Shown: positions 1 to 64,000 of the stretch, piece after piece
Layout: each line of letters opens with the position of its first letter
How positions within the stretch are numbered: position 1 is the first letter of the stretch
Assembly: GCF_030412015.1 (NCBI RefSeq)
Contig: NZ_JASNRD010000019.1
Span: 1-64,000 of the forward strand
DNA from: Massilia sp. YIM B02763
Lineage (GTDB): Bacteria; Pseudomonadota; Gammaproteobacteria; Burkholderiales; Burkholderiaceae_D
DNA: 64,000 nucleotides
Reading direction: 5' to 3'
Program-made: the position numbers and the translations under genes
The notes under the pieces: generated by a model
What the model was told of the DNA's origin: nothing
What the model saw: the letters and a program-made list of their open reading frames with translations, nothing else
Database searches by the model: none

Positions 1-110
1 CCGCCGCTTTCGGTGGTCTGTGCCATTGCAGGTGCTGCGGCGGCCACCAGGGCGCCGCTCGCGACGATGCACGAGATTGCACACGGCAACGACTTTAACT
101 TGAACGTCAT
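1..110 (-). CDS. Secreted protein, 5' end only (possibly TonB-dependent receptor)
   Basis: Only the first 36 codons are in the window; the gene runs off the left edge. The ATG at 110 is preceded by a good ribosome binding site (AAGGAG, about 7 bases upstream). The peptide has a basic start (MTFKLK), a hydrophobic stretch rich in Ala and Val, and the cleavage-like APAMAQTTES, which is a clear Sec signal peptide. A secreted or outer-membrane protein is therefore well supported. A TonB-dependent receptor is a guess from the Massilia-like context, where such receptors often sit beside sugar-type regulators such as the ROK gene at 482-1621. The mature part is not visible. Confidence 0.6.
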   Translation of the reverse strand, partial: MTFKLKSLPCAISCIVASGALVAAAAPAMAQTTESG

Positions 111-173
111 GAAAACTTCTCCTTCGTGGATTACTCTCAATGGTTTTACGATTTCTTTTAGCGTATTTACCGG

Positions 174-188
174 ACTTCCTTGGGAAGT
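174..188. promoter_or_regulatory. Palindrome ACTTCC-TTG-GGAAGT, candidate operator
   Basis: Six-base perfect arms with a 3-base spacer, about 65 bases upstream of the start codon at 110. It could be a regulator site or a small hairpin in the leader. No protein can be assigned from sequence alone. Confidence 0.35.
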
Positions 189-210
189 AAATAGGCTCGA
201 TCAGCTTTGA

Positions 211-230
211 TCAGTATCAGACGATACTGA
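211..230. promoter_or_regulatory. Palindrome TCAGTATC-AGAC-GATACTGA, candidate operator
   Basis: Eight-base perfect inverted arms with a 4-base spacer, a 20-bp dyad in AT-rich DNA about 100 bases upstream of the secreted-protein gene. Its size suits a dimeric helix-turn-helix repressor. The ROK regulator encoded at 482-1621 is the nearest candidate, which is inference from position only. Confidence 0.45.
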
Positions 231-481
231 TTCATTCATAAAACCATAACAAAAGGAAAAGTGTCAATAAAACAGAATTAGCGAAATGCGCAGAAACAAC
301 ACATGTCATTATCATCAAAGAAGAATCTAATTCCGATTGAAAGAAGATATAAATGCCGAACAAATCATCGCCATTTCATTCGTCGTCAATTAAAAATAAT
401 CAGGGACGATTTCGTACAAATGAATTATATTCCGCCGACATTTGATTACATCTCCAAGTCGAGATAATACGGCACGCCGGT

Positions 482-1621
482 TCAGGCGAAAAACAGGCGC
501 TGCATCGGCAGCGCTGCGGCCCCGACGGCCACCGGGTGTGTGCGCACCTGTGCCAGCGCCAGCTTGGGCTGCGGCGGGTAGCGCCCCCAGCGCGACGCCG
601 GCGTCGGAATGCGCATCCGGTCGACGAGCGCTTCGGCAATTGACACGGGCAAGCGCCCGCCCAGCACGATGAATTCGGGATCGAACAGGCTGGCCAGCAC
701 GGCGGCGAGCATCGAGAACGGCTGGGCGGCGTGCTCGACCCAGTCTTCGACGCCGGGGGTGCCGATGTCGATGCTGGAGCACATGGCTCGCGCGTCGTCG
801 AACGCCAGGCCGCGGGCGGCGAGTGACAGGCGCAAGGACTCCAGGCTCGGGTAGTCGCCGCCCAACAGTGTCGAGATCGCGCCGAACTCGCCGGCATTGC
901 CATGATGGCCGCGGAACGGGCGCCCATCGGCGATGATGCCGCCGCCGAAACTGTTGCCGAGATAGAGGTAGGCAAAGTTGCGGTAGCGCCGCCCCATCCC
1001 GAACAGGCTCTCGCCCACCGCTGCCGCCGTGGCATCGTTCTCGACCTCGACGGGCATCTGCAGCGCGTCCCCGAGGAGCTGGCGGATGTCGACCAGCGCC
1101 CACTCGCCGAGCGCCTTCGGCGTATTCAGGAAGCCGCCGTCGACGAAGAAGCCGGGAATGCCGACGCCGGCACCGACGATGCGCTGCGCCTGCGGCACTT
1201 CCCGCAGGATGTCGTCGCGGAAACGCACCAACAGGTCCACGACCGCGGCCCGCGACGCCGGCATGGGCGCATAGCGGACGGCGCGCTGGCGGCCGCTGAA
1301 GTCCATCAGCAGCAGCGACAGCGTATCCCCGAGCATGGCAATGCCGAAGGAAAACGCATAATCGGGATTCAATGCGAGATTGACGCTGGGCTTTCCCGGG
1401 CCATCGTGGTGACGCCCCGTTTCCACCAGCATGCCCTCGACCTGGAATAACTGGATCAAGCGCGTCACCGTCGATTGGGAATAACCGGAGCGCCGCGTCA
1501 TGGTGGCCTGGCTGATGCCGGGCTCGACGGACAACATGCGCAAAATCTGGCGCCCCGTCGATCCAAGGCCTACCGGCAAGATGTAATTGAACTGGCGAGG
1601 GGAAGACAACGACGTGGACAT
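482..1621 (-). CDS. ROK-family transcriptional regulator
   Basis: A 379-aa protein with an N-terminal winged helix-turn-helix (residues about 20-75, with SGYSQSTVTRLIQLF as recognition region) followed by a ROK sugar-kinase-like fold. The ATP/sugar site remnants are visible: GAGVGIPGFF (150-159), ENDATAAAVGE (194-204) and HGNAGEFGAI (240-249). The usual ROK zinc motif (CxCGxxGC) is absent; the sequence there reads LLGGDYPSLESL. ROK regulators such as NagC and XylR/Mlc bind a sugar or sugar phosphate and repress carbohydrate uptake genes. It is read toward the secreted-protein gene at 1-110, which it may control. The loss of the zinc site suggests an altered ligand or fold stability; the family assignment is firm. 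Confidence 0.88.
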   Translation of the reverse strand: MSTSLSSPRQFNYILPVGLGSTGRQILRMLSVEPGISQATMTRRSGYSQSTVTRLIQLFQVEGMLVETGRHHDGPGKPSVNLALNPDYAFSFGIAMLGDTLSLLLMDFSGRQRAVRYAPMPASRAAVVDLLVRFRDDILREVPQAQRIVGAGVGIPGFFVDGGFLNTPKALGEWALVDIRQLLGDALQMPVEVENDATAAAVGESLFGMGRRYRNFAYLYLGNSFGGGIIADGRPFRGHHGNAGEFGAISTLLGGDYPSLESLRLSLAARGLAFDDARAMCSSIDIGTPGVEDWVEHAAQPFSMLAAVLASLFDPEFIVLGGRLPVSIAEALVDRMRIPTPASRWGRYPPQPKLALAQVRTHPVAVGAAALPMQRLFFA

Positions 1622-1800
1622 ACTCGATTACCGGATAAAGATAGCGAAATTCTACCTATAAAAATCCGGTTTTCATTAAAGTATGCATTAAATTTCTGTA
1701 ATGTTCGATCAATCGGCTCCGCCAAAAGACGTAATTACACGGCAATTCTCCGAATGGTTATTCGCCCCTATTCTTTTTATATATTGCCCAATATATTTTC

Positions 1801-3213
1801 TTATGGTTGGACGCGCGGCCCAGGCGCCCATCCGCCGCCCAGCGCGCGATACAGGTCGACGTGGGCCTGCAGCCAGGTCGCGCGCAACTGCAGTACATTG
1901 GTCTCGGCGCTGAAGGAGTTGCGCTGCGCATCCAGCTCTTCCAGGTAGGAGGAATAGCCGTTGCGGTAACGGTTGTGGGCGATGCGCAGCGCCTCGGCGG
2001 TAGCGACCCGGCGCCCTTCGGCCTCGTCCAGCTGCTGGCGCAGGCGCTCGATGGCGGTGAGCGCGTTTTCCGTTTCTGCGAAGGCATTGCGCACCACGGC
2101 TTCGTAGGCGAACACGGCGCGGTCGCGCAGCGAGGCCGATATCTCGGCCTGGGCGCGCAGGCGGCCGGCATCGAAGACCGGCGCCAGGATGCTCGCGCCG
2201 ATGCTCCACAGCCCCGTGCCGGAGCCCAGCAGGTCCGGCACGTTGTGCGCATAGCCGCCGGCGGACGCGGTCAGGCGCAGCGACGGCAGCATCTGGTCGC
2301 GCGCGCTGGCCAGGCTGGCATCGGCGGCGGCGATCGCGTTTTCGGCCTGGGCGATGTCGGGACGCCGGCGCAGCAGTTCGGACGGCAGGCCCGGCTGGAT
2401 CACCGGGGCATTCAGGGCGCCGAGATCGGCGCCGCGCGCGATCGGCCCCGGGCTTGCGCCCAGCAGCAGCGCCAGCGCGTTTTCCTGCTGGGTGATCGAG
2501 CGCTCCAGCTGCGGCACGACGCCGGCCGTGGTGCGGTACTCCGCTTCCGCCTGCGCCAGCTCCAGCCGCGAGCTGTAGCCGACCTCGAACTGGCGCCGCG
2601 CCAGGTCCAGCGAGCGCTGGCGCGATGCGAGGGTCTGGCGCGCCAGCGCGAGCTGGGCGTCGAGGCCGCGCAGGTTCAGGTAGCCGGACGCCGTATTGGC
2701 CGCCACCGACAGCGCCGTGGCATCCGCGGCCGCCTGCTGGGCCGCATAGTCGAATTCGGCGGCGCGGGTCGTGTTCCCCAGGCGCCCGAACGGATCGAGC
2801 TCGTAGGCTGCCTGCACATTGCCCTGCACCGAGGTCGATTCGATGGGCGTGCCGAACGGGCCGATCGCACGCGCGCGCTGCGGCGTGATGCCGACCGTCA
2901 CGCTGGGCTGCTGGGCGGACGCAGCGACGCGGATGCGCGCCTGGTATTCCTGCAGGCGCGACTGGGCCGTGCGCAAGTCGGCATTGCTGGCCAGCGCGCG
3001 CGTCACCAGCGCATCGAGCGCCGGGTCGTTGAATGCGCGCCACCACTGCCCTTCGACGGGGCCGGCGGGACCCACCAGCGGCGCCTGCGCGCGCCAGGCC
3101 TGCGGCACGGCCAGCGTCGAGCGCGGCGCGTCCGGCACGGCGATGCGGCAGCCGGCCAGCAGCAGCGCCGTGGCGAGGACGGCGGCCGCGCCGACCGCGA
3201 CACCGCGCCTCAT
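1801..3213 (-). CDS. Outer-membrane efflux lipoprotein, NodT/OprM (TolC-like) family
   Basis: A 470-aa TolC-like channel of an export system. The start at 3213 is chosen because it overlaps the emrA-like stop (ATGA, 3210-3213) and is followed at once by a lipoprotein signal, LLLAGC, with the lipidated Cys at residue 22. Two outer-membrane efflux repeats follow, typical of the NodT family (WWRAFNDPALDALV near residue 50; the motif RRPDIAQAENAIAAADA in the middle). It is the last gene of the minus-strand operon marR-emrB-emrA-nodT and should form the outer-membrane exit for substrates exported by the two upstream proteins. The substrate is unknown. Confidence 0.92.
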   Translation of the reverse strand: MRRGVAVGAAAVLATALLLAGCRIAVPDAPRSTLAVPQAWRAQAPLVGPAGPVEGQWWRAFNDPALDALVTRALASNADLRTAQSRLQEYQARIRVAASAQQPSVTVGITPQRARAIGPFGTPIESTSVQGNVQAAYELDPFGRLGNTTRAAEFDYAAQQAAADATALSVAANTASGYLNLRGLDAQLALARQTLASRQRSLDLARRQFEVGYSSRLELAQAEAEYRTTAGVVPQLERSITQQENALALLLGASPGPIARGADLGALNAPVIQPGLPSELLRRRPDIAQAENAIAAADASLASARDQMLPSLRLTASAGGYAHNVPDLLGSGTGLWSIGASILAPVFDAGRLRAQAEISASLRDRAVFAYEAVVRNAFAETENALTAIERLRQQLDEAEGRRVATAEALRIAHNRYRNGYSSYLEELDAQRNSFSAETNVLQLRATWLQAHVDLYRALGGGWAPGPRVQP

Positions 3214-4289
3214 CGGGCCGGCCCTTTCGCCGAGGTGTCGATGCTGGTCACCACGGACATGCCGGGCCGCAGCCGCCGCGCCAGCTCCTGGTTCGGGTCG
3301 ATGCTGATGCGCACCGGGATGCGCTGGGCGATCTTGACGAAGTTGCCGGTCGCATTGTCCGGCGTGATGACGGAAAATTCGGAACCGGTGGCGGGCGCGA
3401 TTTCCTCCACGCGGCCGCGCAGCCGGGCGTGGTTCAGCGCGTCGACGGTGAAGGTGACAGGCTGGCCCAGGCGTACGTCGGCCATCTGCGTTTCCTTCAT
3501 GTTGGCGACGACCCACATCGTCCGCGGCACCAGCGCCGTCAGCTGGGTGCCGGCGTTCACGAAGGCGCCCAGGCGCACCGTCACCTGGCCCAGCTGGCCG
3601 TCGCGCGGCGCGGTGATGCGGGTGTTGGACAAGTCGATCTCGGCCAGCTTGACGGCCGCCTCGGCATTCGCCACGGCCGCTTCCAGCGAGGCGCGGTTGA
3701 CCTCGACGCTGCGCAGGTTCTGGCGCGAGATCTCGAGCGCGGCCCGGGCCTGCTCGGTGGCGGCGCCGGTCTGGGCGCCGGTGGCGCGGGCGGCGTCGCG
3801 CTCGCGCGCGGACAGCGAACCGTCGGCCGCCAGTTCCTCCACGCGGCGCAGGTCGGCCGCGGCGCGCCGGGCCTGCGCCGTGGCGTTGGCGACGGCCGCC
3901 TCGTTCTGGGCGATGGTGGCGCGCGCCGTCTTCTGGCTCTGCGTGAAGTTGGCCAGCGCCGCGCGCTGGGTCGCGAGCTGGGCGCGCGCCTGCTCCAGGC
4001 GCTGCTGGTAGATGCGGTCGTCGATGCGCATCAAGAGCTGGCCCTGGCGCACGTTCTGGTAATCCTGCACGTCGACCTCGACGATGTAGCCGGACAGCTG
4101 CGGGCTGATGATCGTCACCTGCCCCCGTACCGTCGCGTTTTCCGTGCTCTGGACGGCGCTGTGGAAAGGCGGCAGGTTCCAGGCATACAGGACGATCAGG
4201 ACGCCGATCAGGGCGATCAGCGCGAACAGGATGCCGCTGACGATGACGTTGCGGTTGGAGCGTTGCTGGGAAGTCGTGGTGTCGGCCAT
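3210..4289 (-). CDS. emrA: HlyD/EmrA-family membrane fusion protein
   Basis: A 359-aa periplasmic adaptor with one N-terminal membrane helix (about residues 15-36). A biotinyl-lipoyl-like half follows (ATVRGQVTIISPQLSGYI), then a long Ala/Gln/Arg-rich coiled-coil hairpin (about 95-220), then the second lipoyl half (ITAPRDGQLGQVTVRLGAFV) and a beta-barrel region. It links the inner-membrane MFS pump to the outer-membrane channel. The stop overlaps the channel gene by 4 bases, and only 19 bases separate it from the pump gene, so translation is likely coupled. The gene symbol reflects family membership, not proven orthology. Confidence 0.92.
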   Translation of the reverse strand: MADTTTSQQRSNRNVIVSGILFALIALIGVLIVLYAWNLPPFHSAVQSTENATVRGQVTIISPQLSGYIVEVDVQDYQNVRQGQLLMRIDDRIYQQRLEQARAQLATQRAALANFTQSQKTARATIAQNEAAVANATAQARRAAADLRRVEELAADGSLSARERDAARATGAQTGAATEQARAALEISRQNLRSVEVNRASLEAAVANAEAAVKLAEIDLSNTRITAPRDGQLGQVTVRLGAFVNAGTQLTALVPRTMWVVANMKETQMADVRLGQPVTFTVDALNHARLRGRVEEIAPATGSEFSVITPDNATGNFVKIAQRIPVRISIDPNQELARRLRPGMSVVTSIDTSAKGPAR

Positions 4290-4308
4290 GGTGCTGGTCA
4301 GTTGGTCG

Positions 4309-6072
4309 TCAGGTAGTCGCAGGTTCGGGGTTGTCGCGTTCCCCGGCGCGGCGGTCGCCGGACGGGGTGGCGACCGGGGAATCGGTGGGGCGCGGCAGCG
4401 GTGCCGGCGGCGCGGCCGGCGGCTCGCCGGACTGCGCGGCGCGGCGCGCGGCCAATACGCCCAGCACTGCGCGCACGAAGATCAGCAGGGCCATCACCGT
4501 CGCGATCCCCGCGATCAGCAGGAACACGTCGTTGTAGGCGAGGATATTGGCTTCGCGCGTGGCGCTCTGGGCCAGGACGGACACGCCCTGGCGCGTGCGC
4601 GAAGCCGGGTCGGTCAGCGCGCGGCCGTAGGCGGCCCCGCCCTGGGCGATGCGGGCGGCGACCAGCGGGTCGAGCGCGCTGAGCTGGTCAGCCAGCACCG
4701 AGGAGTGGAATTTTTCGCGCACCACCTGGAACGTGCCCAGCAGCGAGGAGCCGATCAGCGCGCCCAGGTTCTGCGTCAGGCCGAACAGCACGGAAAAACT
4801 GATCAGGTTGGCGGGATTGGCGAGCACCTGGCCCAGCAGCGACACCAGCAAGGGTCCCAGGAACAGCGTGCCGCCGAACGCGATCATGCCCTGGCTGACA
4901 TACATCTGCGCCGGCCGCGTCACATTGGTCGCATGCGAATCGATCCAGGCGCCGACCGCCATGATCAATAGCGCGACGACCTGCGGCCCCAGCAGGTGGG
5001 CCGGATTGATCGTGATGGCCGAGACGACGATGCCGGCGATGGTGGCAAGCAGCACCACGGTGAACAGCGCGGTCAGCTCGTCGTTGTTCAAGCCGACCAG
5101 GCGCATGAAGCCGACCGCGCCCACGCTCTGCTCGGACAGCACCACGCGCACCAGCATCATCGCCAGCAGCATCCGGGCGATGCTCCAGGTCGAGATCCAG
5201 CGCGTCTGCAGCAGCGGATTCTTGCGGTTGTGCTCGACGGCGATGGCGGCCAGGATCAGCACGATCGAGATGGCCAGCGCCACCCCGACCCAGGGCTGCT
5301 CGGTCCACCACAGCACCCTGCCGAACGTCAGCGCCGCGCTCAGCAGTGCGATGCCCGGCGCGAACAGCGCGAACGTGACGAAGTCGGTCGGGCGGAATGC
5401 CTTGAAGCGGTCGCCGGGCGGCAGCTTGAGCCACAGCACCCCGCCCAGCGTCACCAGGGTCAGGCCCAGCTCGAACACGTACAGGCCCCGCCATTCGGCC
5501 AGTTGCAGCAGGCTGGTCGAGAAGATATAGGCGATCGGCTGCGGCAGCTGCGAGACGCCGGTGGAGATCACGATGCCCTTCAGGCGCGTCTCCTTCTTGA
5601 ACGCCTGCAGCGTGTAGTACAGGCCCAGCGTGGACAAGGCGGCGCCGACCATGCCGTGCGCCGCGCGCACGGCGATGGCGGAACCCAGGTCGTTGACGAA
5701 CAGGTGGGCGAACGTGACCAGCGCATACAGCACCAGGAAGAATTCGGTGAACGCGCGCAGGCCGAACTGCTGGCGGAATTTCACCAGCAGCAGGTTCATC
5801 GAGGCGTTCGTCATCACGTAGGCGGCCGGCAGCCAGTTGGTCTCGGCGGAAAAGGCGCCCAGCGAGCCCTGCAGATTGACCAGGTTGACCGTCACCAGCG
5901 CATTGCCGAGGCCGCCGGTCAGCGTCACCAGCGTGCCGAGCAGGAAAAAGGCGAGGCGGCGCGGATTCGAATGCTTGGGAAAGGACGGGCCCCCGGGCAT
6001 CGTCGGGCGTTCGTCAGGGTCCCATTGGCGCTGCTGGTACTTGTGCATGTCCGTACTCACCGCGTCGCTCAT
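4309..6072 (-). CDS. emrB: DHA2-family MFS drug exporter (EmrB-like)
   Basis: A 587-aa inner-membrane proton-driven exporter with about 14 hydrophobic helices, longer than usual EmrB (about 510 aa) because of a 40-residue hydrophilic N-terminus and a Pro/Ala-rich C-terminal tail. The start at 6072 is chosen because it overlaps the stop of the upstream MarR gene (ATGA). The conserved region around FFLLGTLVTLTGGLGNALV and the paired EmrA-like and channel genes identify a tripartite pump. Control by the MarR protein encoded first in the operon is likely. The substrate cannot be read from sequence. Confidence 0.9.
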   Translation of the reverse strand: MSDAVSTDMHKYQQRQWDPDERPTMPGGPSFPKHSNPRRLAFFLLGTLVTLTGGLGNALVTVNLVNLQGSLGAFSAETNWLPAAYVMTNASMNLLLVKFRQQFGLRAFTEFFLVLYALVTFAHLFVNDLGSAIAVRAAHGMVGAALSTLGLYYTLQAFKKETRLKGIVISTGVSQLPQPIAYIFSTSLLQLAEWRGLYVFELGLTLVTLGGVLWLKLPPGDRFKAFRPTDFVTFALFAPGIALLSAALTFGRVLWWTEQPWVGVALAISIVLILAAIAVEHNRKNPLLQTRWISTWSIARMLLAMMLVRVVLSEQSVGAVGFMRLVGLNNDELTALFTVVLLATIAGIVVSAITINPAHLLGPQVVALLIMAVGAWIDSHATNVTRPAQMYVSQGMIAFGGTLFLGPLLVSLLGQVLANPANLISFSVLFGLTQNLGALIGSSLLGTFQVVREKFHSSVLADQLSALDPLVAARIAQGGAAYGRALTDPASRTRQGVSVLAQSATREANILAYNDVFLLIAGIATVMALLIFVRAVLGVLAARRAAQSGEPPAAPPAPLPRPTDSPVATPSGDRRAGERDNPEPATT

Positions 6073-6503
6073 GCGCCCTCCAGTTCCTGGCGCAGCACTT
6101 CCAGCACGTCGGCGGCGGCGGCCAGGCGCTCGCGGTCGATGCGCTCCAGCGTGCGCTGCCGCAAGGTCCCCGCCTCCCGCTGCATCCGCGCCGTCATCGC
6201 CTGGCCGGCGGCGGTGGCGACGATCAGCTTGATCCTGCGGTCGCGGCTGGCCGCCGTGCGTTGCACCAGGCCGCGCGCGGCGAGACGGTCGATCGTGGCG
6301 ACCAGCGTGGCGCCGTCGACGCCCAGCTGGCTGGCCAGCTCGCGCTGCGACGGCGGCTCCGTGCTCGCGGCCACGGCGGACAAGGCGCTCCACCCGGCCG
6401 CGGTCAAGCCGTTGGCCTTGAGCTGGCGCTCGAGCGCGGCGCGCCAGGCCCTGGCGGCGCCGTTCAGCTCCTGCATGAAACGTTCGTCGTGGTTCGCACT
6501 CAT
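6069..6503 (-). CDS. MarR-family transcriptional regulator
   Basis: A 144-aa winged-helix repressor, first gene of the efflux operon. The core reads LTAAGWSALSAV, then the recognition region QRELASQLGVDGATLVATIDRLAARGLVQR and the wing SRDRRIKLIVATAAG, all typical of MarR. The ATG at 6503 gives the normal family length; the frame is open up to 6608 and an ATG at 6545 is an alternative, and no strong ribosome site decides between them. MarR proteins usually repress their own operon and release DNA on binding a phenolic or drug ligand, so this is a likely local sensor for the pump substrate. Confidence 0.9.
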   Translation of the reverse strand: MSANHDERFMQELNGAARAWRAALERQLKANGLTAAGWSALSAVAASTEPPSQRELASQLGVDGATLVATIDRLAARGLVQRTAASRDRRIKLIVATAAGQAMTARMQREAGTLRQRTLERIDRERLAAAADVLEVLRQELEGA

Positions 6504-6658
6504 CGGCAATCGCTCGCTTGCGGGAAGATGCCCTTGGAAAACCATAGAGTAGCAAATCATTGGCTTGGCTGACGATCCGTACGCTATGGCAATTCTGGCC
6601 ACACGCAAATATTAAATTCGAGAATTGGTTAAAGAGGTATTGCTCTGGAAAATCACAG

Positions 6659-6687
6659 TGCTTAGAATCAACTCATTCCGCTAAGCA
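6659..6687. promoter_or_regulatory. Inverted repeat TGCTTAG / CTAAGCA in the divergent promoter region
   Basis: Seven-base perfect arms with a 15-base spacer, in the 233-bp AT-rich gap between the MarR gene and the hydrolase gene. It may be a MarR operator, but the spacer is long for this family. Low confidence. Confidence 0.25.
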
Positions 6688-6736
6688 ATCAGTTCCCCGG
6701 TAGCCGCCTGCCGGGGATGTCGTTCCAGAGCCACTC

Positions 6737-7987
6737 ATGTCCAAAGCACGTTTTTCTGTTCGCACACTGACCGCCGCCTTCATCGCCACGCTGGCCTTGC
6801 TGCCGGGCGTCGCCATCGAACAAGAGCTGCAGCTCGACTACCGCATCAACGAACACATCGTCCTCGTCCCGGCCGGCCAGGACCACCAGGCGCGCCTGGA
6901 AACGACCGTGTTCCAGCCGAACGGCCCCGGACCCTTCCCCCTGATCATCATCAATCACGGCAAGGACCCGGGCCGCCCCAACCTGCAGCCGCGCGACCGC
7001 TTCTACCACATGGCCCATGCCTTCGTGGAACGCGGCTATGCGGTGATGGTGCCGATGCGCCAGGGCTTCGCCAACTCGACCGGCCGCTACCGCGACCGCG
7101 GCTGCGACATGACGGCCAACGGCTACACCCAGGCCGAGGACATCCTGGACACCCTCGCCTACGCCCGCGAACAGAAGTGGGTCGACGCCGACCACATCGT
7201 CGTCGCCGGCCAGTCCTACGGCGGCCTGGCGACCATGGCGCTGGGCACCGAGGCGCTGCAGGGCGTGCGCGGCCTGATCAACTTCGCCGGCGGCCTGCGC
7301 GACGACAGCAACGGCTGCGGCTGGCGCTCGGCGCTCGTCTCGGCCTTTGCCGAGTACGGCTCGCAGAACAAGATCCCCAGCCTGTGGATGTACGGCGAGA
7401 ACGATTCTCTGTTCGGCCCGGACCTGGTGGCGCGCATGCACGACGCCTTCGAACAGGCCGGCGGCCGCGCCAAGCTGGTCGAATATGCGCCGTTCAAGCG
7501 AGATTCGCACGGCATGCTGGCCAGCCGCGACGGCCAGAAGGTATGGCTGGACGACACCATGAAATTCCTGGACAGCGTCGGCATGCCGACCAGGGTGCTG
7601 CACAAGGTGCCGCTGCCGCCGCTGCCCCAGCCGACCAATTTCGCCGGCCTGGACGACGTCGACGCCGTGCCCTTCCTGAGCGAAAACGGCCGTCGCGCCT
7701 ACCGCGAATACCTGACCAAGATGACCCCGCGCGCCTTCGCCGTCTCTCCCAGCGGCGCCTGGACCTGGGCCGAGGAAGGCGAAGACCCGGAAGCGCGCGC
7801 GCTGGCGACCTGCTCGGCCAAGAGCGACAAGCCGTGCCGCCTGTATTCCGTCGACGACCACGTCGTGTGGAATCCGGACCTGGCCGAGAAGGCCGCCGTG
7901 ACGGCATCGAACACGCCGGCCCCGGCGCCGGCCGCGGATGGCAGCGGCAGCGCGGCGCTGGGCGGGACGCAGGTCGCGACCAATTGA
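6737..7987 (+). CDS. Secreted alpha/beta hydrolase (dienelactone-hydrolase-like)
   Basis: A 416-aa protein with an N-terminal signal-like segment (residues 1-26, LTAAFIATLALLPGVA). The nucleophile elbow is GQSYGG with Ser160. The likely acid is Asp223 (YGENDSLFGPD) and the likely base is His258 (RDSHGM), a complete Ser-Asp-His triad. INHGKDPGR near residue 72 forms the oxyanion-side loop. The C-terminal 130 residues lie outside the hydrolase core and end in an Ala/Pro-rich tail. The product is probably a periplasmic or secreted esterase or peptidase-like hydrolase; the substrate is unknown. It is read divergently from the efflux operon and upstream of the lipase gene. Confidence 0.82.
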   Translation: MSKARFSVRTLTAAFIATLALLPGVAIEQELQLDYRINEHIVLVPAGQDHQARLETTVFQPNGPGPFPLIIINHGKDPGRPNLQPRDRFYHMAHAFVERGYAVMVPMRQGFANSTGRYRDRGCDMTANGYTQAEDILDTLAYAREQKWVDADHIVVAGQSYGGLATMALGTEALQGVRGLINFAGGLRDDSNGCGWRSALVSAFAEYGSQNKIPSLWMYGENDSLFGPDLVARMHDAFEQAGGRAKLVEYAPFKRDSHGMLASRDGQKVWLDDTMKFLDSVGMPTRVLHKVPLPPLPQPTNFAGLDDVDAVPFLSENGRRAYREYLTKMTPRAFAVSPSGAWTWAEEGEDPEARALATCSAKSDKPCRLYSVDDHVVWNPDLAEKAAVTASNTPAPAPAADGSGSAALGGTQVATN

Positions 7988-7994
7988 TTGCATC

Positions 7995-8032
7995 GTAGGG
8001 CGAACCCACGCAGGATGGGCATGACATGCCCA
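7995..8032. repeat. GTAGGGCG-type repeat with TGGGCATG-A-CATGCCCA hairpin
   Basis: Just after the hydrolase stop codon, GTAGGGCGAACCCACG leads into a perfect 8-base-arm palindrome at 8016-8032 with a 1-base centre. It resembles the GTAGGGTGGAC elements elsewhere in the window but is diverged. It may act as a weak terminator or transcript stabiliser between the two hydrolase genes. Confidence 0.45.
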
Positions 8033-8109
8033 CCGACCGGAGTTAGCGCAAACTCCAGTCCGCATACCAAACGGACAATATGGTTTCTTCGGACATCTGG
8101 AGATTCCAC

Positions 8110-9330
8110 ATGTTGTCAATTCAAAAGGCTTGCGCCTGCGCACTGATCGCGCTGGCTGCCCTGCTGGTCCCCGGTGTGGACGGCGGCGCGCAAGCCGCCA
8201 ACAATTATCCGGTCGTGCTGGTGCACGGCTTCCTCGGCTTCGGGCCGGACAGCTATCCCGGCAGCGGCTTCCTGTACTGGGGCGGCTACAACAACATCGC
8301 GGCGCATATGCAGCTCTACCACGGGCCGCATGCCGTGTATGCGGCCGGGGTCGGCGCCATCAGTTCCAACTGGGACCGCGCCGCCGAGCTGTACGCGCAG
8401 ATCAAGGGCGGATGCACCGACTACGGCGCCGCCCACGTGGCGCGCGACGGCTATCCCGGCCAGGTGCAGAAACCGGCCGGCAAGTGCTGGGCGGCCGATC
8501 CGGCCAACAATCCGGACGGATACCCGCTCGCCCTCTACCCGCAATGGGATGCCGAGCACCCGATCCACCTGATCGGCCACAGCCAGGGCGGCACGACGAT
8601 CCGCGCGCTGATCCAGCTGCTCGAACACGGCTCGCCCAACGGCGACGAAGGTGGCGGGGAACTGTTCCAGGGTGGACGGGTCGGCTGGGTGCGCAGTGTC
8701 GTCACGATCTCGGCACCGCACAACGGCACCACGCTGCGCGACGCCGTGCTGGACATCCTGCCGCAGTTCCGTAGCTCCTTGCGCAGCCCCCTGCGCGACA
8801 TCCTGGACAACCGCCTGGCGAACTGGGAACTGGCGCCGGACGGCGCGCGCGAATTCAACCGCTGGGCGCAGACCTCGCCCGCCGTCTATTATTTTTCGGT
8901 GGGCACGCTGGCGACCGAGGCCGGCGCCTGGTGCTGCAACCACACGGACCGCGCGATCGCGCCCATCCAGAGCGCCAACTTCCAGTATCCCCGCACGGAC
9001 ATGATCCCCTACTTCAAGCTGTTCGCCGGCGAGTGGATCGTGCCCTCGCTGGCCCAGCGCGGCATGGGCTCGTACACGCAGTCGGCGCCGGGACGCGTGC
9101 GCATCGACAGCGCCTGGTTCCCCAGCGACGGCGTGGTCAACACGATCAGCATGCGCGCGCCGGACGGCCATCCGGTGCGCGACTACGACGGCAAGGCGCA
9201 GCGCGGCACCTGGAACTTCCTCGGCACCTACCGCGGCTACGACCATTTCGACATCCTGAACTGGCCGACGCAGGCGCCGTCGGCGGACCCGATCTACGAG
9301 CGCATCTGCGACATCATTTTCGGCTTGTAG
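8110..9330 (+). CDS. Secreted triacylglycerol lipase, family I.5-like
   Basis: A 406-aa secreted lipase. The start at 8110 (MLSIQKAC) is preferred to the in-frame ATG at 8080 because CTGGAG lies just upstream and a signal peptide follows directly (to about residue 30, GAQAANNYP). PVVLVHGFLGFG gives the oxyanion hole, and GHSQGG carries the nucleophile Ser158. The stretches YWGGYNN, SSNWDRAAELYAQ and DYGAAH match the large thermophilic Bacillus/Geobacillus lipases of family I.5, including part of their zinc site; the second zinc His appears replaced. The base is probably the His in YDHFDILNW near the C-terminus. The stop codon TAG lies inside a dispersed repeat. Confidence 0.88.
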   Translation: MLSIQKACACALIALAALLVPGVDGGAQAANNYPVVLVHGFLGFGPDSYPGSGFLYWGGYNNIAAHMQLYHGPHAVYAAGVGAISSNWDRAAELYAQIKGGCTDYGAAHVARDGYPGQVQKPAGKCWAADPANNPDGYPLALYPQWDAEHPIHLIGHSQGGTTIRALIQLLEHGSPNGDEGGGELFQGGRVGWVRSVVTISAPHNGTTLRDAVLDILPQFRSSLRSPLRDILDNRLANWELAPDGAREFNRWAQTSPAVYYFSVGTLATEAGAWCCNHTDRAIAPIQSANFQYPRTDMIPYFKLFAGEWIVPSLAQRGMGSYTQSAPGRVRIDSAWFPSDGVVNTISMRAPDGHPVRDYDGKAQRGTWNFLGTYRGYDHFDILNWPTQAPSADPIYERICDIIFGL

Positions 9331-9403
9331 GGTGACGGCTTTGCCGTCCACGCGTTCCACACGCGCTGGCTGGACGCGTGGACAGCGAAGCTGTCCACCC
9401 TAC
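9327..9403. repeat. Full-length GTAGGGTG dispersed palindromic element
   Basis: Two inverted hairpin halves face each other: GTAGGGTGACGGCTTTGCCG at the left end and AGCTGTCCACCCTAC at the right end, joined by CGCG-containing inner sequence. It fills the gap between the converging lipase and kinase genes. The TAG at 9328-9330 is the lipase stop. It may serve as a bidirectional terminator. Confidence 0.8.
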
Positions 9404-9419
9404 CGATCGCCGGCCTTTC

Positions 9420-11330
9420 CTACATGGTCGTGCGCAGCGTGCGCGCCAGGTCGGACAGGCGATACGGCTTGTTGACGAACGCGAATTCGCTCAATTCTCT
9501 CCCGTGGCGCTGCTTGAGCGCCGGCAGCGGATAGCCCGAGGCCAGCATGATCTTCGTGCCGGGATAGTGCTCGCGCGTATAGCTGGCCAGTTCGATGCCG
9601 TTCATGCCGTTCGGCATGACGACGTCCGTGAACAGGATGTCGACGTCGCGCCGCTCCATCAGGTCGATCGCTTCCTGGCCGCTGGCGGCCGTGAGGACGT
9701 CGTAGCCCATGCTGGCGAACAGCGAGGCGGCCACGTCCATCAGGTCGGGCTCGTCCTCGACGATCAGCACGCGTTCCGTATGGTCCTCGGCCGCCTCGTG
9801 CGCCGCGTCGGCCACCGCATTGGCCACGGCGGGCAGGTAGATCGAGATCGTGGTGCCCTCTCCCACCCTGGTGTCGATGACGACGTCGCCGCCCGACTGG
9901 CGGATGAAGCCGTACACCTGGGACAGGCCCAGTCCCGTCCCCTTGCCGACCTCCTTGGTCGTGAAGAACGGCTCGAAGGCGCGCGCGGCGATGTCCGGTG
10001 CCATGCCGCTGCCGGTATCGGCCACGCAGACGCGCACGTAGTCCCCCGGCGCCAGCGCGCCGGCGTCACCGGGCCCGAGCGTGACGTTGCTCGTGGCGAT
10101 GGTCAGCTTCCCGCCCTGCGGCATGGCGTCGCGCGCATTCACGACCAGGTTCAGCAAGGCGGACTCGAACAGCGCGCTGTCGATCACGGCGCTGGCCGCC
10201 TTGCGGTCGAGTTCGATGGTGAAATCGATGCTGGCATTGACGGCACGGCGCAGCACCGGTTCGAAGCTGCCGATGATGCGGTTCAGGTTGCGCGTCTCGG
10301 CCTGCAGCGGCTGGCGCCGCGCGAAGGCCAGCAATTGCTGGGTCAGGCGCGCGCCGCGGTCGACGGCGCGGCGCATGCTCTCGACGGTGCGCACGTCGCT
10401 GTCGCCGCGCAGGGCCAGCACTTCCAGGCCGCTCGACAGCACGGACAGCAGGTTGTTGAAGTCGTGCGCGATGCCGCCCGTCAGCTGGCCGATCGATTCC
10501 ATCTTCTGGGCCTGGTACAGCGCCGCGTCGGCCGCCGCCAGCGCCTCGTCGGCCTTCTTCTTTTCCGTGAGGTCGCGCGTGATCTTGGCAAAGCCGAGCA
10601 GTTCGCCGTCGTCGCCGCGGATCGCATCGATCACCACGTGGGCCCAGAAGCGGGAGCCGTCCTTGCGCATGCGCCAGCCCTCGGCCTCGAACCGGCCCGT
10701 CTCGGCGGCGGTGCTCAGGGCGCGCTGCGGCAGGCCTCCCTCGCGGTCGACGTCCGTATAGAAGCGCGAAAAGTGCTGGCCGACGATCTCGTGCTGGGCA
10801 TAGCCCTTGATGCGCTCGGCGCCCTGGTTCCAGTTGGTGACGGTGCCTTGCGGCGACAGCATGTAGATGGCGTAGTCGGTCACGCCCTGCACCAGCAGGC
10901 GGAAGCGCTGCTCGCTCTCGCGCAGCGCGTCCTCGGTGCGCTTGCGCTCGGTGACGTCGCGCGTCACCTTGGCAAAGCCCTGCAGCACGTGGTGTTCGTC
11001 GTAGATCGGGTCGATGACGACGTGCGCCCAGAAGCGCGAACCGTCCTTGCGCACGCGCCAGCCTTCGGCCTCGTACTTGCCCTCCTCGAGCGCGCGGCCC
11101 AGGGCCTTGGCCGGCAAGTCGACGGCGCGGTCCTCGGGCGTGTAGAAGCGCGAGAAATGCTGGCCCAGGATCTCGGGCGCCAGGTAGCCCTTGAAACGCT
11201 GGGCGCCCGCATTCCAGCTGCAGACAAGGCCGTCCGGGTCGAGCATGTAGATGGCGTAGTCGCTGATGCCGGAAATCAGGTACTGATAGCGGCGCTCGTT
11301 CGCCCAAGGTTGTTGCGAAAGGTCGTTCAT
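9420..11330 (-). CDS. PAS-PAS hybrid histidine kinase with C-terminal receiver
   Basis: A 636-aa soluble kinase with no membrane helix. It has two near-identical PAS domains (about 10-130 and 140-260, both with YAIYML and a WxxRKDGSRFWAHVVID segment). A HisKA domain follows with the phosphorylated His289 in IGQLTGGIAHDFNN, then a HATPase domain and a receiver (about 520-636) with the phospho-acceptor Asp in LFTDVVMP and Lys in NKPYR. It is read away from the divergent bacteriophytochrome gene. It shares the QAQKMESIGQLTGG segment with the kinase at 14590-16200, so the two are paralogues. The signal is unknown; heme, flavin or another PAS ligand is possible. Confidence 0.92.
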   Translation of the reverse strand: MNDLSQQPWANERRYQYLISGISDYAIYMLDPDGLVCSWNAGAQRFKGYLAPEILGQHFSRFYTPEDRAVDLPAKALGRALEEGKYEAEGWRVRKDGSRFWAHVVIDPIYDEHHVLQGFAKVTRDVTERKRTEDALRESEQRFRLLVQGVTDYAIYMLSPQGTVTNWNQGAERIKGYAQHEIVGQHFSRFYTDVDREGGLPQRALSTAAETGRFEAEGWRMRKDGSRFWAHVVIDAIRGDDGELLGFAKITRDLTEKKKADEALAAADAALYQAQKMESIGQLTGGIAHDFNNLLSVLSSGLEVLALRGDSDVRTVESMRRAVDRGARLTQQLLAFARRQPLQAETRNLNRIIGSFEPVLRRAVNASIDFTIELDRKAASAVIDSALFESALLNLVVNARDAMPQGGKLTIATSNVTLGPGDAGALAPGDYVRVCVADTGSGMAPDIAARAFEPFFTTKEVGKGTGLGLSQVYGFIRQSGGDVVIDTRVGEGTTISIYLPAVANAVADAAHEAAEDHTERVLIVEDEPDLMDVAASLFASMGYDVLTAASGQEAIDLMERRDVDILFTDVVMPNGMNGIELASYTREHYPGTKIMLASGYPLPALKQRHGRELSEFAFVNKPYRLSDLARTLRTTM

Positions 11331-11656
11331 GGCACTGCCGTTTGTGTCCGCGGGCTACGGTTACATTGATCCAAATTCATTGTTAATGATACACCGGCGG
11401 GGTGCCGGCTGCGTGCACGGCAGTACACGCTCGCGCCCGCTTTTTCCCGCACAACAATTTTCGTCAATGCCAGGGGCATTGCCCCCCGTTTATTGCACCG
11501 AAAAGCATCCGGATTTACCGGATCTGAGCACCCTGCCATTCGGACAGTGCAACGTCGCAACAACATATTGCCATCGTCTCCAGACGCACCATGCATTCGG
11601 TGGCATGCTTTTCAATGTAAAATGACGAACTTGCTCCCCCCGAAAAAGCACCGTTC
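11331..11656. other. Intergenic region between divergent kinase and phytochrome genes
   Basis: A 326-base gap that must hold promoters for both genes. TAAAAT at 11618-11623 could be a -10 box for the phytochrome gene, but no good -35 lies upstream. Open frames here lack coding character. I see no repeat or RNA gene. Confidence 0.5.
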
Positions 11657-13930
11657 ATGCCAATGAGCCAGGACTCCATTCCCCTCGTCATCGACCTGTC
11701 CACCTGCGACAGGGAACCGATCCGCACGCCCGGCAGCATCCAGCCGCATGGATTCCTGCTGACCCTGTCCGAAGGGCTGGAGGTGTTGCAGGCCAGCGCC
11801 AACCTGGGCGACTGGACCGGCATCGGCGTGCACGACGTGCTCGGCGGCCCGCTCGGCGCCGTCGTCGGCGACGAAGCGGCGGCGCGGCTCGCGTCCGAGA
11901 TCGCCTCGTCGCTGGGCCCGCGTCCCTTTTACCTGGGCGTGGTCACGACCGCCAACGGCCGCCATTTCGACGTGCTCGGCCATCGCTGGGACGGTCTCAT
12001 CATCCTCGAGTTCGAAGCGGTCGAGCGATCGCAGGCGGCCGACTTCCGCCACCTGTACCCGCTGCTGGGCGACTTCCTGCTGAAGGTGAACGACGCGGCC
12101 GGCATCGAATCGCTGGCCGAGCAGGCCTGCCGGCGCGTGCGCTCGGTGACGGGCTTCGGACGCGTGCTGGTCTACCAGTTCGACACCGACGGCCACGGCA
12201 AGGTCATCGCCGAATCGAAGGAGGATGGCTACCACTCCTACATGGACCAGCATTTCCCGGCCTCCGACATCCCGGCGCAGGCGCGCGACCTGTACGCGCT
12301 GTCGCGCATCCGCCTCATCCAGGACGCCAACTACACGCCGGCGCCGCTGGTGCCGGCCGCGAACCCCGTCACGGGCCGCGCCAACGACCTGTCGTTCGCG
12401 GCGCTGCGCAGCGTTTCGCCGGTACACCTGCAGTACATGCGCAACATGAACACGCTGGCATCGATGTCGATGTCGCTGATCGTCAAGGGCAAGCTGTGGG
12501 GCCTGATCTCGTGCCACAACGAAGGCGCGCACGCGGTCGAATTCGAAAAGCGCACGGCGTGCGAACAGCTGGCGCAGGTGCTGGCGCTGTGCATCGAGTC
12601 GCGCGAGGACGCGGCCGAGCTGCAGTTCCGCCTCGAGGTGCGGCGCATCATGGTGTCGATGCTGGCCGGCCTCACGCAAGGCAGCAATTTCATCGACAAC
12701 CTGTCGAGCGTGTTCCCGGAGCTGCTGCGCTTCGCGCGCGCCTCGGGCGTGGCCGTCGTCGTCGACGACCATATCCTGGCCTACGGCGACACGCCCGAGG
12801 ACAAGGACATCCGCGACCTGGTCGAGTGGCTGACCGTGCACGACCACGGCGACGTGTTCCATACGGACCAGCTGTCGGCCGTCTATCCGCCCGGCGAGAA
12901 GCTGGTGCGCAATGCCAGCGGCCTGCTGGCGATGCCGATCTCGCGCATCCACAAGCACTACCTGCTGTGGTTCCGCCCCGAGTACGTGCACACGATCGAA
13001 TGGGCGGGCAACCCGCACGCCAAGGCGGTCATCCTGAACATCAAGGCCGAGGACGTTCCCGGCGCGCCGACCCAGCTGTCGCCGCGCACCAGCTTCGTCG
13101 CCTGGCGCGAAACGATCCACGGCGCCAGCGTGCCGTGGCATGCGGGCGAACTGGAGCTGGCGCTGGAATTCCGCACCGCCCTCCTCGGCATCGCCCTGGA
13201 GCGCGCCGAGCAGATGGCGGCGCTGGCCGAGGAACTGGGCCGCGCCAACAAGGAACTCGAGGCATTCTCGTACTCCGTGTCGCACGACCTGCGCGCGCCG
13301 CTGCGCCACATCGTGGGCTTTGCCGACCTCCTGCTCGAATCGGCCGACAGCGAAGACGCCGTGCAGCGCCAGCGCTTCCTCAAGAACATCAAGGAGGCGG
13401 CGCGCCTGGCCGGCAAGCTGGTCGACGACCTGCTGGCGTTCTCGCAGATGGGCCGCGCCGCGCTGCGCCCGGCCATCGTGGACATGGGCGACCTGGTCGC
13501 CAGCTGCCGCGAGCAGGTCATGCGCGAGGCGCGCGGCCGCAACATCGAATGGGACATCGCCCCGCTGCCGACGATCCGGGCCGACCCGACCTTCGTGCAC
13601 CTGGCCATGGTCAACCTGCTGGCGAATGCCGTGAAATTCACCGGCCAGCGCGACCCGGCCATCATCCGCGTGAGCGCGGAAGACCTGCCCGAGGAAACGA
13701 TATTCCACGTCAGCGACAACGGTGCCGGCTTCAACATGGAATACGTGCACAAGCTGTTCGGCGTGTTCCAGCGCCTGCACCGCATGGAGGATTTCCAGGG
13801 CACCGGCATCGGCCTGGCCAACGTGCGCCGCATCGTCGAGCGCCATCACGGCCGCGTGTGGGCCGACTCCGTGCAAGGCGAAGGCGCGACGTTCTCCTTC
13901 ACCATCCCGAAAAAGAATTCAGACAATTGA
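11657..13930 (+). CDS. bphP: Bacteriophytochrome histidine kinase
   Basis: A 757-aa red/far-red light sensor kinase. The N-terminal PAS segment contains LSTCDREPIRTPGSIQPHG; Cys17 is the expected biliverdin attachment residue. The GAF domain has FPASDIPAQARDLYALSRIR, with the DIP motif that contacts the chromophore, and a PHY domain follows (about 320-500). The output half has HisKA (SYSVSHDLRAPLRHI) and HATPase (GTGIGLANVRRIVERH). The length and domain order are standard for BphP. The receiver gene begins 17 bases downstream, so the two form a light-sensing phosphorelay. No heme oxygenase gene for biliverdin is in the window; it must be elsewhere. An ATG two codons in (11663) is an alternative start. 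Confidence 0.96.
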   Translation: MPMSQDSIPLVIDLSTCDREPIRTPGSIQPHGFLLTLSEGLEVLQASANLGDWTGIGVHDVLGGPLGAVVGDEAAARLASEIASSLGPRPFYLGVVTTANGRHFDVLGHRWDGLIILEFEAVERSQAADFRHLYPLLGDFLLKVNDAAGIESLAEQACRRVRSVTGFGRVLVYQFDTDGHGKVIAESKEDGYHSYMDQHFPASDIPAQARDLYALSRIRLIQDANYTPAPLVPAANPVTGRANDLSFAALRSVSPVHLQYMRNMNTLASMSMSLIVKGKLWGLISCHNEGAHAVEFEKRTACEQLAQVLALCIESREDAAELQFRLEVRRIMVSMLAGLTQGSNFIDNLSSVFPELLRFARASGVAVVVDDHILAYGDTPEDKDIRDLVEWLTVHDHGDVFHTDQLSAVYPPGEKLVRNASGLLAMPISRIHKHYLLWFRPEYVHTIEWAGNPHAKAVILNIKAEDVPGAPTQLSPRTSFVAWRETIHGASVPWHAGELELALEFRTALLGIALERAEQMAALAEELGRANKELEAFSYSVSHDLRAPLRHIVGFADLLLESADSEDAVQRQRFLKNIKEAARLAGKLVDDLLAFSQMGRAALRPAIVDMGDLVASCREQVMREARGRNIEWDIAPLPTIRADPTFVHLAMVNLLANAVKFTGQRDPAIIRVSAEDLPEETIFHVSDNGAGFNMEYVHKLFGVFQRLHRMEDFQGTGIGLANVRRIVERHHGRVWADSVQGEGATFSFTIPKKNSDN

Positions 13931-13947
13931 CGTATTCGAAGGTATCC

Positions 13948-14406
13948 ATGCTCAAACCCATCCTGCTGGTGGAAGACAACCCCAACGACCTGGAATTGAC
14001 GCTGATCGCGCTCTCCAAGAGCCAGCTCGCCAACCAGGTCATCGTCGTGCGCGACGGCGCCGAGGCGCTGGACTACCTGCACCGGCGCGGCGAATATGCC
14101 GAGCGCCCGGCCGGCAACCCGGCCGTGGTGCTGCTCGACCTGAAGCTGCCCAAGGTGGACGGGCTCGAAGTGCTGAAGGAAATCCGCAGCACCGACAGCC
14201 TCAAGGCGCTGCCCGTGGTGATGCTGACCTCGTCCCGCGAAGAGCAGGACCTGGTGCGCAGCTACGAACTGGGCGTGAACGCCTACGTGGTCAAGCCGGT
14301 CGACTTCACGGAATTCGTGCGCGCCATCGCGGACCTTGGCATCTTCTGGGCCGTGCTGAACGAACCGCCGCCGGGGTCGCAGCGTTACGTCAGGCCGGTC
14401 AAATAA
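13948..14406 (+). CDS. Single-domain response regulator, Rcp1-like
   Basis: A 152-aa stand-alone receiver with no DNA-binding domain. The acidic pair is in LVEDNPND, the phospho-acceptor is Asp64 (VLLDLKLP), and the conserved Lys116 is in VVKPVDF. The family (Rcp1 of cyanobacterial phytochrome Cph1) has a longer loop after beta-2 (LHRRGEYAERPAGNP), which is present here. It lies 17 bases after the phytochrome gene and is almost certainly its phosphotransfer partner. How the signal leaves this receiver is not visible; the flanking hybrid kinases or a distant phosphotransferase could take part. Confidence 0.93.
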   Translation: MLKPILLVEDNPNDLELTLIALSKSQLANQVIVVRDGAEALDYLHRRGEYAERPAGNPAVVLLDLKLPKVDGLEVLKEIRSTDSLKALPVVMLTSSREEQDLVRSYELGVNAYVVKPVDFTEFVRAIADLGIFWAVLNEPPPGSQRYVRPVK

Positions 14407-14421
14407 GGCATCGGTGCGTTT

Positions 14422-14563
14422 GCGGCAACGCCGCCGACGGCGATCGGCGTCGGTGCTTTTACGGCAACGCCGCTGACGGCGATCGGTGTCGGTGCTTTTG
14501 CGGCAACGCCGCTGACGGCGATCGGTGTCGGTGCTTTTGCGGCAACGCCGCTGACGGCGATCA
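14422..14563. repeat. 39-bp tandem repeat, about 3.6 copies
   Basis: Units start at 14422, 14461, 14500 and (partial) 14539. Each begins GCGGCAACGCCGC and ends GGTGTCGGTGCTTTT, with only a few differences. Each unit contains short inverted pairs that could form a hairpin followed by TTTT, so the array resembles stacked terminators between the converging receiver and kinase genes. Being a multiple of three, it keeps frames open on both strands, but I see no sign that it is translated. Confidence 0.85.
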
Positions 14564-14564
14564 C

Positions 14565-14593
14565 CGCGTGGACGGCGTAGCCGTCCACCCTAC
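14565..14593. repeat. Half copy of the GTAGGGTGGAC dispersed element
   Basis: On the minus strand this reads GTAGGGTGGACGGC, a TAC centre, then GCCGTCCACGCG, a 9-bp-arm hairpin. The TAG of the element is the stop codon of the kinase gene ending at 14590. It abuts the 39-bp tandem array. Confidence 0.8.
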
Positions 14594-16200
14594 GATGCCA
14601 CGGTCTGGCGTCGCCGCAGTAAATGACGGATGCGCGCACTGAGCGCGTCCGGGTGATAGGGTTTCTGCAGCAGGTTCACGCTCGCTTCCAGCTTGCCCTC
14701 GTGCGCCAGCACGCCTTCCGCATAACCCGACGTGTACAGCACCTGCGCGTGCGGCAGCAATTCGCGCACCGTCTCGCCCAGCTGCAGGCTGCTCACGGGG
14801 CCCGGCATGATCACGTCGGTGAACACCAGGTCGATGTGCTGGCCGCTCTCGACGATCGCGACGGCCGCGGCGGCATCCGGCGCTTCCAGCACGTGGTAGC
14901 CCAGCGCCGACAGGATGCCGCAGGTCGTGCTGCGCACGTCTTCCTCGTCTTCCACCACCAGGATGGTTTCCAGGCCGCCCAGCAGCGGTCCCGCGGTCGC
15001 TTGTTCCAGCGGCGCCGGTTCGGCGTCGCTCCTGGGCAGGTAGATCCGCACGCTGGTACCCTTGCCCGGCGCGCTGTCCAGCACGATCTCGCCGCCGGAC
15101 TGCTTGACGAAGCCGTAGGCCATCGACAGGCCCAGGCCCGTGCCCTGCCCGGTCGGCTTGGTGGTGAAGAACGGTTCGAACGCACGCTCGAGTACCTCGG
15201 GCGGCATGCCCTTGCCGGTATCGGCCACCTCGATCAGCACCCAGTTGCCGATCGGGACGCTGCCCGTCAGCGACGATTCCTCGTACACGTTGCTGGCACG
15301 GATCGTCAGCGTGCCGCCGCCCGGCATGGCGTCGCGCGCATTGATGGCGAGGTTCAGCAGCACGTTGTTGAGCTGGCTCGGGTCGACCATCGTGCTGCCC
15401 AGCGCCGGCGCGATCTCGGTGGCCACGCGGGCGCGCGGGCCGAGCACGCGGCGCATCATGTCGTCCATTTCGCGCAGCAGGTGGCCGGGATTGATCACGA
15501 CGGCCTGCAGCGGCTGGCGCCGCGCGAACGCGAGCAGGTGCGAGGACAGCTTGGCGCCCCGCTCGACGCCGGCCAGCGCCATGTCGACGCGGGTCTTGCC
15601 GGCTTCGTTCAGGTTGCCGACCAGCTTGAGCAATTGCAGGTTGCCGCCGATGATCTGCAGTACGTTGTTGAAGTCGTGGGCGACGCCGCCGGTGAGCTGG
15701 CCGATCGCCTCCATCTTCTGCGCCTGGTGCAGCGCCGACTGGCTGGCGGCGAGCTGTTCCTGGCTGTGGCGCAGCGACACGAACGCGGCATCGCGCTGGC
15801 GCCGCGCGATGCAGGCATCGCTGTGATAGCGCACGCGTGCCACGAGTTCGCGCGGATCGGGCCACTTGACCAGGTAGTCGTTGGCGCCGATGGCGAAGGC
15901 CTTGGCCTTGATCTCGGGATCTTCTTCCGAAGACAGTAGGATGACGGGGATGTGCTCGGTGTCCTTGTCGGCGCGGAGCCGGCGGGTTACCTCGAAACCG
16001 TCGATCTCGGGCATGCGCAGGTCGACCAGCACGACGGTCGCATCGATTTCCTTCGCCAGGTCCACGGCGATCTCCGGTCGGCTGGCAAAGCGCAGGCTAT
16101 AAGCGTCGCACCCTTTCATGCCGTGGGAAATGATGTCCTCGGCAAAGGATTCGTCGTCGATGAGAAGTACCGAGCAAGCGCCCGTTTCGTTTTGAGTCAT
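14590..16200 (-). CDS. Hybrid histidine kinase, receiver-HisKA-HATPase-receiver
   Basis: A 536-aa cytoplasmic kinase that starts with a receiver domain: the acidic pair is at 15-16, the phospho-acceptor is Asp60 (VVLVDLRMP) and Lys113 is in YLVKW. After a short coiled linker comes HisKA with His176 (IGQLTGGVAHDFNN), HATPase (about 290-400) and a second receiver (about 415-530) with LVFTDVIMP and QKPYHP. An N-terminal receiver with no sensor domain means its input is phosphorylation by another protein, plausibly the neighbouring phytochrome or PAS kinase. It is convergent with the phytochrome-receiver pair. The stop codon lies in a dispersed repeat. Confidence 0.92.
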   Translation of the reverse strand: MTQNETGACSVLLIDDESFAEDIISHGMKGCDAYSLRFASRPEIAVDLAKEIDATVVLVDLRMPEIDGFEVTRRLRADKDTEHIPVILLSSEEDPEIKAKAFAIGANDYLVKWPDPRELVARVRYHSDACIARRQRDAAFVSLRHSQEQLAASQSALHQAQKMEAIGQLTGGVAHDFNNVLQIIGGNLQLLKLVGNLNEAGKTRVDMALAGVERGAKLSSHLLAFARRQPLQAVVINPGHLLREMDDMMRRVLGPRARVATEIAPALGSTMVDPSQLNNVLLNLAINARDAMPGGGTLTIRASNVYEESSLTGSVPIGNWVLIEVADTGKGMPPEVLERAFEPFFTTKPTGQGTGLGLSMAYGFVKQSGGEIVLDSAPGKGTSVRIYLPRSDAEPAPLEQATAGPLLGGLETILVVEDEEDVRSTTCGILSALGYHVLEAPDAAAAVAIVESGQHIDLVFTDVIMPGPVSSLQLGETVRELLPHAQVLYTSGYAEGVLAHEGKLEASVNLLQKPYHPDALSARIRHLLRRRQTVAS

Positions 16201-16516
16201 TGCAACTACGGGTAGATCGCGGCCGCCTACACCACGAATTGCAAATTAGTAAGCATTTATTCTACACCAAGCTTAACAGGCGTGCGCCGGATCCAATCGT
16301 GCGACCATTGACATGCGATTCTGATAATGGACACAAATGCATTATAAAATATTGTAAATACGTTGGAACAGCGAATATTTCCTACCTATTTTGATCGAGG
16401 CAGCACGTGCATGAAAATTTCATGTGACAGATAGTTACCACACAGCGAACCAACCGATAATCAAAGAGACAAGAATGTTGCTCAGCGTATATCATACGTT
16501 TTTCCGCGGAGCAATC
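16201..16516. other. AT-rich intergenic region between divergent kinase and NERD genes
   Basis: A 316-base gap, AT-rich in its middle and right half. TTGACA occurs at 16308-16313 but no -10 lies at the proper distance; TATAAA lies at 16343-16348. Promoters for both flanking genes must lie here, but I cannot place them with confidence. Confidence 0.45.
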
Positions 16517-17359
16517 ATGTTCGACCCGTTATCCCTGCTGCAGCACGTATTGGCGCCATTCTGGTGGGTGCTCCTGATCCCCCTGCTTGCCGTGCTGTTC
16601 CGGCTGCCGACCGTGAAGGGATGGGTCGGCGAAACCATCCTGCACACGGGCCTGCGCCTCCTGCTGCCGAGCGCGCGCTACCACCTGATGCGCAATGTGA
16701 CGCTGCCCACCAACGATGGCAGCACCCAGATCGACCACGTGGTCGTATCGCGCCACGGCGTCTTCGTCATCGAAACCAAGAACTACGGCGGCTGGATCTT
16801 CGGCAAGGCGGACGACAAGATGTGGACCCAAAAATTCCCCGGCCGCAGCAGCGCTTTCCAGAACCCGCTGCGCCAGAACGTCAAGCACGTCAGGACGCTG
16901 GCCGAACTGACGGGGCTCGACGACAAGGCCCTGTTCTCCCAGATCGTCTTTGTCGGCAACTGCACGTTCAAGACACCGATGCCGGCCAATGTCGGCAAGC
17001 TGAAAGCCTGCCTGGCGGCGATCCGCGGGCGCGACGAGGTCCTGCTGAGCGACGACGAGGTGGCGCAGGTGCTGGAGCGCATCCGCACGGGCCGCCTCGC
17101 GCCGACGCGCGCGACGCACAAGGCGCATGTGCGGCATGTGCAGGCGCTGCTGGCCGGCAAGCACGCGGGCGGCGTCCGCGCCGAATTGGCGGCGCGTGTG
17201 CACGATCATGCGGCTTGCCCGCAATGCGGCGGCGCCATCGACGACTACACGTACAAGACCGGCGGCAAGGCCGGCCAATCGTTCCGCGGCTGCACGCGCT
17301 TCCCCGCCTGCACCTACCGCAGCGACGCGCCGGAACGCGCGGCCGAAGCCGTCGCCTGA
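16517..17359 (+). CDS. NERD-domain protein with C4 topoisomerase-type zinc finger
   Basis: A 280-aa protein. The start at 16517 follows a GGAG site; the frame is open upstream to 16424, but that part has no coding character. The first 30 residues form a hydrophobic membrane helix (FWWVLLIPLLAVLFRLP). A NERD domain follows (about 45-160) with the nuclease-like core DHVVVSRHGVFVIETKNYGGWIFG, where the Asp and the ExK pair fit the restriction-endonuclease-like fold. The C-terminus has CPQCGG and GCTRFPACTYR, four Cys of a topoisomerase-I-type zinc finger. The role of such proteins is not established; DNA processing is inferred from the domains. Confidence 0.85.
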   Translation: MFDPLSLLQHVLAPFWWVLLIPLLAVLFRLPTVKGWVGETILHTGLRLLLPSARYHLMRNVTLPTNDGSTQIDHVVVSRHGVFVIETKNYGGWIFGKADDKMWTQKFPGRSSAFQNPLRQNVKHVRTLAELTGLDDKALFSQIVFVGNCTFKTPMPANVGKLKACLAAIRGRDEVLLSDDEVAQVLERIRTGRLAPTRATHKAHVRHVQALLAGKHAGGVRAELAARVHDHAACPQCGGAIDDYTYKTGGKAGQSFRGCTRFPACTYRSDAPERAAEAVA

Positions 17360-17368
17360 CTGCCGGCT

Positions 17369-17671
17369 TCAGCGCCCCTTCTTCTTGTTGGACGTGAAGG
17401 TGCGGGTATAGAAATCGGGCGGCTTCCTGGCCACCCAGTCGATGAAGGACGCGATATCGGCATCGCTCCGGAGCGCATCCCAGGTGTGATAGGCGCGCAG
17501 CAACTCGCGCTCCGAAAAGGTCGCGTGGATCTTCCGGTGGCAGATTTTATGGATCGGAAACTGTTCCTTGCCCTTGAAGGTCTTCGGCACCAGGTGGTGG
17601 CGGTCGACGTTGACCGTCCCCAGCGGACGCCCGCACAAGGGGCAGCGCTCTTCGCTCAATGCTGGCCTCAT
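17369..17671 (-). CDS. Small HNH-endonuclease-like protein
   Basis: A 100-aa protein that starts MRPALSEERCPLCGRPLG. It has the HNH pattern: a CPLCGR zinc knuckle, then the HH of RHHLVPKTFKG, then HKICHRKIH, giving the His and Cys residues expected for zinc and metal-ion binding. No partner domain is present and the frame continues upstream, but the composition there is unlike coding sequence, so the ATG at 17671 is preferred. It converges with the NERD gene, 9 bases away. It may be a housekeeping HNH protein rather than part of a restriction system; function unknown. Confidence 0.72.
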   Translation of the reverse strand: MRPALSEERCPLCGRPLGTVNVDRHHLVPKTFKGKEQFPIHKICHRKIHATFSERELLRAYHTWDALRSDADIASFIDWVARKPPDFYTRTFTSNKKKGR

Positions 17672-17741
17672 TGGTACGTGGCGCCGCGGGTGCGGCGCTC
17701 GTACTCCATGTGAGGCCGGAACAGGCCGTTTAAAAGACCGC

Positions 17742-19127
17742 CTAGAACACCGGCGCCGCCACCGCCATCCGCGAAAAACTGGCCACGCTGGCCGCCGCGG
17801 CGAACATGGCCGCCAGCCCCAGCGCATACCACGGCCCCTGCAGGTGCGACACGGTGAGGCAGAACGCCACCAGCGCGGCGCCGACGGCCTGGCCGGACAG
17901 GCGCGCCGTGGCGACGATGCCGCTGGCACTGCCGCTGCGCTGCGGCGGAGCGCTGCCCATGATCGCCTTCACGTTCGGCGCCTGGAAGAAGCCGAAGCCG
18001 ACGCCGCACACGGCCATGCGCCAGCAGATGTCGAAGGCGGTGGCGCCGTGCGGCAGGCGCATCAGCGTGACCAGGCCGACCGACAGGATCGCGAGGCCGA
18101 TGCCGCCCAGCAGGCCCGACGAATAACGGTCGCTCAGGCGGCCGGCCACCGGCGCCATGATGCCCACCAGGACGGCCCACGGCGTCATCAGGAAACCCGT
18201 CTCGATGGGCGAACGACCGAGGGTCGTCTCGAAGTAGAACGGCAGCGCGACGAAGGCCAGCGCCTGCGCCGCGAACGTGCATACGGCCGTCACGGTCGAC
18301 AGCGCGAACAGCGGACGGCCCAGCAGGTCGACGGGCAGCAGCGGCGCCGGATGGCCGCGCTGGCGGCGCAGCAGCAGGAAGAAGAAGACGAGCGCGACCG
18401 CGATCTCGGGCAACAGGGTGCGCATGCCCACGCGGTGCGCGGCGTCGCCCAGCGCCAGGATCGCCATGCCGAAGGCGGCGACGTTGAACAGGCCGGCGAC
18501 GCGGTCGAAGCGGTGGCTCGCCTTGTGCGTCTCGGGCAAGACCTTCTGGGCCAGCAGGAAGGTGAGGATGCCCGGCACCACGTTGATGCCGAACAGCCAC
18601 TCCCATGACGAGGTCGCAAGGATGATCGACGCCAGGCTCGGGCCGACCGCGAACGCGACGGCCACCACCAGCGCATTGTTGCCGAAGCCTTGCCCGTGCA
18701 GGCGCTTGGGATAGATGGCGCGGATCAGCGCCGTGTTCACGCTCATCACGGCGCTGGCGCCGAGCCCCTGGAACAGGCGCGCGACGATCAGCACGGGCAG
18801 CGACCACGCCAGCGCGCAGGCCAGCGAGGCGATGGTGAACAGCACCATGCCCGAGACGTAGACGCGGCGGTAGCCGACGGTTTCGCTCAGCGCCGCCATC
18901 GGCAGCAGCGTGGCGACCATCGCGAGCTGGTAGGCGTTGACGATCCAGACCGAGTCGGCCGGCGTCGCGTGCAGCTGCGCCGACATCGCCGGCAGCGCCG
19001 TGTTGGCGATCGCCGTGTCCAGCGCCGCCATGGCGACGCCGAGGGCCAGCGCGAGGATGGCCAGGCCGCGGGCGCCGGGAGGCAGGCCGTCCCCGTCCTG
19101 CGATGGCGTATTGACGGCGTTTTCCAT
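17742..19127 (-). CDS. MFS transporter, EmrB/QacA (DHA2) type
   Basis: A 461-aa protein with about 12-14 hydrophobic helices. Motif A-like GYRRVYVSGM and the helix-4 arginine context LIVARLFQGLGASAVMSVN are typical of drug:proton antiporters. The ALDTAIANTALPAM segment in helix 1 matches DHA2 exporters. The start at 19127 has a GGGG-rich ribosome site; an ATG at 19154 is an alternative. Unlike the EmrB-like gene at 4309-6072, it has no adaptor or channel gene next to it, so it may act alone at the inner membrane. The substrate is unknown. Confidence 0.88.
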   Translation of the reverse strand: MENAVNTPSQDGDGLPPGARGLAILALALGVAMAALDTAIANTALPAMSAQLHATPADSVWIVNAYQLAMVATLLPMAALSETVGYRRVYVSGMVLFTIASLACALAWSLPVLIVARLFQGLGASAVMSVNTALIRAIYPKRLHGQGFGNNALVVAVAFAVGPSLASIILATSSWEWLFGINVVPGILTFLLAQKVLPETHKASHRFDRVAGLFNVAAFGMAILALGDAAHRVGMRTLLPEIAVALVFFFLLLRRQRGHPAPLLPVDLLGRPLFALSTVTAVCTFAAQALAFVALPFYFETTLGRSPIETGFLMTPWAVLVGIMAPVAGRLSDRYSSGLLGGIGLAILSVGLVTLMRLPHGATAFDICWRMAVCGVGFGFFQAPNVKAIMGSAPPQRSGSASGIVATARLSGQAVGAALVAFCLTVSHLQGPWYALGLAAMFAAAASVASFSRMAVAAPVF

Positions 19128-19198
19128 GTGCGATCCCCGGGCAAAAGGATCCATTATAAAAAGCTCGCGGCCGTCTCGCTCGCGAGGCCGCGAAAACG

Positions 19199-19226
19199 AA
19201 AAAGCCCGCTTCTTGCGAAGCGGGCC
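19199..19226 (-). terminator. Rho-independent terminator of tRNA-Asn copy 1
   Basis: Read on the minus strand: GCCCGCTTC, loop GCAA, GAAGCGGGC, then TTTTTC. It lies 11 bases after the tRNA 3' end. Confidence 0.9.
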
Positions 19227-19236
19227 TTCTGGATTC

Positions 19237-19312
19237 TGGCTCCCCGACCTGGACTCGAACCAGGGACCTGCGGATTAACAGTCCGTCGCTCTACCGACTG
19301 AGCTATCAGGGA
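19237..19312 (-). tRNA. tRNA-Asn (GUU), copy 1
   Basis: 76 nt, minus strand, from TCCCTGATAGCTC to GGGGAGCCA. The anticodon loop ACTGTTAAT gives GUU. The T-arm GGTTCGAGTCC and the 3' CCA are encoded. The sequence is identical to the three other copies at 20527, 23174 and 23336. Confidence 0.97.
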
Positions 19313-19323
19313 AAGGAGGCCGC

Positions 19324-19352
19324 ATTATAGCGGGCCGTTTCCCGTTTGACCA
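19324..19352 (-). promoter_or_regulatory. Promoter of tRNA-Asn copy 1
   Basis: Minus strand: TGGTCA at 19352-19347, a 17-bp spacer, then TATAAT at 19329-19324, 12 bases upstream of the tRNA. It lies wholly in the gap after the acyl-CoA dehydrogenase stop codon. Confidence 0.8.
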
Positions 19353-19373
19353 GTCCTGTTCCGTAAAGCAAGC

Positions 19374-20459
19374 TCATGGCATCAGGAGCGCGTGCTGGGA
19401 GCCCGTCTGGAAGTCGCGCCACACACGGTTGATCTCGCTGTCCTCGCGCGCCGCGGTCAGGCCGCAGTACGGCCACAGCGTATCGACGGCGCGGCGGCTG
19501 GCGCTCACCCAGCCCATGGCCAGCGACTGCAGGCGGGCGGCATCGTGTTCGCCGACCGGGCTGCCGGCCGCGGCAAGTTCCCACGTCGTGTCGAGCAGCG
19601 CGTACAGCCGGCCGCGCGCTTCGTCGAGCCCTGCCCGTGCGCCGTCCAGCACGGCCCGCACGGCCGCCGTCTCGATCAAGGGCCCGCCGCCATTGAAACG
19701 GTCGCGCCGCTGCGCGATGGCGTCGATGGCCAGGTCGACGAAATGCTGGCCCATGCCCGCGACGTTCGCGGCCAGCGTGACGAAGGCGAAGGCCATGAAG
19801 GGGAAGCGGTACAGGGGCCCGTCCGCGCGCGCGGCGGCGGGATCGATCGTGAAACCGTGGCGCGCATGCACCCACTGGTCCCGGACCTCGTAGGCGTGCG
19901 AGGCCGTCGCGCGCAGTCCCATCGTGCGCCAGTTCGGCACGATGCGCACGAGGGAGGCCGGCACGACGAAGGCCTGGATGCGCGGCTGGCCGGCATCGTC
20001 GAGCAGGGGCTGGCCGCCGTCGCGCAGGATGGCGTTGAAGGTGAAGTGGGTGGCCATCGGGGCGCCGCTGGCGTAGTCCCAGCGGCCGTCGATGCGCCAG
20101 CCGTCGCCGTCGCGGTCGGCGTAGCCGGTCGGGGCGCCGCTGCCGGCCAGGCAGACGCGCTTCGTCGCCAGGATGTCACGGGCCAGTTGCGGGTCGAGGA
20201 AGCCGGCGAACCAGCCGGCGCCCGCGCACAGCGTGACGGTCCAGGCCGTGCTGCCGTCGGTGCGGGCCAATGCTTCCTCCAGGCGCACGACGTCCGGCAA
20301 GGGCAGCTCTTCCCCGCCGAGCGCGCGCGGCGCCAGCATGCGCAGCCAGCCGCGCCGGTGGACCAGCGCCTGCTGGACGGGATGCAGCCAGCGCGCTTCG
20401 TCCGCGCGGGCGGCGTGGCGGGCGATGCGGCCGGTATCGCGGCTGGACAGAGGGGACAT
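19374..20459 (-). CDS. Acyl-CoA dehydrogenase-like flavoprotein
   Basis: A 361-aa protein of the acyl-CoA dehydrogenase superfamily, nearer to flavin-dependent monooxygenases (HsaA/DszC type) than to true dehydrogenases: GGEELPLPDVVRLEEALARTDGSTAWTVTLCAG in the N-terminal helical domain, WRIDGRWDYASGAPMATHF in the middle beta domain, and the C-terminal WRDFQTGSQHALL. The start at 20459 is chosen over 20465 because GGAG then sits 8 bases upstream. The gene lies between two tRNA-Asn genes, and its start is only about 24 bases from the terminator of the upstream tRNA, leaving little room for a promoter. The substrate is unknown. Confidence 0.8.
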   Translation of the reverse strand: MSPLSSRDTGRIARHAARADEARWLHPVQQALVHRRGWLRMLAPRALGGEELPLPDVVRLEEALARTDGSTAWTVTLCAGAGWFAGFLDPQLARDILATKRVCLAGSGAPTGYADRDGDGWRIDGRWDYASGAPMATHFTFNAILRDGGQPLLDDAGQPRIQAFVVPASLVRIVPNWRTMGLRATASHAYEVRDQWVHARHGFTIDPAAARADGPLYRFPFMAFAFVTLAANVAGMGQHFVDLAIDAIAQRRDRFNGGGPLIETAAVRAVLDGARAGLDEARGRLYALLDTTWELAAAGSPVGEHDAARLQSLAMGWVSASRRAVDTLWPYCGLTAAREDSEINRVWRDFQTGSQHALLMP

Positions 20460-20482
20460 CGTCATGGCTCCGGAAACGAAAA

Positions 20483-20506
20483 AGCCCGCTTCGTTCGGAG
20501 CGGGCT
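20483..20506 (-). terminator. Rho-independent terminator of tRNA-Asn copy 2
   Basis: Minus strand: AGCCCGCT, loop CCGAACGA, AGCGGGCT, then TTTTCG. The stem is almost the same as that after copies 1 and 3. Confidence 0.88.
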
Positions 20507-20526
20507 TTTCGGTCTTGCTGATGTTC

Positions 20527-20602
20527 TGGCTCCCCGACCTGGACTCGAACCAGGGACCTGCGGATTAACAGTCCGTCGCTCTACCGACTGAGCTATCAGG
20601 GA
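20527..20602 (-). tRNA. tRNA-Asn (GUU), copy 2
   Basis: 76 nt, identical to copy 1. It is followed by the same GAACATCAGCAAGACC spacer (minus strand) as copy 3, so tRNA, spacer and terminator were duplicated as a unit. Confidence 0.97.
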
Positions 20603-20613
20603 ATTGAGGCAAT

Positions 20614-20641
20614 ATTATAGCAGGAAATCCCAGGATGCCAA
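20614..20641 (-). promoter_or_regulatory. Promoter of tRNA-Asn copy 2
   Basis: Minus strand: TTGGCA (20641-20636), a 16-bp spacer, then TATAAT (20619-20614), 11 bases upstream of the tRNA. Confidence 0.82.
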
Positions 20642-20723
20642 TAGCATCCCGCCGCCGTGCGCCGGCCGGCGCCGTTTGCTATAGTCGCCCCTGTTTTCCC
20701 ACCATCCCACCATCCTGTTATCC

Positions 20724-21938
20724 ATGACCACGCCACGCATCCTGGGCACGCCCCTCTCCCCTTCCGCCACCAAAGTCATGCTGCTCGGTTCCGGCGAGCT
20801 CGGCAAGGAAGTGATCATTTCGCTGCAGCGCCTCGGCGTCGAAGTGATCGCCGTCGACCGCTACCCGAACGCGCCGGGCCACCAGGTCGCGCACCGCTTC
20901 CACGTGGTCGACATGACCGACGGCGACGCGCTCGCCGCGCTCATCGAGAAGGAAAAACCGGATTTGATCGTGCCGGAGATCGAGGCGATCGCCACGCCCA
21001 GGCTGGCCGAGCTGGAAGCCGCCGGCAAGATCACCTGCATCCCGACCGCGCGCGCGGCCCTGCTGACCATGAACCGCGAAGGCATCCGCCGCCTGGCCGC
21101 CGAAGAGCTGGGCCTGGCGACGTCTCCCTACCGCTTCGCTTCCAGCCTGGAGGAATTGAAGGCCGCCTGCGCCGAGATCGGCTTCCCCAACATCGTCAAG
21201 CCGGTGATGTCCTCGTCGGGCAAGGGCCAGTCGAAGCTGGACAGCGCCGCCGACGTCGAACACGCCTGGAACTACGCGGCCGCCGGCGGCCGCGTGGATG
21301 CGGGCCGCGTGATCGTGGAAGGCTTCATCGACTTCGACTACGAGATCACGCTGCTGACCGTGCGCGCCATCGGCGCCGGCGGACAAGTGGAAACCCGGTT
21401 CTGCGAACCGATCGGCCACAAGCAGGTGCACGGCGACTACGTCGAATCGTGGCAGCCGCAGCGGATGACGCCGGGCGCGCTCGCGAACGCGCGCCATATC
21501 GCCGAGCAGGTGACGGCCAACCTGGGCGGCCAGGGCGTGTTCGGCGTCGAGCTGTTCGTCAAGGACGACATGGTGTGGTTCTCGGAAGTCTCGCCGCGCC
21601 CGCACGACACGGGCATGGTGACGATGGCCACGCAGAACCAGAGCGAATTCGAGCTGCACGCGAAAGCGATCCTGGGCCTGCCCGTCGACGTGGCGCTGCG
21701 CGCGCCGGGTGCGTCGGCCGTCATCTACGGCCAGCTGGACGAGCCGGGCATCGCCTTCGAAGGCGTGGCCGAGGCGCTGCGGGTACCGGGCTCGGACATC
21801 CGCCTGTTCGGCAAGCCGGAATCGTTCTCGCGCCGCCGCATGGGGGTGGCGCTGGCGACGGCCGCTGACGTCGAGACGGCGCGGGCGCGGGCGCTGGAGG
21901 CGGCGTCGAAGGTGAAGCCGGTGCCGGGCAGCAGATAA
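20724..21938 (+). CDS. purT: Formate-dependent phosphoribosylglycinamide formyltransferase
   Basis: A 404-aa ATP-grasp enzyme that makes formyl-GAR from GAR, formate and ATP in purine synthesis, independent of folate. The N-terminal Rossmann part ([30 protein letters not shown]), the ATP-grasp lysine segment ([17 protein letters not shown]) and the metal-binding [16 protein letters not shown] are all diagnostic. The length equals the family norm. It is read divergently from tRNA-Asn copy 2. Confidence 0.97.
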
Positions 21939-22038
21939 TCCAGGTGTTGGAACGGGGCGACATGCCGGCGTACCAGGCGACATCGTCCGTACGACAGCGC
22001 CATAATGGCCTGGTCGAGCGATTGCCCTGGAGGCTGCC

Positions 22039-23238
22039 ATGTCGTCTTCGTACCGGTTCGTTGGAATCGCATTCTGCCTTGCCGTCCTCGGGAATACGGC
22101 TTCCGGCGCAAGTGCCACGCAAGCGGCAACGCCGCGCTACGAATTGCTCGTCATCCCCGGCCTCGACAGTCCGGGGGCACTGTCAGGGGCAATACGGATC
22201 AATGACGCTGGCCAGGTTGCGGGGTATGTCGATGGTACGCGCGATGACAGCTATTTCCTGTACGACGGCCGAACGACACGGCGCATCCCGGCGGGCATGC
22301 CCAGCAGCCACGTCACGCTGGGACTGAACGACAACGGCACCGTGGCGGGCTCGGTATGGCGTCCCGGTGGCGGCACCTACGGCTTTTCCTACCACGACGG
22401 TGTGGTCAGCGAACTGGGCACGCTGGGCGTACACGGCATCTATCCTTCCGCGATCAATAATGCGGGCCGGATCGTCGGCCACGCCACCTTCCGGGAGACC
22501 CAACCGGCATTGCTCGCGGACGGAAGGCTGACCGTCCTCGGCAACTTTGGCGGCGATTGGGCAACAGCCGACGCCATCAACGAACGAGGCGACATCGCCG
22601 GGGCCGTCGCGCACGGCCAGGACACCCGAGCCTATGTCTACCGCGACGGGCAATTCACCGAGCTGGACACGCCGGCGGGCACCGATGCCAGCGTCTACGA
22701 CATCGACGACGCCGGCAACGTGCTGGGCAGGTACACGGACTGGCATGCAGGCGACAGCAGGGTCTTCGTGGCCGGCGCCGGCGGCACGGTCGCGCTGCCG
22801 TGGCAGACCGACGCCATCGGTCCGCTGGCGATGAACGCGCATGGCGACATCATCAGCAGGGCACCGGACTACGAGCAGTTGCTGTGGCTGGACGATACAC
22901 TGTACCGGCTGAGGGACTTGCTGCCCGGCCGCGCCGCGGAATGGACGTGGCTGGAAGCGTACGACATCAACGATGCGGGACAGCTCGTCGGCATGGCATG
23001 CTCGAGCAGCAGCTGCGAAGCCGTGATGTTCAATCCGGCCAGTCCCGTACCCGAACCGCCGCACTGGGCACTAGTCTTGCTGGGCCTGCCGCTGGTGGGC
23101 CTGCGGCTGTACCGCAAGACCAAACGACAAAGCCCGCTTCTTGCGAAGCGGGCTTCCGGTCTTGCTGATGTTCTGGCTCCCCGACCTGGACTCGAACCAG
23201 GGACCTGCGGATTAACAGTCCGTCGCTCTACCGACTGA
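22039..23238 (+). CDS. PEP-CTERM protein with HAF repeats; reading frame runs through the antisense tRNA
   Basis: A secreted protein with a signal peptide (residues 1-28, GNTASGASA) and seven or so HAF-type repeats such as INDAGQVAGYVDG, INNAGRIVGHA, INERGDIAGAV and INDAGQLVGMA. Near residue 335 comes a sorting signal, PVPEPPHWALVLLGLPLVGLRLYRK, for exosortase processing. The ribosome site GGAGG precedes the ATG. A normal PEP-CTERM protein stops within a few residues of the Arg/Lys cluster, which here would be about 23125. There is no stop; the frame continues through the tRNA-Asn copy 3 terminator and the tRNA antisense strand to 23238, adding about 40 residues. The 3' end was probably lost when the tRNA unit arrived. 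Confidence 0.8.
   Translation: MSSSYRFVGIAFCLAVLGNTASGASATQAATPRYELLVIPGLDSPGALSGAIRINDAGQVAGYVDGTRDDSYFLYDGRTTRRIPAGMPSSHVTLGLNDNGTVAGSVWRPGGGTYGFSYHDGVVSELGTLGVHGIYPSAINNAGRIVGHATFRETQPALLADGRLTVLGNFGGDWATADAINERGDIAGAVAHGQDTRAYVYRDGQFTELDTPAGTDASVYDIDDAGNVLGRYTDWHAGDSRVFVAGAGGTVALPWQTDAIGPLAMNAHGDIISRAPDYEQLLWLDDTLYRLRDLLPGRAAEWTWLEAYDINDAGQLVGMACSSSSCEAVMFNPASPVPEPPHWALVLLGLPLVGLRLYRKTKRQSPLLAKRASGLADVLAPRPGLEPGTCGLTVRRSTD
23131..23154 (-). terminator. Rho-independent terminator of tRNA-Asn copy 3
   Basis: Minus strand: AGCCCGCTTC, loop GCAA, GAAGCGGGCT, then TTGTCG. It lies inside the last part of the PEP-CTERM reading frame on the opposite strand. Confidence 0.85.
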
Positions 23239-23249
23239 GCTATCAGGGA
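23174..23249 (-). tRNA. tRNA-Asn (GUU), copy 3
   Basis: 76 nt, identical to copy 1. TATAAT lies 12 bases upstream (23266-23261), but the -35 region is weak (TGTGCA). It is 86 bases downstream of copy 4, with no terminator seen between them, so both may share one transcript. Confidence 0.97.
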
Positions 23250-23335
23250 ATTGTGTTGCTATTATAACCGCCCCGCCGCTCCTTGCACAGGCCGGATTGC
23301 CAACCGTGCATGAGTACGCCAAGGCGTGACATTCT

Positions 23336-23411
23336 TGGCTCCCCGACCTGGACTCGAACCAGGGACCTGCGGATTAACAGTCCGTCGCTCTACCGACTGA
23401 GCTATCAGGGA
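23336..23411 (-). tRNA. tRNA-Asn (GUU), copy 4
   Basis: 76 nt, identical to the other three. It starts 45 bases after the aminotransferase stop codon. A hairpin (CTTCCGGT at 23446-23439 with ACCGGAAG at 23424-23417) lies just upstream of the tRNA 5' end and may be removed in processing. Confidence 0.97.
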
Positions 23412-23453
23412 ATCGCCTTCCGGTGCAACGTGCGCTGAACCGGAAGAGCCAGG

Positions 23454-23482
23454 ATTTTAGAGAACTTTTGCGATAGCGTCAA
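23454..23482 (-). promoter_or_regulatory. Promoter of tRNA-Asn copy 4 inside the aminotransferase 3' end
   Basis: Minus strand: TTGACG (23482-23477), exactly 17 bp, then TAAAAT (23459-23454). The TAA of the -10 box is also the stop codon of the aminotransferase gene. Start of transcription would be near 23447. Confidence 0.7.
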
Positions 23483-24668
23483 CGACGCGATCGATGTTCT
23501 TCGAATTCAGTGCGGCAACGCAGATACGGCCGGTGTCCACGGCGTAGATCGACTCGGCGCGCAGCTGCTCGACCTGCTCCTTGCTCAGGCCCGAATACGA
23601 GAACATGCCGACCTGCTTGCGGACGAAGTCGAAGTCCTTGCCAGGGGCCTTCTCGGCCAGCTTCTTGACCAGTTCCTCGCGCATTTCCTTGATGCGCACG
23701 CGCATGCCGGCCAGTTCGTCTTCCCAGGTCTGGCGCAGTTCCGGCGTCGACAGCACGGTGGCGACGACCTTGCCGCCATGGGTCGGCGGGTTCGAGTAGT
23801 TGGTGCGCACGATGCGCTTCAGCTGCGACAGCAGGCGCGCGGCTTCCTCGCCCGACGAGGCCACCACCGACAGCGCGCCCACGCGCTCGCCGTACAGCGA
23901 GAACGACTTCGAGAACGAGTTCGAGACCAGCAGCGGGCCGCCGGCGTCCACGAAGCGGCGCACGACGGCGCCGTCTTCGGCGATGCCCGAGCCGAAGCCC
24001 TGGTAGGCCATGTCCAGGAACGGGATCAGGCCGCCGGCCTTCACGGCCTCGATGACCTGGCCCCACTGGTCGCTCGTCAGGTCGGCGCCGGTCGGGTTGT
24101 GGCAGCAGGCGTGCAGCACGACGATGGCGCCTTCCGGCATCGCCTTCAGTGCGGCCAGCATGCCGTCGAAGTTGACGCCGTGGGTGGCCGGATCGTAGTA
24201 GGCGTAGTTGTTGACGGTGAAGCCGGCGCTTTCGAACAGCGCGCGGTGGTTTTCCCAGCTCGGGTCGCTGATGTACACGTCGGACGACGGCGAGAAGCGC
24301 TTGAGGAAATCGGCGCCGATCTTCAGCGCGCCGGTGCCGCCCAGGGCCTGCACGGTGATCGCACGTTTCTCTTGAATTACCGGGCTGTCGGCCCCAAATA
24401 CGAGTTCTTGCACAGCCTTGTCGTACGCACCCAGGCCTTCGATCGGCAGATAGGTGCGCGGGGCAGGCTGCGCCATCAGTTTCGCTTCTGCCTTGCGCAC
24501 GCAATCCAGCAGAGGTACTTTCCCGTTGTCATCGTAGTAGACGCCGACGCCCAGGTTGATCTTGGCCGGATTGGTATCTGCATTGAAGGCTTCGGTAATG
24601 CCGAGGATGGGGTCGCGCGGGGCCATGGCGATGGCGCCGAAGATGCTGGCAGGAGCTGTGGAATTCAT
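23457..24668 (-). CDS. Aromatic/aspartate aminotransferase (class I)
   Basis: A 403-aa PLP enzyme that exchanges amino groups between aspartate or aromatic amino acids and 2-oxoglutarate. The start at 24668 gives MNSTAPASIFGAIAMAPRDPILG, the usual beginning of AspC/TyrB proteins. LHACCHNPTGAD holds the PLP-pocket Asn, and SNSFSKSFSLYGERVG holds the Schiff-base Lys. FSYSGLSKEQVEQLRAE near the end is the substrate arginine region in most relatives. AspC and TyrB cannot be told apart here, so no symbol is given. It is divergent from uvrB. Confidence 0.93.
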   Translation of the reverse strand: MNSTAPASIFGAIAMAPRDPILGITEAFNADTNPAKINLGVGVYYDDNGKVPLLDCVRKAEAKLMAQPAPRTYLPIEGLGAYDKAVQELVFGADSPVIQEKRAITVQALGGTGALKIGADFLKRFSPSSDVYISDPSWENHRALFESAGFTVNNYAYYDPATHGVNFDGMLAALKAMPEGAIVVLHACCHNPTGADLTSDQWGQVIEAVKAGGLIPFLDMAYQGFGSGIAEDGAVVRRFVDAGGPLLVSNSFSKSFSLYGERVGALSVVASSGEEAARLLSQLKRIVRTNYSNPPTHGGKVVATVLSTPELRQTWEDELAGMRVRIKEMREELVKKLAEKAPGKDFDFVRKQVGMFSYSGLSKEQVEQLRAESIYAVDTGRICVAALNSKNIDRVVDAIAKVL

Positions 24669-24785
24669 CGTGATAAACTGGGTTTGTCGCTGGGTTCGCA
24701 GCAGTTGTATAGACAGCGGTGTCCGATATCGCAAGGCGCGAGGCGGGCCGCAGGCGGATTCTCATTCTAGCAAAGGTCTGATCCC

Positions 24786-26882
24786 ATGGCAGATTTATCG
24801 GTCGTACATTCCCCCGAACCTACCGTCATCACCTTCCCGGACTCGCCGTTCAAGCTGCACCAGCCCTTCCCGCCCGCCGGCGACCAGCCGACGGCGATCC
24901 AGGGCCTGGTGGAAGGCATCGAGGACGGCCTGATGTACCAGACCCTGCTCGGCGTGACGGGCTCCGGCAAGACGTACACGATGGCCAACGTGATCGCCCG
25001 CGCCGGCCGTCCGGCGATCGTGTTCGCCCCGAACAAGACGCTGGCGGCCCAGCTGTATGCGGAGTTCCGCGAGTTCTTCCCGCAGAACGCGGTCGAGTAC
25101 TTCGTCTCCTACTACGACTACTACCAGCCGGAAGCCTACGTGCCGCAGCGCGACCTCTTCATCGAGAAGGACTCGTCGATCAACGAGCACATCGAGCAGA
25201 TGCGCCTGTCGTGCACGAAGTCGCTGATGGAGCGGCGCGACGTCGTCATCGTCGCCACCGTGTCGGCGATCTACGGTATCGGTAATCCGAACGAATACCA
25301 CAAGATGATCCTGACGCTGCGCCACAAGGACAAGGTGGCCCAGCGCGACATCATCGCGCGCCTCATCCAGATGCAGTACACGCGCAACGAGATGGACTTC
25401 GCGCGCGGCTCGTTCCGCGTGCGCGGCGACACCATCGACATCTTCCCGGCGGAGCACGCGGAACTCGCGATCCGCGTCGAGATGTTCGACGACGAGATCG
25501 AATCGCTGCAGTTGTTCGACCCGCTGACGGGCAAGGTGCGCCAGAAGATCCCGCGCTTCACCGTCTATCCCGGCTCTCACTACGTGACGCCGCGCTCGAC
25601 CGTGCTGCGCGCCGTCGACTCCATCAAGGCCGAGCTGCGCGACCGCCTCGAACAGTTCCGCGAACAGGGCAAGCTGCTGGAAGAACAACGCCTCGAGCAG
25701 CGCACCCGCTTCGACCTGGAGATGCTGGCCGAAGTCGGCTTCACGAAAGGCATCGAGAACTATTCGCGCCACCTGTCCGGCGCCATGCCGGGCGAACCGC
25801 CGCCGACGCTGATCGACTACCTGCCCAAGGACGCGCTGATGTTCATGGACGAGTCGCACGTGATGATCGGCCAGCTGAACGCCATGTACAACGGCGACCG
25901 CTCGCGCAAGGTGAACCTGGTCGACTACGGTTTCCGCCTGCCGTCGGCGCTGGACAACCGGCCTCTGAAATTCCAGGAATTCGAGAGCAAGATGCGCCAG
26001 TGCATCTTCGTCTCGGCGACGCCGGCCGAGTACGAGCAGCAGCGCGCCGACAACGTGGTCGAGCAGGTGGTGCGTCCGACGGGCCTCGTCGACCCGAAGA
26101 TCGTCGTCAAGCCGGCGCGCTCGCAGGTCGACGACCTGATGGGCGAGATCAACGACCGCATCGCCAAGGACGAACGCGTGCTGGTGACGACGCTGACCAA
26201 GCGCATGGCCGAGCAGCTGACGGAATACTTGGGCGACCACGGCATCAAGGTGCGCTACCTGCACAGCGACATCGACACGGTGGAACGCGTCGAGATCCTG
26301 CGCGACCTGCGCCTGGGCACGTTCGACGTCCTCGTCGGCATCAACCTGCTGCGCGAGGGCCTGGACTTGCCGGAAGTGTCGCTGGTCGCGGTGCTGGACG
26401 CGGACAAGGAAGGCTTCCTGCGTTCGGAACGCTCGCTGATCCAGACCGTCGGCCGCGCCGCGCGTAACCTGAACGGCGTCGCGATCCTGTACGCGGACCA
26501 GATCACGGACTCGATGAAGCGCGCGATCGACGAGACGGAACGCCGCCGCGCCAAGCAGATCGCCTTCAACGAGGCGCACGGCATCGTGCCGAAGGGCGTG
26601 AACAAGAAGATCAAGGACATGATCGACGGCGTCTACAGCGCCGCCGCCGCGAAGAACATGCTGGAAGGCGCGCAGGACGCCGTGCAGGCGGCGAAGGTCG
26701 AGGGCATGAGCGAGAAGCAGATCTCGAAGGAGATCAAGCGCCTCGAGAAGCTCATGGTCGATCACGCCAAGAACCTCGAGTTCGAAAAGGCGGCGCAGGT
26801 GCGCGACCAGCTGCACGTGCTCAAGCAGCAGGCCTTCGGCGCGCCGGGGGCGGACAACGTGGTGTCGATACTGGGCAAGTAA
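24786..26882 (+). CDS. uvrB: Excinuclease ABC subunit B
   Basis: A 698-aa nucleotide-excision-repair helicase-like subunit that receives damage from UvrA and holds DNA for UvrC. Walker A is GVTGSGKT with Lys62; the beta-hairpin [12 protein letters not shown] and FIEKDSSIN inserts DNA strands; [12 protein letters not shown] is the DEAD-type motif; a C-terminal UVR motif (about 655-690, [20 protein letters not shown]) binds UvrC. Length is normal for the family, with a short N-terminal extension. AAAGG precedes the ATG. I found no clear LexA box upstream. Confidence 0.99.
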
Positions 26883-26901
26883 GGTGCTTGCCGAATGAAC
26901 G

Positions 26902-26930
26902 AACGGCCGGGATTCCCCGGCCGTTTTTTA
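26902..26930 (+). terminator. Rho-independent terminator of uvrB
   Basis: AACGGCCGG, loop GATTCC, CCGGCCGTT, followed by TTTTTA. It starts 20 bases after the uvrB stop codon. Confidence 0.93.
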
Positions 26931-26976
26931 TTGAAAGCGACACTTGCCTGTCGAAAAGCACGCTCCTCAAAACAGC

Positions 26977-27061
26977 GTCGTCCCTGCGAAGGCAGGGACC
27001 TAATCTACGCTTGCGTCATCGAAACACAAGCAAGCTCTGGCCCTGCCTTCGCAGGGTGACG
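26977..27061. repeat. REP-like inverted pair, GTCGTCCC family, copy 1
   Basis: The left half reads CGTCGTCCCTGCGAAGGCAG and the right half is its approximate reverse complement (CCCTGCCTTCGCAGGGTGAC). It lies between the uvrB terminator and the converging FKBP gene. Confidence 0.8.
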
Positions 27062-27065
27062 GTGA

Positions 27066-27533
27066 TTAATGCACCTCGACCAGCTTGATCTCGAAGATCA
27101 AATTGGCATTCGGCGGAATCGGCCCCGTCCCTTCCTTGCCGTAGCCCATGGACGAGGGCACGACGAGCACGCGCGTGCCGCCTTCGCGCATGCCGGCCAC
27201 GCCGTCGTCCCAGCCCTTCAGCACGGCCGCGCCGCCGATGCGGAAAGTGAACGGCAGCCGCTTGAGCGAACTGTCGAATTCCTCGCCGCGCTGCTGCGGC
27301 GCCTTCGGGTCGTACATCCAGCCCGTGAAATGCACGGTGACGCGGTCGCCCACATTCGCCAGCTTGCCGGTGCCGACGACCGTGTCGGTCTTCTGGAACG
27401 CGATCGCCGACGTATCGGCCACGAAGGGCTTCGGTGGCGGCGCTTCCTTGCGGCGCTCGCAGCCGGCCAGCGTCCCGGCGAACGCGATGCCGATGGCGCA
27501 GGCGGCCAGCAGCGATGTGATGGCGGCGCGCAT
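27066..27533 (-). CDS. FKBP-type peptidyl-prolyl isomerase lipoprotein (second of a tandem pair)
   Basis: A 155-aa protein with a lipoprotein signal ending TLAGC (Cys25) and a complete FKBP domain: VTVHFTGWMYD, FDSS, VLKGWDDGVAGMREGGTRVLVVPSSMGYG and IPPNANLIFEIKLVEV. FKBPs speed cis-trans isomerisation at proline; this one should act in the periplasm, tethered to a membrane. It starts 4 bases after the stop of a paralogue (27538-27990), so the two form an operon made by duplication. The GMREGG turn and GYG active-site residues are intact. Confidence 0.92.
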   Translation of the reverse strand: MRAAITSLLAACAIGIAFAGTLAGCERRKEAPPPKPFVADTSAIAFQKTDTVVGTGKLANVGDRVTVHFTGWMYDPKAPQQRGEEFDSSLKRLPFTFRIGGAAVLKGWDDGVAGMREGGTRVLVVPSSMGYGKEGTGPIPPNANLIFEIKLVEVH

Positions 27534-27537
27534 CGGC

Positions 27538-27990
27538 TTACTTCACGTCGAGCAGTTCGACGTCGAAGATCAAATTCGCCTTCGGCGGGATGGGGCCGAT
27601 GCCGTCGTCGCCGTAGCCCAGCGCGGCCGGGATGATCAAGGTGCGCTTGCCGCCGACCTTCATGCCTTCCACGCCCTGGTCCCAGCCCTTGATGACCTGG
27701 CCGGCGCCCAGCGCGAAGCTGAACGGCTCGCGGCCGACGGAGCTGTCGAACATGGCGCCCTTCTGGCCCGGCTGGCTCGGAGCGAACAGCCATCCCGTGT
27801 AGTTGACGACGACGGTCTGGCCGGCCGCGGCGACCTTGCCCGTGCCTTCGACGGTATCGATCTTCTTGAATTCCTGGACCGAGGTGTCGGCGGCGACGGC
27901 CGGCGCCTGGGGCGGCTCGTTCTTCTTGCGCTCGCAGGCGGTCATGGTAAGCGCAATGCCGAGGATGCAGGCGGTAAGTGGCAGTTTCAT
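27538..27990 (-). CDS. FKBP-type peptidyl-prolyl isomerase lipoprotein (first of a tandem pair)
   Basis: A 150-aa protein. The start at 27990 is chosen because a lipoprotein signal follows directly (LGIALTMTAC, Cys19). The FKBP domain is complete: VVVNYTGWLFA, FDSS, VIKGWDQGVEGMKVGGKRTLIIPAALGYG and IPPKANLIFDVELLDV. It is the closest relative of the next gene in the window. Both have the same spacing from the lipid Cys to the domain (ERRK/ERKK then a Pro-rich linker), which supports a local duplication. Confidence 0.92.
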   Translation of the reverse strand: MKLPLTACILGIALTMTACERKKNEPPQAPAVAADTSVQEFKKIDTVEGTGKVAAAGQTVVVNYTGWLFAPSQPGQKGAMFDSSVGREPFSFALGAGQVIKGWDQGVEGMKVGGKRTLIIPAALGYGDDGIGPIPPKANLIFDVELLDVK

Positions 27991-28103
27991 GCGTGGGTCC
28001 AATCTGTTGGTTCGAATGGTGGTGACGGCGCCGGATGCACCGGGTCCCGCAGTATTCCCCAGCGCGCACCATTGCACAAGAGGCAGGTGCCGGCGTGGTC
28101 CGG

Positions 28104-28556
28104 TCAGGCGTAGCCGTGGTAGTGAAATGCAGTGAACCGCCGCCCCTCGGGGTCGTACGTGGCATCGAAGAAGCACTTGCCGCCGTCGTGCACGATGATG
28201 AATTCCTGGCTCAGGCGCGCTTCGTCCACTCCCGATATCGTACATGCACCTGATACGCGGATCGCGCGGACGCCCTGCGCGACCGTGCCCTGGTACTGGA
28301 CAATATACCGGTGCAGTTTCGGCGCGACTTGCGCGCCGGCTTCCTTGCGCATTTCCGCAGCCATGTCACCGAGCATCGCGTCGGGCACCTGCCACGCCCC
28401 GCCCTGGACTTCGAACCAGCGCCTCAGCGGGTTCAGGGCCATCATGGGCTTCCATGCGGGACCGGCACCATCCTGCTCTTGCGCCCCTGCGGGCGCATGA
28501 CAGGCGAGCAACAAGGCCGCGATGGCGATGATGGGGTGACGTGCGAACGCGAACAT
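28104..28556 (-). CDS. Hypothetical secreted protein
   Basis: A 150-aa protein with a signal peptide (residues 1-25, ALLLACHAPAGAQ). I do not recognise the family. Two Cys (in GACTI and GKCFFD) could form one disulfide. The C-terminal half, FIIVHDGGKCFFDATYDPEGRRFTAFHYHGYA, looks like a small beta-rich domain. It lies between marC and the FKBP pair in the same direction, with 10 and 113 bases to its neighbours, so it may be read with marC. Confidence 0.7.
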   Translation of the reverse strand: MFAFARHPIIAIAALLLACHAPAGAQEQDGAGPAWKPMMALNPLRRWFEVQGGAWQVPDAMLGDMAAEMRKEAGAQVAPKLHRYIVQYQGTVAQGVRAIRVSGACTISGVDEARLSQEFIIVHDGGKCFFDATYDPEGRRFTAFHYHGYA

Positions 28557-28566
28557 GCGGCGGCGG

Positions 28567-29163
28567 CTACAGCGTCTTCACGAACTCGCGCACGCCGCCC
28601 AGCAGCATCTCGATCGACATCGCCGTCAGGATCAGGCCCATCAGGCGTTCGAACGCCGTCATCACCTGCGGCCCAAGCACCTTCAGCAGTCGCTCGGCGC
28701 CGAGGAACACGGCCAGCCAGACGACGCCCACGGCGGCCAGCGCCGCCACGTGCACCATCACCTCTTCCACGCTGCCCGAGGTGAACAGCAGCACGGTGGC
28801 CAGCGCCGAGGGGCCGGCCAGCGCGGGGATCGCCAGCGGCACGATGAACGGTTCGCCATGCTCGCTCTTACCCAGCACGCCGTCCGGATGCGGGAAGATC
28901 ATGCGGATCGCGATCAAGAGCAGGATCACGCTGCCGCCGATGCGCAGCGAAATGTCGGTGAGCTGCAGCGCGTTCAGGAAGTGGCGGCCGAAGAACATGA
29001 ACAGCAGCAGCAGCAGGAAGGCGATCGCGCATTCGCGGATCACGACGCGCGGGCGGCGGGCCGGGGCGGTGTCCTTCAGGGCTGCGACGAACAGGGGAAC
29101 GTTGCCGAAGGGGTCGGTGACGAGCAGCAGCAGGATGAAGGTCTGGAAGAAGCTTTGGGTCAT
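28567..29163 (-). CDS. MarC-family integral membrane protein
   Basis: A 198-aa protein with about six membrane helices and the MarC hallmarks LLLVTDPFGNVPLFVAAL at the N-terminus and PLAIPALAGPSALATVLL in the fourth helix. MarC was once linked to multiple antibiotic resistance, but that was not upheld; relatives in archaea transport neutral amino acids. The role here is unknown. The length matches the family. Confidence 0.9.
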   Translation of the reverse strand: MTQSFFQTFILLLLVTDPFGNVPLFVAALKDTAPARRPRVVIRECAIAFLLLLLFMFFGRHFLNALQLTDISLRIGGSVILLLIAIRMIFPHPDGVLGKSEHGEPFIVPLAIPALAGPSALATVLLFTSGSVEEVMVHVAALAAVGVVWLAVFLGAERLLKVLGPQVMTAFERLMGLILTAMSIEMLLGGVREFVKTL

Positions 29164-29218
29164 GGCGTGTTGTTGTTGTTTTCGAGGGCAAATGAACGCG
29201 AGCCCGTACCCTCGGGAT

Positions 29219-29302
29219 CGTCACCCCCGCGCAGGCGGGGGCCCAATTTCGCTGCGCTGCTGGCATGCGTGAAAATTGGGTCCCCGCCTGCACGGGGACG
29301 AC
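29219..29302. repeat. REP-like inverted pair, GTCGTCCC family, copy 2
   Basis: The left half is CGTCACCCCCGCGCAGGCGG and the right half GTCCCCGCCTGCACGGGGAC. It lies in the 290-base gap between marC and the phosphoribosyltransferase gene, which also holds that gene's terminator and nothing else I can name. Confidence 0.82.
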
Positions 29303-29384
29303 GGTCTTGGGGACACCGGGATTCGGGACAGCAGCGATCTTAACCGATCTATACAAGCAAGGTTGAAACTTCGGAACGCCGGGC

Positions 29385-29413
29385 GAAAAAAAAGCGGCGC
29401 CATACGGCACCGC
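29385..29413 (-). terminator. Rho-independent terminator of the phosphoribosyltransferase gene
   Basis: Minus strand: GCGGTGCC, loop GTAT, GGCGCCGC (one G-T pair), then TTTTTTTT. It probably ends the long minus-strand transcript from the hfl-hisZ-purA region. Confidence 0.85.
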
Positions 29414-29453
29414 CCTTTCCTGCCCGTGCCGCACGAGGGCGGCACGAACGCAA

Positions 29454-29996
29454 TCACTTCTGCTCGAACTTCTTCAGCCACGCCGACAGCTGGTGCGGAC
29501 GCAGGCCGTCGTAGTCCTCGAACGGCTGGTGGATCCACGGGTTGTGCGGCAGGTCTTCCAGGTGGTAGTCCGGGACCAGCGACGAGGTGCCCTTGACCCA
29601 GATGACGGCCGAGCGCACTTCGGTGACGTCCGGGTAGTTCGCCTGCAGGTGCTCGCGCACTTTCTGCAGCGTGACGCCGGAGTCGGCCAGGTCGTCGACC
29701 AGCAGGATGCGGCCGGCCAGCGGGCCCTTGGTCATCGTCATGTACTTGGCGATATCCAGGTTGCCCTGCTTGGTGCCCGCTTCTTCGCGGTAGGAGCTGG
29801 TCGACAGGATCGCCAGCGGCACGTCGAAGATGCGCGAGATCACGTCGCCCGGGCGCACGCCGCCGCGCGCCAGGCACAGCACCATGTCGAACTTCCAGTT
29901 CGATTCGTAGACCTTCAGTGCCAGGCGCTCGACCAGGCGGTTGTAGTCGTCCCAGGAAACCCACAGGTCCTTGTCGGTCGATGCAGGAGTATTCAT
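29454..29996 (-). CDS. Purine-type phosphoribosyltransferase
   Basis: A 180-aa type I phosphoribosyltransferase. The PRPP loop is ILLVDDLADSGVTL (about 97-110), and LARGGVRPGDVISR gives the other PRPP/Mg contact. Its nearest relatives are xanthine-guanine and hypoxanthine phosphoribosyltransferases (Gpt/Hpt type), which salvage purine bases to nucleotides. It starts 24 bases after purA, whose product works on IMP, so the pair fits purine salvage. The exact base is not clear. Confidence 0.88.
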   Translation of the reverse strand: MNTPASTDKDLWVSWDDYNRLVERLALKVYESNWKFDMVLCLARGGVRPGDVISRIFDVPLAILSTSSYREEAGTKQGNLDIAKYMTMTKGPLAGRILLVDDLADSGVTLQKVREHLQANYPDVTEVRSAVIWVKGTSSLVPDYHLEDLPHNPWIHQPFEDYDGLRPHQLSAWLKKFEQK

Positions 29997-30020
29997 CGTT
30001 CAGTAATCCCTATTGTTTTC

Positions 30021-31334
<1,314 letters not shown>

Positions 31335-32489
31335 TTAACCTAAGTTTTTGAGAATCCAATTTCCTTGTTCGAGGACGAGCACGCGGTCGCACTCGAACTC
31401 GTCCTGTACATTGTCGTGCCCCGGCATGGACTGGATCACGACGTCGCCGGCCTTGCGCAGCTCGGCGATTTTTTCGCGCAGTTCGGGCGTATTGCCCCAC
31501 GGCGCACGAATGGCGTGTTTGCGATCGGCGACCGGCAGCAGCCGCGCCAGTTCGCGCAGGTCGAGCGAGAAGCCGGTCGCGGGACGCGCGCGTCCGAACG
31601 CCTCGCCCACGTGGTCGTAGCGCCCGCCCCTGGCGACCGCGTTCGGCAGGCCGGGCACGTACAGCGCGAACATCGCGCCGCTTTCGTACTGGTAGCCGCG
31701 CAGGTCGGCCAGGTCGATCGCGACTTGGGCGCGGCCCATCGCGGACGCGGCCAGCGCGGCGAGTTCCGCCAGCGCGCGCGTGATGCCGGGCATGGCCGGC
31801 AGGAGTTCCTTGGCCCAGGCCAGCACCTCGATGTCGCCGTACAGGTTCGGCAGCGCCAGCAGCGCGTCGCGCGTGGCCGGGGCGTACTTCGCGGTGGCTT
31901 CCTGCAGGCCCGGAATGTCCTTCGAGCGCAGCAGGCCGTAGAGCAGCTGTTCGTCGCGCTTGGCCAGCGGATCGTCGTCCAGCAGCGCGCGCAGCACGCC
32001 GACGTGGGACAGGTCCAGGCGCGGCGTGTCGAAGCCGGCCAGGCGCAGCGACTCGAGCGCCAGTTCCTGGATCTCGGCATCCGCTTCGAGGCCGGCGTGG
32101 CCGTAGATTTCGGCGCCGATCTGCAGCGGCTCGCGGGTGGCGTGCAGGCCGGACGGACGCGTATGCAGCACGCTGCCGGCATAGCACAGGCGGGTGACGG
32201 TGTCGCGGTTGAGCAGGTGGGCGTCGATGCGGGCGACCTGGGTGGTCATGTCGGCGCGCAGGCCGAGCAGGCGGCCCGTCATCGCGTCGACCAGCTTGAA
32301 GGTGCGCGAATCCGTGTCCTCGCCGGCACCGGCCAGCAGCGAATCGACGTATTCGAGCAGGGGCGGCATGACGAGCTCGTAGCCGTAGGTACGGAACGTG
32401 TCGAGCATCAGGCGGCGCAGCTCTTCGATCTTGCGCGCTTCGGACGGCAAGACGTCGGCGATATTCTCGGGCAAAAGCCAGGTAGGCAT
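31335..32489 (-). CDS. hisZ: ATP phosphoribosyltransferase regulatory subunit
   Basis: A 384-aa class II tRNA-synthetase-like protein without catalytic activity; it pairs with short-form HisG to make the first enzyme of histidine synthesis and carries feedback control. The ATG at 32489 gives [18 protein letters not shown], the usual start; an in-frame TTG two codons upstream is less likely. [15 protein letters not shown] (motif 2 region) and [15 protein letters not shown] match HisZ. Full-length histidyl-tRNA synthetase is encoded separately at 40288-41640, so this copy is the regulatory paralogue. Confidence 0.96.
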
Positions 32490-32656
32490 GGGCAAAGCGG
32501 ATGGAAGTTGTTAAACGTCGGGCAACAAATGGGATAAATGAGCGCGGCTTTGCACGCGTCCTTTGCGCCGAATCGACGATTTTAACCGAAAACCACGCGG
32601 GTTTGGCGGTCAAGATGGTGGAACCGAATGATTTTGCGACAACAGATGCGTCGCGG

Positions 32657-32756
32657 GTAGGGTGGACAGCTTTGCTGTCCACGCGTTCAATCATGGCATG
32701 CAAGACGGCATATCATGTGCCGGTTGGACGCGTGGACGGCACAGCCGTCCACCCTA
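32657..32756. repeat. Full-length GTAGGGTGGAC dispersed palindromic element
   Basis: The left hairpin is GTAGGGTGGACAGCTTTGCT then GTCCACGCG, and the right hairpin is CGCGTGGACGGC, ACA, GCCGTCCACCCTAC. They lie in inverted order around about 40 bases of unrelated sequence. It fills much of the 285-base gap between hflC and hisZ and may interrupt or stabilise the transcript. No stop codon is supplied here. Confidence 0.85.
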
Positions 32757-32774
32757 CGCCACCGGGTGGCCGCT

Positions 32775-33671
32775 TTATTTGCCGGCGCCCGGGCCCTTGA
32801 AATACTTGAAGAACTCGGAATTCGAATCCAGCACCAGGATGTCGCTCTTGCCCTTGAAGGTCGCCTTGTAGGCTTCCATCGAGCGGTAGAAGCGGTAGAA
32901 CTCCGGATTCTTGCCGAACGACGCCGCATAGATCTGGGCGGCCTTGGCATCGCCCTCCCCGCGCACGACCTCGGCATCGCGCTGGCCCTCGGCCAGGATC
33001 ACGCTGCGCTGGCGCTCGGCGTCGCCGCGGATCTGGTCGGCTTCCGCCGTGCCGGTGGCGCGCAGCTCGGCGGCCATGCGGCTGCGGTCGGCCTTCATGC
33101 GCTCGATGACGCCGTTGTTCACCTGGTCGGTGAACTCCACGCGTTTCAGGCGCACGTCGACCACTTCCACGCCCAGCGCGCGGGCATCCTGGGCCATGCG
33201 CTGGCGCACGGCCGCGCCGATGTCGCCGCGCTGGGCCGAGACAACGTCGCGCACGTTGCGCTTGCCGATCTCCGCGTTCAAGGCGCCGCGCACCAGCTGC
33301 GTCATCTTGTCGGCGCCGGGCTCGGCGCCGCGCTCAGTGGCACTGGCGGCGCCCGCCGTCTCGATCAGGTACTGGCGCGGCTCGACGATCTTCCATTTGA
33401 CGAAAGCATCGACGTGCAGGTCCTTCTTCTCGGCCGTGGCGAAGTGCTCGCCGTCCGGCGTGTCCAGCGTCTGCAGGCGCTTGTCCAGGTAGACGACGTT
33501 CTGCAGCGGCGCCGGCAGCTTGAAGTACAGGCCGGGCGTCTTGATCACGTCGCGCAATTCGCCCATCGCATACACGACGGCATAGCGGTGCTGGCCGACG
33601 ACGAACATGCTCGACGTCAGCAGGTACAGGGCCACCACCACGGCGGCCAGCAGGGTTACCAGGCGGCTCAT
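32775..33671 (-). CDS. hflC: Modulator of FtsH protease HflC
   Basis: A 298-aa inner-membrane SPFH-family protein: one N-terminal helix (LVTLLAAVVVALYLLTSSMFVV), then the SPFH/Band 7 domain in the periplasm (about 20-190) and a coiled region (AERQRSVILAEGQRDAEVVRGEGDAKAAQIYA). It assembles with HflK into a large cage around FtsH. The start codon shares one base with the hflK stop (TGATG), so the two are translated together. A short insert (AGAASATERGAEPGADK) near residue 110 is common in beta-class members. Confidence 0.97.
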   Translation of the reverse strand: MSRLVTLLAAVVVALYLLTSSMFVVGQHRYAVVYAMGELRDVIKTPGLYFKLPAPLQNVVYLDKRLQTLDTPDGEHFATAEKKDLHVDAFVKWKIVEPRQYLIETAGAASATERGAEPGADKMTQLVRGALNAEIGKRNVRDVVSAQRGDIGAAVRQRMAQDARALGVEVVDVRLKRVEFTDQVNNGVIERMKADRSRMAAELRATGTAEADQIRGDAERQRSVILAEGQRDAEVVRGEGDAKAAQIYAASFGKNPEFYRFYRSMEAYKATFKGKSDILVLDSNSEFFKYFKGPGAGK

Positions 33672-35143
33672 CAGCGGGTCTCCCGTTCGCGTGCGTTCTC
33701 GCGGCTGCGCAGGTCGCGGTGCTGCGGCGGCTGGGCCGGCGCGGCCTCCTGCTGCTGTTGCTGTTGCTGCAACTGAGGCTGCGGCTGCGCTTGCGCTGGT
33801 TGTTGGGCCGGCTGCCCTGGCGCACCGGGCTGCGGCGATTGTGACGATGGTTGCGGCTGGGCCGGCTGGCCCGGCGCCGGCGGCTGCTGGTTCGACGGCA
33901 CCATCACGGGGCCGGAACGGCTGCCGATGGCGGCTTCGTTGGCGGTCGACTGGGCCAGCATGCGGTCCAGCGGCAGATACAGCTGGTTGGTGCCGGTCTT
34001 GGCATCGATCAGGATCTTGCTGGTGCTCGAGAACACCTGCTGCATCGTGTCCATGTACATGCGCTCGCGCGTGACGGCCGGCGCCTTGGCGTATTCGGCC
34101 ACCACCGCGTCGAAGCGCGCGGCGTTGCCGGCGGCCGTGTTCTCCACCTTGGCGCGGTAGGCTTCGGCGTCTTCCATCTGGCGCGCGACCAGGGCCCTGG
34201 CCTGCGGCAGGATATCGTCGGCATAGGCCTGCGCCTCGGCCTTGGCCTTGGCGCGGTCTTCCTGGGCCCTGGCGGCATCGTCGAAGGCGCTCGCGACCTG
34301 GTCGGGCGGCTGCACGGACTGCATGTTGACGGACACGATCTCGGCGCCCAGGCCGTAGCCGTTGGCCAGCTGCTGGATGGCCGAGCGCGCTTCCACGGCC
34401 AGCTTGTCGCGGCCGGCGGACAGCACGTCGTCCATCCTGCTCTTGCCGACCAGCTCGCGCACCACGGTCTCGGCGGCGTCGCGCACCGTCTCGACCTGAT
34501 CGCGGTTATTGAACACCCAGGCGACCGGATCCTTGATCTTGTACTGCACGGAGAACTGCACGTCGACGATGTTCTCGTCGCTGGTGAGCATCAGCGCCTC
34601 GCTGGGCTGCTTGTTGCGCACGTTGGCGCGATAGCCGATCTCGGCCGTCTGCACCTGGGCCACGTTGACGAGTTCGTGGGCCTGGAACGGCGCCGGCCAG
34701 CGCCAGTTGAAGCCGGCCGTGGCCGTGTGCGACACCTTGCCGAAGCTGGTGACGATGCCGACCTGCCCTTCCTGCACGATGAAGGCGCCGCTGGCGAGCC
34801 AGATCAGGGCCGCGATGGCGCCGACCACGGTGACGGTCAGGCCCACGCCGCGGGCGTCCGGACGGAAGCCGTCGCCGCCGCTGCCGCTGCCGCGCTTGCC
34901 GCCGAACAGCTTGTTCAGGCGCTGGTTGAAATCGCGCCACAGCTGGTCGAGGTCGGGCGGACCGTCGTTGTTGTTCTGGTTGTTGGGACGGCGGCCTTCC
35001 TGGGCCTTGCGCTCGCCCTCGGGCTTCTGGCCCCAGCGGGGATCGTTCAGCGACAGCTTGACGCCGGCCGCGATCCCGGACAGCCGGGTACGGGGATGCG
35101 CCCCCGCGCGGGCGCGGAGACGCTTGATCAGGGAAACGAACAT
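33671..35143 (-). CDS. hflK: Modulator of FtsH protease HflK
   Basis: A 490-aa partner of HflC. A soluble N-terminal part (LSLNDPRWGQKPEGERKAQEGRRPNNQNNND) precedes the membrane helix (about 98-118, LTVTVVGAIAALIWLASGAF), then the SPFH domain and coiled region. It is longer than E. coli HflK (419 aa) because of about 27 extra N-terminal residues and a 75-residue Pro/Gln-rich C-terminal tail with a run of about seven Gln. The usual internal start is a GTC codon here, so the upstream ATG at 35143 must be used. Confidence 0.96.
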   Translation of the reverse strand: MFVSLIKRLRARAGAHPRTRLSGIAAGVKLSLNDPRWGQKPEGERKAQEGRRPNNQNNNDGPPDLDQLWRDFNQRLNKLFGGKRGSGSGGDGFRPDARGVGLTVTVVGAIAALIWLASGAFIVQEGQVGIVTSFGKVSHTATAGFNWRWPAPFQAHELVNVAQVQTAEIGYRANVRNKQPSEALMLTSDENIVDVQFSVQYKIKDPVAWVFNNRDQVETVRDAAETVVRELVGKSRMDDVLSAGRDKLAVEARSAIQQLANGYGLGAEIVSVNMQSVQPPDQVASAFDDAARAQEDRAKAKAEAQAYADDILPQARALVARQMEDAEAYRAKVENTAAGNAARFDAVVAEYAKAPAVTRERMYMDTMQQVFSSTSKILIDAKTGTNQLYLPLDRMLAQSTANEAAIGSRSGPVMVPSNQQPPAPGQPAQPQPSSQSPQPGAPGQPAQQPAQAQPQPQLQQQQQQQEAAPAQPPQHRDLRSRENARERETR

Positions 35144-35146
35144 AGG

Positions 35147-36355
35147 CTAGTGATGTGGTCCGACAGGGATGATCGCAGACATGTTCTCGACCGGGCCCAC
35201 GACCGAACCGGCGTCGGCGTCGTGCGCCAGGCCGCGCTCGTCGATGTCCAGCGCATCGGCGGGTGCCGGGCCGGAACGGGCCGCTTCGACGATCGCGTCG
35301 CGCAGCAGGTCCAGGCCGGCGCCGCTATGGGCGCTGATGAAAACGCGGCTGATCTTACCATATTCATCACGCTCGACCCCGGGCTCCAGCCCGGCCGCAT
35401 CGATCTTGTTCCAGACCAGGATCTGCGGCACGTGGTCGGCGCCGATTTCGCGCAGCACCTCGTTGACCTGCTCGATCTGCTCCATGCGCACGCCGGACGA
35501 GCCGTCGACCACGTGCAGCAGCAAGTCGGCATGGATGGTTTCCTCGAGCGTGGCGCGGAACGCCGCCACCAGCTGGTGCGGCAGTTCGCGCACGAAACCG
35601 ACGGTGTCGGACACGACCACGTTGCCGACTTCCTCGCCGAGGTAGAGGCGGCGCGAGGTGGTGTCGAGGGTCGCGAACAGCTGGTTCGCGACGTACACCC
35701 CGGCCTTGGTCAGGGTATTGAAGAGCGTCGACTTGCCGGCATTGGTATAGCCGACCAGCGACACCGAGAATGTCTTGTTGCGTCCGCGCGAGCGGCGCTG
35801 GGTTTCGTGCTGCTTGCGGAGCTTGGCCAGGCGCGAGCGCAGCATCTTGACGCGTTCGCCGATCAGGCGGCGGTCGGTCTCGAGCTGGGTTTCGCCGGGA
35901 CCGCGCAGGCCGATACCGCCCTTCTGGCGCTCCAGGTGGGTCCAGCCGCGGATCAGGCGCGTGGCCAGGTGCTGCAGCTGGGCCAGTTCGACCTGCAGCT
36001 TGCCCTCGTGGCTCTGGGCGCGCTGGGCGAAGATGTCGAGGATCAGGCTGGTACGGTCGACCACGCGCACATTGAGCTTGCGCTCCAGATTGCGCTGCTG
36101 GGCGGGCGACAGGGCGTGGTTGAAGATGACGATCTCGACCTTGTCGGCGAGAGCCGCCTGGGCGATCTCGTCGGCCTTGCCGCTGCCGACGAAATACGCG
36201 GGGTCGGGACTATTGCGCTTCGCGGTAATCGTGGTGACCGGATCCGCTCCGGCCGAGCGCGCCAGCAGCGCCAGTTCTTCCAGGCTGGCTTTGAAATCGC
36301 CAGCCCCGAAGTCGATACCGACCAATGCGGCGCGCATGACGGAGGCGTCAGCCAT
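35147..36355 (-). CDS. hflX: Ribosome-associated GTPase HflX
   Basis: A 402-aa GTPase that splits stalled ribosomes under stress. It has the N-terminal HflX domain with the GSGKADEIAQAAL and FNHALSPAQQRNLE segments, the GLRGPGETQLE motif, and the G domain (VSLVGYTNAGKSTLFN, then DTVGFVRELP and WNKID). The ATG at 36355 has GAGTGAGG upstream; a GTG at 36364 overlapping the hfq stop (GTGA) is an alternative. The order hfq-hflX-hflK-hflC matches E. coli and most proteobacteria. Confidence 0.97.
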   Translation of the reverse strand: MADASVMRAALVGIDFGAGDFKASLEELALLARSAGADPVTTITAKRNSPDPAYFVGSGKADEIAQAALADKVEIVIFNHALSPAQQRNLERKLNVRVVDRTSLILDIFAQRAQSHEGKLQVELAQLQHLATRLIRGWTHLERQKGGIGLRGPGETQLETDRRLIGERVKMLRSRLAKLRKQHETQRRSRGRNKTFSVSLVGYTNAGKSTLFNTLTKAGVYVANQLFATLDTTSRRLYLGEEVGNVVVSDTVGFVRELPHQLVAAFRATLEETIHADLLLHVVDGSSGVRMEQIEQVNEVLREIGADHVPQILVWNKIDAAGLEPGVERDEYGKISRVFISAHSGAGLDLLRDAIVEAARSGPAPADALDIDERGLAHDADAGSVVGPVENMSAIIPVGPHH

Positions 36356-36360
36356 CGACC

Positions 36361-36597
36361 TCACTCGGCGTCTTGCTCAAGGTTGAGGTTGACGGCGCGT
36401 GCCGGAACGACGGTGGAGATTGCGTGCTTGTAGACCATCTGGGTGACCGTGTTACGCAGCAGGACTACGTACTGGTCGAAGGACTCGATATGGCCCTGGA
36501 GCTTGATCCCGTTGACGAGGTAGATCGAGACGGGGACGTGCTCCTTGCGCAAGGCGTTCAGGAATGGGTCTTGTAACAGTTGCCCTTTGTTGCTCAT
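36361..36597 (-). CDS. hfq: RNA chaperone Hfq
   Basis: A 78-aa hexameric Sm-like protein that pairs small RNAs with mRNAs. The start at 36597 has GGAG upstream. [20 protein letters not shown] contains the distal and proximal face residues; the Sm2 motif is [11 protein letters not shown]. The frame is open upstream to 36828 but without Hfq homology. It is the short beta-class form without a long C-terminal tail. Confidence 0.98.
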
Positions 36598-36913
36598 GAC
36601 AGCTCCGTGATGTTGTTGTAGTTTCAAAATTGTGGCGAGATGCCAGTTTTCAAGTGGGTTGGCCGACATTCTCACGTTGTGAATGTTGGCCAGACCTACT
36701 GTAACCTGTTTTGGTCTTCTTTGTCGTACTGCTACCGTTAAACCTGGCTTAAATCCGGCCCGCCAAAGCCGGAAAAAGCGTCGTCCCTGCGCAGGCAGGG
36801 ACCCATGCTGATTGAAGCGAAGCTGCAAGCCGACAGGTCGACTACGGTCGCTCCGTATGGGTCCCTGCCTGCGCAGGGACGACGGGGTAATGCGGGCCGC
36901 GCCAGGCGCAGGC
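36598..36913. other. Intergenic region between hfq and der, with a REP-like element
   Basis: A 316-base gap holding the hfq leader and, at 36779-36883, a GTCGTCCC-type inverted pair (listed separately). The remaining 180 bases are AT-richer than the genes and must hold the hfq promoter; I cannot place it surely. No small RNA is evident. Confidence 0.5.
36779..36883. repeat. REP-like inverted pair, GTCGTCCC family, copy 3
   Basis: Left half CGTCGTCCCTGCGCAGGCAG, right half its near-exact reverse complement ending GGGACGACG, with about 55 bases between. It lies directly downstream of der. Confidence 0.85.
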
Positions 36914-38257
36914 TTACTCGTCGCCCTTGGCGAACGGATTCTTACCGCTGCGCAGTTCGATCCGCAGCGGCGTGCCGATCAGGTTGAACGTGTCGCGGAA
37001 ATGCTTTTCCAGATAGCGCTTGTACGGCTCGGTGACGCCATCGAGCGCATTGCCGTGGATGACGATGATCGGCGGGTTCTGGCCGCCCTGGTGGGCGTAG
37101 CGCATCTTCGGACGGGTGCCGCCCTTGCGCTTCGGTTCCTGCTTTTCCACGGCTTCCTGCAGCGCGCGGGTCAGGCGCGGCGTCGACAGCTTGGCCGTGG
37201 CCGCGGCGTAGGCCGTGTCGATGGACTTCATCAGGTGGTTGATGCCGGTGCCCTTCAGCGCCGAGATGAACTTGGTCTCGGCAAAGCCCAGGAAGTCGAG
37301 CTTGCGGTCCATGTCGTTCTTGACCTGGTCGCGCTGGTCGCTCGTCAGGCCGTCCCACTTGTTGACGGCGATGACGAGCGCGCGGCCCGTCTCGAGGATG
37401 AAGCCGGCGATGTGGGCGTCCTGCTCGGAGATGTCCTGCTGGGCGTCGAGCATCAGCACGACGACGTTCGCTTCCGACACCGACTGCAGCGTCTTGACCA
37501 CCGAGAATTTTTCGATGGCTTCGAATACCTTGCCGCGGCGGCGGATGCCGGCCGTGTCGATCAGCGTGTAGTGTTTTCCGCCCTTCTCGAACGGCACCTC
37601 GATCGAATCGCGGGTGGTGCCCGGCATGTCGAAGGCGATCACGCGCTGCTCGCCGACCAGGGTGTTGATCAGCGTGGACTTGCCCACGTTCGGGCGGCCC
37701 ACCAGCGCGATCTTGACGCCATGGTCGGCCGGCGCCAGCTCTTCCTCTTCTTCCGGACGCTGCTGCAGCGCCTGGTCGATCGCCTCGTTGACGAGGTCCA
37801 GCGTGCCGTCGCCGTGGGCGGCCGAGATCACGTAGGGGTCGCCCATGCCCAGCTCGTAGAACTCGGCGGTGACCGAGGTGTACTTCATGCCCTCGCTCTT
37901 GTTCACGACCAGCATGACCTTGCGGCCCGACTTGCGCAGGAAGTCCGTGATGGTCTTGTCGTGCGGGGTCAGGCCCTGGCGGCCGTCCACGATGAACATG
38001 ACCACGTCGGCTTCGGCGACGGCCTGGCGCGTCTGCAGCGCCATTTCGTGCATGATGCCTTCCTTGGCCACCGGCTCGAAACCGCCGGTATCGATGACCA
38101 GGAAGGGGCGTTCGCCCATCCGGCCCTCGCCATAGTGACGGTCACGTGTCAGGCCCGGCAGATCCGCCACGAGCGCGTCGCGCGAGCGGGTCATGCGATT
38201 GAAAAGGGTCGACTTCCCGACGTTCGGGCGACCTACGAGTGCGATTACCGGCTTCAT
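36914..38257 (-). CDS. der: Ribosome biogenesis GTPase Der (EngA)
   Basis: A 447-aa essential GTPase for 50S assembly with two G domains in tandem: G1 at [15 protein letters not shown] (residue about 5-20) and again at [17 protein letters not shown] (about 185). Both have [15 protein letters not shown] switch regions, and NKSEG/NKWDG base recognition. A KH-like C-terminal domain follows (about 355-440). Der sits just downstream of bamB with 7 bases between, the standard order. Confidence 0.98.
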
Positions 38258-38264
38258 TGCAATA

Positions 38265-39416
38265 TTATTCGACCGCGATGGCGGTCACTGTTCCGTTTTG
38301 TGTTTGAAAAATCAGGTTCGAGCCGACGACCAGCGGCGGCGCGACGATGGCGCTGCCGTCGGTGGCGGCGCGGGCCAGGAAGGCCCCGTCCTCGCGCGAC
38401 AGGAAGTGCACGTAGCCCTGGTAGTCGCCGACGGCGACGGCGCGGCCGTACGACACCGGCGTGGACAGGCGGCGGTAGGCCAGCTTGTCGTTCTTCCAGG
38501 CGCTGGTGCCCGAGTCGCGCTGGTAGGCGAACATCGAACCCTTGTCGTCCGGGACGAAGATGAAACGCTGGTCGGCGGCCACGCCCACTTCCGACGAGAT
38601 GTCGCGGGTCCAGCGCGCGCTGCCGTTCGAGAGGTCGAAGCAGCCCACGCGGCCCTGGTAGGTCACCGCGCACACGTCGCCGTCGATGATGACGGGCGCG
38701 CCGCCGATGTCGGTCACGCGTTCCAGTTCGGTCGCGCCCTTGGCCACGCCCACTTCCAGTTCCCAGCGCGGCGCGCCGGTGGCCAGCAGCAGCGACAGCA
38801 GCTTGCCGCCCGGCTGGGCGATGATCACGTCCTTGTCGTGCACGATCATGCCCGGCGCCAAACGCAGCGTCAGCGGCGGCGAGGTGCGCTGCACGGTCCA
38901 CTTCTTCTCGCCCGTCTTGGCGTCGAAGCCGACGATGCGGTTGTCGATGCTGCGCGCGACGACGACGCCTTCGCCGATGGCCGGCGCCGACAGGATCTCG
39001 CTCGACAGCTGCGCCTTCCAGATCTGCTTGCCGTCCATGTCGTAGGCCAGCAGCCGGCCCTTGGCGGCGCCGACCACGATCACGTTGCCGTCGGTGCCCA
39101 CGCCCGCGGTGAGGTCGGCATCGGTCTTGATGCGCCAGAGCTGGCGTCCGCTGGCCGCCTCGGCGCGCACGATCTGGTTCCCGCCCGCGGCGATGACGGT
39201 GTTGTCGGCCACGGCCGGCGCCATCAGGTAGTTCTGCGACTTGCCGACGTCCAGCTTCCAGGCGGTGCGCACGGCCATCGACCCTTTCAGGTCGACCAGC
39301 GGCGCCGGCTGGTTGCCCTTCGGCTTGGACGAGAACGGGTTGAGCGAACTTAAGGTGGAGCAGCCCGTCATCAGGGCAAGGACACCGACACCAACGAGCT
39401 TGCGGGAAATACGCAT
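38265..39416 (-). CDS. bamB: Outer-membrane protein assembly factor BamB
   Basis: A 383-aa lipoprotein of the BAM complex that inserts outer-membrane beta-barrels. The start at 39416 gives a short signal with lipobox LMTGC (Cys19). The rest is an eight-bladed PQQ-like beta-propeller with repeats such as [32 protein letters not shown] and [15 protein letters not shown]. The upstream in-frame extension has no homology. Order yfgM-bamB-der is standard in proteobacteria. Confidence 0.96.
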
Positions 39417-39479
39417 GTTGTTTTTACCTTGTTCTTGAAAATACCTTGCTCCCGCAAGGGCGGGAGCGCATGCAACCTG

Positions 39480-39566
39480 CGTCGTTCCCGCGCAGGCGGG
39501 AACCCAATTTTGCTGGCGTTGCAACTGCTCACGCAACATTGGGTCCCTGGCTTCGCAGGGACGACG
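39480..39566. repeat. REP-like inverted pair, GTCGTCCC family, copy 4
   Basis: The left half reads CGTCGTTCCCGCGCAGGCGG and the right half GTCCCTGGCTTCGCAGGGAC. The halves have drifted apart. It lies in the gap between yfgM and bamB, inside what is otherwise a tight operon. Confidence 0.82.
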
Positions 39567-39597
39567 TTTTTTTTATTGCGCGTGTCCTGCCGGCCTG

Positions 39598-40251
39598 TCA
39601 GGCCGGCTTGACCGTCACCGCCGGCGCGCCGCCGATCGCATCCAGCTTGACCTGGACGATCTGGCGGCCCGGATGGTTCTTGTCCATCTTGTCGAGCGCG
39701 GCCTGGTAGGCCGTGCGGGCGTCCGCGATCTTGCTCTGGGCGACCAGCACGTCGCCCTTGCGGTCCTGCACCTCGGCGGCGAACTGCGGCAGGAAGTCGG
39801 CGTTCAGCAGCGCCAGCGCCTGGTCGTACGCCTTCTCGTCGAGCAGCACGCCGGACAGGCGCAGGCGCGCGATCGACTTGTACTCGTCGTTGCCGTGATC
39901 GATCGCCCACTGCAGCTGGGCCTTCGCGGTCTTCAGGTCGTTCGCGTCGAACGCCGCCTTGGCGGCGACCAGCGCGGACATCGGCGCGTAGGCGGTCGAG
40001 CCGAACTTGCTTTCGACGTCGCCGGCGATGCGCTGGGTCTTGGCATTGTCCTGGGCCTGGCTGGCGTTGACCAGTTCGTCGTACAGGGCGGACGCTTCCG
40101 CCGTCTGCTTGCGCTGGTGCGAGCCCCAGAAATTCCAGCCGGCGTAGGCGGCCAGCGCGATGATCACCACCCAGGTGATGAGGTTGCCGAAACGGCTCCA
40201 GAAGGCCTTGAAATTGGCTATCTGTTCCTGTTCTTCGAGATCGTATGCCAT
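39598..40251 (-). CDS. yfgM: YfgM-family TPR ancillary protein
   Basis: A 217-aa inner-membrane protein: the N-terminal MAYDLEEQEQIANFKAFWSRFG is cytoplasmic, one helix follows (LITWVVIIALAAYAGWNFW), then a TPR domain in the periplasm (about 50-200). YfgM of E. coli works with the chaperone PpiD at the Sec translocon. It is coded between hisS and bamB as in most relatives. The length and start match the family. Confidence 0.93.
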   Translation of the reverse strand: MAYDLEEQEQIANFKAFWSRFGNLITWVVIIALAAYAGWNFWGSHQRKQTAEASALYDELVNASQAQDNAKTQRIAGDVESKFGSTAYAPMSALVAAKAAFDANDLKTAKAQLQWAIDHGNDEYKSIARLRLSGVLLDEKAYDQALALLNADFLPQFAAEVQDRKGDVLVAQSKIADARTAYQAALDKMDKNHPGRQIVQVKLDAIGGAPAVTVKPA

Positions 40252-40287
40252 GGACGTCGTTCTTATTGGTGGATGATGGTGAATGGA

Positions 40288-41640
40288 TTACGGGTGGTAG
40301 TGCACGTGCTCGTGATCATGACCGTGGTCGTGATCGTGGCCCGACACGATCTGGTCGACCAGGTAGTCGACGGCTTCGTCGAAGGCGACCGTGTTCTGCT
40401 GGGCGGCGGCGTCGGCCTCGCGCAGCGCCTTGATGGCGACAGTGCCGTTCGCGACTTCGTCCTCGCCCAGGATCACCGCGAATGCCGCGCCGGAACCGTC
40501 GGCCTTCTTCATCTGGCTCTTGAAGCTGCCGGCGCCGGCCGGGGTCGCGCAGTGCAGCACCACGTCCAGGCCGGCATCGCGGATGCGCTCGGCCAGGATG
40601 AAGGCCTTCATGCGCGCTTCATCGCCCTGGTGCACCATGTAGACGTCGCACTGCGACGGCTCGGCCGGTTCGCCCTGTGCCTTCATCAGCTCGATCAGGC
40701 GCTCGATGCCCATCGCGAAGCCGATGCCCGGCGTCGGCTTGCCGCCGAAGGTCTCGATCAGCGGGTCGTAGCGGCCGCCGGCGCAAACGGTGCCCTGCGC
40801 GCCCAGCGCGTCGGTGACCCATTCGAACACGGTGCGGTTGTAGTAGTCCAGGCCGCGCACCAGGCGCGGGTTGACGGTGTACTGGACGTTGTTCGCGTCC
40901 AGGATCTGCTTCAGGCCATTGAAATGCGCCAGCGATTCCTCGCCCAGGTAGTCCAGCAGCTTGGGCGCGGCGTTGACCAGGTCCTGCATCGCCGGGTTCT
41001 TGGTGTCCAGGATGCGCAGCGGGTTCGCGTGCAGGCGGCGCTTGGCTTCCGCGTCCAGCACGTCGATGTTCGCCTCGAAATAGGCGATCAGGTCGGCGCG
41101 GTGGCGCTGGCGCTCTTCCGCGTTGCCGATCGAGTTCAGCTCCAGGCGGATCTCGTCCAGGCCCAGGTCGTCCCACAGGCGGCGGCACAGCATGATCAGT
41201 TCCGCGTCGATGTCCGGGCCGGAGAAGCCGATCGCCTCGGCGCCGAACTGGAAGAACTGGCGGTAGCGGCCGCGCTGCGGACGCTCGTGGCGGAACATCG
41301 GGCCCTTGTACCACAGGCGCTTCGGACCGTCGTAGGCCATGTTGTGCTCGACCACGGCGCGCACGACGCCGGCCGTGCCTTCCGGGCGCAGCGTCAGCTG
41401 GTCGCCGTTCATCGAGTCGGTGAAGGAGTACATCTCCTTCTCGACGATGTCGGTGACGGCGCCGATGGCGCGCGCGAACAGGCCCGTTTCCTCGACGATC
41501 GGGGTAACGATCTTCTGGTAGCCGTAGCTCTTGAGGACCGATTCCGCGGTGTTCTCGAACAGTTCCCACAGCGGCGCGTCGGCCGGCAGGATGTCGTTCA
41601 TGCCTTTGATGGCGACGATTTTCTCTTTTTTGTCGGACAT
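40288..41640 (-). CDS. hisS: Histidyl-tRNA synthetase
   Basis: A 450-aa class II aminoacyl-tRNA synthetase that charges tRNA-His. The start at 41640 gives [19 protein letters not shown]. Motif 2 is [18 protein letters not shown], the histidine-specific regions are [15 protein letters not shown] and [14 protein letters not shown], and motif 3 is [11 protein letters not shown]. The anticodon-binding domain follows (about 350-430). An unusual feature is the end, [18 protein letters not shown], which has eight His in the last 17 residues and is not part of the normal fold. It may bind metal or be neutral. The upstream open frame to 41703 lacks homology. Confidence 0.97.
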
Positions 41641-41710
41641 TCTATTTCTTCCTTGCCGTCGTTTCCTGTTTGGGCAAAACGACGGTGCTCTGATCCCGCA
41701 CACGTAAAAC

Positions 41711-41791
41711 CGTCATCCCCGCGCAGGCGGGGATCCAAGCTGAGCGGACCACGAAGGCTCAGCATGGGTTCCCGCCTGCGCGGGAACGACG
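41711..41791. repeat. REP-like inverted pair, GTCATCCCCGC variant, copy 5
   Basis: Left half CGTCATCCCCGCGCAGGCGG, right half TTCCCGCCTGCGCGGGAACG. It touches the ispG stop codon (41792-41794) and lies between ispG and hisS. Confidence 0.85.
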
Positions 41792-43072
41792 TTAGATAAT
41801 TTCCGGCTGTTTGCCGTAGTTCTTCTTCACATAATCCAGCACGATCGTCTTGAACTCATCCACGATCCGCTCCCCGCGCAGTGTAGCGACCTTTTCGCCA
41901 TCCACAAAGACCGGGGCCGCCGGCGATTCGCCCGTGCCCGGCAGCGAGATGCCGATGTTGGCGTGCTTCGATTCGCCCGGGCCGTTGACGATGCAGCCCA
42001 TCACGGCCACGTTCATCGCTTCCACGCCCGGGAACTCCTTCTTCCAGGTCGGCATCTGCTCGCGCAGGAAGGTCTGGATATTGTCGGCGAGCTCCTGGAA
42101 CACGGTCGACGTCGTGCGGCCGCAGCCCGGGCAGGCGATCACCATCGGGGTGAACTTGCGCAAGCCCATCGTCTGCAGGATCTCCTGGCCGACGACGACT
42201 TCCTTCGTGCGGTCGCCGCCCGGTTCCGGGGTCAGCGAGATGCGGATCGTGTCGCCGATGCCTTCCTGCAGCAGCACGGACAAGGCGGCCGTCGAGGCGA
42301 CGATGCCCTTGCTGCCCATGCCCGCTTCCGTCAGGCCCAGGTGCAGCGCGTAGTCGCAGCGCTTGCCCAGTTCGCGGTACACGGCGATCAGGTCCTGCAC
42401 GCCGGACACCTTGCACGACAGGACGATCTTCTCGCGCGCCAGGCCGATTTCCTCGGCGCGCTGGGCGTTCTCGATCGCGGACGTGATCAGGGCCTCGTAC
42501 ATCACGGCCTGGGCGCTCCACGGCTGGGCGCGCGCGGCGTTCTCGTCCATGATGCGGGCCAGCAGCGCCTGGTCCAGGCTGCCCCAGTTGACACCGATGC
42601 GCACCGGCTTGTCGTAGCGGATCGCGGTCTCGATCATCTGGGCGAACTGGCTGTCGCGCTTGGCGCCCTTGCCCACGTTGCCCGGGTTGATGCGGTACTT
42701 CGACAACGCCTGCGCGCACTCGGGAAAGTCGCGCAGCAGCAGGTGGCCGTTGTAGTGGAAGTCGCCGACCAGCGGCACGTCCACGCCCATGCGGTCGAGC
42801 TGTTCGCGGATGGCCGGCACGGCGGCCGCCGCTTCCGGCGTGTTGACGGTGATGCGCACGATTTCGGAACCGGCACGCGCCAGTTCCTTGACCTGGATGG
42901 CGGTGCCGATCGCGTCGGCCGTATCCGTATTCGTCATCGACTGCACGACGACCGGCGCGTCGCCGCCGACCTGCACCTTGCGCGCGCCGTGCTGCACGAT
43001 CACGCCGCGGCTGGCGCGGCGTGCGAGCGGACCCGACGGGATCGGTTCGGCGCACATATTCGTAGCGTTCAT
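41792..43072 (-). CDS. ispG: 4-hydroxy-3-methylbut-2-enyl-diphosphate synthase
   Basis: A 426-aa iron-sulfur enzyme of the MEP pathway for isoprenoid precursors. [14 protein letters not shown] is the typical N-terminal region. The 4Fe-4S ligands are the two Cys of [10 protein letters not shown] and the Cys of GCIVNGPGE, with the ligand Glu in the same segment. The length matches the beta-class short form. A REP element lies directly after its stop codon. Confidence 0.98.
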
Positions 43073-43098
43073 CTTGCTCGTAATCCGGTTATTGCAAC

Positions 43099-44166
43099 TT
43101 ATTGGAGATTAATGCGGGACAGCGTCTTGCCCGGCACCGGCGGCAGCGCGACGGCGTTGCCGCGCAGCGTGGCGCTCACGCCGGCCGGGTTGCCGACCAC
43201 CACGCGCACCGGCTGGTCCACGTTGACGGTCTCCGTGCTGCCTCCCTTGACCAGGCGCGAAATCAGCGCCGGGCCGCCCTTGGCCGGCCGTACTTCGATC
43301 CACGAATCCTCGCGCACGTTGAATACCAGCGGGTTGGCGCCGGCGGCCGCGGCCGGCGCGGCTGCAGGCTGGGCCGAGGCTTGCGTCGCGGCGGCAGGCA
43401 CGTTGCCGAGGGTCGCAGCCGGGGTCGCCGGTGCGGCCGGGGCCGCTGCCGGCGGCGCGCCCGTGGCCGTGGTCGCGGGCACGTTCACGACGGGACCGGC
43501 GGCCGCGCCGGTAGCCGGAACTGCTGCCGTGCCCGTGGCCGGTGCGGCGGCCGGCGCGGCCTCGCCGGCCGGCGCCGGCACCGAGATCAGCGGCACCGAC
43601 GGGCTCTGCAGCGTTTCGACGGCGTGACCATCCGGCGCCTCGGTCGCGACGCCGGCGGCGCCGTTCGTTCCGGTGCCCGGCGCGGCCAGGCCGCCCTCGG
43701 CATCGTGGTGGCCGAGAGGGATCAGGCCGAACTGCCAGGCCGCGGCGGCAGCGGCGACCACGACGACGGCGCCGGCGATCCAGCCCAGCGGCAGCGAGGA
43801 ACGCTTGCCGTGGCTGGGGAACTTCGATTCCGAGAACGAGGCCGGCGTCGGACGGCGCGCCGCGGTGGCCGCGCTGTTGTCGACCGGGGCCGGCGTGTCC
43901 ATTTCGATCTTGGCCACCAGCGGGGCCGGATCCATCTTCAGCAGCTTGGCATAGGCGCGCACGAAACCGCGCGTCACGGCAGGGCTGGGCAGCGAGGCGT
44001 AGTCGCCCGCTTCCAGCGCCACCACCTGGCGCACGGCCAGCTTCAACTGGTCGGCCACCTGCTCCACCGACCATCCCATCGCTTCACGCTGGGCGGCCAG
44101 GGTCTGACCCGGGACCCCATCCTGCTTGTCGGGCGTCGCCGGCTGATCTGCACGCTCGGAACTCAT
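43099..44166 (-). CDS. rodZ: RodZ-like helix-turn-helix membrane protein
   Basis: A 355-aa cell-shape protein of the RodZ family. An N-terminal XRE-type domain (about 20-90: [34 protein letters not shown]) links MreB to the membrane; one helix follows (about 128-148, [20 protein letters not shown]), then a long Ala/Pro/Gly-rich periplasmic linker and a C-terminal DUF4115-type domain ([24 protein letters not shown]). Order pilW-rodZ-ispG-hisS is typical. The linker is unusually long and low in complexity. Confidence 0.92.
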
Positions 44167-44184
44167 TGTCGTCGTCTCTCTCGC

Positions 44185-44978
44185 TTAAAATGCACCGCTC
44201 TCGAATGCCGCGTACTCCGGCGAGCCGGGGAAGCGCTTGCGCAGCTGCGCCGCAAGGGATGCTTCCATGGACCGGTCGCCGAGCATGCGCTTGACCCGGA
44301 TGGCCAGCCACAGCACGTCGGCCGACAGCGCGTCGAGCTTCGCTGTCTCCGTCAGGCGGTTGATGAAAAACCCGGCGCGCGTATAGTCGCGCCGCTCGAA
44401 ATACACCCGCGCCAGCCCGGCTTGCGTCGCCGGCAGGTCGGGATCGTAACGCAGCGCATCGAGCAGGTAGCGCTCGGCCGCGTCGATATCCTTGAGTTTC
44501 AGGCTGCAGTTGCCCGCATTGGACATGGCCTTGACGGGAGTAGCGTAGGCCGGGTTCTTCAGCGCGCTCTCGAAATACGTCATGGCTTCCCGCGGGCGGC
44601 CGCCGGCGTCGCACAGGAACAGGCCGTAGTTGTTGGCCAGGTCGGGATTGCGCGGCGCCAGGCGCAGCGCATGGCGGAAGTTCTCGTCCGCAAGGGCCGT
44701 CTCGCCCATCGCCGAATAGATCAGCGCGCGCACGCCGTAGGCGTCGGCATAGTCCGGGTCGGCCGCGATGGCCTGCTTGACCTCGTCGAGGGCGATCTCG
44801 TTCTTGCCGTTCTGGAAGTAACCGATCGCCAGTTGCAGGCGGATGGAGGCGCGCTTTTCCGCGGCCGTCTGGTCGGATGCCGTCTTCAGTTCCTGCGTGG
44901 GGGCGCCGCTGCCGGCGCAGGCCGACAGCAGGGACACCGCGATGACGCAGCTGGCGAGGCGTCCGGCCGAACCCGCCA

Positions 44979-44979
<1 letters not shown>
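44185..44979 (-). CDS. pilW: Type IV pilus biogenesis lipoprotein PilW/PilF
   Basis: A 264-aa TPR lipoprotein that helps assemble the PilQ secretin for type IV pili. The start at 44979 shares a base with the rlmN stop (TGATG), and the lipobox is LLSAC (Cys21). Six TPR-like repeats follow, for example ADAYGVRALIYSAMGETALADENFRHALRLAPRNPDLANNYG broken over residues 75-120. PilF (Pseudomonas) and PilW (Neisseria) are the same family. Position between rlmN and rodZ agrees. Confidence 0.93.
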
Positions 44980-46148
<1,169 letters not shown>

Positions 46149-46277
46149 AATGATTCCAGTAGATTCCAAAATAAATCCCGCCCGCCGGGCTCTACAGCAC
46201 TGGGCGAGCGGGGATACGACGTATGTTAACGCAGGCACGCTGCATTAACACGAGAAAAAATGTTCTCGGCAGTTCAG

Positions 46278-46303
46278 CGCGCCAAATTAGCGCGCCAAAT
46301 TAG
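46278..46303. repeat. 13-bp tandem duplication at the ndk stop codon
   Basis: CGCGCCAAATTAG occurs twice in a row (46278-46290 and 46291-46303). The second copy contains the ndk stop codon (46300-46302 in complement), so the stop is repeated 13 bases downstream. Confidence 0.85.
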
Positions 46304-46725
46304 CGCGAGTAGACGTTCAGGGCCGGGAAGAAGTAGGCGATCTCGACGGCTGCGGTTTCGGCAGCGTCCGAACCGTGCACGGCGTTGGCGTCGATCGAGT
46401 CGGCGAAGTCGGCGCGGATGGTGCCGGCGTCAGCCTTCTTCGGATCGGTTGCGCCCATCAGTTCGCGGTTCTTGGCAATCGCGCCTTCGCCTTCCAGCAC
46501 CTGGATCATGACCGGGCCCGAGACCATGAAGTCGACCAGGGCGCCGAAGAACGGACGCTCCTTGTGGACGGCGTAGAAGCCTTCGGCTTCGGCGCGCGAC
46601 AGCTGGGCCATGCGGGCAGCGACGACCTTCAGGCCAGCGCCTTCGAAGCGGCTGTAGATTTGGCCGATCACGTTTTTCGCGACGGCGTCAGGTTTGATGA
46701 TCGACAGGGTGCGTTCGATTGCCAT
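46300..46725 (-). CDS. ndk: Nucleoside diphosphate kinase
   Basis: A 141-aa enzyme that balances NTP pools by passing phosphate through a His. The start at 46725 gives [21 protein letters not shown]. The active-site His is in [20 protein letters not shown], the NDK signature. Length is exactly that of the family. It begins the minus-strand core block that leads to purA. Confidence 0.98.
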
Positions 46726-47003
46726 GTAAAACTCCAATAAAAAGAAAGGTTTAAATCGAGAAGTTGAAAACTCAATCAACCGGCGATTTTAGCATAGATC
46801 GACCGCATTACCGAGATTGGACTGCCCGCGCAGTCGATGTTACAGTCATGTTGTCAATATCCCGCCCGCCGATGCGGGGACGCGGCGTCGCCAGCATGCA
46901 GGCGCCCGCTTAGGGATTGCTTAAAACCCGTCTTCCCGCCATTGATGGGGGCCGACGATCCCCATATAGTGCTTGTATCGCCATTTACCAACCGGAGGGC
47001 ACC

Positions 47004-47687
47004 ATGATTCCCAGCCTGCAGAAAACCTACGACACATCGGCCGTCCAGGCCTCGCGCAACCGCGTGCTGCGCAACACCTACTGGCTGCTCGCGCTGTCGA
47101 TGATCCCGACCGTGCTGGGCGCCTTCGTCGGCATCACCTTCCACGTGCCCGCCTTCACGGGCGGCCTGGGCGTGCTGCTGTTCTTCGCGATCGCCTTCGG
47201 CTTCATCTTCGCCATCGAGAAGACCAAGAACTCGGCGGCCGGCATTCCCGTGCTGCTCGGCTTCACCTTCTTCATGGGCCTGATGCTCACGCCGCTCCTG
47301 CGCATCACGCTGGGCTTCTCCAACGGCGGCGCGCTGCTGATGGGCGCGTTCGGCGGCACCGCGGCCGTGTTCGCCGTGATGGCGACCATCGCCACCGTCT
47401 CCAAGCGCGACTTCTCGGGCATGGGCAGCTGGCTGTTCGCCGGCACCATCGTGGTGCTGCTGGCCGGCATCGCCAACATCTTCCTGCAGATCCCGGCCCT
47501 GCACCTGGTGCTGCTGGTCATGATCGTCGGCATCTTCTCGGCCTGGCTGCTGTTCGACGTGCAGCGCATCGTGAACGGCGGCGAGACCAACTACATCACG
47601 GCCACGCTGTCGATCTACCTGGACATCTACAACGTGTTCACCGCCCTGCTGCAATTGCTGGGCATCGGCTTCGGCAACCGCGACTAA
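47004..47687 (+). CDS. Bax inhibitor-1/YccA family membrane protein
   Basis: A 227-aa protein with seven hydrophobic helices; GGAGGG precedes the ATG at 47004. The family motifs are LGFTFFMGLMLTPLL in the third helix and, near the end, the acidic LLFDVQRIVNGGETNYITATLSIYLDIYNVF, whose two Asp form the pH/calcium sensing pair in BsYetJ-like proteins. E. coli YccA modulates FtsH; the same role is possible here, where hflK/hflC are about 14 kb away. Terminated by a strong hairpin. Confidence 0.93.
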   Translation: MIPSLQKTYDTSAVQASRNRVLRNTYWLLALSMIPTVLGAFVGITFHVPAFTGGLGVLLFFAIAFGFIFAIEKTKNSAAGIPVLLGFTFFMGLMLTPLLRITLGFSNGGALLMGAFGGTAAVFAVMATIATVSKRDFSGMGSWLFAGTIVVLLAGIANIFLQIPALHLVLLVMIVGIFSAWLLFDVQRIVNGGETNYITATLSIYLDIYNVFTALLQLLGIGFGNRD

Positions 47688-47703
47688 GGCGTGCCCTTGC
47701 GAG

Positions 47704-47730
47704 AAAACCGGTCTTCGGACCGGTTTTTTT
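47704..47730 (+). terminator. Rho-independent terminator after the Bax-inhibitor gene
   Basis: AAAACCGGTC, loop TTCG, GACCGGTTTT then more T (eight in all). A UUCG tetraloop gives a stable stem. Confidence 0.95.
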
Positions 47731-47772
47731 TCGTCCAGCGCTCGGCCCGCCCGCAAGTGAACGAAAGTTTAA

Positions 47773-47802
47773 TTGTCAGAATCCAACGTCTCTGCGTAGA
47801 AT
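47773..47802 (+). promoter_or_regulatory. Sigma-70-type promoter for the DUF2946-like and TonB receptor genes
   Basis: TTGTCA at 47773-47778, an 18-bp spacer, then TAGAAT at 47797-47802; five of six matches in each box. The ATG of the small gene is 27 bases further on. I see no clear Zur palindrome overlapping it. Confidence 0.6.
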
Positions 47803-47829
47803 ATACGTTCGCCCCTACGCTATCCATCC

Positions 47830-48186
47830 ATGCCACGTAGCCTGACCCATGTGTTGCTGTCGCTGCTGCTGCTGATCACGCAGCAGCTGTCGCTCGCGCA
47901 CGGCTATACGCACTGGAGCGAAGTCAGCGAACGCATCGGCCTCACGCAAGTGCAGGCGCAGGCGGGCGCGTCGAACGACGGCGGCAAGCCGTCCAAGCCC
48001 GGCCTGCACGATTTGTGCGGCCAGTGCCAGGCCAGCGCCCAGATCGCCTATGCGCTGCCGAACACCCTGCGCCAGTTCGTTCCCGCCGAGCTGGCCTATG
48101 CCGTCCCCTCGCTGCCGGAGACCCCGGGCATCTGCCTGCTGGCGGCCTGCCCGTTCCAGCCGCGCGGCCCACCCCAGGCCGGATAA
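47830..48186 (+). CDS. Small secreted DUF2946-like protein
   Basis: A 118-aa protein with a signal peptide (residues 1-24, LLSLLLLITQQLSLA). The mature part has LHDLCGQCQASAQ, a CxxC pair found in DUF2946 proteins, and a C-terminal Cys in LLAACPF. Such small proteins are common just before TonB receptors for metals in Betaproteobacteria, and may help metal handling in the periplasm. It starts 91 bases before the receptor gene. Family assignment is moderate; function is inferred from position. Confidence 0.7.
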   Translation: MPRSLTHVLLSLLLLITQQLSLAHGYTHWSEVSERIGLTQVQAQAGASNDGGKPSKPGLHDLCGQCQASAQIAYALPNTLRQFVPAELAYAVPSLPETPGICLLAACPFQPRGPPQAG

Positions 48187-48277
48187 CGCCCTTCGTCTTT
48201 CGTTTTTCACCGCCCAGCCGGAGCATCGCTCGCGGCTGTGCGGACCGTTATCCATTCGCTTGAGGTTTTAACCAGTC

Positions 48278-50281
48278 ATGAAGATTCAACGTACGCTGCT
48301 GGCCAGCGCGATCCTGCTCGCCTTCCAACCGGCCATCCACGCCCAGACCACCGATGCCACCGATGCCGACGGCAACGCCGTGCACAAGGTGATCGTCACC
48401 GCGTCGCCGTTCCGCACCAGCGAAAGCGACCAGATCCTGACGCCGGCCAAGGTCCTGGCCGGCGACGAGCTGCGCGACAAGGTCGGCAGCTCGATCGGCG
48501 AGACGCTGTCCCAGGAGCTGGGGGTGTCTGCCTCGGCCTTCGGCGCCGGCGCTTCGCGCCCGATCATCCGCGGCATGGAAGGCTCGCGCGTCAAGATGCT
48601 GGAAAACGGCATGGCGACGTCCGACGTCTCCGGCCTGTCGAACGACCACGCGGTCGCTTCCGAAGGCGCGGTGGCGCGCCAGATCGAGATCCTGCGCGGC
48701 CCCGCCGCCCTGCTGTACGGCTCGGGCGCGATCGGCGGCCTCGTCAACGTCGTCAACGAACGCATCCCGACCGAGCTCGAAGCCAAGTCCACCGGCCAGA
48801 TCGAAACCCGCTACAGCACCGTCGACAACGGCCGCAACGTGTCCGGCACGGCCGACGGCAAGGTCGGCGACCACATCGCCCTGCACATCGACGGCAACTG
48901 GCGCGATACGAAGGACTACAAGATCCCCGAGACGCGCGTGCTGAACGACCCGTCCACCAGCATGGACCGCCTGCCGCACTCGGACACGCTGGAAAAGAAC
49001 ATCGGTATCGGCGGCTCGTACATCGACGACTGGGGCTATGCCGGCATCTCGGCCTCGCACCTGTCGAACCTGTACGGCATTCCCAGCGACGAGGGTTCGC
49101 GCATCGACCAGAAGCAGGACCGCTACGACTTCGACAGCATGATCAAGCGCCCGCTGGCCGGCTTCGAGACGCTGCGCCTGAAGGCCGGCTATACGGACTA
49201 CGAGCACGCCGAGCTGGGCGAGGACGGCCCGGAAGTGCTGTTCCATAACCGCACGCTGGAAACCCGCGGCGAGCTGACCCACGCGCCCATCGCCGGCCTG
49301 CACGGCACCTTCGGCTTCCAGACCGAAAACACCCATTTCTCGGCGCTGAGCCCGGACGGCGGCGCCGACACGGTGCCGCTGACCCACTCGAAGACGGCGG
49401 CCGCCTTCCTCGTCGAGGAAGCGAATGCCGGCCCCGTGAAACTGTCGGGCGGCCTGCGCTACGAATCCGTCGACCGCGAACCGGTCAGCAACAAGAAGCG
49501 TACCTTCGACCTGACCTCGGGCTCGTTCGGCGCGGCCTGGCCCTTCATGCCGGGCTACAGCGTGGGTGCGACCCTGTCGTATGCCCAGCGCGCGCCGGCC
49601 ATCGAGGAACTGTATTCGGGCGGTCCGCACGATGCCACGGCTACCTTTGACATCGGCAATCCGGACTTCACGAAGGAAACCTCGCGCAATATCGAGCTGT
49701 CGCTGGCCAAGACCAGCGGCCTGATCCGCTGGAAGGCCAACGTCTACCGCAACAACGTCGACAACTACATCTACGGCCGCATCACCGACGACATGGTCGA
49801 CGACGAAGGCAATCCGGGCGACGAGCTGCGCACCCGCATCTTCGAGCAGGCCGACGCCCACATCCGCGGCGCCGAGGCCGAGCTGACCTACAACCAGACG
49901 GGCGCCGGCTGGTCCGGCCGCCTGTTCGGCGACACCTCGCGCGGCAAGCTCGATGCGGGCGGCAACCTGCCGCTGCAGCCGGCCGACCGCATCGGCGCCA
50001 GCATCGGCTACCGCGAAGGGGCATGGCGCGGCGGCCTGTCGCTGATCCACGCGCGCGGCCAGGACCGCCTGGCGGCAGCGGAGACGACGGACACGCCGGG
50101 CTACAACCAGCTCGACGCCAACATCTCCTACACCCAGCGCATCGGCGGCACCGACGTCACCTGGTTCGCGCTGGCGAAGAACCTGCTGAACGACGACATC
50201 CGCCTGTCGACCTCGGTGCTGAAGGACATCGCGCCGCTGCCGGGCCGTAACTTCGTGATCGGCGTGCGCACCAAGTTCTAA
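48278..50281 (+). CDS. TonB-dependent receptor, ZnuD-like
   Basis: A 667-aa outer-membrane receptor. It has a signal peptide (residues 1-23, PAIHAQ), a plug domain (about 45-165) with LSQELGVSASAFGAGASRPIIRGM split by the RVKMLENGM loop, and a 22-strand barrel that ends GRNFVIGVRTKF with the terminal Phe needed for BAM. RPIIRG, RVKMLENGM and the plug-barrel joint resemble ZnuD, the zinc receptor of Neisseria. The His-rich loops of ZnuD are not evident, so the metal is uncertain; zinc or copper is possible. Probably read with the DUF2946-like gene. Confidence 0.88.
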   Translation: MKIQRTLLASAILLAFQPAIHAQTTDATDADGNAVHKVIVTASPFRTSESDQILTPAKVLAGDELRDKVGSSIGETLSQELGVSASAFGAGASRPIIRGMEGSRVKMLENGMATSDVSGLSNDHAVASEGAVARQIEILRGPAALLYGSGAIGGLVNVVNERIPTELEAKSTGQIETRYSTVDNGRNVSGTADGKVGDHIALHIDGNWRDTKDYKIPETRVLNDPSTSMDRLPHSDTLEKNIGIGGSYIDDWGYAGISASHLSNLYGIPSDEGSRIDQKQDRYDFDSMIKRPLAGFETLRLKAGYTDYEHAELGEDGPEVLFHNRTLETRGELTHAPIAGLHGTFGFQTENTHFSALSPDGGADTVPLTHSKTAAAFLVEEANAGPVKLSGGLRYESVDREPVSNKKRTFDLTSGSFGAAWPFMPGYSVGATLSYAQRAPAIEELYSGGPHDATATFDIGNPDFTKETSRNIELSLAKTSGLIRWKANVYRNNVDNYIYGRITDDMVDDEGNPGDELRTRIFEQADAHIRGAEAELTYNQTGAGWSGRLFGDTSRGKLDAGGNLPLQPADRIGASIGYREGAWRGGLSLIHARGQDRLAAAETTDTPGYNQLDANISYTQRIGGTDVTWFALAKNLLNDDIRLSTSVLKDIAPLPGRNFVIGVRTKF

Positions 50282-50299
50282 ACGGCGGGATCGTGCCTT

Positions 50300-50340
50300 G
50301 GCGGCATGCCTTTTGCAGAAAAAGCATGTCGCCTGATAAT
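50300..50340 (+). terminator. Possible terminator after the TonB receptor gene
   Basis: GGCGGCATGC (50300-50309) pairs with GCATGTCGCC (50324-50333) with one G-T pair and a 14-base loop, followed by TGATAATTTTTAT. The loop is long, so this is moderate evidence only. Confidence 0.5.
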
Positions 50341-50459
50341 TTTTATACCTTTTCTGTCAATATCGGGGCATAACCGACAAGTGTATTTTTTTCTCAAGGG
50401 GTGGTTCAAGCCATTCTTTTGCACATAAAATGAAGCTTTCGGACTAGAAAGCGACCACC

Positions 50460-53135
50460 ATGGAAGCCACGGCGTGCGACTTTCACCCGCTCGGCAGCGC
50501 CGGCGCCATCCGCGCCGGCTATCACCTCCATGACTGGTCCGCGTCGCCGCTCGGTCCACCCGAGTCGTGGTGCTCGGCGCTGCGCAATGCGGCCAGCCTG
50601 ATCCTCGAATCCGAGTTCCCCATGTACCTCGCGTGGGGCCCGCGCCTTACCCTGCTCTACAACGCCGCTTTCGCTCCCCTGCTGGACGTCGCCCATCCGG
50701 ACGCCCTCGGCATGCCGCTGGCCGACGTGTGGCCGTCGCGCTGGCCCGGCATGAAGCCGCTCGTCGAGCGCGCGCTGGCCGGCCACGCGACCTATGGCGA
50801 AGACGTGCCGACGGCCGTCACCCGCGACGGCCATCCCTACGACGGCTGGTTCACGATCGCCTATTCGCCGCTGCGCGACGACCACGGCAAGGTACGCGGC
50901 ATCCTGTGCGTGACCAGCGAGACGACCCAGCGCGTCCAGCTCGAGCGGCGCCACGCCGTGCAGCTGCAGGTGGTGGACAGCCTGCGCCGCCTGCACCACC
51001 CGTCCGACATCGTCGAATGCGCCTGCACGCTGCTGGGCCAGCAGCTGGACCTGTCCAGCACCTGCTACGTCGAGGCCGACGAGACCGACAACAGCTTCGA
51101 GGTCGTGCACGACTGGCTGCGCGACGAAGGCGTGGCGCTGGCCGGCCGGCGCGCGCGCCTGGACGACTTCGGCCCGCAGGCCCTGGCCCTGCTGCGCACC
51201 GGCGCGCCGCTGGCCGTGCGCGACGCCTTGCTCGACCCGCGTTTGCCGCAACGGGGCGACCGCTATGCCGCGGCCGGCGCGCGCGCCATCCTCGTGCTGC
51301 CCAAGGTACGCCGCGGCAAGCTGCTGGGCGCCCTGGTCGGCCACGCATCCCAGGCGCGCGACTGGGACGAGGAAACCCAGCGCCTGGCCACCGACATCGC
51401 CGAACGCAGCTGGGAAGCGCTGGACCGGGTGCGCGCCGAGCAGGCGCTGCGCGATGCCGTGGCGCGCCAGACCACGCTGCTGGACATGAACGAGTTCCGG
51501 CTCGAGGTGTCCGACGTGCTGCGCCGCCTCGACGATCCGAACGAGATCTTCCTGCGCACCGGCGCCATGCTGGGCCGCTTCCTGCAGGTCAGCCGCGTGC
51601 TGTACGGCGACTACGACGCCGACAAGCAGATCGTCACCTTCCACTCGAACTACACGGACGGCATGGTGGCCGAGCTGAACGGCACCTTCCCGGCCGCCCT
51701 GTTCGGCAACGCCAACTTCGCCTCGCTGTCGCAGGGCACCTGGGTGTCGAGCGACCTGCAGCGCGACCCGCGCACGGGCGGACCCGACACCTGGCCCCAT
51801 TTCGTCTCGCTGCAGATCCGCGCGGGCGTGATGGTGCCCCTGAGCCGCAACGGCGCGCTGACGGCCTGCATGTTCATCAACGACAACCTGCCGCGGCTGT
51901 GGAACGCCGACATCGTGCGCCTGATCGAGGACGTGGCCGAACGGGCCTGGAGCGCCGTCGAGCGGGTGCGCGCGGAAGACGCGCTGCGCCTGGCCGACCG
52001 CCGCAAGGACGAATTCCTCGCGATGCTGGCGCACGAGCTGAGGAACCCGCTGGCGCCGATCGCGGCGGCGGCCCAGCTCCTGAACATGGGTCCGCCCGAC
52101 GGCAGCCGCGTGGAGCGCACCAGCGCCATCATCGCGCGCCAGGTGGCGCACATGACGGGCCTGATCGACGACCTGCTGGACGTCTCGCGCGTCACGCGCG
52201 GCCTGGTCGTGCTGGCGCGCGACGAGGTCGACCTGCGCAGCGTGGTGGCCGACGCCGTCGAGCAGGTGCGCCCCCTGATCGAGGGACGCCGCCACCAGCT
52301 CGAGCTGCGCGTCGCGCCGGCGCCGGACGCCGCCTTCGTGCAGGGCGACTACAAGCGCCTGGTGCAGATCCTGGCCAACCTGCTCAACAACGCCGCCAAG
52401 TACACCCAGGAAGGCGGCCGGCTGGCCGTCTGGATGGGCGCCAGCAACGACCAGGTGCTGGTGAGCGTGTCCGACAACGGCATCGGCATCTCGGCCGAAC
52501 TGCTGCCGACCGTGTTCGACCTGTTCTCCCAGGCCGAGCGCACGCCGGACCGCGCCCAGGGCGGCCTGGGACTGGGCCTGGCCCTGGTGAAGAGCCTGGT
52601 CGAACTGCACGGCGGCATGGTGACGGTGACCAGCGAGGGCCGCAACAAGGGCAGCGAATTCACGGTACGCCTGCCGCGCCTGCGCACCCGCGCCGCGCCG
52701 ACGGCGTGCGGCACCGCGGCCTGCGCCGGGGCCGGCAGCGCCACGCGCAGCCTGAACCTGATGCTGGTGGACGACAACGTCGACGCCGCCATGACGCTGG
52801 GCCTGCTGCTGGAGTCGGCGGGCCACGCGGTGACGGTGCTGCACAACTCCGCCGACGCGCTGGCACGGGCCGAAGAGGCACGCTACGACGCCTTCCTGCT
52901 CGACATCGGCCTGCCCGGCATGAACGGCTACGAACTGGCGCGCCGCCTGCGCCGGCTGCCGGGAGGGGATACGGCGACGCTGGCCGCGATCACGGGCTAC
53001 GGCCAGCAATCGGACCAGGCCAGCGCGGCGTTTGCGGGGTTCGACAGTTACTTCGTCAAGCCGGTGGATGCGGACAAGCTGTTTGCGCTGCTGGGGCAGG
53101 TGGCCGCGAAAATACAACAACTACAACAACGATAA
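50460..53135 (+). CDS. PAS-GAF-GAF hybrid histidine kinase with receiver
   Basis: An 891-aa soluble kinase. A PAS domain (about 20-165) opens with LHDWSASPLGPPESW and FPMYLAWGPRLTLLYNAAFAPLL, a type common in hybrid kinases of this order. GAF domains follow at about 170-325 and 340-500. HisKA has His525 in LAMLAHELRNPLAPI, then HATPase with GLGLGLALVKSLVELHGG, and a receiver (about 760-885) with LLDIGLPG and VKPVDADK. No helix is seen, so the signal is internal. An opposite-strand open frame of similar length exists but has no domain (see rejected items). Confidence 0.92.
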   Translation: MEATACDFHPLGSAGAIRAGYHLHDWSASPLGPPESWCSALRNAASLILESEFPMYLAWGPRLTLLYNAAFAPLLDVAHPDALGMPLADVWPSRWPGMKPLVERALAGHATYGEDVPTAVTRDGHPYDGWFTIAYSPLRDDHGKVRGILCVTSETTQRVQLERRHAVQLQVVDSLRRLHHPSDIVECACTLLGQQLDLSSTCYVEADETDNSFEVVHDWLRDEGVALAGRRARLDDFGPQALALLRTGAPLAVRDALLDPRLPQRGDRYAAAGARAILVLPKVRRGKLLGALVGHASQARDWDEETQRLATDIAERSWEALDRVRAEQALRDAVARQTTLLDMNEFRLEVSDVLRRLDDPNEIFLRTGAMLGRFLQVSRVLYGDYDADKQIVTFHSNYTDGMVAELNGTFPAALFGNANFASLSQGTWVSSDLQRDPRTGGPDTWPHFVSLQIRAGVMVPLSRNGALTACMFINDNLPRLWNADIVRLIEDVAERAWSAVERVRAEDALRLADRRKDEFLAMLAHELRNPLAPIAAAAQLLNMGPPDGSRVERTSAIIARQVAHMTGLIDDLLDVSRVTRGLVVLARDEVDLRSVVADAVEQVRPLIEGRRHQLELRVAPAPDAAFVQGDYKRLVQILANLLNNAAKYTQEGGRLAVWMGASNDQVLVSVSDNGIGISAELLPTVFDLFSQAERTPDRAQGGLGLGLALVKSLVELHGGMVTVTSEGRNKGSEFTVRLPRLRTRAAPTACGTAACAGAGSATRSLNLMLVDDNVDAAMTLGLLLESAGHAVTVLHNSADALARAEEARYDAFLLDIGLPGMNGYELARRLRRLPGGDTATLAAITGYGQQSDQASAAFAGFDSYFVKPVDADKLFALLGQVAAKIQQLQQR

Positions 53136-53140
53136 AACAA

Positions 53141-53226
53141 CGTCGTCCCTGCGGAGGCAGGGACCCAATCTTGCAGGCGCTGTCGTACAGCTTGCAGATT
53201 GGGTCCCCGCCTGCGCGGGGACGACG
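53141..53226. repeat. REP-like inverted pair, GTCGTCCC family, copy 6
   Basis: The left half reads CGTCGTCCCTGCGGAGGCAG and the right half GTCCCCGCCTGCGCGGGGAC. It lies between the converging kinase and rlmD genes, only 6 bases after the kinase stop codon. Confidence 0.85.
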
Positions 53227-53253
53227 TTGTTTCAGGTGCGGCGGTTTTTGGCG

Positions 53254-54669
53254 TTACTGCGGATCCGCCTGCGGCGCCTGCTCCTGCGCCACGAACTCGC
53301 GCGGCTGGAAGTCGTCGAGCAGGTCGAACACGCCCACCGATTCCACGTGCGAGGTATGCGGGAACATGTTCGCCACGCCCGCCTTGCTCATCACATAGCC
53401 GGCGCGGTGCGTGAGGATGCCGGCGTCGCGCGCCAGCGTCGATGGGCTGCACGAGACGTAGACGATGCGCTTGGGCATCAGGTCCGGATTGGTCTGGCGC
53501 AGCTCGGCCAGCGCCAGCGCCAGGGCGACGGCGCCGTCGCGCGGCGGGTCGACCAGCATGCGATCGAATTTGCCCAGCGCCACCAGGTCGTCCTTCGTCA
53601 CCTCGAACAGGTTGCGGGTATAGAACGTGGTCTTGGCATCCAGGCCGTTGGCGCGGGCATTTTCCAGCGCGCGCGTGGTCAGCGCGGTGCTGCCTTCGAT
53701 GCCCACGACTTCGCGCGCCTGCGTCGCCAGCGGCAGCGTGAAGTTGCCCAGGCCGCAGAACAGGTCGGCCACGCGCTCGTCCTTCTGCACGTCCAGCAGG
53801 CGCAGCGCCTTTTGCACCAGCAGGCGGTTGATCTGGTGGTTCACCTGGGTGAAGTCGGTGGGCTTGAACGGCATCCTGATGCCGAATTCGGGCAGCGTGT
53901 AGTACAGCTCCTTGTAGTTGGGAGCGTGCTGCGGCGGATAATAAGGCGCGGCCGTGTCCGGGCCCTTCGGCTGCAGCCACCACTGGATGTTCCACTTGTC
54001 GGCGAAGGCCTTCACCAGCACCTCGTCGGCCGGCGACAGCGGCGCCATGATGCGCAGCACCAGCACGGTGGTTTCCTCGCCGATGGCGACCTCGATCTGC
54101 GGCATCTGCTGGTAGATCGACAAGGCGCCGATCAGCTCGCGCAACGGCACCAGCATGGCCGACAGGTGGTCCGGCAGGATCTCGCAGCTGGTCATGTCGG
54201 CCACGTAGGACGAATGGCGCTCGTGGAAGCCGACCAGCATGCCGCCCTTCTTGGCGACGTGGCGGACCGACAGGCGCGCGCGGTAGCGGTAGTCCCAGGT
54301 CGGGCCGTACATCGGGCGCATGATGTTCTCGGCCTTGGTCTTCCCGATGTGCCACAGATTGTCTTCCAGCACGCGCTGCTTCATCGCCACCTGGGCGCTG
54401 GGCTCCAGGTGCTGCATGGAGCAGCCGCCGCAGTGCCAGAAGTGCGGGCATTTCGGCTCGACGCGCATCGAGGTCGCCTTCTGCAGCGTGACCATGCGCC
54501 CCGATTCCCAGTTCTTCTTCTTGCGCAGGGTCTCGAAGCTGACGCGCTCGCCCGGCAGCGCGCCTTCGACGAAGATCACCTTGCCCGGCGTGCCGTCCTC
54601 GTTCTCCAGGTGGCCGACGCCGCGCGCGTCCATGTCGAGGGATTTGATGTTGATGAAGGTTTCTTGCAT
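53254..54669 (-). CDS. rlmD: 23S rRNA m5U1939 methyltransferase RlmD
   Basis: A 471-aa SAM enzyme (RumA type). A TRAM domain leads (residues 1-60). Cluster ligands are CPHFWHCGGC (C-x5-C-x2-C) with a fourth Cys further on in TSCEILP. The SAM site is VADLFCGLGNFTLPLA, the motif IV region is LVDPPRDGA and the catalytic Cys is in IVYVSCSPSTLARD. The start at 54669 gives MQETFINIKSLDMDARGVG. It is the last gene of the surE-rpoS block, as in many Betaproteobacteria. Confidence 0.95.
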   Translation of the reverse strand: MQETFINIKSLDMDARGVGHLENEDGTPGKVIFVEGALPGERVSFETLRKKKNWESGRMVTLQKATSMRVEPKCPHFWHCGGCSMQHLEPSAQVAMKQRVLEDNLWHIGKTKAENIMRPMYGPTWDYRYRARLSVRHVAKKGGMLVGFHERHSSYVADMTSCEILPDHLSAMLVPLRELIGALSIYQQMPQIEVAIGEETTVLVLRIMAPLSPADEVLVKAFADKWNIQWWLQPKGPDTAAPYYPPQHAPNYKELYYTLPEFGIRMPFKPTDFTQVNHQINRLLVQKALRLLDVQKDERVADLFCGLGNFTLPLATQAREVVGIEGSTALTTRALENARANGLDAKTTFYTRNLFEVTKDDLVALGKFDRMLVDPPRDGAVALALALAELRQTNPDLMPKRIVYVSCSPSTLARDAGILTHRAGYVMSKAGVANMFPHTSHVESVGVFDLLDDFQPREFVAQEQAPQADPQ

Positions 54670-54727
54670 GGGAGTAGAAGAAAAGCGAATCAGGACGGCA
54701 TGCCGGCACACCCGCGCCATCGATCGG

Positions 54728-54834
54728 CGTCATCCCCGCGCAGGCGGGGATCCATGCTGAGATTCACGGAGCCGGGGTGCCGGCAATGCGACTTCGGTGC
54801 TTCAGTATGGATTCCCGCCTGCGCGGGAATGACG
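54728..54834. repeat. REP-like inverted pair, GTCATCCCCGC variant, copy 7
   Basis: Left half CGTCATCCCCGCGCAGGCGG, right half ATTCCCGCCTGCGCGGGAAT then GACG. It is the best-preserved variant copy and lies between rlmD and rpoS. Confidence 0.87.
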
Positions 54835-54859
54835 AGGTTCTGGCGCCGCCGTCACACGG

Positions 54860-54888
54860 AAAAATAAAAACGGGCCTGTCCCGGCCCG
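54860..54888 (-). terminator. Rho-independent terminator of rpoS
   Basis: Minus strand: CGGGCC, loop GGGACA, GGCCCG, then TTTTTATTTTT. It starts 8 bases after the rpoS stop codon. Confidence 0.9.
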
Positions 54889-54895
54889 GCGGGCA

Positions 54896-55900
54896 TCATA
54901 ACAAGGAATCGCGCACGACGCCACGGGCAGCCATGGCCCGCTTGAGCTTGACGAGGGCTTCCTGCTGGATCTGGCGCACCCGCTCGCGCGTCACGCCCAT
55001 CTCCTCGGCCAGGGTTTCCAGCGTGGCCGGGTCGTCGTTGTCCAGGCCGAAGCGGCGCATCACGACGACGCGCTGCTTGTCCGGCAGCTTCTGCAGCCAG
55101 TCGCGCACGAGCAAGGTCATCTCGTGCTGTTCGGCGTGGGCGTCCGGGCTGACGTCGCCCTCGTCCGGCAGCATGTCCATCAGGCTGCTCTGGGGGTCGT
55201 TGTCGAGCGGGGCGTCGAGCGAGGTCGCGTGCTCGGACAGCGCCAGGATGTCCTGCACTTCCTCGACCGGGCGCCCGACCAGGCTGGCGATGTCCTCGGC
55301 GCCGGCTTCCTTGCCGTCGTGGTGCTGGGCCTCGAGATGGTACTTGGCGCGCAGCACCTGGTTCAGCTCGCGCACCATGTGCACGGGCAGGCGCACCGTG
55401 CGCGCCTGGTTCATGATGGCGCGCTCGATGCTCTGGCGGATCCACCAGGTCGCGTAGGTCGAGAAGCGGAAACCCCGCTCCGGCTCGAACTTGTCGATTG
55501 CGCGCATCAGGCCGATGTTGCCCTCCTCGATCAGGTCGAGCAGCACGACGCCGCGGTTGATGTAATGCTTGGCGATGGAGACGACGAGGCGCAGGTTGTG
55601 CTCGATCATCTTCTGGCGCGCGGCGAAGTCGCCGGACTTGGCCAGCGTCGCGTAATGCACTTCCTGCTCGGCCGACAGCAGCGGCTTGGCGCCGATGCGG
55701 TTCAGGTAGTGCTGGGTGGTGTCGGTCGCGAGCTCGGCCTGCAGCACGTGCTTGAGCTCGTCGGCGCCGTCGAGCGGCGCGTTGTCGGCCGCGCCCGCGA
55801 GCGTATCGCCGGGGCGCTCGCCGCCCTCCTCCGCCTCGTCCGGCAGGTCGTCCGGATCATCCGGCAAATCTGGTTCGAGCGGGTCGGGCGGCGATTTCAT
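54896..55900 (-). CDS. rpoS: RNA polymerase sigma factor RpoS (sigma-38)
   Basis: A 334-aa general-stress and stationary-phase sigma factor. Region 2 is complete: MIEHNLRLVVSIAKHYINRGVVLLDLIEEGNIGLMRAIDKFEPERGFRFSTYATWWIRQSIERAI, here named by its segments at about residues 97-165. Region 4 holds LETLAEEMGVTRERVRQIQQEAL. The N-terminus is an acidic Asp/Pro-rich stretch (EPDLPDDPDDLPDEAEEGG) usual in beta-class RpoS. It is 8 bases after nlpD; as in E. coli, its main promoter may lie inside nlpD. It probably governs much of the stress biology of the host. Confidence 0.97.
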   Translation of the reverse strand: MKSPPDPLEPDLPDDPDDLPDEAEEGGERPGDTLAGAADNAPLDGADELKHVLQAELATDTTQHYLNRIGAKPLLSAEQEVHYATLAKSGDFAARQKMIEHNLRLVVSIAKHYINRGVVLLDLIEEGNIGLMRAIDKFEPERGFRFSTYATWWIRQSIERAIMNQARTVRLPVHMVRELNQVLRAKYHLEAQHHDGKEAGAEDIASLVGRPVEEVQDILALSEHATSLDAPLDNDPQSSLMDMLPDEGDVSPDAHAEQHEMTLLVRDWLQKLPDKQRVVVMRRFGLDNDDPATLETLAEEMGVTRERVRQIQQEALVKLKRAMAARGVVRDSLL

Positions 55901-55908
55901 GGGCGTCT

Positions 55909-56793
55909 CTAGCGGCTGGGCAGGAACTTGGCCGGATCGACCGGCTTGCCCTGCTGGCGTATTTCGAAATGCAGTTTGACCGTGTCGGTATCCGAATTGC
56001 CCATTTCCGCGATCACCTGGCCCTTGGTCACATTCTGACCTTCCTTGACCACGATCGTTCGGTTGTGTGCATAAGCCGACAACAGGCTGTTGCTGTGCTT
56101 GACGATCACGAGATTACCATATCCGCGGATGCCGCTGCCCGCATACATCACCTTTCCCGACCCGGCCGCCATCACCTGCTGGCCCAGCCTGCCCGCGATG
56201 TCGATGCCCTTGTTCTTGCCTTCGTCGAAGGTGGCGACGATGCGGCCGTCGGACGGCCACATCCAGCTCAGTTTCTCGTCGTCGCTGGCGGTGACGGTGC
56301 TGCCGGCGGCGATGCCGGTCACCTTTTCCGCCTTCGGATTGTCTTCCTTCTGGGCCAGGGCGGCATCGCTGTAAGGCTTCTTGGCACCATTCGGCTCCGT
56401 CTTCCTGGGCGGCGCGGCCGGCTTGTCGGCGCCCGGCATGGCGATCGGGTTCGTCACGACGGCATTCCCGCCCCGTTCCGGCGGCGCCACCTTCAGCACC
56501 TGGCCGACCTTGATGTCGTCCGGATCGGAAAGATTGTTCCAGGCCACCAGGTCGCGGTAGTTCTGGCCATGGTCCAGCGCGATGCGCAGCAGCGTGTCGC
56601 CGCGGCGCACGGTATAGGTGCCGGCGGCATCCGGGCGGGTGTCCTCTGCCGGCGGCGCGGCGGGACGCGGGCGCGAAATGGCGACGGACGAGGTCGGACG
56701 ATCGATCACGGGGGCGACACGGGTCTCGGTACTGCAGGCGGACAGCACGCCAAGACTAAGGGTCAACAGGGCTAAACGGGGCGTTGGTTTCAT
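55909..56793 (-). CDS. nlpD: Murein hydrolase activator NlpD
   Basis: A 294-aa outer-membrane lipoprotein (lipobox VLSAC, Cys20). A LysM domain (about 58-105, YTVRRGDTLLRIALDHGQNYRDL) binds peptidoglycan. The C-terminal M23 domain (about 185-290) has lost zinc ligands: the usual H of HxGxD is Asn in NKGIDIAG, and the HxH pair is LHFE only. NlpD is therefore an activator of AmiC-type amidases in septum splitting, not a peptidase. It sits just before rpoS as in E. coli. Confidence 0.96.
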   Translation of the reverse strand: MKPTPRLALLTLSLGVLSACSTETRVAPVIDRPTSSVAISRPRPAAPPAEDTRPDAAGTYTVRRGDTLLRIALDHGQNYRDLVAWNNLSDPDDIKVGQVLKVAPPERGGNAVVTNPIAMPGADKPAAPPRKTEPNGAKKPYSDAALAQKEDNPKAEKVTGIAAGSTVTASDDEKLSWMWPSDGRIVATFDEGKNKGIDIAGRLGQQVMAAGSGKVMYAGSGIRGYGNLVIVKHSNSLLSAYAHNRTIVVKEGQNVTKGQVIAEMGNSDTDTVKLHFEIRQQGKPVDPAKFLPSR

Positions 56794-56825
56794 TCTCTCT
56801 TAATTCTGTTACAACATTCTGGCAT

Positions 56826-57674
56826 TCAGGCGATGCCTGGCCGCAGCGGAACGAAATGGCAGCTTTCCAGCGTCTCGCTGGTCCATTCCGACTTGCCGGT
56901 GCGGGTAATACGCTGCAGGTGCTGGACCTGCGCGCCGACGGGGGCCACGAGGCGGGCACCGATGGCCATCTGCTCGAGCAGTGCGCGCGGCACGTCGAGT
57001 CCGGCCGCCGCGAGGATGATGCCGTCGAACGGGGCCACCTGCGGGAGCCCAAGCATACCATCTCCGTACTGTAAACGCAGGTTAGCGATACGCAAGGGCC
57101 GTAAATTCGCCTTGGCGAGCTCGTGCAGCGGCTTGATCCGCTCGATCGAATACACCTCTTTCGCCACGCAGGCCAGCACGGCGGCCTGGTAGCCGCAGCC
57201 GGTGCCGATCTCGAGCACGCGCTCCAGCGGACGGCCGCTCCCCTTCAGCAACTCGATCATGCGGGCCACGATGTAGGGCTGCGAAATCGTCTGGTTGTGG
57301 CCGATCGGCAGCGATACGTCGGCATAGGCCTGGGCCGACAGCGCCTCCTCGATGAACAGGTGGCGCGGCACGGTTTCCAGCGCCACCAGCACCTGCGGAT
57401 CCTTGACGCCCTGGCGCGCCACGCGCGCGGCCATGGCGCGGCGCGGCGCCTCGGTGGCCATCAGGTCGGACCTGGCCAGCGTCTGCTGCGGCTGTGGCGG
57501 CTGCGCGCCCGCCTGCGGCTTGGCCGCGCCCGGCGCCGGGCCGGCCTGGTTCGAGCGCGCGTTCTGGGTCGCCGTCTGCGGCGTGGCCACGGGCGCCGGC
57601 GCAGCAGGCTTTCGCGTCGTCCCGCCCGTCACCGACGACAGGGGCAAGGGAAAATTGCTGCGCTTCTCGCTCAT
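56826..57674 (-). CDS. pcm: Protein-L-isoaspartate O-methyltransferase
   Basis: A 282-aa protein-repair enzyme that methylates isoaspartyl residues. The SAM motif is [16 protein letters not shown] and post-motif segments [10 protein letters not shown] and [10 protein letters not shown] are typical. The catalytic core starts at about residue 70 ([16 protein letters not shown]); before it lies a 65-residue Pro/Ala/Gln-rich extension absent from E. coli Pcm (208 aa). The start overlaps the surE stop by 4 bases (ATGA). The surE-pcm-nlpD-rpoS order is the classical one. Confidence 0.95.
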
Positions 57675-58408
57675 CCCAACCCCCGCCGCAGCAAGTCGAG
57701 CTGTTCGCGGTGCGTGAGGTCGACCTGCAAGGGCGTGATCGACACATTGCCGCCGGCGGTCGCGTGGAAATCGGTACCCTCGCCCGCATCGCGACAGGCG
57801 CCGGGCGCACCGATCCAGTAGATTTCCCGGCCGCGCGGATCCTGGCCGCGGATCACAGGCTCGGATTGGTGGCGCCGGCCCAGCCGGGTCGGCACCAGCG
57901 CGCCCATGTTTTCATATGGCAAATTCGGGATGTTCACGTTCAGCAGGAACGGCGAATCGATCAGGTCGAAGCGGCGCTGCACGATGTCGCGCGCCACCCG
58001 CGCCGCCGATTCCACCTCGGACCAGCCGCCATGCACCTGCGAAAAGGCGATCGCCGGGATGCCGAACAGGTAGGCCTCGGTCGCGGCGGCCACCGTGCCC
58101 GAATAGAGCGTGTCGTCGCCCATGTTCTGGCCGTTGTTGATGCCGGAGACGACGAGGTCCGGACGATAGTCGAGCAGCCCCGTCAATGCGATGTGCACGC
58201 AATCGGTCGGGGTGCCGTTGACAAAATAAAAACCGTTGGCAGCCTTCGACACCGACAGCGGACGGTCCAGCGACAGCGAATTGGACGCGCCCGACCGGTT
58301 GCTGTCGGGGGCGACCACCACGATGTCGGCGACCGGCGCGAGCGCGGCGGCCAGGGCCTGGATGCCGGGGGCAAGATAGCCGTCGTCGTTACTGATAAGG
58401 ATACGCAT
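57671..58408 (-). CDS. surE: 5'/3'-nucleotidase SurE
   Basis: A 245-aa metal-dependent survival nucleotidase. [19 protein letters not shown] carries the metal ligands (the Asp pair in NDDG), [15 protein letters not shown] the Ser/Asn ligands, and [26 protein letters not shown] the ligand Asn. The length matches the family. It is the first gene of the rpoS block and is separated by 117 bases from the TIR/ATPase operon upstream. Confidence 0.97.
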
Positions 58409-58525
58409 GCCGCGATTTTACCTGAAGCAACGGCCAGTTCACCCCATCGCGCTGCACATTTATTACACAACTGCGTGCACAACCGCGCCCGCCGCACGGG
58501 CCGGCGCAACGCGCGAAACAGGCCG

Positions 58526-60139
58526 TCAGCCGGCCACCAGCGGCCGTCCGCCGGCCGCCTGGATCAGGGCGCCTTCGAGGGACGAGACCTCGTCCTCGGT
58601 GAAGGCCAGCAGCGCATCCTTGTCGCCTTCCTGCAGGTAGACCTGCTTGATCATCGCCGCCGCCCGTCGCCGTAGCGGATGCGCCACACTCGGGCGCAGG
58701 ACGCGGCTGCGCAGGCTGTCGGCCAGCGCGCGCGCCTCCCGCGGACTGCGGCTGTCGATCAGTTCCTGCAGGCGCGACAGGGCTTCGTCGAGCACCTCGG
58801 CCCCGGCCGCCGCGCCGCTGCCGGCCGCGCCGCCCACCGGCGCCTCGGTGCCCGCGCCGTCGCCGCTCCCGGCCGGCACGTCGCCGGCGCGGCGCGCGCC
58901 CGGATGGCCGCGCGTGCCCTCTTCCATCGCGTGCAAGCCGGCTTCCAGCGCGATCACGTGCTGCTCGATGCGGCGCGCCGCCTCCAGTTCGCCGTGCTGG
59001 CCCAGGTACAGGTGGCCCAGGCGCGCCAGTTCGCGCACCATGCTCGAGGCCTGCGGATCGGCGGCGCGGCGGCGCAAGGCCTCGGCCGCCTGCAGCAGGC
59101 GCACTTCGGCCAGGGGGCGCCACGGGAAATGGCCGGGTTCCAGCCATTCGAGCAAGGCCTCGATGCCGCGCAGCGGGCCCAGGCGGTCGCCCTGGCCCGG
59201 ATGCGCGCGCCCGCTCGGCAGCGGCGCGCCGAGGATGGCGGCCTGCGGCAACTGCACCTCGTCGAGGTAGCTGTCGAGCGTCACGCTGGCCAGGCCGTAG
59301 CTTTCCCCCAGCATCTTTTCCAGCGTCGCCTGGTAGCCCCGCACGCCGCGGCTCGCATCGCCCAGGCGCCAGCGGCGCCGTCCCTCGCCCGCCGCCTCCA
59401 CCGGGGCGGGCAGCGGATAGACCAGCAGCGGACGCTGTTCGTCCTCGTGGCTGCAGCGGTAGTCGAGGGCGCGCGCGACCACGCCGCGCAGGCCGTCCAG
59501 GCTGCGCGGGTCGGGCGTGAACAGGCCGACCATCTTGTCGGGCAGGAGCGCCGTGCAGACACTGGCAGCCGCCGAGCGTCCGCTGCGGCAGTCGATCAGC
59601 ACGTGGGCAAAGCGCCCGGCCAGGCGCGCGGCGAAGGCGCGGAACAGCCCCGGACAGGCGCCGAACAGGCCGTCCCAGTCGAGCCGGTCGACGCGTTCGC
59701 CGTAGCTGTCGTCGAGGCGGCCGGCGCGCATCAGGTACAGGGGGCGGCTGTCGTCGACGCGTTCGATGTAGTCGTCCCAATCGAGGGCATCGAGCACGCG
59801 CGCGGCCTGCGCGGCGGCCGCGCCGTCGGTGGAGCGCAGCGGCCGCGCGTGGGACGCCGCCTTGTCCAGGCCCTCGCGGCAGGCCTCGAACAGTTCGAGC
59901 ACGCCGCCGCGCAGGTTGCCGGACGCTTGGCCGGTCGCGCCGAAGTAGTGGTGCAGGCCGGGCGCTTCGAGGTCCCAGTCGATCATCAGCACCGGTGTCC
60001 TTGCCCCTTCGCGCCCGGCCAGCAGCCAGGCCGCGTGCACGAGGGCGAGGCTGCGCGCGGGCGCGCTGTCGTAGGAATAGAACGTCGTCACTTGGCCAAC
60101 GGATGCGTCCGGTCTTGCGGTGATGCGGTTGGTTTCCAT
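58526..60139 (-). CDS. KGGVGR-variant MinD/ParA-like ATPase protein with a replaced P-loop
   Basis: A 537-aa protein. The start at 60139 has AGGAG upstream. The N-terminal 250 residues follow the MinD/ParA-like AAA proteins with a KGGVGR P-loop, usually written FYSYKGGVGRSLALxNxA then VLxIDWDLEAPGLHxYF. Here residues 18-32 read TTFYSYDSAPARSLA: the KGGVGR is replaced by DSAPAR, removing the Lys and all Gly, though the rest (LMIDWDLEAPGLHHYF at 51-66, FAHVLIDCRSG near 180) is kept. No frameshift is seen. Residues 380-537 are helical with a Gly/Ala-rich linker (about 435-465) and resemble an effector-binding repeat region. It follows the TIR gene by 8 bases. ATP binding is probably lost or altered. 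Confidence 0.8.
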   Translation of the reverse strand: METNRITARPDASVGQVTTFYSYDSAPARSLALVHAAWLLAGREGARTPVLMIDWDLEAPGLHHYFGATGQASGNLRGGVLELFEACREGLDKAASHARPLRSTDGAAAAQAARVLDALDWDDYIERVDDSRPLYLMRAGRLDDSYGERVDRLDWDGLFGACPGLFRAFAARLAGRFAHVLIDCRSGRSAAASVCTALLPDKMVGLFTPDPRSLDGLRGVVARALDYRCSHEDEQRPLLVYPLPAPVEAAGEGRRRWRLGDASRGVRGYQATLEKMLGESYGLASVTLDSYLDEVQLPQAAILGAPLPSGRAHPGQGDRLGPLRGIEALLEWLEPGHFPWRPLAEVRLLQAAEALRRRAADPQASSMVRELARLGHLYLGQHGELEAARRIEQHVIALEAGLHAMEEGTRGHPGARRAGDVPAGSGDGAGTEAPVGGAAGSGAAAGAEVLDEALSRLQELIDSRSPREARALADSLRSRVLRPSVAHPLRRRAAAMIKQVYLQEGDKDALLAFTEDEVSSLEGALIQAAGGRPLVAG

Positions 60140-60147
60140 AGGGCTCC

Positions 60148-60756
60148 TCATTTTTTTGGGAAGGTAGGATCCGGTATCTCGCGCCATGGGGGTGGGACAT
60201 CGGGGAGCACGAATTGGTTGCAGTCATGCCCCGGCGGCGTGCACTTTTTCAGGTACTGGTAGTGGGTGACGATCCGCCGGACCATCTTGGCGATGTCGGG
60301 CAGGAATTCCGGGTTCGACTTCAAGTCGGCCGTCGCCATCGTGAAGCGGGAGAAATCGACGTAGAACGCGGCTTCGCTGACCTGGGGCGGCAGGCGCTCC
60401 GGGTGCCGGGTCATGATCACCGGGATGATCAGCCGGCTGGGCAGCGGATACCAGGTGGCTCGCTCGGCTTCGAGCAGGCGCATGGCGGCGTACTCGCGCC
60501 GCGTGTACGCGTGGGCCTCGTACTTCGGGGTATAGATCAGCACCATGCAGACGCTCTCGCACATCGCGCGCGCGATCTTGCGGTCGAGGTCGTCGCCGCC
60601 GCCGAGCTGCTCGGAATCGACGAACAATTCGTCCTCGTCGTCGAAATACGGCTCGAGATAGCAGCGCAGCGCATCGGCCAGCGTGGTCTTGAAGCGCTGC
60701 ATGAGCTCGTGCCGGCCATGGGCATAGCTGAAAAAACAGCCGTAGCGGATCGTCAT
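60148..60756 (-). CDS. TIR-domain protein
   Basis: A 202-aa protein. The start at 60756 has GGAGGGAGAGG just upstream; an ATG at 60771 lies within that site and is less likely. The first 150 residues form a TIR domain: YGCFFSYAHGRHELMQRF (beta-A), FDDEDELFVDSEQLGGGDDLDRKIARAM (BB-loop region), VCMVLIYTPKY (beta-D) and AYTRREYAAM, in which Glu88 is at the place of the catalytic Glu of NAD-cleaving TIRs. No helix or second domain is seen; the C-terminal 50 residues are Pro-rich. It is the first gene of a two-gene operon with the ATPase-like gene. NADase activity is inferred. Confidence 0.83.
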   Translation of the reverse strand: MTIRYGCFFSYAHGRHELMQRFKTTLADALRCYLEPYFDDEDELFVDSEQLGGGDDLDRKIARAMCESVCMVLIYTPKYEAHAYTRREYAAMRLLEAERATWYPLPSRLIIPVIMTRHPERLPPQVSEAAFYVDFSRFTMATADLKSNPEFLPDIAKMVRRIVTHYQYLKKCTPPGHDCNQFVLPDVPPPWREIPDPTFPKK

Positions 60757-60893
60757 CGCCTCTCCCTCCATTCATCTACCGCTGGGACTGGAAGACTCTA
60801 GCAACTCACCCGTACTGCATGTTGCGGGAACGCAGAAGGCCGAATGGGCCCATAATCCGATATTTACGTATCCGATAACAGGGAGAGAGAGAC

Positions 60894-61868
60894 ATGAAAG
60901 CCGTCGTCTGCAGGAACTGGGGGCCGCCGGACAGCCTGGCGCTGGAAGAGGTGCCGGACCCGCAGCCGGGGCCGGACCAGGTGGTCGTCGAGGTCAGGGC
61001 CGCCGGCGTCAATTTCCCCGACGTGCTGACCGTCCAGGGCAAGTACCAGGTCAAGCCGCCGCTCCCTTTTATCCCCGGCAACGAGTTCGCCGGCATCGTG
61101 CGCACCGTCGGGCCGGGCGTCACGGCGTTCGGCCCGGGCGACCGCGTGATCGGCTTCACCCGTACCGGCGCCTTCGCCGAACTGGCGCTGGCGCCCGTGT
61201 CCACGCTCGTGCCCATGCCCGCCGGCATGGACTTCGACGTGGCCGCCTCCGTCACCCTCACCTACGGGACGGCGCACCATGCGCTGGCCGACCGCGGGGC
61301 CCTGCAGCCCGGCGAGACGCTGCTGGTGCTGGGCGCGGCCGGCGGCGTCGGCCTGGCCGCGGTCGAGATCGGCAAGGCGCTGGGCGCGCGCGTGATCGCG
61401 GCGGCATCGAGCGCCGACAAGCTGGCCGTGTGCCGCGAATGCGGCGCCGACGTGTTGATCGACTATGAACGCGACGACTTGCGCGAGGCGATCCGCGCCG
61501 CCACCGACGGCCGCGGGCCGGACGTCATCGTCGATCCGGTCGGCGGCATCTACAGCGAGCCCGCGCTGCGCTCGATCGCCTGGCGCGGACGCCACCTCGT
61601 GGTCGGCTTCGCCAACGGCGCGATCCCGCAGGTGCCGTGGAACGTGATGCTGCTCAAGGGCGCTTCGGTGATGGGCGTGTTCTGGGGCGATTTCCAGCGC
61701 AAGGAGCCGGCCGCCAACGCGCAGGCGATGCGCACGATGCTGGACTGGATGATGGAAGGGAAGCTGCGGCCGCTGGTGTCGAAGCGCTATGCGCTGGCGG
61801 ACACCGCGCACGCGCTGGAAGACATGGCGGCGCGGCGGGTGCTGGGCAAGGTCATTGTGGCACCGTAG
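60894..61868 (+). CDS. NADPH:quinone oxidoreductase (medium-chain dehydrogenase family)
   Basis: A 324-aa zinc-free medium-chain reductase. The N-terminal catalytic domain has AAGVNFPDVLTVQGKYQ and PGNEFAGIV; the Rossmann motif is LVLGAAGGVGLAAVEIGKALG (about 143-163). It lacks the Cys zinc ligands of alcohol dehydrogenases. Such enzymes (Qor/AdhP type) reduce quinones or enals with NADPH. GAGAGAG precedes the ATG. It is read divergently from the TIR operon. The stop TAG lies in a GTAGGGTGGAC repeat. Confidence 0.92.
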   Translation: MKAVVCRNWGPPDSLALEEVPDPQPGPDQVVVEVRAAGVNFPDVLTVQGKYQVKPPLPFIPGNEFAGIVRTVGPGVTAFGPGDRVIGFTRTGAFAELALAPVSTLVPMPAGMDFDVAASVTLTYGTAHHALADRGALQPGETLLVLGAAGGVGLAAVEIGKALGARVIAAASSADKLAVCRECGADVLIDYERDDLREAIRAATDGRGPDVIVDPVGGIYSEPALRSIAWRGRHLVVGFANGAIPQVPWNVMLLKGASVMGVFWGDFQRKEPAANAQAMRTMLDWMMEGKLRPLVSKRYALADTAHALEDMAARRVLGKVIVAP

Positions 61869-61893
61869 GGTGGACGGCTCCGCCGTCCACGCG
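61865..61893. repeat. Half copy of the GTAGGGTGGAC dispersed element
   Basis: GTAGGGTGGACGGCTCCGCC then GTCCACGCG, a hairpin with 9-bp arms. The TAG at 61866-61868 is the quinone oxidoreductase stop codon. Confidence 0.85.
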
Positions 61894-61937
61894 GTGATCG
61901 TTGACGGCTCCTTGCCCGTGCTCGATATCGGTTCGCA

Positions 61938-62069
61938 GGGGTCAGAGCCCGGTTCTTCTTTCAAAGGGCTCTGCCCCCGGTGTTCAGCCGCAAAGCCGAA
62001 CCCGGCTGATCGACGGCAGGCAACTCCGGGGTCAGAGCCCTTTTAACAGCAACACCGGGCTCTGACCCC
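61938..62069. repeat. Clustered GGGGTCAGAGCCC repeats, two direct and two inverted
   Basis: GGGGTCAGAGCCC occurs at 61938-61950 and 62028-62040; inverted copies are GGGCTCTGCCCC (imperfect, 61966-61977) and GGGCTCTGACCCC (62057-62069). The layout of alternating orientation resembles REP clusters linked to REP-associated transposases, although no such gene is present. The last copy shares a base with the helicase stop codon. Confidence 0.82.
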
Positions 62070-64000
62070 TACGGCAGGTTCTTGAAGAAGGCGATCACCT
62101 CTTCCTGCACCCGCGTACGCTTGAACGGCGGCAGGCTCTGCCAGATGCGCCGGCCGTAGGGCTTGCTGATCACGCGCGGGTCGCACAGCATCAGCACGCC
62201 GCGGTCGTCGACGTCGCGTATCAGGCGGCCGGCGCCCTGCTTCAGGTTGATGATGGCTTCCGGCAGCGTGTGGTGGACAAAGCCGTTCATGCCCTTCTTT
62301 TCCATCACTTCGATGCGCGCGGCCAGCACCGGGTCGTCGGGCGGGGCGAACGGCAGCTTGTCGATGATCACCAGCGACAGCGCCTCGCCGCGCACGTCCA
62401 CGCCTTCCCAGAAGCTCTGGCTGCCCACCAGCACGGCATTGCCGGCGTTGCGGAAGGAATCGAGCAGCTCGGTACGGCCGCGCTCGCCCTGCACGAACAG
62501 GGGGAAGTCCAGGCCGCGGTCGGCGAATTCCTGGCGCAGGCGCTCGGCCACGCGGTTGACGGCGCGGATCGTCGTGCACAGGAAGAAGGTGCGCCCGCCG
62601 GCCGCCTCGATCACGGGCAGCGCCATGTCGACGACGGCGTCGGTATAGCCCATCGTGTTCGGCTCGGGCAGGCCGGTCGGCACGTACAGGATGCCCTGCT
62701 CCGGATAATTGAAGGGGCTGGGCCAGGTGTGGGCGGGCTCGCCCGTCATGCCGAGCTGGGCGGTGAAGTGCTTGAAGTCGTTCTTCACGGCCAGCGTCGC
62801 GGACGTGAAGATCCAGCTGCGCGGCGCGCCGGCGCGCTGGCCGGCGAAGATCGGCGCGATCGACAGCGGCGTCTTGTGCAGCTGCAGCGCGGAGGCGAAG
62901 GCCTCGACCCACAACACGGCGTCGTCGCCCTCGATCTCCTTGCCTTTCTTGGGCTCGGACTTCCAGGCCTTGTACTGTTCCAGCAGCTCGACGGCGCGCA
63001 CGCGGCACTGTTCCAGCGTCTCCGCGCGCTCGGCGTTTTCTTCCAGCACGTCGATCAGGCCTTCGAGTTCCTCCTTCAGCTTTTCCAGCGCCGGGAAGAA
63101 GCCGGAATCCGGCGCGATCTGGGGCAGCGACAGGCGCGTGCCGCTGTCCGGGAACGTGAGGCGCAGGTCGCGCGCCGCCTTTTCGACCGTCGTCACGGCC
63201 TTGGCCCAGTCGACGCCGGCGCGCGCGTGCGCCAGGCCTTCGGCCAGCACGTCGCGGCACAGCTCCAGCACCTGCGAAGTCGAGACCGAGGTGCCGAAGA
63301 ACAGCGTGGCCACTTCCGGCAGCTGGTGCGCCTCGTCGAAGATGATGGTATTGGCGGACGGCAGCAGCTCGGCCATGCCGCCTTCCTTGAGCGCCACGTC
63401 GGCGAAGAACAGGTGGTGGTTGACGACGACGACGTCGGCCTGCTGCGCCTCGCGGCGCGCCTTCATCACGAAGCAATCCTGGTAGTACTGGCATTCCTGC
63501 CCGAGGCAGTTCTCGCGCGTCGAGGTCACCAGGTTCCACACCGACGCCGTTTCCGGCACCTTGGTCAGCTCGGACTTGTCGCCCGACTGGCTCATCTTGA
63601 CGAAGCGCGAGATCTCGCGCAGGTGGCCGACGTCGTCGCGCGAGGTCAGGCGCCCGTTCGACAGCGTACGCTCCAGGTGGTAGTGGCAGACGTAGTTCGA
63701 GCGGCCCTTGAGCAGCGCCACCGAGACGGGCGCGCGCAAGGCGGCGCGCACGTTCGGGATGTCGCGCGAGAACAATTGGTCCTGCAGGTTCTTGGTCCCC
63801 GTCGAGACGATGGTCTTGCCGCCCCACAGCAGGGCCGGCACCAGGTAGGCGAAGGTCTTGCCCGTGCCGGTGCCGGCTTCGGCGATCAGGGTGCCCTGGG
63901 TGCCGATCGCGTGCGCGATGGCCTTGGCCATTTCGGTCTGCGACTGGCGCGGCTTGAAGCTGCCGACGGCGGGCGCGAGCGGGCCGCCGGCGCCGAAGAT
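62069..64000 (-). CDS. DinG/YoaA-family ATP-dependent DNA helicase, 5' end missing
   Basis: The 3' 643 codons are present; the gene enters from the right edge with FGAGGPLAPAVGSFKPRQSQTEMAKAIAHAIG, the usual start region of DinG/YoaA, so only a few residues are missing. Walker A is EAGTGTGKTFAYLVPA, the DEAH box is IIFDEAH, and VGSQSFWEGVDVRGE and GRLIRDVDDRG are late helicase motifs. The four Cys of the iron-sulfur cluster are in NYVCHYHLER, NCLGQECQYYQDC. These 5'-3' helicases unwind damaged or R-loop DNA. The length fits YoaA (about 640 aa) better than DinG (about 710). Confidence 0.95.
   Translation of the reverse strand: MFGAGGPLAPAVGSFKPRQSQTEMAKAIAHAIGTQGTLIAEAGTGTGKTFAYLVPALLWGGKTIVSTGTKNLQDQLFSRDIPNVRAALRAPVSVALLKGRSNYVCHYHLERTLSNGRLTSRDDVGHLREISRFVKMSQSGDKSELTKVPETASVWNLVTSTRENCLGQECQYYQDCFVMKARREAQQADVVVVNHHLFFADVALKEGGMAELLPSANTIIFDEAHQLPEVATLFFGTSVSTSQVLELCRDVLAEGLAHARAGVDWAKAVTTVEKAARDLRLTFPDSGTRLSLPQIAPDSGFFPALEKLKEELEGLIDVLEENAERAETLEQCRVRAVELLEQYKAWKSEPKKGKEIEGDDAVLWVEAFASALQLHKTPLSIAPIFAGQRAGAPRSWIFTSATLAVKNDFKHFTAQLGMTGEPAHTWPSPFNYPEQGILYVPTGLPEPNTMGYTDAVVDMALPVIEAAGGRTFFLCTTIRAVNRVAERLRQEFADRGLDFPLFVQGERGRTELLDSFRNAGNAVLVGSQSFWEGVDVRGEALSLVIIDKLPFAPPDDPVLAARIEVMEKKGMNGFVHHTLPEAIINLKQGAGRLIRDVDDRGVLMLCDPRVISKPYGRRIWQSLPPFKRTRVQEEVIAFFKNLP

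Follow-up and report, generated by a model that had tools for sequence, protein, structure and literature searches.

The window, a stretch of 64,000 nucleotides from Massilia sp. YIM B02763 (contig NZ_JASNRD010000019.1), carries on its minus strand a gene for a TIR protein and, directly behind it, a gene for a MinD/ParA-like protein. The whole span 55909-63931 is occupied by nlpD, pcm, surE, this pair, qor and dinG. The parts of the locus are as follows:

60148-60756, minus strand: TIR gene, 202 aa.
60493-60495, minus strand: GAG codon for Glu88 of the TIR protein, the residue that occupies the place of the catalytic glutamate in TIR NADases.
60140-60147, minus strand: intergenic gap, the 8 bases that separate the TIR stop codon from the next ATG, with a GGAG before the ATG that resembles a ribosome site.
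58526-60139, minus strand: MinD/ParA-like gene, 537 aa.
59105-60094, minus strand: SIMIBI (MinD/ParA-type) domain, residues ~16-345, from the NCBIfam match, the AlphaFold2 model and Foldseek.
60053-60070, minus strand: former P-loop, residues 24-29, DSAPAR replacing KGGTGR, from sequence and alignment.
59957-59977, minus strand: WDLEAPG segment, residues 55-61; Asp54, Asp56, Pro60 and Leu62 are kept in 74/74 alignment rows with a lost P-loop.
58916-59113, minus strand: helices 343-408, start of the C-terminal helical region, from AlphaFold2 secondary structure.
58556-58816, minus strand: helices 442-528, conserved C-terminal helical end, from AlphaFold2 secondary structure.

Re-reading the sequence reproduced the coordinates, lengths, motifs and 8-base spacing given by a first-pass annotation of this DNA, and most loci of the genus have that spacing. 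The annotation had also called the P-loop change a clean substitution, and the codons GAC AGC GCG CCC GCG CGC do read DSAPAR in frame, with WDLEAPG downstream. A frameshift or sequencing error as the source of DSAPAR is out, given these in-frame codons and an acidic residue at the lysine position in 55/55 readable genus genomes. With that residue written in all four GAN codons across 74 distinct rows, the change exceeds what chance or sequencing error would give.

The smaller product is a TIR protein with a glutamate at the catalytic position, as indicated by its Pfam TIR_2 match (40.1 bits, above the cut-off of 28), its structural model and the conservation of Glu88. The AlphaFold2 model (pLDDT 88.8) finds its best Foldseek matches among SPARTA TIR subunits, which make up 10 of the 12 matches at E 0.001 or better, and among plant NLR TIRs. 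In the alignment Glu88 is unchanged in 74/74 lost rows, in 37/37 rows from the Duganella-type and Janthinobacterium-type genera (g40 and g6; one of the 37 bears the RDD loss described below) and in 18/18 distant rows. The glutamate is present in all 164 genomes, out of 166, in which the motif was found, in agreement with the annotation's statement that the TIR protein keeps it. In a profile alignment the stretch around Glu88 falls opposite the Glu stretch of BtpA/TcpB and of plant TIRs, at E-values that are weak. The TIR protein is most likely the effector of the pair, a predicted NADase that would use Glu88.

The larger product has the MinD/ParA (SIMIBI) fold. Its AlphaFold2 model (pLDDT 85.2) matches BcsQ best and also McdA, MinD and Soj, at E-values from 2e-5 to 3.5e-4 and a probability of 1.00. 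Against the NCBIfam family AAA_KGGVGR (NF047398) the window protein scores 79.2 bits, below the curated cut-off of 90, as do three other proteins with a lost site (88.9, 72.4 and 54.9 bits); an intact relative at the same locus (L051) scores 123.5 bits, over the cut-off. The family's P-loop is absent from the window protein, which has DSAPAR instead, and the whole window genome holds no second AAA_KGGVGR match over the cut-off. In longer homologues the domain is followed in the alignment by TPR_10/TPR_12 repeats, and the TPR arrays are still long in many proteins with a lost site. The window protein is shorter than most relatives, and a Pfam scan of it gave no TPR match; its helices 343-408 may be the remnant of a TPR array. 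Residues 448-537 are 86-90% identical across eight close genus genomes. The segment from WDLEAPG to about residue 107 (window 59800-59930 and homologous stretches) is highly variable in length among genus members. In one Duganella-type subgroup (L205, L206, L209-L212) the MinD-like protein is only ~346-350 aa long and carries no TPR, with KGGVGR or KGGAGR intact.

The pairing of the two genes is conserved. In the genus of the window the MinD-like gene is found in 56/62 genomes and the TIR gene in 57/62, the odd genome (G049) having a TIR gene that runs off the contig end and no MinD-like match. In a family sample of 392 genomes, searched for the MinD-like gene with residues 194-537 as query, 163 genomes have the TIR gene and 161 the MinD-like gene, all 161 within the 163; the pair is confined to 5/44 genera of that sample. 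It is single-copy and stands at the same site across these five genera. Readable flanks show the gene order dinG and/or qor, TIR, MinD-like, surE, pcm, nlpD in loci of the window genus as well as in those named Duganella, Rugamonas and Janthinobacterium, in line with the annotation's placing of the pair in core DNA between surE and a quinone oxidoreductase. Five genus genomes retain surE and dinG or qor and miss the pair as a unit. From the fixed gene order and the joint absence we conclude that the pair belongs to the vertically inherited core DNA and that its two genes are lost together. A mobile island was rejected within the family, since the site is the same in five genera.

A few loci depart from the rule. 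Two genomes of the family sample have a TIR match and no MinD-like match. One of them (G288, L341) encodes at the usual site a TIR protein that is 193 aa or longer and retains its Glu, and no MinD-like gene is present there. In the other (G388, L218) an in-frame deletion fuses ~70 TIR residues to the TPR sequence of the partner and has removed both the ATPase domain and the catalytic Glu. The MinD-like frame is broken after codon 66 in G050 (L153/L078) and ends at codon 404 in G038 (L168).

Of 166 genomes with the MinD-like gene, 165 have a readable P-loop: 79 keep KGG, and the lysine is replaced by D or E in 77, by R in 5 and by Q in 4. The acidic forms fill the window genus (55/55) and two sister genera (g4, 5/5; g12, 17/17; 22/22 together). 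The Janthinobacterium-type genus has KGG in 35/35, and the Duganella-type genus in 44/53, the nine altered P-loops being RDDGSR, RNDGSR (twice), REAASR, RGGAGC, QDGCGR (three times) and QEGCGR. The first-pass annotation had asked whether DSAPAR itself is conserved and had held that intact relatives would mean a recent loss in one strain. What is conserved in the three-genus clade is the acidic residue at the lysine position, with other altered forms in the Duganella-type genus; and intact KGGxGR motifs do occur at the same site (79 of 165 readable), but the loss is neither recent nor strain-specific. A recent single-strain loss is rejected by the acidic residue in 77/77 readable genomes of the three genera. 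Across 74 distinct rows it is encoded by GAG (37), GAA (17), GAC (16) and GAT (4), so that it survives synonymous codon changes. An intact P-loop is ancestral, because K24 and Gly28 stand in 18/18 distant rows (Chloroflexi, Methanosarcina and others). In a sample of the class, 13/369 genomes pass the AAA_KGGVGR cut-off, and in the 13 of 14 places that were read GGVGR is always present, its preceding letter being K in 10, Q in 2 and R in 1. A change of the first letter alone is therefore not rare, and loss of the glycines is. In three loci (L190, L193, L257) the P-loop is intact and switch II is changed (D190 region); these are possible intermediates of loss.

The P-loop does not erode by itself. 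The annotation had described a replaced P-loop in kept surroundings, and the residues of the fold do stay, but Asp190, Gly193, Gln212 and Arg246 are altered too. Among 70 columns conserved in intact and distant rows, the acid clade erodes 11 (24, 25, 28, 31, 35, 190, 212, 246, 273, 306 and 307), with P-loop and switch-II columns over-represented (6/11 versus 5/59 elsewhere, p=0.001); in the 74 lost rows G28 is changed in 74, D190 in 73, Q212 in 74 and R246 in 74. Conversely, 36 of the 70 columns are kept in ≥97% of lost rows, among them Arg29, Asp54 and Asp56. The lineages with other substitutions erode similar columns when their rows are added onto the fixed alignment: the acid and R lineages share 9/11 eroded columns versus 8/56 other conserved columns (p=2.4e-5), and the other overlaps are significant too, at p=0.02 for acid with Q, p=0.0025 for R with Q and p=0.0075 for acid with RGGAGC. 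All four lost lineages are affected at K24 and at the 306-307 loop, where the R, Q and RGGAGC rows are gapped, so that this loop is alignment-dependent. In the Q clade Asp56 has become Asn. Alignments of the pair excluded loci without both genes (e.g. L007, L039, L100, L103, L106, L108, L109), MinD-like proteins shorter than 300 aa (L097, L105 and L078/L153, the last of which has an in-frame stop) and sequences duplicated over their first 230 aa; L081 was retained despite its disturbed TIR frame.

The site appears to have been lost recurrently. In a tree of SurE, Pcm, DinG and NlpD, all 84 acidic rows and ten rows without a P-loop state, some of which are copies with an unread P-loop rather than true absences, form one clade with 100% support, and the RDD rows fall inside a 34-row Duganella-type fork (98%, starred). 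In a second tree, of SurE, Pcm and NlpD, the minimum number of K/non-K changes by parsimony is four: one for the acid clade, one for RDD with REAASR (99%), one for Q (100%, within a 98% fork holding 15 K rows) and one for RGGAGC alone, the last resting on one genome with a long branch. This tree has 96 rows, one for each of the 96/166 genomes that offered 300 or more neighbour residues; the Janthinobacterium-type stretches were mostly too short. Its placement of RDD among Duganella-type rows is a 10-row fork with a support of 83, and when its starred branches are considered by themselves, no more than two changes are required for the K group. A tree built from the pair places the RDDGSR rows weakly with the acid clade (support 77), and in a topology test on that tree the alternative join stands (p-AU 0.326). 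We prefer separate losses because the neighbour genes nest the RDD rows among Duganella-type rows; for the same reason one single loss is disfavoured. In these Massilia- and Duganella-group soil bacteria the ATP-binding site thus appears to have been lost several separate times, about four, with the TIR active site unchanged.

Both genes are under purifying selection. By a simple counting method, median dN/dS in the MinD-like domain is 0.32 for rows with D (190 pairs), 0.50 for rows with E (1431 pairs; partly saturated) and 0.24 for intact rows (855 pairs); all lost pairs taken together have a median of 0.52 and reach at most 1.0. The TIR medians are 0.13, 0.16 and 0.10 for D, E and intact rows, respectively. 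In the Q clade the MinD-like values are 0.19-0.25 (6 pairs) versus 0.12-0.21 in intact sisters (3 pairs). The ratio of MinD-like dN to TIR dN is 2.5 in lost rows versus 2.0 in intact rows. These comparisons indicate mild relaxation, not decay.

We suggest that the locus encodes a two-protein TIR switch, in which the TIR protein would be the effector, most likely an NADase acting through Glu88, and the MinD/ParA-like protein would bind and control it. In most relatives the partner would be a KGGVGR-type switch that binds nucleotide and dimerises, its C-terminal TPR repeats acting as the sensor. In the Massilia-type lineage, and separately in Duganella-type subgroups, the nucleotide site would have been lost with fold and pairing kept. 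The window protein has probably lost ATP binding and hydrolysis, to judge from its residues, and would then be a pseudo-ATPase scaffold that holds or releases the TIR protein by protein contacts, through the TPR region or a surface ligand as the trigger, rather than by ATP; the pair may serve in stress response or phage defence. A TIR NADase under a MinD-like scaffold that repeatedly became a pseudo-ATPase is our best reading, with a probability of roughly one half. In its favor we count the conserved pairing, the overlapping erosion of the nucleotide site in separate lineages, the retained fold columns, the constraint on the Q clade, the invariant TIR glutamate and the conflict-type neighbours of some distant pairs (below), as well as the SPARTA TIRs as nearest to the TIR model, together with the dead Argonaute partner of that system. 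Against it we count the high dN/dS of the E rows and the genome that keeps the TIR gene without the partner, as well as the deviant motifs of McdA (SGGQGKT) and BcsQ (RGGVGTT), structures of both of which are nevertheless titled with ATP.

A more specific version seems to us possible but tentative, with the odds against it: some four conversions of an ATP-gated TIR regulator into a pseudo-ATPase would have taken place at one site, with the effector active site untouched. In the Massilia lineage the acidic residue may pair with Arg29, mimicking bound phosphates and locking the partner in the shape that it has with nucleotide; alternatively, the vacant pocket may respond to a different ligand, for instance a TIR product.

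Several other explanations have to be weighed. First, the protein could still bind nucleotide in an unusual way, as BcsQ or McdA do, the motif change merely retuning it. The best Foldseek match is itself a protein with a deviant motif, as is McdA (the accessible text of PMC9178275 lists both motifs); Arg29 and both Asp of the DxD segment are unchanged in 74/74 lost rows, and with Arg29, Asp54 and Asp56 still in place in the acid clade, the site may continue to bind some ligand. Moreover, in 3/13 class-sample loci of the KGGVGR family Q or R stands for the lysine before an unchanged GGVGR, and the Q and RGGAGC forms retain Gly28. However, the acid and R clades also lose Gly28, Gln212, Arg246 and the 306-307 loop, and a negative charge replaces the lysine in 77 genomes. 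We consider this explanation unlikely.

Second, the MinD-like gene could be a relic under relaxed selection, heading for loss. The absence of the pair from 5/62 genus genomes, the higher dN/dS of the lost clades (0.32 and 0.50 versus 0.24), the broken and shortened frames in G050 and G038 and the short window protein without a TPR match would all fit. Against this, the frames are long and open in three genera, the acidic residue is kept through synonymous changes, the MinD-like/TIR dN ratio rises only from 2.0 to 2.5, the Q clade is constrained like its intact sisters and many lost proteins carry long TPR arrays, so that decay is improbable.

Third, and a little less probable still, the two genes could be a toxin-antitoxin pair in which the MinD-like protein merely neutralises the TIR protein. 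The tight two-gene order and a MinD-like gene that never occurs without a TIR gene are what such a pair would show, but the genome with a TIR gene (at least 193 aa, Glu present) and no partner speaks against it, as does a single copy at a vertically kept site, unlike typical mobile toxin-antitoxin genes. A plain antitoxin is disfavoured because the MinD-like gene is never alone while one genome has the TIR gene alone. Finally, that the TIR protein is a non-enzymatic adaptor in a housekeeping complex, with Glu88 structural, is the least probable explanation: the core position beside surE-pcm-nlpD is fixed in five genera and PADLOC models of known systems cover neither protein (weak partial matches only), but the Glu is invariant in 129 diverse rows, 18 of them distant, and the best Foldseek matches are SPARTA and plant NLR TIRs.

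Farther afield, nine neighbours of distant pairs were scanned. In three loci with TIR-KGGTGR pairs (L093, L094, L099) a Roc-COR-TIR gene lies directly upstream of the pair, with LRR matches in L093 and L099, and the gene next to the L088 pair encodes MAP3K_TRAF_bd and TPR-S domains; these four contexts look like conflict systems. The other five had no telling content: metabolic or transport genes (L086, L089, L091), a phage integrase (L087) and no match (L090). The integrase gene, at L087:9077-9643 behind a Methanosarcina pair, hints at mobility there.

The prevailing view of TIR immune proteins, in plants as in bacteria, is that a nucleotide-binding partner gates them. If the pseudo-ATPase reading is true, TIR switches can repeatedly shed nucleotide control. 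The intact and dead partners, closely related, at the same site and with near-identical TIR proteins, form a natural experiment on the need for nucleotide, and the question is testable with wild-type proteins from neighbouring genera.

In relation to known systems, the first-pass annotation's phrase, an undescribed system, is too strong: NCBIfam models exist for both families, and inactive MinD/ParA-like domains have already been predicted (PMC7159879, in its accessible text). Domain order and fold agree with the AAA_KGGVGR family, whose cut-off intact same-locus relatives pass; the window protein differs in its lost motif and a score under 90. The accessible text of PMC7159879 predicts inactive MinD/ParA-like domains in VMAP (MoxR-vWA) and standalone peptide-processing systems, and describes catalytically inactive STAND cores in iSTAND ternary systems, beside effectors such as TIR. 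The VMAP and AP-ATPase systems described there likewise have a MinD/ParA-like domain predicted to be inactive and also use TIR, but the domain is an effector of vWA proteins or an AP-ATPase fusion, in contrast to a separate gene with one TIR gene here. Similarly, iSTAND in the same text shares the inactive NTPase core near TIR effectors, with a STAND fold and MoxR-vWA there and SIMIBI here. MoxR and vWA genes are absent from our locus, whose neighbours are nlpD, pcm, surE, qor and dinG, and the accessible main text of PMC7159879 does not name Massilia, Duganella or Oxalobacter. Literature searches returned nothing on KGGVGR or on FxsC with TIR, nothing on TIR in connection with degenerate Walker A motifs in ParA-like/TadZ proteins, and nothing useful on Massilia/TIR/surE or on pseudo-ATPase ParA.

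Thoeris (a ThsB-type TIR with ThsA) does not describe the pair, since the best match, to ThcB4, is 15.6 bits against a cut-off of 220 and the partner is MinD-like. The FxSxx-COOH system (FxsC, NF040588; TPR protein, NF040586) likewise joins a TIR to a TPR-carrying protein, and both models give partial matches here; the window TIR scores 38.3 bits with FxsC_Nterm (37-46 bits for the TIR proteins overall) against a cut-off of 130, and no radical-SAM or FxSxx peptide gene lies in 55909-63931. Pfam and PADLOC scans gave no Argonaute match, so that our pair differs from SPARTA in having no Argonaute/APAZ and a MinD/ParA-like partner instead. SPARTA nevertheless provides the nearest TIR folds, and in it a TIR NADase is run by a catalytically dead Argonaute partner.
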